A stretch of DNA of 13,549 nt from positions 1 through 13,549 of the forward strand of contig PXUB01000024.1 in assembly GCA_003009755.1 (NCBI GenBank), given 5' to 3'. The position numbers were made by a program, and so were the translations under genes. Origin of the DNA: Thermoplasmatales archaeon SW_10_69_26. Lineage in GTDB: Archaea; Thermoplasmatota; SW-10-69-26. The notes under the pieces were generated by a model. The model saw only the letters and a list, made by a program, of their open reading frames with translations. It made no database searches and was not told where the DNA came from. Of this stretch, positions 1-13,549 are shown piece after piece. Each line of letters starts with the position of its first letter. Position 1 is the stretch's first letter.

Positions 1-124
1 CCTTGTGTGTCGACTCCCGCTGCGCGTCGGCTGGTCTGGGTGTGTGGTGAGGGGTCCTCCGGGCCGTTGGGTTCGTCAACGACCTCGGTGGATTGCTCAC
101 GCCGTCCGCTGGCACCTCGAGGAA

Positions 125-136
125 CGTTCTTATACC
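125..136 (+). promoter_or_regulatory. TATA-box promoter of the surface protein gene
   Basis: The run TTCTTATACC sits in otherwise GC-rich sequence and is centred about 34 nt before the ATG at 165. With initiation roughly 25 nt after the box, the mRNA would begin only a few bases before the start codon. This fits a leaderless or near-leaderless transcript, as for the other promoters here. Bases 1-124 show no gene or other feature I can support. Confidence 0.55.
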
Positions 137-164
137 GGGGGGCGGGGAACCGTTGCCTGGTCCG

Positions 165-1388
165 ATGATCCGCGCGAGACACCTCCTCCACGTCGCTCTG
201 GCCTCGTCGTTGCTCGTTTCGCCAGCCCTGGCTGGCTCCCCAAGCGATCCCGAGATCGGGGACGACGAGGGGGACGTGAACGTCCAGCACATGGTGGACG
301 CCGGCGTGCTCGACGAGGAGGCTCCCCGGGACGAACTGGCGACCGCGGGGGACGTCACGAAGGCGTGGATCGACAAGGACAAGGAGACGCGCGATTCGTT
401 CACGGTCGTCGTCGAGGTGGCCGACATCCCCGACGACGAGAACGTCTCCTCGCCCCTGGTCGACGTCTGGTCCCACTTCACGGTGCGGGAGGGCGATTAC
501 CACGTGAAGGCCAGCTTGACGAAGCCCTCCTCCGGCGAACCGATGGAGGCCAGCTACGAGCTGTACCTGGACGAGACCGCGGTCGGCGAGCTGACGGGCA
601 GCGTGGACGCGGAGGCCGACCGGCTGTCGGTACGCGTGCCGAAGGCCGACGTGCGGGATCCGGGCGGCGACGACGAGCTGTCGAGCTTCTACGTGACGAC
701 GCACGCCCCCGACAGCGGCGTGACGCTGGACTACGCCCCCGGCGCCAAGCAGGACAACGTCGTCGAGGAGGACGCCACGGCGTCGGATCCGACGAGCTTG
801 TCGCTGGCGCCCAGCCCCTCCTACGGTGACCGGTACGCGTTCCAGGACATGGAGGAGACCGCGAGCCAGATCACGGTCGACGTGACGCCGGAGTCGCTGG
901 AGATCGAGGCCGGCCAGCAGGAGAGCTTCGCGGTCCGCGTCGTCAACGACGCCGAGGAGGCCGACGAGGCCTCGCTCAGCGTCTCGAACACGCCGCCCGG
1001 GTGGAGCGCCCGGCTCGACCCCGGCTCGATGACGGTGCCCGCCAAGGGGTCGCAGACTGCCACGCTGCACGTGACGCCGGCCGACGACGCCGAGGGCCAC
1101 GAGCTGATGGACCTCAACGTGGTGACGAGCCTCGGCGCCGACAAGGGAGCCTCGGTCTCCGTGATCGCCGTCCAGTCCGGCGACGCCAGCGCCGAGGAGC
1201 CCGACGCCGAGCAGTCCCCGGCCCAAGACGAGGCCGAGGATACCGGTGACGAGCCCGCGCCGGCCGCCGGGGACGACCCCGAGCAAAGCTCGGCCAAGGA
1301 GGAGGCCGACGCGATCCCGACGCCCTCCGTCGTCGCCGTCCTCGCCGGCCTCGCGGCCGTGGCTACCCTCCTCCGGCGTCGAGGCTAG
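165..1388 (+). CDS. Secreted acidic surface protein with NEW3-like domain and C-terminal anchor
   Basis: A 407-residue exported protein of unknown exact function. Residues 1-23 form a signal peptide (MIRARH, hydrophobic core, cleavage near ALA|GS). Residues about 25-215 are a beta-rich, Asp/Glu-rich domain I do not recognise. Residues about 235-338 look like an NEW3/CARDB-type beta-sandwich, with the hallmark PPGWSARLDPGSMTVPAKG at 277-295. A linker rich in Glu, Asp, Ala and Pro (339-383) leads to PTPS, a hydrophobic segment (389-403) and RRRG. That end resembles archaeal sorting tails such as PGF-CTERM but lacks PGF, so the protein is probably held at the outer face of the membrane. The ATG at 165 is chosen because it begins the signal peptide and lies at the right distance from the TATA box; the in-frame codon at 93 would bury the signal. 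The composition suits a salt-rich environment. The gene stands alone, and a decayed partial copy follows it. Confidence 0.85.
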   Translation: MIRARHLLHVALASSLLVSPALAGSPSDPEIGDDEGDVNVQHMVDAGVLDEEAPRDELATAGDVTKAWIDKDKETRDSFTVVVEVADIPDDENVSSPLVDVWSHFTVREGDYHVKASLTKPSSGEPMEASYELYLDETAVGELTGSVDAEADRLSVRVPKADVRDPGGDDELSSFYVTTHAPDSGVTLDYAPGAKQDNVVEEDATASDPTSLSLAPSPSYGDRYAFQDMEETASQITVDVTPESLEIEAGQQESFAVRVVNDAEEADEASLSVSNTPPGWSARLDPGSMTVPAKGSQTATLHVTPADDAEGHELMDLNVVTSLGADKGASVSVIAVQSGDASAEEPDAEQSPAQDEAEDTGDEPAPAAGDDPEQSSAKEEADAIPTPSVVAVLAGLAAVATLLRRRG

Positions 1389-1399
1389 GCACCCACGGC

Positions 1400-1423
1400 C
1401 CCGGGGCGGGTTTCCGCCCCGGG
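1400..1423 (+). terminator. GC-rich hairpin after the surface protein gene
   Basis: CCCGGGGCGG and its exact complement CCGCCCCGGG form a 10-bp stem with a GTTT loop, 11 nt after the stop codon. It is placed like a terminator but has no following T-run, which archaeal terminators usually need. It could instead protect the mRNA 3' end. Confidence 0.45.
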
Positions 1424-1470
1424 CGCCTCGTCGCTCGCCTCGCATCGGCTTCGAGGCGCGTTTCCTCGAC

Positions 1471-1664
1471 GACGGCCAACGAGCCCCTCGGATGGAGCAT
1501 CCGGCTGAGCGTTAGAGCTCGTTCCCCGTGCCCGCGCACGGATCGCAAACGGCCCCGTTGCCCGCGAGGCCAGCCGACGACGCCGAGAGGCTCGTATTCT
1601 GTCGGCGGTGGCCGCCGTGTTCGCCCTCGTCGCGGCGACGTCAGCCGTGGGCGCGCGACGCTGA
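1471..1664 (+). pseudogene. Decayed C-terminal copy of the upstream surface protein
   Basis: Three blocks match the C-terminal part of the gene at 165-1388 but lie in different frames. Bases from 1478 encode NEPLGWSIRL, against NTPPGWSARL in the intact gene. Bases 1528-1587 encode VPAHGSQTAPLPARPADDAE, against VPAKGSQTATLHVTPADDAE (48 of 60 bases identical to 1035-1094). Bases 1596-1664 encode a hydrophobic tail ending in ARR and a stop. The first two blocks are 50 nt apart here and 48 nt apart in the intact gene, so a frameshift separates them. The segment corresponding to residues about 311-385 is missing. There is no start codon or signal peptide. It is most simply the leftover of a tandem paralogue that lost its 5' part. 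Confidence 0.7.
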
Positions 1665-1687
1665 TCGGCCGGCCCGCAGCGACCGGG

Positions 1688-1960
1688 TCAGCCGGTCTCG
1701 GATGTCTCGCCGGCGACCTCGTCGGCGACCTGGCTGGCGGCCGCCGCCTCGGCGTCGGAGCCCTCTTTGCGATCGAGGAACTCGTCGAGCGCCGTTTCGA
1801 CCGTCTCCGAGATGTTGTCCTCGGTGACGAGCTTGAGGGCGTGTAGCTTGATGTGCTGTCGGATCGGGAGCTTGACCTTGATGCTCTTCCGAACCGAGAG
1901 GTCCTTCTGCTGTTCGCGGATGAAACCGTCGAGTTCGTCTTTCGATCGATCCGAGGTCAC
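1688..1960 (-). CDS. Small ribbon-helix-helix (CopG/MetJ-like) protein
   Basis: A 90-residue protein with a basic strand, RKSIKVKL (24-31), helix A at about 33-48 and helix B starting with ISETV (50-64). This is the order and spacing of a ribbon-helix-helix DNA-binding fold, in which the strand of a dimer enters the major groove. A short charged N-terminus precedes it and an acidic Ala/Glu/Ser tail (65-90) follows. The start is GTG, preceded by GGAGAAGGTGA, a good Shine-Dalgarno match four bases upstream. That differs from the apparently leaderless genes around it. The gene lies downstream of the ZIP transporter on the same strand but beyond a T-run, so it is probably transcribed separately. 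Its targets are unknown; the family includes antitoxins and metal or plasmid regulators, and no toxin gene is adjacent. Confidence 0.75.
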   Translation of the reverse strand: MTSDRSKDELDGFIREQQKDLSVRKSIKVKLPIRQHIKLHALKLVTEDNISETVETALDEFLDRKEGSDAEAAAASQVADEVAGETSETG

Positions 1961-2062
1961 GCTGTCACCTTCTCCGCGCCGTTCCTCGGGCCGTTGGGCC
2001 CGACCGACGCAGGGCTTGCTCTCCGCGTGCCAAGGAAAAGGGGGTCGTCGGGCTCACCGGCG

Positions 2063-2082
2063 CCCCCTCCGCCCCGAGGGGG
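2063..2082. other. GC-rich hairpin between ZIP and RHH genes
   Basis: CCCCCTC (2063-2069) and GAGGGGG (2076-2082) are exactly complementary around a 6-nt loop. Read on the minus strand, it follows the T-run after the ZIP gene and lies about 100 nt upstream of the RHH start. It may be part of the ZIP transcript's 3' end or the RHH leader. I see no clear TATA box for the RHH gene in 1961-2123. Confidence 0.35.
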
Positions 2083-2103
2083 GAGGGTCCCGAACCGCAA
2101 GCC

Positions 2104-2110
2104 TAAAAAA
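2104..2110 (-). terminator. T-rich terminator of the metal operon
   Basis: On the minus strand, 14 nt after the ZIP stop codon, the sequence reads CCCCCGGCTTTTTTAGG. A run of six T in this GC-rich genome is what archaeal RNA polymerase termination needs, so the three-gene operon probably ends here. Confidence 0.6.
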
Positions 2111-2123
2111 GCCGGGGGCAGCC

Positions 2124-3275
2124 TCAGGTCAGCACGCCGGTGGCCCACATGACGGCGACGCCGAGCAGGGCGCCGGCCGCGACCGGGCCCGAGGTCCAGC
2201 CGGCGTCGACGCGGTCGGACAGCTGGCCGCCGACCTCGACGATGACCTGGGCGATCGCGCCCAAGCCCAGCGAGAAGAACACCGCGCCGAGCAGAGGCGT
2301 GAAGGCGGCTGAGCCCAGCCAGGCACCGACGATCGTCGGCACGCCACCGACGGCGGCCAGCCCGGCCAGGTGGCCCCAGGAGGCCTCCCGCAAGGGGGCC
2401 ACGATGGCGGGACCCTCGGTGACGTTGTGCAACGTGAACCCGAGGATGAGGAAGGTGCCCAAGGCGACCTCGCCGACCGCGTAGGCGGCGCCGATGACGA
2501 GGCCCTCGCCGAAGTTGTGCAGCCCGATGGCGAGGGCGATCAGGTAGGCCATCGCCAGCGGGGACCGGCGCCCGCTTCGGCGATCGACGGCGGCGGACAT
2601 CAGCCGCAGGCCGGCGAGGGCCGCGACGGTGCCGAACAACACGAGGCCCGGTCCACCCAACGGTGCAGGCGCCCGTTCGGCGAGCTCGACGGCCTCGACC
2701 AGGCCCTCCAGGCCGAGGAACGCCAGCAACCCGACGGTGAAGGCCAACAAGGCGGCCTCGTAGCGGCTGGGCAACCGTTTCAACGCCGGCTGCCAGGCGA
2801 CACCGGCGGCCACCGGCAGCACGCCGACGAGGAGCCCGATGAGGGTGTAGGTCCACATCGTCGACCCGTCGAAGCTCTGGGTGGTCTGGGCGGCCTCGAC
2901 CTCGTGACCGACGGTGGCGCCGTCGGCGGTGACGAAGTCGATCTCGACGGCCTCGCCCTCGACCCACGGGTACGGGATCGTGACGGTGGAGGTCTCGAGG
3001 CGCTCCAGCCGGCGATCGGGCTCGACGGTGTGCTCCCAGTAGGCGTCGTTGACGAGCACCTGGGAGAGGCGGACGGGCTCGGGACCCTCGTTGGTGATCA
3101 CCAGCTCGATCCGGTCCTCGGTGAACGTCTCGTCCTCGACGGTGATCTGCGGCGCCGGGGGCGGGCCATCGCGGGCCAGCCACTCGCCGGGGTCGGCGAC
3201 GACCACGATGCCGGCCAACAGCGCCAGCAACGCCAGCGGGATCGCGACGATGGCGATCTGGGCGTCGTCGCTCAC
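2124..3275 (-). CDS. ZIP-family metal transporter with N-terminal external domain
   Basis: A 383-residue membrane protein, probably importing Zn2+, Mn2+ or Fe2+. The C-terminal two thirds (about 143-382) are a ZIP permease: seven or so hydrophobic segments, with the two metal-site motifs HNFGEG (253-258) and HNVTEGP (283-289), and a later helix carrying Glu347. Unlike standard ZIPs, an N-terminal helix (7-27) is followed by about 115 polar residues (30-140) resembling a small beta-sandwich, probably outside the cell. This domain is rich in Glu and has few His, so it does not look like a His-rich metal loop. The start is GTG, overlapping the oxidase stop codon by 4 nt (GTGA), which implies translational coupling. 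Last gene of the regulator-oxidase-transporter operon. The family is clear; the metal and direction are inferred from the family and from the MntR-like regulator. Confidence 0.9.
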   Translation of the reverse strand: MSDDAQIAIVAIPLALLALLAGIVVVADPGEWLARDGPPPAPQITVEDETFTEDRIELVITNEGPEPVRLSQVLVNDAYWEHTVEPDRRLERLETSTVTIPYPWVEGEAVEIDFVTADGATVGHEVEAAQTTQSFDGSTMWTYTLIGLLVGVLPVAAGVAWQPALKRLPSRYEAALLAFTVGLLAFLGLEGLVEAVELAERAPAPLGGPGLVLFGTVAALAGLRLMSAAVDRRSGRRSPLAMAYLIALAIGLHNFGEGLVIGAAYAVGEVALGTFLILGFTLHNVTEGPAIVAPLREASWGHLAGLAAVGGVPTIVGAWLGSAAFTPLLGAVFFSLGLGAIAQVIVEVGGQLSDRVDAGWTSGPVAAGALLGVAVMWATGVLT

Positions 3276-4471
3276 GGTGACCCGCCTGCCTCGCGCTTGA
3301 CCTGGTGGCCGGCTCGTCGGGTCCGATCGTCGACGTCGTCGGCCACGTCCGGTTCTGCGGTCTCGTCGTCACGGTACTGGGAATCGGCGGGGCCTTTCTC
3401 GGAGGAGCGGGCCCGGCCCTCGGAGCTGTCGATGCTGGGATCGGAGGCGACGTCGAAGAACGACAGCCACCCGAGCTCGGCGAACTCGCTTTGATGGGCG
3501 TGGAACATGAGCTTGCCCTCGTGGGGGGGACGGAACTGGAGGATGCCGCGCTGGGCTTGGACTTGGGAGACCGTGTCGATCCAGGTCCGTCGGTTCTCCA
3601 GGCGGCCGGTGTCGTAGTAGTCGAAGAAGTGGGCGTGCAGGTGGAAGCTGTTCACGGCGTCGAACTCCGTGGCGTTGGCGAGGTAGACGCGCACGAGGTC
3701 GTCCTGGCGGACCTGCAGCGGCTTCTCGGCGTAGCAGAACGCCTTCGTGTTGACGGCGTAGATCTCGTTGTCGCCGTCCTGATCGGTGTCGAAGGCGTTC
3801 ATCACCATGACGAACTCGTGGTCGGCCTCGCCCAGGGCTTCGTCGTAGCCGCCGGGTGGGTCGACGACGAACATGCCGTACAGCCCTTTGTGGACGTGCT
3901 TCTTGAGCGGCGTCGAGTGGCAGTGGTAGACGTGCGTGCCGTAGGGTTCGGCGGTGAACTCGTACACGGTCGAGTCGCCGGTGTCGATCATGCCGTCGCC
4001 GAGCCCGGGCACGCCGTCCATCTCGGGGCGGTGGATGCCGTGGAAGTGGATCGTGTGCGGGTGCTCGCTGGCGTTGGAGAACTCCACGCGGATCTCGTCG
4101 CCCTCGTTGGCGCGTAGGGTGGGACCGGGGACCTGGCCGTTGTAGGCCCAGGCGGGGAAGGTGACGCCAGGGGCGACCTCGATCTCCTTGTCGAGGGCGT
4201 CGATGCGGAAGATCCGGCGTTTGCGGCCGTCGCCGAGGTCCTCGATCTCGTCGCCCCAGTTGAACTCGCGCACGTACGAGTACGGATCGAAGTCGTCGGT
4301 GCTCGTCTCGCCGACGGCGCGCAGTTGCGCGATGTCGCTGTCGGTGACGTTGCCTTCGCCGGCGAACTGTTGGGCGAGGCCGGCGATCTCCTCGCTGCCC
4401 GCGAAGAGGCCAGCGCCGAGCGCGGCCGAGCCGGCGATGCCGGCGCCTTGCAGGAAGCGGCGTCGATCCAT
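3272..4471 (-). CDS. Two-domain multicopper oxidase, Tat-exported
   Basis: A 399-residue exported copper enzyme. The N-terminus RRRFLQGAGIAG begins a twin-arginine signal (1 to about 25). Cupredoxin domain 1 (about 85-205) has HPHTIHFHG (137-145) and YHCHSTPLKKHVHKGLYGM (182-200), giving Cys184, a His at 192 or 194 and Met200 as type 1 copper ligands. Domain 2 (about 215-342) has HLHAH (277-281) and HAH (324-326) but no Cys, so it supplies only trinuclear-site ligands. A type 1 site in domain 1 alone is the arrangement of 'type C' two-domain oxidases such as that of Nitrosomonas europaea. A hydrophilic tail of about 50 residues follows. The ATG shares one base with the regulator's stop codon (TGATG). 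Likely substrates are Cu+, Fe2+, Mn2+ or phenolics; a metal-oxidase role is inferred from the neighbouring sensor and transporter. A nitrite reductase is less likely because of the HCH motif. Confidence 0.9.
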   Translation of the reverse strand: MDRRRFLQGAGIAGSAALGAGLFAGSEEIAGLAQQFAGEGNVTDSDIAQLRAVGETSTDDFDPYSYVREFNWGDEIEDLGDGRKRRIFRIDALDKEIEVAPGVTFPAWAYNGQVPGPTLRANEGDEIRVEFSNASEHPHTIHFHGIHRPEMDGVPGLGDGMIDTGDSTVYEFTAEPYGTHVYHCHSTPLKKHVHKGLYGMFVVDPPGGYDEALGEADHEFVMVMNAFDTDQDGDNEIYAVNTKAFCYAEKPLQVRQDDLVRVYLANATEFDAVNSFHLHAHFFDYYDTGRLENRRTWIDTVSQVQAQRGILQFRPPHEGKLMFHAHQSEFAELGWLSFFDVASDPSIDSSEGRARSSEKGPADSQYRDDETAEPDVADDVDDRTRRAGHQVKREAGGSP

Positions 4472-5139
4472 CAGGCGGGCACCTCCTCGACGGTGATCTG
4501 CCGGGCGACGGGTTCCCCCACGTGGACCTGGCGGCCGTCGACCTCGACGGTGAGCACGGCGGCCCCGGGGTCGGCCTCCTCGACGCGGGCCTCGGCGCCG
4601 GGGTACAGGCCCCGGGAGCCGAGGAAGCGCAGCACGTCGGGGTCGTCGTCGCTGACGCGGACGATGCGCACCTCAGCGCCTTCCTCGATCTCGTCGAGCC
4701 GGCGGCCGTCGGGGTTGGGCAGGCTGCCGTCGCGGCTGGGGATCGGGTCCCCGTGCGGGTCGCGTTCGGGGTGGTCCAGGCGCTCGGCGATGCGGTCCTC
4801 GAGCTCCTCGCTGATGTGATGCTCGAGCACCTCGGCTTCCTCGTGCACCTCGTCCCAGGGGATGCCCAGCGTCTCGACGAGGAAAAGCTCCAGCAGTCGA
4901 TGGTGGCGGATGACCTCGAGCGCGGTCAGCTCGCCCGCCGCGGTGAGCTCGACGCCCTCGTAGGGCTCGCGCTCGACGAGGTCCAGCTCGGCGAGGCGCT
5001 GGGTCATGTCGGAGGCCGAGGCGGGCGTCACGTCGAGCCTCTCGGCCAGGACCTTCGGCGTCGGGTCCTCGCCGGCCTCCTGCAGCTCGTGGATGGCTTT
5101 CAGGTAGTCCTGCATCGCCGGCGTCGTTCGCTCGCGCAC
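4471..5139 (-). CDS. DtxR/MntR-family metal-dependent repressor
   Basis: A 222-residue regulator that should bind DNA when loaded with Mn2+ or Fe2+. It has a winged helix (about 1-65, with VTPASASDMTQRL as helix-turn-helix), a dimerisation and metal-binding domain (about 70-130) and an SH3/FeoA-like C-terminal domain (about 150-218). Counting from the GTG at 5139, Asp11, Glu103, Glu106 and His107 match the MntR primary site, and His80, Glu84 and His99 match the second DtxR site. Glu103 stands where DtxR/IdeR has Cys102; Glu there is typical of manganese-selective MntR. The GTG is preferred because it lies 27 nt from the centre of the TATA-like box, matching the leaderless spacing elsewhere; the alternatives are TTG at 5166 (too near the promoter) and ATG at 5115 (shorter N-terminus). 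First gene of the operon, probably autoregulated through the adjoining palindrome. Confidence 0.9.
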   Translation of the reverse strand: MRERTTPAMQDYLKAIHELQEAGEDPTPKVLAERLDVTPASASDMTQRLAELDLVEREPYEGVELTAAGELTALEVIRHHRLLELFLVETLGIPWDEVHEEAEVLEHHISEELEDRIAERLDHPERDPHGDPIPSRDGSLPNPDGRRLDEIEEGAEVRIVRVSDDDPDVLRFLGSRGLYPGAEARVEEADPGAAVLTVEVDGRQVHVGEPVARQITVEEVPA

Positions 5140-5162
5140 ACCGGAGCAAAGGCCCGCCCCCC

Positions 5163-5170
5163 TCAAAAGA
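5163..5170 (-). promoter_or_regulatory. TATA-like box of the metal operon
   Basis: On the minus strand TCTTTTGA lies in GC-rich sequence, centred 27 nt before the GTG at 5139. This predicts a transcript starting at or very near the start codon. It touches the palindrome on its upstream side. Confidence 0.55.
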
Positions 5171-5186
5171 TTAGCCCCGTCTAATC
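5169..5186. promoter_or_regulatory. DtxR-type operator palindrome
   Basis: GATTAG-CCCCGT-CTAATC is an exact inverted repeat with 6-bp arms and a 6-bp spacer, immediately upstream of and slightly overlapping the TATA-like box, where the BRE would be. Operators of the DtxR/IdeR/MntR group are TTAG/CTAA-type palindromes of about 18-20 bp. Binding here would block TBP/TFB and repress regulator, oxidase and transporter together. Position and pattern are seen; the binding is inferred. Confidence 0.65.
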
Positions 5187-5411
5187 ATCTGGAAGGGCGG
5201 GTCTTCTCATCGCGTGAGGTTCATCTTCGCCGACGGTGGCGGCGAACAGAGGGCTCCCGAGGACGGCCAGCGCGGGGAAACGCGCCTCGTTGGTGGCCTC
5301 CTCGGGGGGTTCGGCCTCGGGGTCGGCCTCGGGCGTCGGTTGCTGGGCGGCGCCGACGGCGGAGGGGAGCAGGACGGCCGCGACAGTCGGTGCCGGGGCC
5401 TATCGGTGCAT
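5181..5411 (-). pseudogene. Remnant of a small secreted protein, stop at codon 4
   Basis: On the minus strand, 22 nt after the hydrolase stop, ATG CAC CGA TAG is followed in the same frame by 72 sense codons and a final TAG at 5183-5181. The open part has G or C in nearly every third position and encodes a signal-peptide-like start (APAPTVAAVLLPSAVGAAQQ), a Pro/Glu/Ala-rich middle (PEADPEAEPPEEATNEA) and a hydrophobic stretch (FPALAVLGSPLFAATVG). It looks like a short exported, perhaps anchored, protein whose fourth codon has become amber. A sequencing error, or a start I cannot identify, could also explain it. Its last codons run into the metal operon's operator. I do not recognise the family. 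Confidence 0.4.
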
Positions 5412-5433
5412 GGTGTCGGTGGTTCCCCAGGCC

Positions 5434-6060
5434 TCAGTCGACGACCGTCCGCCGTTCCGTGGAACGGGGGTCGGGCGGGTCCTGGAACCCCTCGACGATC
5501 GGGCGGTAGGCGGCGTTGCGGAGCAGCAGGCCCCAGTGGCCGCCCAACCGGATGCGGTGGTTCTCGGCCGGCGGGAAGCAGGCGTTGCCGTAGGGGACGA
5601 CGAGGCTGTCCACGGAGGCGTAGACGTTGACGAACGGGACCGACAGCGGTCGGTCTCCCAGCTCGCGGAGGTAGGAGGACCCGGGGAGCATCTGGCGGCA
5701 GGCGGGGCAGACGAGGGCCATCACCGAGGTGAGCGTGCCCTGGTGGGGGGTGCCCAGCGTAGCGCAGGCGCGAACGCGGCCGTCGGCGCCGCGGTTCTGC
5801 ACGAGTTCGCGGATGACGAGGCCGCCGAGGCTGTGCCCGACGAGATTAACCTGGTCGTGGCCGGTGGCTTCGAGCACCTCGTCGACGCGGTCGTCGAGCG
5901 TGGCGCCCGAGGTCGTGATGTCCTGGAGGCCGAGGCCGGGGAAGGTGACGGTGTAGACGGGGAACCCGTCGCGTTCCAGGCGCTGGCGGAACAGGTTCCA
6001 GTACACCCAGTCCTGGCCGGAGAAGCCCGGAACGAGCACCACCGGTTCTCGGTCCGCCAC
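5434..6060 (-). CDS. Alpha/beta hydrolase, lipase/esterase type
   Basis: A 208-residue serine hydrolase, probably acting on lipid or other ester bonds. VVLVPGFSG (7-15) is the oxyanion-hole strand-loop; GHSLGG (75-80) carries nucleophile Ser77; LGTPHQGT (102-109) is typical of small bacterial triacylglycerol lipases and PGAP1-like esterases; Asp151 (SVDSLVVP) and His175 (GGHWGLL) complete the triad. The lid region is short, and there is no signal peptide or membrane segment, so it should be cytoplasmic. The start is GTG at 6060: an in-frame TGA lies four codons upstream and excludes longer forms. It is divergent from the secreted protein gene at 6190 and followed on the same strand by the small secreted-protein remnant. 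I see no convincing TATA box in 6061-6120. The substrate cannot be told from sequence. Confidence 0.85.
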   Translation of the reverse strand: MADREPVVLVPGFSGQDWVYWNLFRQRLERDGFPVYTVTFPGLGLQDITTSGATLDDRVDEVLEATGHDQVNLVGHSLGGLVIRELVQNRGADGRVRACATLGTPHQGTLTSVMALVCPACRQMLPGSSYLRELGDRPLSVPFVNVYASVDSLVVPYGNACFPPAENHRIRLGGHWGLLLRNAAYRPIVEGFQDPPDPRSTERRTVVD

Positions 6061-6155
6061 GACGGGTGCTCACGGCGGCGGGGCCCTTTGTGCCTATCGT
6101 TTTGGGCCCGCCAGCAGAGGCCCTGGACCCCCCGACCGGGGAACGGGCGCGCAAC

Positions 6156-6166
6156 AAGCTTTATCC
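6156..6166 (+). promoter_or_regulatory. TATA promoter of secreted paralogue A
   Basis: CAACAAGCTTTATCC spans 6152-6166, with the TTTAT core about 28 nt before the ATG at 6190, so the transcript should be leaderless. The same CAACAAG-T-rich block precedes paralogue B at 38-39 nt from its ATG, showing that the promoter was duplicated with the gene. Confidence 0.7.
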
Positions 6167-6189
6167 GTCGGCTCGAGAACTTCGGTTCG

Positions 6190-7551
6190 ATGCGCAAGGT
6201 TGCTCTCGTTTTGGGAGTTCTGATGGTCGGCATGACCGTTCCTGGTGGTGCCCTCGCCCAGGACGGCGGGCAACCCGCAGGTGACAGCGACGACGTCACC
6301 TTCTACGGGCACGTGTTCACGCACGGGCTCGGCGCTCCGACGCCGGCGAACACGGAGTTCCCGACGGGCGAGACGATCTACGGGATCGGCACCGGCGGGA
6401 ACTGCGCCAGCGCTGTCCCGAACGCGATCATGGCCGATTGCCAGGAGACGCCCTGGAACAAGCTGGCGATGTTCTCGACGGCCGGCTTCGTGGACATCAA
6501 GAGCCCGGCCGAGTTCACGCAGAACGGCGCCTACACCCAGCTGCACAACGAGCGCGGCCAGACGAAGGACGTCCAGCTGGACGACAGCGGCACGGTGTCC
6601 AGCAGCCTGTACGGCACGTGGGACGCTCACGGTTGGGCCGTGCGGGCCGGCAACGCGTACGGAACGAACTGCGTGGGCCCGCACGCGCCCGGGGTCCCCT
6701 GCATGTATCCCTACTGGGGCTGGGACCCTGGCGTGTTCGAGAACGTGGTCATGGAGGCCACGATGTACCACGCCAACCTCGGCGAGCGCACGAACAGCTC
6801 GCAAGCCCCGCCGATCCAGGACGTCGTCGAAAGCGGCGAGGCGACCGTCGTCGCGGACGCGACGTGGGGCCCTGACCAGGTCATCAACAGTCTGCCGGGC
6901 TTCCCGAACGCCTTCCAGTGGGAGATCGACATGGGTGCGCCCCAGGTCGACACGATCCCGCGATCCGACGACTTCTTCGTCGTGTACGACACGTTCCAAC
7001 AGACCGGTGGGGAGAACAACTGCAACCGATGCCCGATGCGGTGGTGGAGCGGCGAGTTCTTCCCGCCCAGCTTCGAGCTCCCCGTCGAGAACGCCTTCAC
7101 CGTCGAGCGCGCGGTGCCGACGTTCGCCAACGGCCAGCTGGCGATCCTCGGCATCATGAACTCGCCGTGGGGCAGCTACGACGTCGACGCCGACAGCGTC
7201 GAGCTCGACGTCGAGGGCCCCCAAGGCGACGCGTCGCCAGACAACCTCGAGCGCTACGCCGACTTCAGTACCGCCCACGGCGGTCACTTCAACCCGGTGA
7301 ACGTCACCTGGATCTGGGATTACCGCGCCGACGACGCTCCGACCGGCGAGTACGAGATCACGATCTCGGCCCAGAACTTCCAGAACAGCGCCAGCGCGAC
7401 CTGCAAGGCGACCTTCACCCTCGAAGAGGGACCCGACGGTGCGCCGGCGGCCGGTGAAGTGACCGAGGGCGTGTGCGGGACGCAGTCTGCGGGTGCCGAG
7501 GAGCAGGTCGAGGAATCCCAGCGCGACGTCGAGGATCAGACCGACGAGTGA
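6190..7551 (+). CDS. Secreted eight-cysteine protein, tandem paralogue A
   Basis: A 453-residue exported protein of a family I cannot name. MRKVALVLGVLMVGMTVPGG starts a signal peptide, cleaved near ALA|QD (23/24). The mature protein begins with VTFYGHVF (36-43), has an aromatic-rich core (PCMYPYWGWDPG, 170-181; MEATMYHANLGERTNSS, 188-204), a CxxC-like NCNRCPMRWWSGEFFPPSF (277-295) and a C-terminal beta-sandwich-like part (PWGSYD, AHGGHFNPVNVTWIWDY, 362-378). Cysteines 72, 84, 161, 171, 278, 281, 405 and 429 all have partners in paralogue B, suggesting up to four disulfides outside the cell. NSS and NVT sequons could be glycosylated. The end is acidic with no anchor, so it is probably released. 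The ATG at 6190 is set by the signal peptide and TATA box; the frame is open much further upstream, but that part is not coding. Next to it, B is a close tandem duplicate. Confidence 0.85.
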   Translation: MRKVALVLGVLMVGMTVPGGALAQDGGQPAGDSDDVTFYGHVFTHGLGAPTPANTEFPTGETIYGIGTGGNCASAVPNAIMADCQETPWNKLAMFSTAGFVDIKSPAEFTQNGAYTQLHNERGQTKDVQLDDSGTVSSSLYGTWDAHGWAVRAGNAYGTNCVGPHAPGVPCMYPYWGWDPGVFENVVMEATMYHANLGERTNSSQAPPIQDVVESGEATVVADATWGPDQVINSLPGFPNAFQWEIDMGAPQVDTIPRSDDFFVVYDTFQQTGGENNCNRCPMRWWSGEFFPPSFELPVENAFTVERAVPTFANGQLAILGIMNSPWGSYDVDADSVELDVEGPQGDASPDNLERYADFSTAHGGHFNPVNVTWIWDYRADDAPTGEYEITISAQNFQNSASATCKATFTLEEGPDGAPAAGEVTEGVCGTQSAGAEEQVEESQRDVEDQTDE

Positions 7552-7608
7552 CCCTCGACGGGGCCGTCGACCGGCCTGCGGGCAACAAGGTTTTTGTCCC
7601 GTCGAGGG
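7552..7608 (+). promoter_or_regulatory. 11-bp inverted repeat around the TATA box of paralogue B
   Basis: CCCTCGACGGG (7552-7562), directly after the stop of A, is the exact complement of CCCGTCGAGGG (7598-7608), which lies between the TATA box and the start of B. The 35-nt spacer contains the promoter core. It could end A's transcript, bind a regulator, or be chance; paralogue A has no such pair at its own promoter. Confidence 0.45.
7588..7598 (+). promoter_or_regulatory. TATA promoter of secreted paralogue B
   Basis: CAACAAGGTTTTTGTCCC begins at 7583; the T-rich core is about 29 nt before the ATG at 7622. It matches the promoter of A around CAACAAG and the following CCGTCG, so B should have its own leaderless transcript rather than depend on read-through from A. 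Confidence 0.65.
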
Positions 7609-7621
7609 CACTGCGGCCTCG

Positions 7622-9004
7622 ATGCGAGGCAAGGCTGCCCTCGTGGCTGGGTTGATGCTGCTCATGACCGCCCCGCCGACGGCGATGGCCCAAAGCGGGG
7701 GACAGGGGGGCACGGACGAGGTCACCTTCTACGGCCACATCTTCGACGCCACCATCGCTGGCCCCAACCCGGCCAACACCGAGGCACCGGTCGGCGAAGA
7801 CAACTTCGGGCTCGGCTTCGGCGTGAACTGCCAGGACGTCGGTCCCGCTCTGCCGGGGGCGCCCACGCCGCTCGTCGGCGACGACTGGGAGTCCTGCCAG
7901 GACGAGGAGGGCAACAAGATGGTGATGTTCTCCACCGCCGGGCCCGTCGACGTGCAGAACCGGGCCGAGTTCCTGCAGAACGGCGCCTACTCGCAGCTGC
8001 ACAACGAGCGGGGGCAGACCAAGCCCGTCCAGTTGGACGACAGCGGCTCGATCTCGGCCAGCCTCTACGGTACGTGGGACACGCACGGCTGGGTGGTCGG
8101 GTACCCGAACCCGTACGGGACGAACTGCATGGGCACCCACCCGCCCGGCGTCCCGTGCATGTACCCGTACTGGGGCTGGGACCCCGGCGTCTACGAGGAC
8201 GTGGTCATGGAGGCCACGATGTACCACGCCAACCTGGGCGAGCGCACGAACAGCTCGCAAGCCCCGCCGATCCAGGAGGCCGTCGACAGCGGCGAGGCCA
8301 CGGTCGTGGCCGAGGGCCAGTGGGGTCCCGACCAGGTGGTGAACGGCCTGCCGGGCTCGGCGAACGCGTTCCACTGGGAGATCGATCTCGGCCCGCCGCA
8401 GGTCGAGGAGATCCCGCGCGAGGACGATTTCTTCCTCGTCTTCACCACCTACCAGTCGCCGAGCGGCAACGACTACTGCTACGATTGCCCGATGCGGTGG
8501 TGGAGCGGCGAGTTCTTCCCGCCCAGCTTCGAGCTCCCCGTCGAGAACGCCTTCACGGTCGAGCGCACGGTCCCGAACTTCGCCAACGGGAAGATGGCGA
8601 TCCTGGGCATCCTGAACACCCCGTGGGGCAGCTACGACGTCGACGAGGACAGCGTCGACGTCGAGATCGAGGGCCCCCAGGGTGAGGTGACCCCGGAGAA
8701 CATCCAGCGCTACTCCGACTTCAGCGTCGCGCACGGCGGTCACTTCGATCCGGTGAACGTCACCTGGATCTGGGACTACCGCGCCGACGACGTCCCCCCC
8801 GGCCAGTACGAGGTCACGGTCACCGGCGCCAACGCCCAGAACTCGGCGCAGGCCACGTGCACGGCCTCGTTCACGATCGAGGCGGACGGCGAGGATCTGG
8901 CGCCGGGCGAGGCCGAGGAAGCTGCGTGCGGGATCCAGGGCGTCGCGACCGAGGAGGCCGTCGAGGAAGCTCGCGAGGGCGCGAACGAGACCACCGAAGG
9001 CTAA
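7622..9004 (+). CDS. Secreted eight-cysteine protein, tandem paralogue B
   Basis: A 460-residue close relative of A, colinear over the whole mature length. MRGKAALVAGLMLLMTAPPT starts the signal peptide, cleaved near AMA|QS (23/24). All eight cysteines (70, 92, 169, 179, 286, 289, 413, 436) and the blocks VTFYGH, QLHNERGQTK, YPYWGWDPGV, MEATMYHANLGER and CPMRWWSGEFFPPSFELPVE are kept. The main differences are a longer loop between the first two cysteines (70-92, against 72-84) and a different acidic C-terminal tail, with an extra NET sequon. The start is fixed by signal peptide and TATA position; 70 nt separate it from the stop of A. The role is unknown: no enzyme motif is evident, but conserved His, Trp and Tyr residues and the CxxC pair could make a binding surface or metal site. 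An extracellular or surface-layer-associated role is inferred only from the signal peptide and disulfide pattern. Confidence 0.85.
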   Translation: MRGKAALVAGLMLLMTAPPTAMAQSGGQGGTDEVTFYGHIFDATIAGPNPANTEAPVGEDNFGLGFGVNCQDVGPALPGAPTPLVGDDWESCQDEEGNKMVMFSTAGPVDVQNRAEFLQNGAYSQLHNERGQTKPVQLDDSGSISASLYGTWDTHGWVVGYPNPYGTNCMGTHPPGVPCMYPYWGWDPGVYEDVVMEATMYHANLGERTNSSQAPPIQEAVDSGEATVVAEGQWGPDQVVNGLPGSANAFHWEIDLGPPQVEEIPREDDFFLVFTTYQSPSGNDYCYDCPMRWWSGEFFPPSFELPVENAFTVERTVPNFANGKMAILGILNTPWGSYDVDEDSVDVEIEGPQGEVTPENIQRYSDFSVAHGGHFDPVNVTWIWDYRADDVPPGQYEVTVTGANAQNSAQATCTASFTIEADGEDLAPGEAEEAACGIQGVATEEAVEEAREGANETTEG

Positions 9005-9048
9005 CTTGACGGACTCGTCCCGTCGCGGGGCGCGAGAGCCAGCCGGGG

Positions 9049-9058
9049 AAGATTCTTG
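9049..9058 (+). promoter_or_regulatory. Weak TATA-like box of the acyl-CoA synthetase
   Basis: AAGATTCTTG is the only AT-richer run after the stop of B and is centred about 29 nt before the ATG at 9083, the spacing used by the other genes. The match is poor, so this is tentative. Confidence 0.3.
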
Positions 9059-9082
9059 GCTTGGCGCGCGCTTCGCCCGTCG

Positions 9083-11050
9083 ATGGTTTCGAAGGTCCAA
9101 GCTCCGGATCCGGACGCCGACGACGTGGTCTGGGTCCCCTCCGAGGAACGGGTGGAGGAGGCCAACGTCACCGCGTTCATGGAGGAGCACGGGATCGCGT
9201 CGCTGGAGGAGCTGATCAACCGCTCCCGCGAGGATCTCGAGTGGTTCTGGGGGGCGGTCGAGGAGCACCTCGGCGTCGAGTGGTTCGAGGAATACGATGC
9301 CGTGCTCGACGCGTCCGAGGGCATCGAGCACGCCGAGTGGTTCACGAGCGGCACGACGAACATCGCCCACAACTGCGTGGATCGGTGGGCCCGCGGCGAG
9401 CGCAGCGACGAGGTCGCGTTGATCGGCGAAGCCGAGGACGGCTCGGTGCGCGAGTGGACCTACCAGGACCTGTACGAGACCACGAACCAGGTCGCCGGCG
9501 CGCTCGAGGACGCCGGCGTCTCCGAAGGGGACGCCGTCGGCGTGTTCATGCCGATGATCCCCGAGACGGTGGCCGCCACGATGGCGATCGCCAAGCTCGG
9601 CGCGATCTTCGTCCCCCTCTTCAGCGGGTTCGCGCCCGATGCGATCGCGACCCGGCTGGCCGACGCCGACGCCAAGGCCCTGATCACGGCCGACGGGTTC
9701 GCCCGCGGCGGCAGCCGGGTCGAGATGAAGTCCACGGCCGACGAGGCCCTCGCGGAGGTGCCCACGGTCGAGGACGTGATCGTGTACGACAACGCGGATC
9801 TGGACGTCCCGATGGACGCCGACCGCGACCGGACGTGGGCCGAGGCGACCGCCGGCCAACCCACCGACAAGGACAGCGTCCCCGTCGACAGCGAGCACCC
9901 TTGGATGGTCGTCTACACGAGCGGGACGACGGGCAAGCCCAAGGGCGCGGTGCACGTCCACGGCGGCTTCCTCGTCAAGATCATGCAGGAGGTCGCCCAC
10001 CAGACCGACGTCGGGCCCGAGGACGTGCTGTACTGGATCACGGACATGGGTTGGATCATGGGTCCCTGGGAGGTCGTCGGCGGGCTCGGTCTCGGCGCCA
10101 GCGTCGTCCTGTACGAGGGCTCGCCCACGCATCCCGATCCGGGCCGCGTGTGGCAGCTCGTCGAGGATCACGAGGTCGACGCGCTGGGCTTGTCGCCGAC
10201 GTTCGTGCGGGCGATCATCCCGGAGGGCGACGAGCACGTGACCAGCCGGGATCTGTCGTCCTTGAAGGCGATCGGATCCACGGGCGAGCCGTGGAACCCC
10301 GAGCCCTACCGGTGGCTTTTGGACACGGTCGGCGATGGCGATGTCCCGATCATCAACCTCTCCGGCGGGACCGAGGTCGGCGCCTGCTTCCTGTCGCCGC
10401 TGCCGATCACTCCGTTGAAGCCGTGCACGCTGGGCCACCCCTCGCTGGGCGTGGCGACCGACGTGCTCGACGACGACGCCAACCCCGTCCGCGACGGGGA
10501 GGTCGGCGAGCTGGCCTGCACGCGATCCTGGCCGGGCATGACCCGCGGCCTCTGGCAGGCACCCGACCGCTACGAGGAGGCCTACTGGGACCGCTGGCCG
10601 GAGATCTGGGCCCACGGGGACTGGGCCAGCGTGGACGAGGACGGCTACTGGTACCTGCACGGGCGCTCGGACGACGTGATCACCGTCGCCGGCAAGCGGG
10701 TCGGCCCGGCCGAGGTCGAGTCCGCCGCCGTCGACACGGGGCTGGCCCAGGAGGCGGCCGCGGTCGGCGTGCCGCACGACGTCAAGGGCCAAAGCGTGCA
10801 CGTTTTCGCCATCCCGACGAACGTCGACGACGAGCACGAGGCCAGGCAGCGCATCTCGCAGGCCGTCGTCGACGGGCTCGGCAAGCCGTTCAAGCCCGGC
10901 GGCGTCCACTTCGTGGACGATCTGCCACGCACGAAGACGGCCAAGATCCTCCGCCGCGCCATCGAGGCCAAGGCGAAAGGCGAGGATCCCGGCGATCTCT
11001 CCAGCATCGACAACCCCGAGGCTCTCGACCTGATCGAAGCTGTGGACTAG
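9083..11050 (+). CDS. Acyl-CoA synthetase (AMP-forming), acetyl-CoA synthetase-like
   Basis: A 655-residue cytoplasmic ligase joining a carboxylic acid to CoA through an acyl-AMP intermediate. The ANL-superfamily motifs are in order: YTSGTTGKPKG (278-288, phosphate loop), SGGTEVGA (427-434), HGDW (511-514), YWYLHGRSDDVITVAGKRV (522-540, hinge and C-terminal domain) and PRTKTAKILRR (615-625) with catalytic Lys621. The length matches acetyl- and propionyl-CoA synthetases. Where bacterial Acs has WWQTETG, this protein has LSGGTEVGA, as in a clade that also includes plant peroxisomal AAE17/18-like enzymes, so the substrate may not be acetate. The ATG at 9083 is taken over an upstream in-frame TTG at 9056 because it lies at the usual distance from the TATA-like box. 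The C-terminus SSIDNPEALDL reappears in degraded form about 340 bp downstream. The substrate cannot be named from sequence. Confidence 0.9.
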   Translation: MVSKVQAPDPDADDVVWVPSEERVEEANVTAFMEEHGIASLEELINRSREDLEWFWGAVEEHLGVEWFEEYDAVLDASEGIEHAEWFTSGTTNIAHNCVDRWARGERSDEVALIGEAEDGSVREWTYQDLYETTNQVAGALEDAGVSEGDAVGVFMPMIPETVAATMAIAKLGAIFVPLFSGFAPDAIATRLADADAKALITADGFARGGSRVEMKSTADEALAEVPTVEDVIVYDNADLDVPMDADRDRTWAEATAGQPTDKDSVPVDSEHPWMVVYTSGTTGKPKGAVHVHGGFLVKIMQEVAHQTDVGPEDVLYWITDMGWIMGPWEVVGGLGLGASVVLYEGSPTHPDPGRVWQLVEDHEVDALGLSPTFVRAIIPEGDEHVTSRDLSSLKAIGSTGEPWNPEPYRWLLDTVGDGDVPIINLSGGTEVGACFLSPLPITPLKPCTLGHPSLGVATDVLDDDANPVRDGEVGELACTRSWPGMTRGLWQAPDRYEEAYWDRWPEIWAHGDWASVDEDGYWYLHGRSDDVITVAGKRVGPAEVESAAVDTGLAQEAAAVGVPHDVKGQSVHVFAIPTNVDDEHEARQRISQAVVDGLGKPFKPGGVHFVDDLPRTKTAKILRRAIEAKAKGEDPGDLSSIDNPEALDLIEAVD

Positions 11051-11089
11051 GTCGAGAGCCAACGCCAAGTCGATGCTGGAGACGCGCCG
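10990..11089 (+). repeat. Long interrupted hairpin over the synthetase stop codon
   Basis: Three complementary pairs nest around the stop codon: CGGCG (10990-10994) with CGCCG (11085-11089); TCTCCAGCATCGAC (10998-11011) with GTCGATGCTGGAGA (11069-11082); GGCTCTCGAC (11021-11030) with GTCGAGAGCC (11051-11060). Together they give 29 paired bases, two small asymmetric or internal loops and a 20-nt apical loop that ends with the TAG. The right arm is effectively an inverted copy of the synthetase's last codons. It could end or stabilise the mRNA; there is no T-run. Confidence 0.6.
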
Positions 11090-11110
11090 AGGCCGAGCGC
11101 CGGGACGACC

Positions 11111-11402
11111 GCAGGAGGCAAGCGAGGCCTCGGCTTGCGTCCGGCGACGAGCCGACCGACCCCCGAGGGACGGAGGGAGGCTCGTCGACCGGGTTTGCAG
11201 CGTCGACAACGCCGAGTCGATGCTCGACAGAGTACGAACTTGAGGCTCGCGTTGACGCAGGAGCCGAGCCGAACGTTCGTACGGATTCGGGAACCTCGGC
11301 CGCCGACCCCCGAATGGCGGAGGCGGCCGGGTTCCCGACCGAGCAGCATCGACAACCCCGAGGCGCTGGACCTGATCCATCCTGTCGACGAGACCAGCGC
11401 CG
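11111..11402 (+). repeat. Two tandem ~146-nt structured repeats
   Basis: Matching landmarks recur 146-147 nt apart: GCAGGAG at 11111 and 11257; GACCCCCGA at 11158 and 11305; CAGCRTCGACAAC at 11198 and 11344. CAACGCC at 11060 and 11207 extends the same period one unit further upstream. Each unit holds a hairpin with a conserved loop (GACCCCCGA, 3-4 variable bases, CGGAGG) but a different stem. Stem 1 is CCGG-CGACGAGCC (11141-11153) with GGCTCGTCG-A-CCGG (11179-11192). Stem 2 is CGGGAACC-T-CGGCCGCC (11288-11304) with GGCGGCCGGGTTCCCG (11322-11337). Each is preceded by another hairpin (about 11118-11138, near-palindromic; 11232-11282, GTACGAAC with GTTCGTAC). No protein explains the pattern. It may be a structured RNA or a decayed repeat. 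Confidence 0.55.
11344..11391 (+). pseudogene. Degraded copy of the synthetase C-terminal codons
   Basis: These 48 bases match 11002-11049 of the intact synthetase at 41 positions, the first 21 without change, and encode SSIDNPEALDLIHPVD in place of SSIDNPEALDLIEAVD. No start, domain or stop goes with them. Bases 11198-11228 are a weaker relative (SVDNAESMLD). This is either what remains of a second synthetase gene or a locally duplicated 3' end; it also forms the tail of the second structured repeat. Confidence 0.55.
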
Positions 11403-11411
11403 GAGGGGTCG

Positions 11412-11510
11412 ATGCGGGAAACGCGCGGCTGGACGATCGAGGCCCTGCAACGCCTCGGGGCCGGCGCACGGTTCGAGATCGAGGGCCTCGAGGACGCCCC
11501 GCCCAGGTGA
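11412..11510 (+). CDS. Possible 32-residue protein with strong ribosome site
   Basis: ATG at 11412 opens 32 codons ending in TGA, beginning MRETRGWTIEALQRLGAGAR and ending EGLEDAPPR. GGAGGGG lies five to ten bases upstream, a good Shine-Dalgarno match in a region where most genes look leaderless. Codon third positions are mostly G or C. There is no recognisable domain and no clear promoter; it might be the 5' stub of a decayed gene, since it lies among remnants. Confidence 0.3.
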   Translation: MRETRGWTIEALQRLGAGARFEIEGLEDAPPR

Positions 11511-11522
11511 CGCTTGGCAGGG

Positions 11523-11871
11523 TCAGACGATCGGGTCCCCGGCAGGGACGCGGCCAGGCCCCAGCCGCCGGGCGTCCCGGGGGCCCCAACGGACCGCGAG
11601 GCCGCTGGTGCAGCCTCGCCCGTCGAGCCGGTGCGCCTCGACCGGCCCGGGACCGGCGACGTCTCGGGTCTTGCCGTTCACGATTGCGGATGCGGCGACG
11701 GCGCCCGTGCACCGATCGCCGGCCGATGTGTGCCGATCGGCCGAGGCCGCGGGCCCAGCGTCGAGGCCGCGGTCGGGTTCGGAGCCGTCGTCGCTGTGCT
11801 TGGCGATGACCGGGGGACCGCCCGCGGCCATCAGTAAGACGAGGGCGACCCCAACGACTCGATCGGACCAT
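11523..11871 (-). pseudogene. Probable frameshifted small secreted protein gene
   Basis: On the minus strand an open frame of about 100 codons begins at ATG 11831 and ends with TGA at 11523, with G or C in most third positions. Upstream in the same frame lie more sense codons giving VVGVALVLLMAAGGPPVIA, a convincing signal-peptide core, but no start codon. An ATG at 11871 would supply MVRS- if one base were removed, so a single-base frameshift probably broke the gene, or the sequence has an error. The mature part is polar with two Cys (RCTGAVAASAIVNGK, RGCTSGLAV). I do not recognise the family. Bases 11872-12004 show no gene, only a short GGGGC/GCCCC hairpin before the next ATG. Confidence 0.35.
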
Positions 11872-12004
11872 GTCGATCACGAACACGGTGGGCGGCAGGG
11901 CTCGTGAACAGATCGGCTCCATCGTTGAACGCGGTCCGTGGCTTCCGCACGTCTGCCTTCCGGGTGATTGATGAGGGGCCGTCGGGCAAGGAAGCCCCCA
12001 ACCG

Positions 12005-12616
12005 ATGGACGTGCGCGTCTCCGGGTTCCGCGTGGAGGGGTCCTGGGAGACGGTGGTCCGCCACGCCGAACGCGTCTCCCGCGCCCTGTTGCGTGCGCTG
12101 GCCGGCCGGGAGGAGGAGGCCACCGCCCGCGAGAACGAGGCCTTCGGCCAGTGGGAGCACTGGCGGCCCCGACGGCGGGACGCGGGGGCCGAGAAGATGC
12201 GGGAACGGACCGCCGAGCAGGCCAGCGTCGACGAGGGCGACGGCGAGCAGGAGGGCATCGGCGTGCGGGAGGATTTGGCCGATGCAGGCCGCAAGCTCGA
12301 CGAGGCGGCCAGCGACCTCACCGAAGCTGGGGTCCGCGAGGCTGCCTCCTCGGTCGGCGAGTCCGTGGAGCACGCGGCGCGGGCCGCCGACCAGGCCGGC
12401 CGGCGGGCGCTGCGCGCCGTCGAGGAAGGCCTGTACCGCCACCTGGTGACGCGCGTCTCGCCCTACTACTTCGACAACCCGCTCGTCCACGCGAACCTCG
12501 AGCGGGTCGGCGAGGGTCGGTTCGTGTTCGAGGTCGACGTCAAGGACGACGAGCTCAAGGCGGCCGTCCACGAGGAGCTGGAGGGCATGGTCGAGGACGA
12601 GACCGACCCCGCCTGA
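12005..12616 (+). CDS. DUF5828-like haloarchaeal conserved protein
   Basis: A 203-residue, highly charged cytoplasmic protein of unknown function. The order of blocks is one I recall from a family conserved in haloarchaea (DUF5828): an N-terminal VSGFRVEGSWETVVRHAERV (5-24), the motif EHWRPRRRDA (51-60), TAEQASVDEGDGE (69-81), a long acidic and Ala-rich helical middle (about 85-140), VTRVSPYYFDNPLVHANLER (148-167) and a short C-terminal beta/alpha part (FVFEVDVKDDELKAAV, 173-188). There is no signal, membrane segment or catalytic motif. The ATG at 12005 gives the expected N-terminus; I see no good TATA box or ribosome site in front of it. It is convergent with the hydrolase fragment, and a hairpin separates the two. 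The family name is from memory and would need a profile search. Confidence 0.8.
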   Translation: MDVRVSGFRVEGSWETVVRHAERVSRALLRALAGREEEATARENEAFGQWEHWRPRRRDAGAEKMRERTAEQASVDEGDGEQEGIGVREDLADAGRKLDEAASDLTEAGVREAASSVGESVEHAARAADQAGRRALRAVEEGLYRHLVTRVSPYYFDNPLVHANLERVGEGRFVFEVDVKDDELKAAVHEELEGMVEDETDPA

Positions 12617-12632
12617 GATGATCCAGGCGGGG
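12607..12632. terminator. Shared hairpin between convergent genes
   Basis: CCCCGCCTG (12607-12615) and CAGGCGGGG (12624-12632) are exactly complementary around an 8-nt loop. The left arm covers the last codons and stop of the DUF5828-like gene, and the right arm lies 13 nt past the stop of the gene on the other strand. Its position suits a two-way transcript end, though there is no T-run on either strand. Confidence 0.5.
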
Positions 12633-12644
12633 CCGTCCTCGTGC

Positions 12645-13448
12645 TCACTCGGCCAGCGGGCTCACGGGCAACGCGAGCTGGCCGGGACGTTCGCCGTCGA
12701 GGTGGACGGTGACCTCGCCGCTGTCGTAGGCGGGCACGGTGCGACCCTCGTCGTGGGAGCGCAGCGTGAGCTCGATCGTCGAGCCGGCCGGGATGACATC
12801 CTCCTGGGGGTACATCTCGATCGTGACCGGCGTGGGTTCGCCCGGGATCAACCGCTGGGGATCCTCGAGCCCGGAGCGGTAGGTCGGGTCGAGGTAGCCG
12901 AAGTTCTGCCGGGAGGGACCCTCCCCATCGTCGACCGCGAGCACGGCCACGAGGTGGACGTCGTCCTCGCTGGCCTCGACCGTGAGGTTCAGCTCGGGCG
13001 TGCCCGACAGGTGCAGGTCCTCGTCGAGCTCCTCGCTGCGGAGGACGACCTGGCTGGCGTCGGTGGCGGTCTGCTGACCCTTGGTCGCCTGCCAGCCGAC
13101 CTCGCCCTCGGGGGCTTGGTCCCACCCGAGCCCGTCCGCGGTGAGGTTCAGGAAGCGGTGCTCGGCCTCGGCCGGCGGCCAGGTGTCCTCGTAGGTTTGC
13201 CAGTCGCCGGCGTTGTCCTGGATGTAGGCCCGATCCTCGGCGAAGAGACCGGTGTCGGCGCCGTCGAGCGTCTGGTCGAAGAAGGCGACGGCCAGCTCCC
13301 ACCAGTCGCCGTAGACGTCCTCGTCGGTGTCGGCGGGGTAGGCGTGGCCCCACTGGCCGGCGACGAGGGTTTTGTTCACGTCGAGCTCGTTGAACCAGGG
13401 GTCGATGTGGTCGGGCTTGACGTTCCAGTCGGCCAGGCCTTGAGCCAT
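12645..13448 (-). pseudogene. C-terminal fragment of a CocE/X-Pro dipeptidyl-peptidase-like hydrolase
   Basis: The 267 residues match the second half of CocE/NonD-type serine hydrolases: GLADWNVKPDH (4-14) with the catalytic Asp7, GQWGHAY (31-37) with catalytic His35, YGDWWELAVAFFDQTL (46-61), and from about 110 a beta jelly-roll of the X-Pro peptidase C-terminal type. The N-terminal half with the nucleophile Ser (GxSYGG) is absent, so the product cannot be a normal hydrolase. Homology begins at the ATG itself. The frame stays open to the window edge, but its third positions there turn AT-rich and the residues no longer resemble the family, so the true gene was probably cut near 13449. A truncated gene translated from an internal Met, or a frame joined to more gene beyond 13549, are the alternatives. 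No signal peptide is present. Confidence 0.65.
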
Positions 13449-13549
13449 GAGCGCCCTCGCCCAAAACCCCAGACTGGCCTCTGATCCGACTCGACCCAGT
13501 AGAAACTGATTCGAAGAATAAACGGCGGGTTCGGCGACTTTTGTTTTGA
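13449..13549. other. AT-richer promoter-like stretch at window end
   Basis: This 101-bp segment is distinctly AT-richer than the rest. On the minus strand CCGTTTATTCTT (around 13522) looks like a TATA box about 74 nt before the ATG at 13448. On the plus strand GACTTTTGTTTTGA at the very edge could serve a gene beyond the window. I see no coding sequence in it. Confidence 0.35.

Follow-up and report, generated by a model that had tools for sequence, protein, structure and literature searches.

Tandem secreted proteins with a predicted PepX_C-type jelly roll and Ig-like domain form an undescribed archaeal family

Our analysis of a 13,549-nt stretch of DNA from Thermoplasmatales archaeon SW_10_69_26 (the window, a single contig, G000:C24, of a 2.8-Mb assembly that is 95% complete; G000 denotes the window's genome) reveals two adjacent genes whose products, P0001 and P0002, belong to a family that is new to the libraries searched and has familiar parts. 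In particular, the N-terminal domain is predicted to have a PepX_C-type jelly-roll fold, without a catalytic hydrolase domain, and is followed by a predicted Ig-like domain. Our best explanation, to which we give a probability of roughly 0.6, is that these are non-catalytic extracellular binding or scaffold proteins, released from the cell in this genome and surface-anchored in relatives.

Table 1. Features of the tandem gene pair in the window, and loci of the gene for lipoprotein B in the class
Feature	Coordinates	Strand	Basis or remark
BRE/TATA-like promoter of gene 1, GCAACAAGCTTTATC	6151..6165	+	by consensus only; consistent with leaderless mRNA
Gene 1, secreted protein P0001, 453 aa	6190..7551	+	ATG 6190, stop 7551; homologues
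Signal peptide of P0001, residues 1-24	6190..6261	+	read from sequence; ends ALAQ, no lipobox cysteine
N-terminal PepX_C-like jelly-roll domain of P0001, about residues 31-300	6280..7089	+	predicted model; homologous domain
Cys72 and Cys84 codons	6403..6441	+	column count; sole pair common to ten of ten close members; putative disulfide
Cys161 and Cys171 codons	6670..6702	+	pair common to third copy and G003; Cys171 in G005 too
Cys278 and Cys281 codons (CNRC, CxxC)	7021..7032	+	limited to the two tandem copies
C-terminal Ig-like domain of P0001, about residues 301-425	7090..7464	+	model match
Cys405 and Cys429 codons	7402..7476	+	pair common to third copy and G003
Acidic C-terminal tail of P0001	7465..7551	+	site of transmembrane anchor in relatives; anchor absent here
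BRE/TATA-like promoter of gene 2, GCAACAAGGTTTTTGT	7582..7597	+	by consensus only; homologous to that of gene 1
Gene 2, secreted protein P0002, 460 aa	7622..9004	+	ATG 7622, stop 9004
Signal peptide of P0002, residues 1-24	7622..7693	+	read from sequence; ends AMAQ
PepX_C-like jelly-roll domain of P0002, about residues 29-308	7706..8545	+	alignment
Lipoprotein B loci	L066 1-1212 (-); L067 6548-7879; L068 8037-9377; L070 5338-6672 (-)		adjoin family gene

P0001 and P0002 are 67% identical, and the reading frame of both genes is preserved in homologues elsewhere, indicating that the open reading frames are real. An earlier sequence-only reading had proposed two adjacent exported proteins with eight cysteines and near-identical core blocks, and this is what we find: each protein has eight cysteines and a signal peptide recognised by eye (MRKVALVLGVLMVGMTVPGGALAQ in P0001, MRGKAALVAGLMLLMTAPPTAMAQ in P0002), and the two genes share identical DNA runs of 71 nt (the longest), 41 nt and 37 nt. 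Despite these long runs, a permutation test gave no significant evidence of gene conversion between the two genes (p = 0.064). The composition of both proteins is strongly acidic (pI 4.05; Lys+Arg 3%), which fits a salt-in lifestyle. The pair is flanked by a hydrolase-fold gene and a gene for an AMP-binding synthetase. Elsewhere, the window encodes an exported protein that weakly matches NEW3/NPCBM_assoc and has an anchor-like C-terminal transmembrane helix ending in RRRG (165-1388, plus strand), a DUF5828 protein (12005-12616, plus strand; E 1.8e-60), and a cluster that looks like a metal homeostasis operon (2124-5166, minus strand). The cluster comprises a DtxR-type regulator with a FeoA domain, a multicopper oxidase that has two domains and begins with a twin-arginine-like sequence, and a membrane protein weakly resembling ZIP.

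The proposal that each gene has its own copy of a duplicated promoter is borne out. The 60-nt segments upstream of genes 1 and 2 align with a score of 15, compared with 0.04 +/- 4.1 for random window segments, and none of about 3000 random pairs of window segments reached this score. Both upstream regions contain GCAACAAG, followed by a TATA-like TTTAT or TTTTT about 25 nt before the ATG; the BRE/TATA-like element lies some 25-35 nt 5' of the start codon in both genes. The two promoters have BRE/TATA scores of 7/8 and 6/8; scores of at least 6 occur in 7 of 2000 random segments and upstream of 8 of 67 genes in this genome. The promoter type is thus ordinary, since such elements precede many genes of this genome, and its duplication is real. 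With a promoter of its own, each gene may be regulated separately or add to dosage, as the earlier reading argued.

Searches of Pfam, NCBIfam and PDB sequences gave no above-threshold match for P0001, P0002 or their relatives, and the open-licence papers searched yielded nothing relevant on a stand-alone PepX_C protein or on this family. Homologues are present in six of the seven genomes of the class and in 18 of the 389 phylum genomes sampled, with some of these matches partial or weak. The named records found are metagenome-assembled genomes labelled Halobacteriales, Euryarchaeota and Thermoplasmata. G000 itself carries a third copy (G000:C14:1226-2578, 56% identity). Scanning genome contigs returned no relative with a single protein as query and seven loci with the alignment as query; no family member was found in viral contigs. 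One locus, labelled Prevotella (L022, 77 residues, 34% identity), was treated as a chance match.

In a tree of 23 members, copies from the same genome cluster together with high support in seven genomes (G000, G004, G005, G062, G076, G151 and G213), and therefore duplication, often in tandem, has occurred separately in at least seven genomes, or copies have been homogenised. Two deep paralogues are held only by G002. The description of an undescribed family of tandem secreted proteins thus holds, given the absence of an above-threshold match and the multiple, mostly tandem copies in seven genomes.

The further claim that the proteins match no recognised family stands at the level of sequence, but the predicted fold is PepX_C for the N-terminal domain and Ig-like for the C-terminal domain. 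We obtained two structural models: an AlphaFold2 model of P0001 with nine relatives (model 1; mean pLDDT 64, pTM 0.65), and a model of only the N-terminal domain of a homologue from groundwater that shares about 20% identity with P0001 (model 2; mean pLDDT 67, pTM 0.71). Both are of moderate confidence and derive from 10-13 sequences, and their alignments share sequences, such that model 2 is not fully independent of model 1. Model 1 is almost all beta. In VIA-align comparisons, the best match of P0001 residues 27-301 is the C-terminal jelly roll of cocaine esterase (residues 347-573; Z 8.2, 158 residues aligned, rmsd 3.6), and residues 301-425 match many Ig domains (Z about 7-8); relatives give weak PKD/Ig_J profile matches. 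With model 2, all of the first 25 VIA-align rows are PepX_C-type domains (Z 9.8 to 6.2, 149-179 residues aligned) from enzymes of the CocE/NonD, amino-acid ester hydrolase and X-Pro aminopeptidase types, and the first other fold appears at Z 6.1. Foldseek gives E < 0.001 for two matches only, both to CocE/NonD hydrolases (prob 1.00).

At the sequence level, the family profile aligns weakly to PepX_C in hhalign (probability 8%, P 0.004, compared with P 0.03-0.77 for shuffled and reversed controls and P 0.008 for a PKD profile), with the ends of both domains in register (FPxRFxLPVxNP). The PF08530 profile (cut-off 22.5 bits) does not match P0001, P0002 or 12 relatives. PF08530 is abundant in these genomes: it has 10 matches in G000, one of them at window positions 12699-13226. 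That match lies in a PepX_C-bearing protein of X-Pro dipeptidyl-peptidase type (12645-13547, minus strand; truncated by the contig end), to which BLAST of P0001 gave no match.

The resemblance of the P0001 N-terminal domain to PepX_C domains (PF08530; found in CocE/NonD hydrolases, alpha-amino-acid ester hydrolases and X-Pro dipeptidyl-peptidases) is thus one of predicted fold over about 150-180 residues. Whereas these enzymes carry an alpha/beta hydrolase domain in front, which in CocE/NonD hydrolases bears the catalytic triad, P0001 and P0002 lack one: no alpha/beta hydrolase profile match was found, and only the signal peptide precedes the jelly roll, leaving no room. Unlike the enzymes, P0001 and P0002 have a fused Ig-like domain, and relatives add a membrane anchor. 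To our knowledge, the role of the PepX_C domain within the enzymes themselves is not settled. Jelly-roll carbohydrate-binding modules (CBM27, CBM28, CBM4 and CBM22) share the sandwich and are the next best structural matches of model 2 (Z 5.3-6.1), with CBM16 and CBM22 among its Foldseek matches; however, they match the N-terminal domain less well than PepX_C does and have no sequence match to it, and the likeness is one of general predicted fold.

Outside G000, almost every relative has a C-terminal transmembrane helix followed by arginines (the G003 tail is ambiguous), whereas all three G000 copies lack a C-terminal anchor. Specifically, the relatives end, like PGF-CTERM archaeal surface proteins, in a proline-glycine motif, a transmembrane helix and arginines, and two of them weakly match TIGR04126; in P0001 and P0002 this tail is missing and acidic tails are present instead. 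All seven class genomes encode archaeosortase A.

The neighbourhood of the family gene is shared among several class genomes. In G002, G003 and G004, genes for lipoprotein B (about 445 aa, without a match in Pfam) and for a PKD lipoprotein, lipoprotein C, lie downstream of it in the same orientation. In G000, lipoprotein B adjoins the third copy, and neither lipoprotein adjoins the window's pair. Among 145 genomes sampled, lipoprotein B was found in 5, all of them within the class; it was not found in G005, an assembly that is 76% complete. A second, different lipoprotein B copy in G000 (L080, 1-453) is cut by the start of contig C37, and a further family member may be absent from the assembly. 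We considered C14 and C37 as adjoining contigs and rejected this, the two lipoprotein B pieces overlapping in the model and differing in sequence, indicating two copies. Several class genomes also have deoxyhypusine synthase, an aminotransferase and the histidine-degradation genes hutH and hutI close to the family gene; genes for histidine ammonia-lyase, imidazolonepropionase and deoxyhypusine synthase are found at loci L067, L068, L070 and L072. More distant relatives adjoin carboxypeptidase-regulatory-like lipoproteins.

The cysteine count, which had been put forward as a family character, is the least general feature of the family. A single pair is common to the ten close members, whose totals range from 4 to 8, and distant members have 0-5; the third copy and all other relatives examined have 0-7, making the eight-cysteine pattern specific to the tandem pair. 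Counted by column, Cys405, Cys429 and Cys161 are present in the three G000 copies and in G003, and Cys171 additionally in the G005 copies. Other members have cysteines elsewhere nearby; in G002, G004 and G005, for instance, they fall at positions 395 and 401/402 of P0001. The eight-cysteine pattern is accordingly a local stage of a lineage gaining cysteines in pairs, and gain in pairs suggests structural disulfides.

The export signal, the predicted folds, the lack of a catalytic domain and of an anchor, and the repeated duplication lead us to infer a protein that acts outside the cell in binding or as a scaffold. The signal peptide would export each protein, which would then comprise a hydrolase-free jelly roll of the PepX_C type and, C-terminal to it, an Ig-like domain. 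Cysteine pairs, probably disulfides, would hold the structure together, and its acidic surface would be an adaptation to high salt. In related genomes, a C-terminal anchor would tether the protein to the cell surface, with two lipoproteins made alongside; the anchor and the lipoprotein neighbours thus make a job on the cell surface or immediately outside it probable. The partner could be a glycan, a peptide or a protein, perhaps in a complex with lipoproteins B and C. The three G000 copies, having no anchor, would be free or held by a partner, and tandem duplication would have taken the promoter along, giving two separately transcribed copies. The binding function, the surface complex and the disulfides we likewise infer.

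The cysteines also bear on a different reading, in which P0001 and P0002 are thiol-disulfide or redox proteins. The CxxC-like pair noted from sequence is present in both tandem copies (CNRC in P0001, CYDC in P0002), but it is missing from 21 of 21 other members examined, including the third G000 copy, the model is almost all beta rather than thioredoxin-like, and there is no Pfam thioredoxin match; we regard a redox role as highly improbable. Conserved His and Glu residues weigh against the non-catalytic reading, as they could form a metal site or belong to an enzyme. A metal-dependent extracellular enzyme or metal-binding protein would have a shared site made up of His41, His119 and Glu121 of the N-terminal domain and His363 and His366 of the Ig domain. 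His41 is invariant in 23 of 23 members and the other four residues are present in 20-21 of 23; where these four are missing, it is from one small set of divergent copies (G012, G076b, G062b and G062c). Genes for a DtxR-type metal regulator and a multicopper oxidase, moreover, neighbour the pair in the window. If that set has simply diverged overall, however, the joint loss is accounted for just as well, and the best fold matches are non-catalytic domains, making this reading doubtful.

Somewhat less unlikely is a structural component of the cell envelope, S-layer-associated or matrix, in which the beta-sandwich domains pack with the lipoproteins into a surface layer and bind no ligand. The proteins have beta-sandwich domains only (predicted), relatives are anchored, there are several copies per genome, and the two lipoproteins adjoin in three genomes. 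Yet the family occurs in just 18 of the 389 phylum genomes and was not found in one of the seven class genomes, the G000 copies have no anchor, and the 76%-complete G005 shows no lipoprotein B. A more elaborate scheme, speculative and in our judgement a long way from probable, would be a new class-specific surface system of halophilic archaea, tied to amino-acid (histidine) utilisation. In it, an orphan PepX_C/Ig protein with a His/Glu metal site between its domains would be the subunit that captures a ligand or catalyses a reaction, working with lipoproteins B and C, and would here have diversified into released, disulfide-stabilised tandem copies.

Taking the preferred reading of a non-catalytic extracellular binding or scaffold protein, our analysis provides a predicted fold and a testable role for a nameless family that has been duplicated repeatedly in an uncultured archaeal lineage. 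The architecture suggests that an accessory domain of hydrolases is able to exist alone as a secreted protein, which bears on what the PepX_C domain does in its enzymes.
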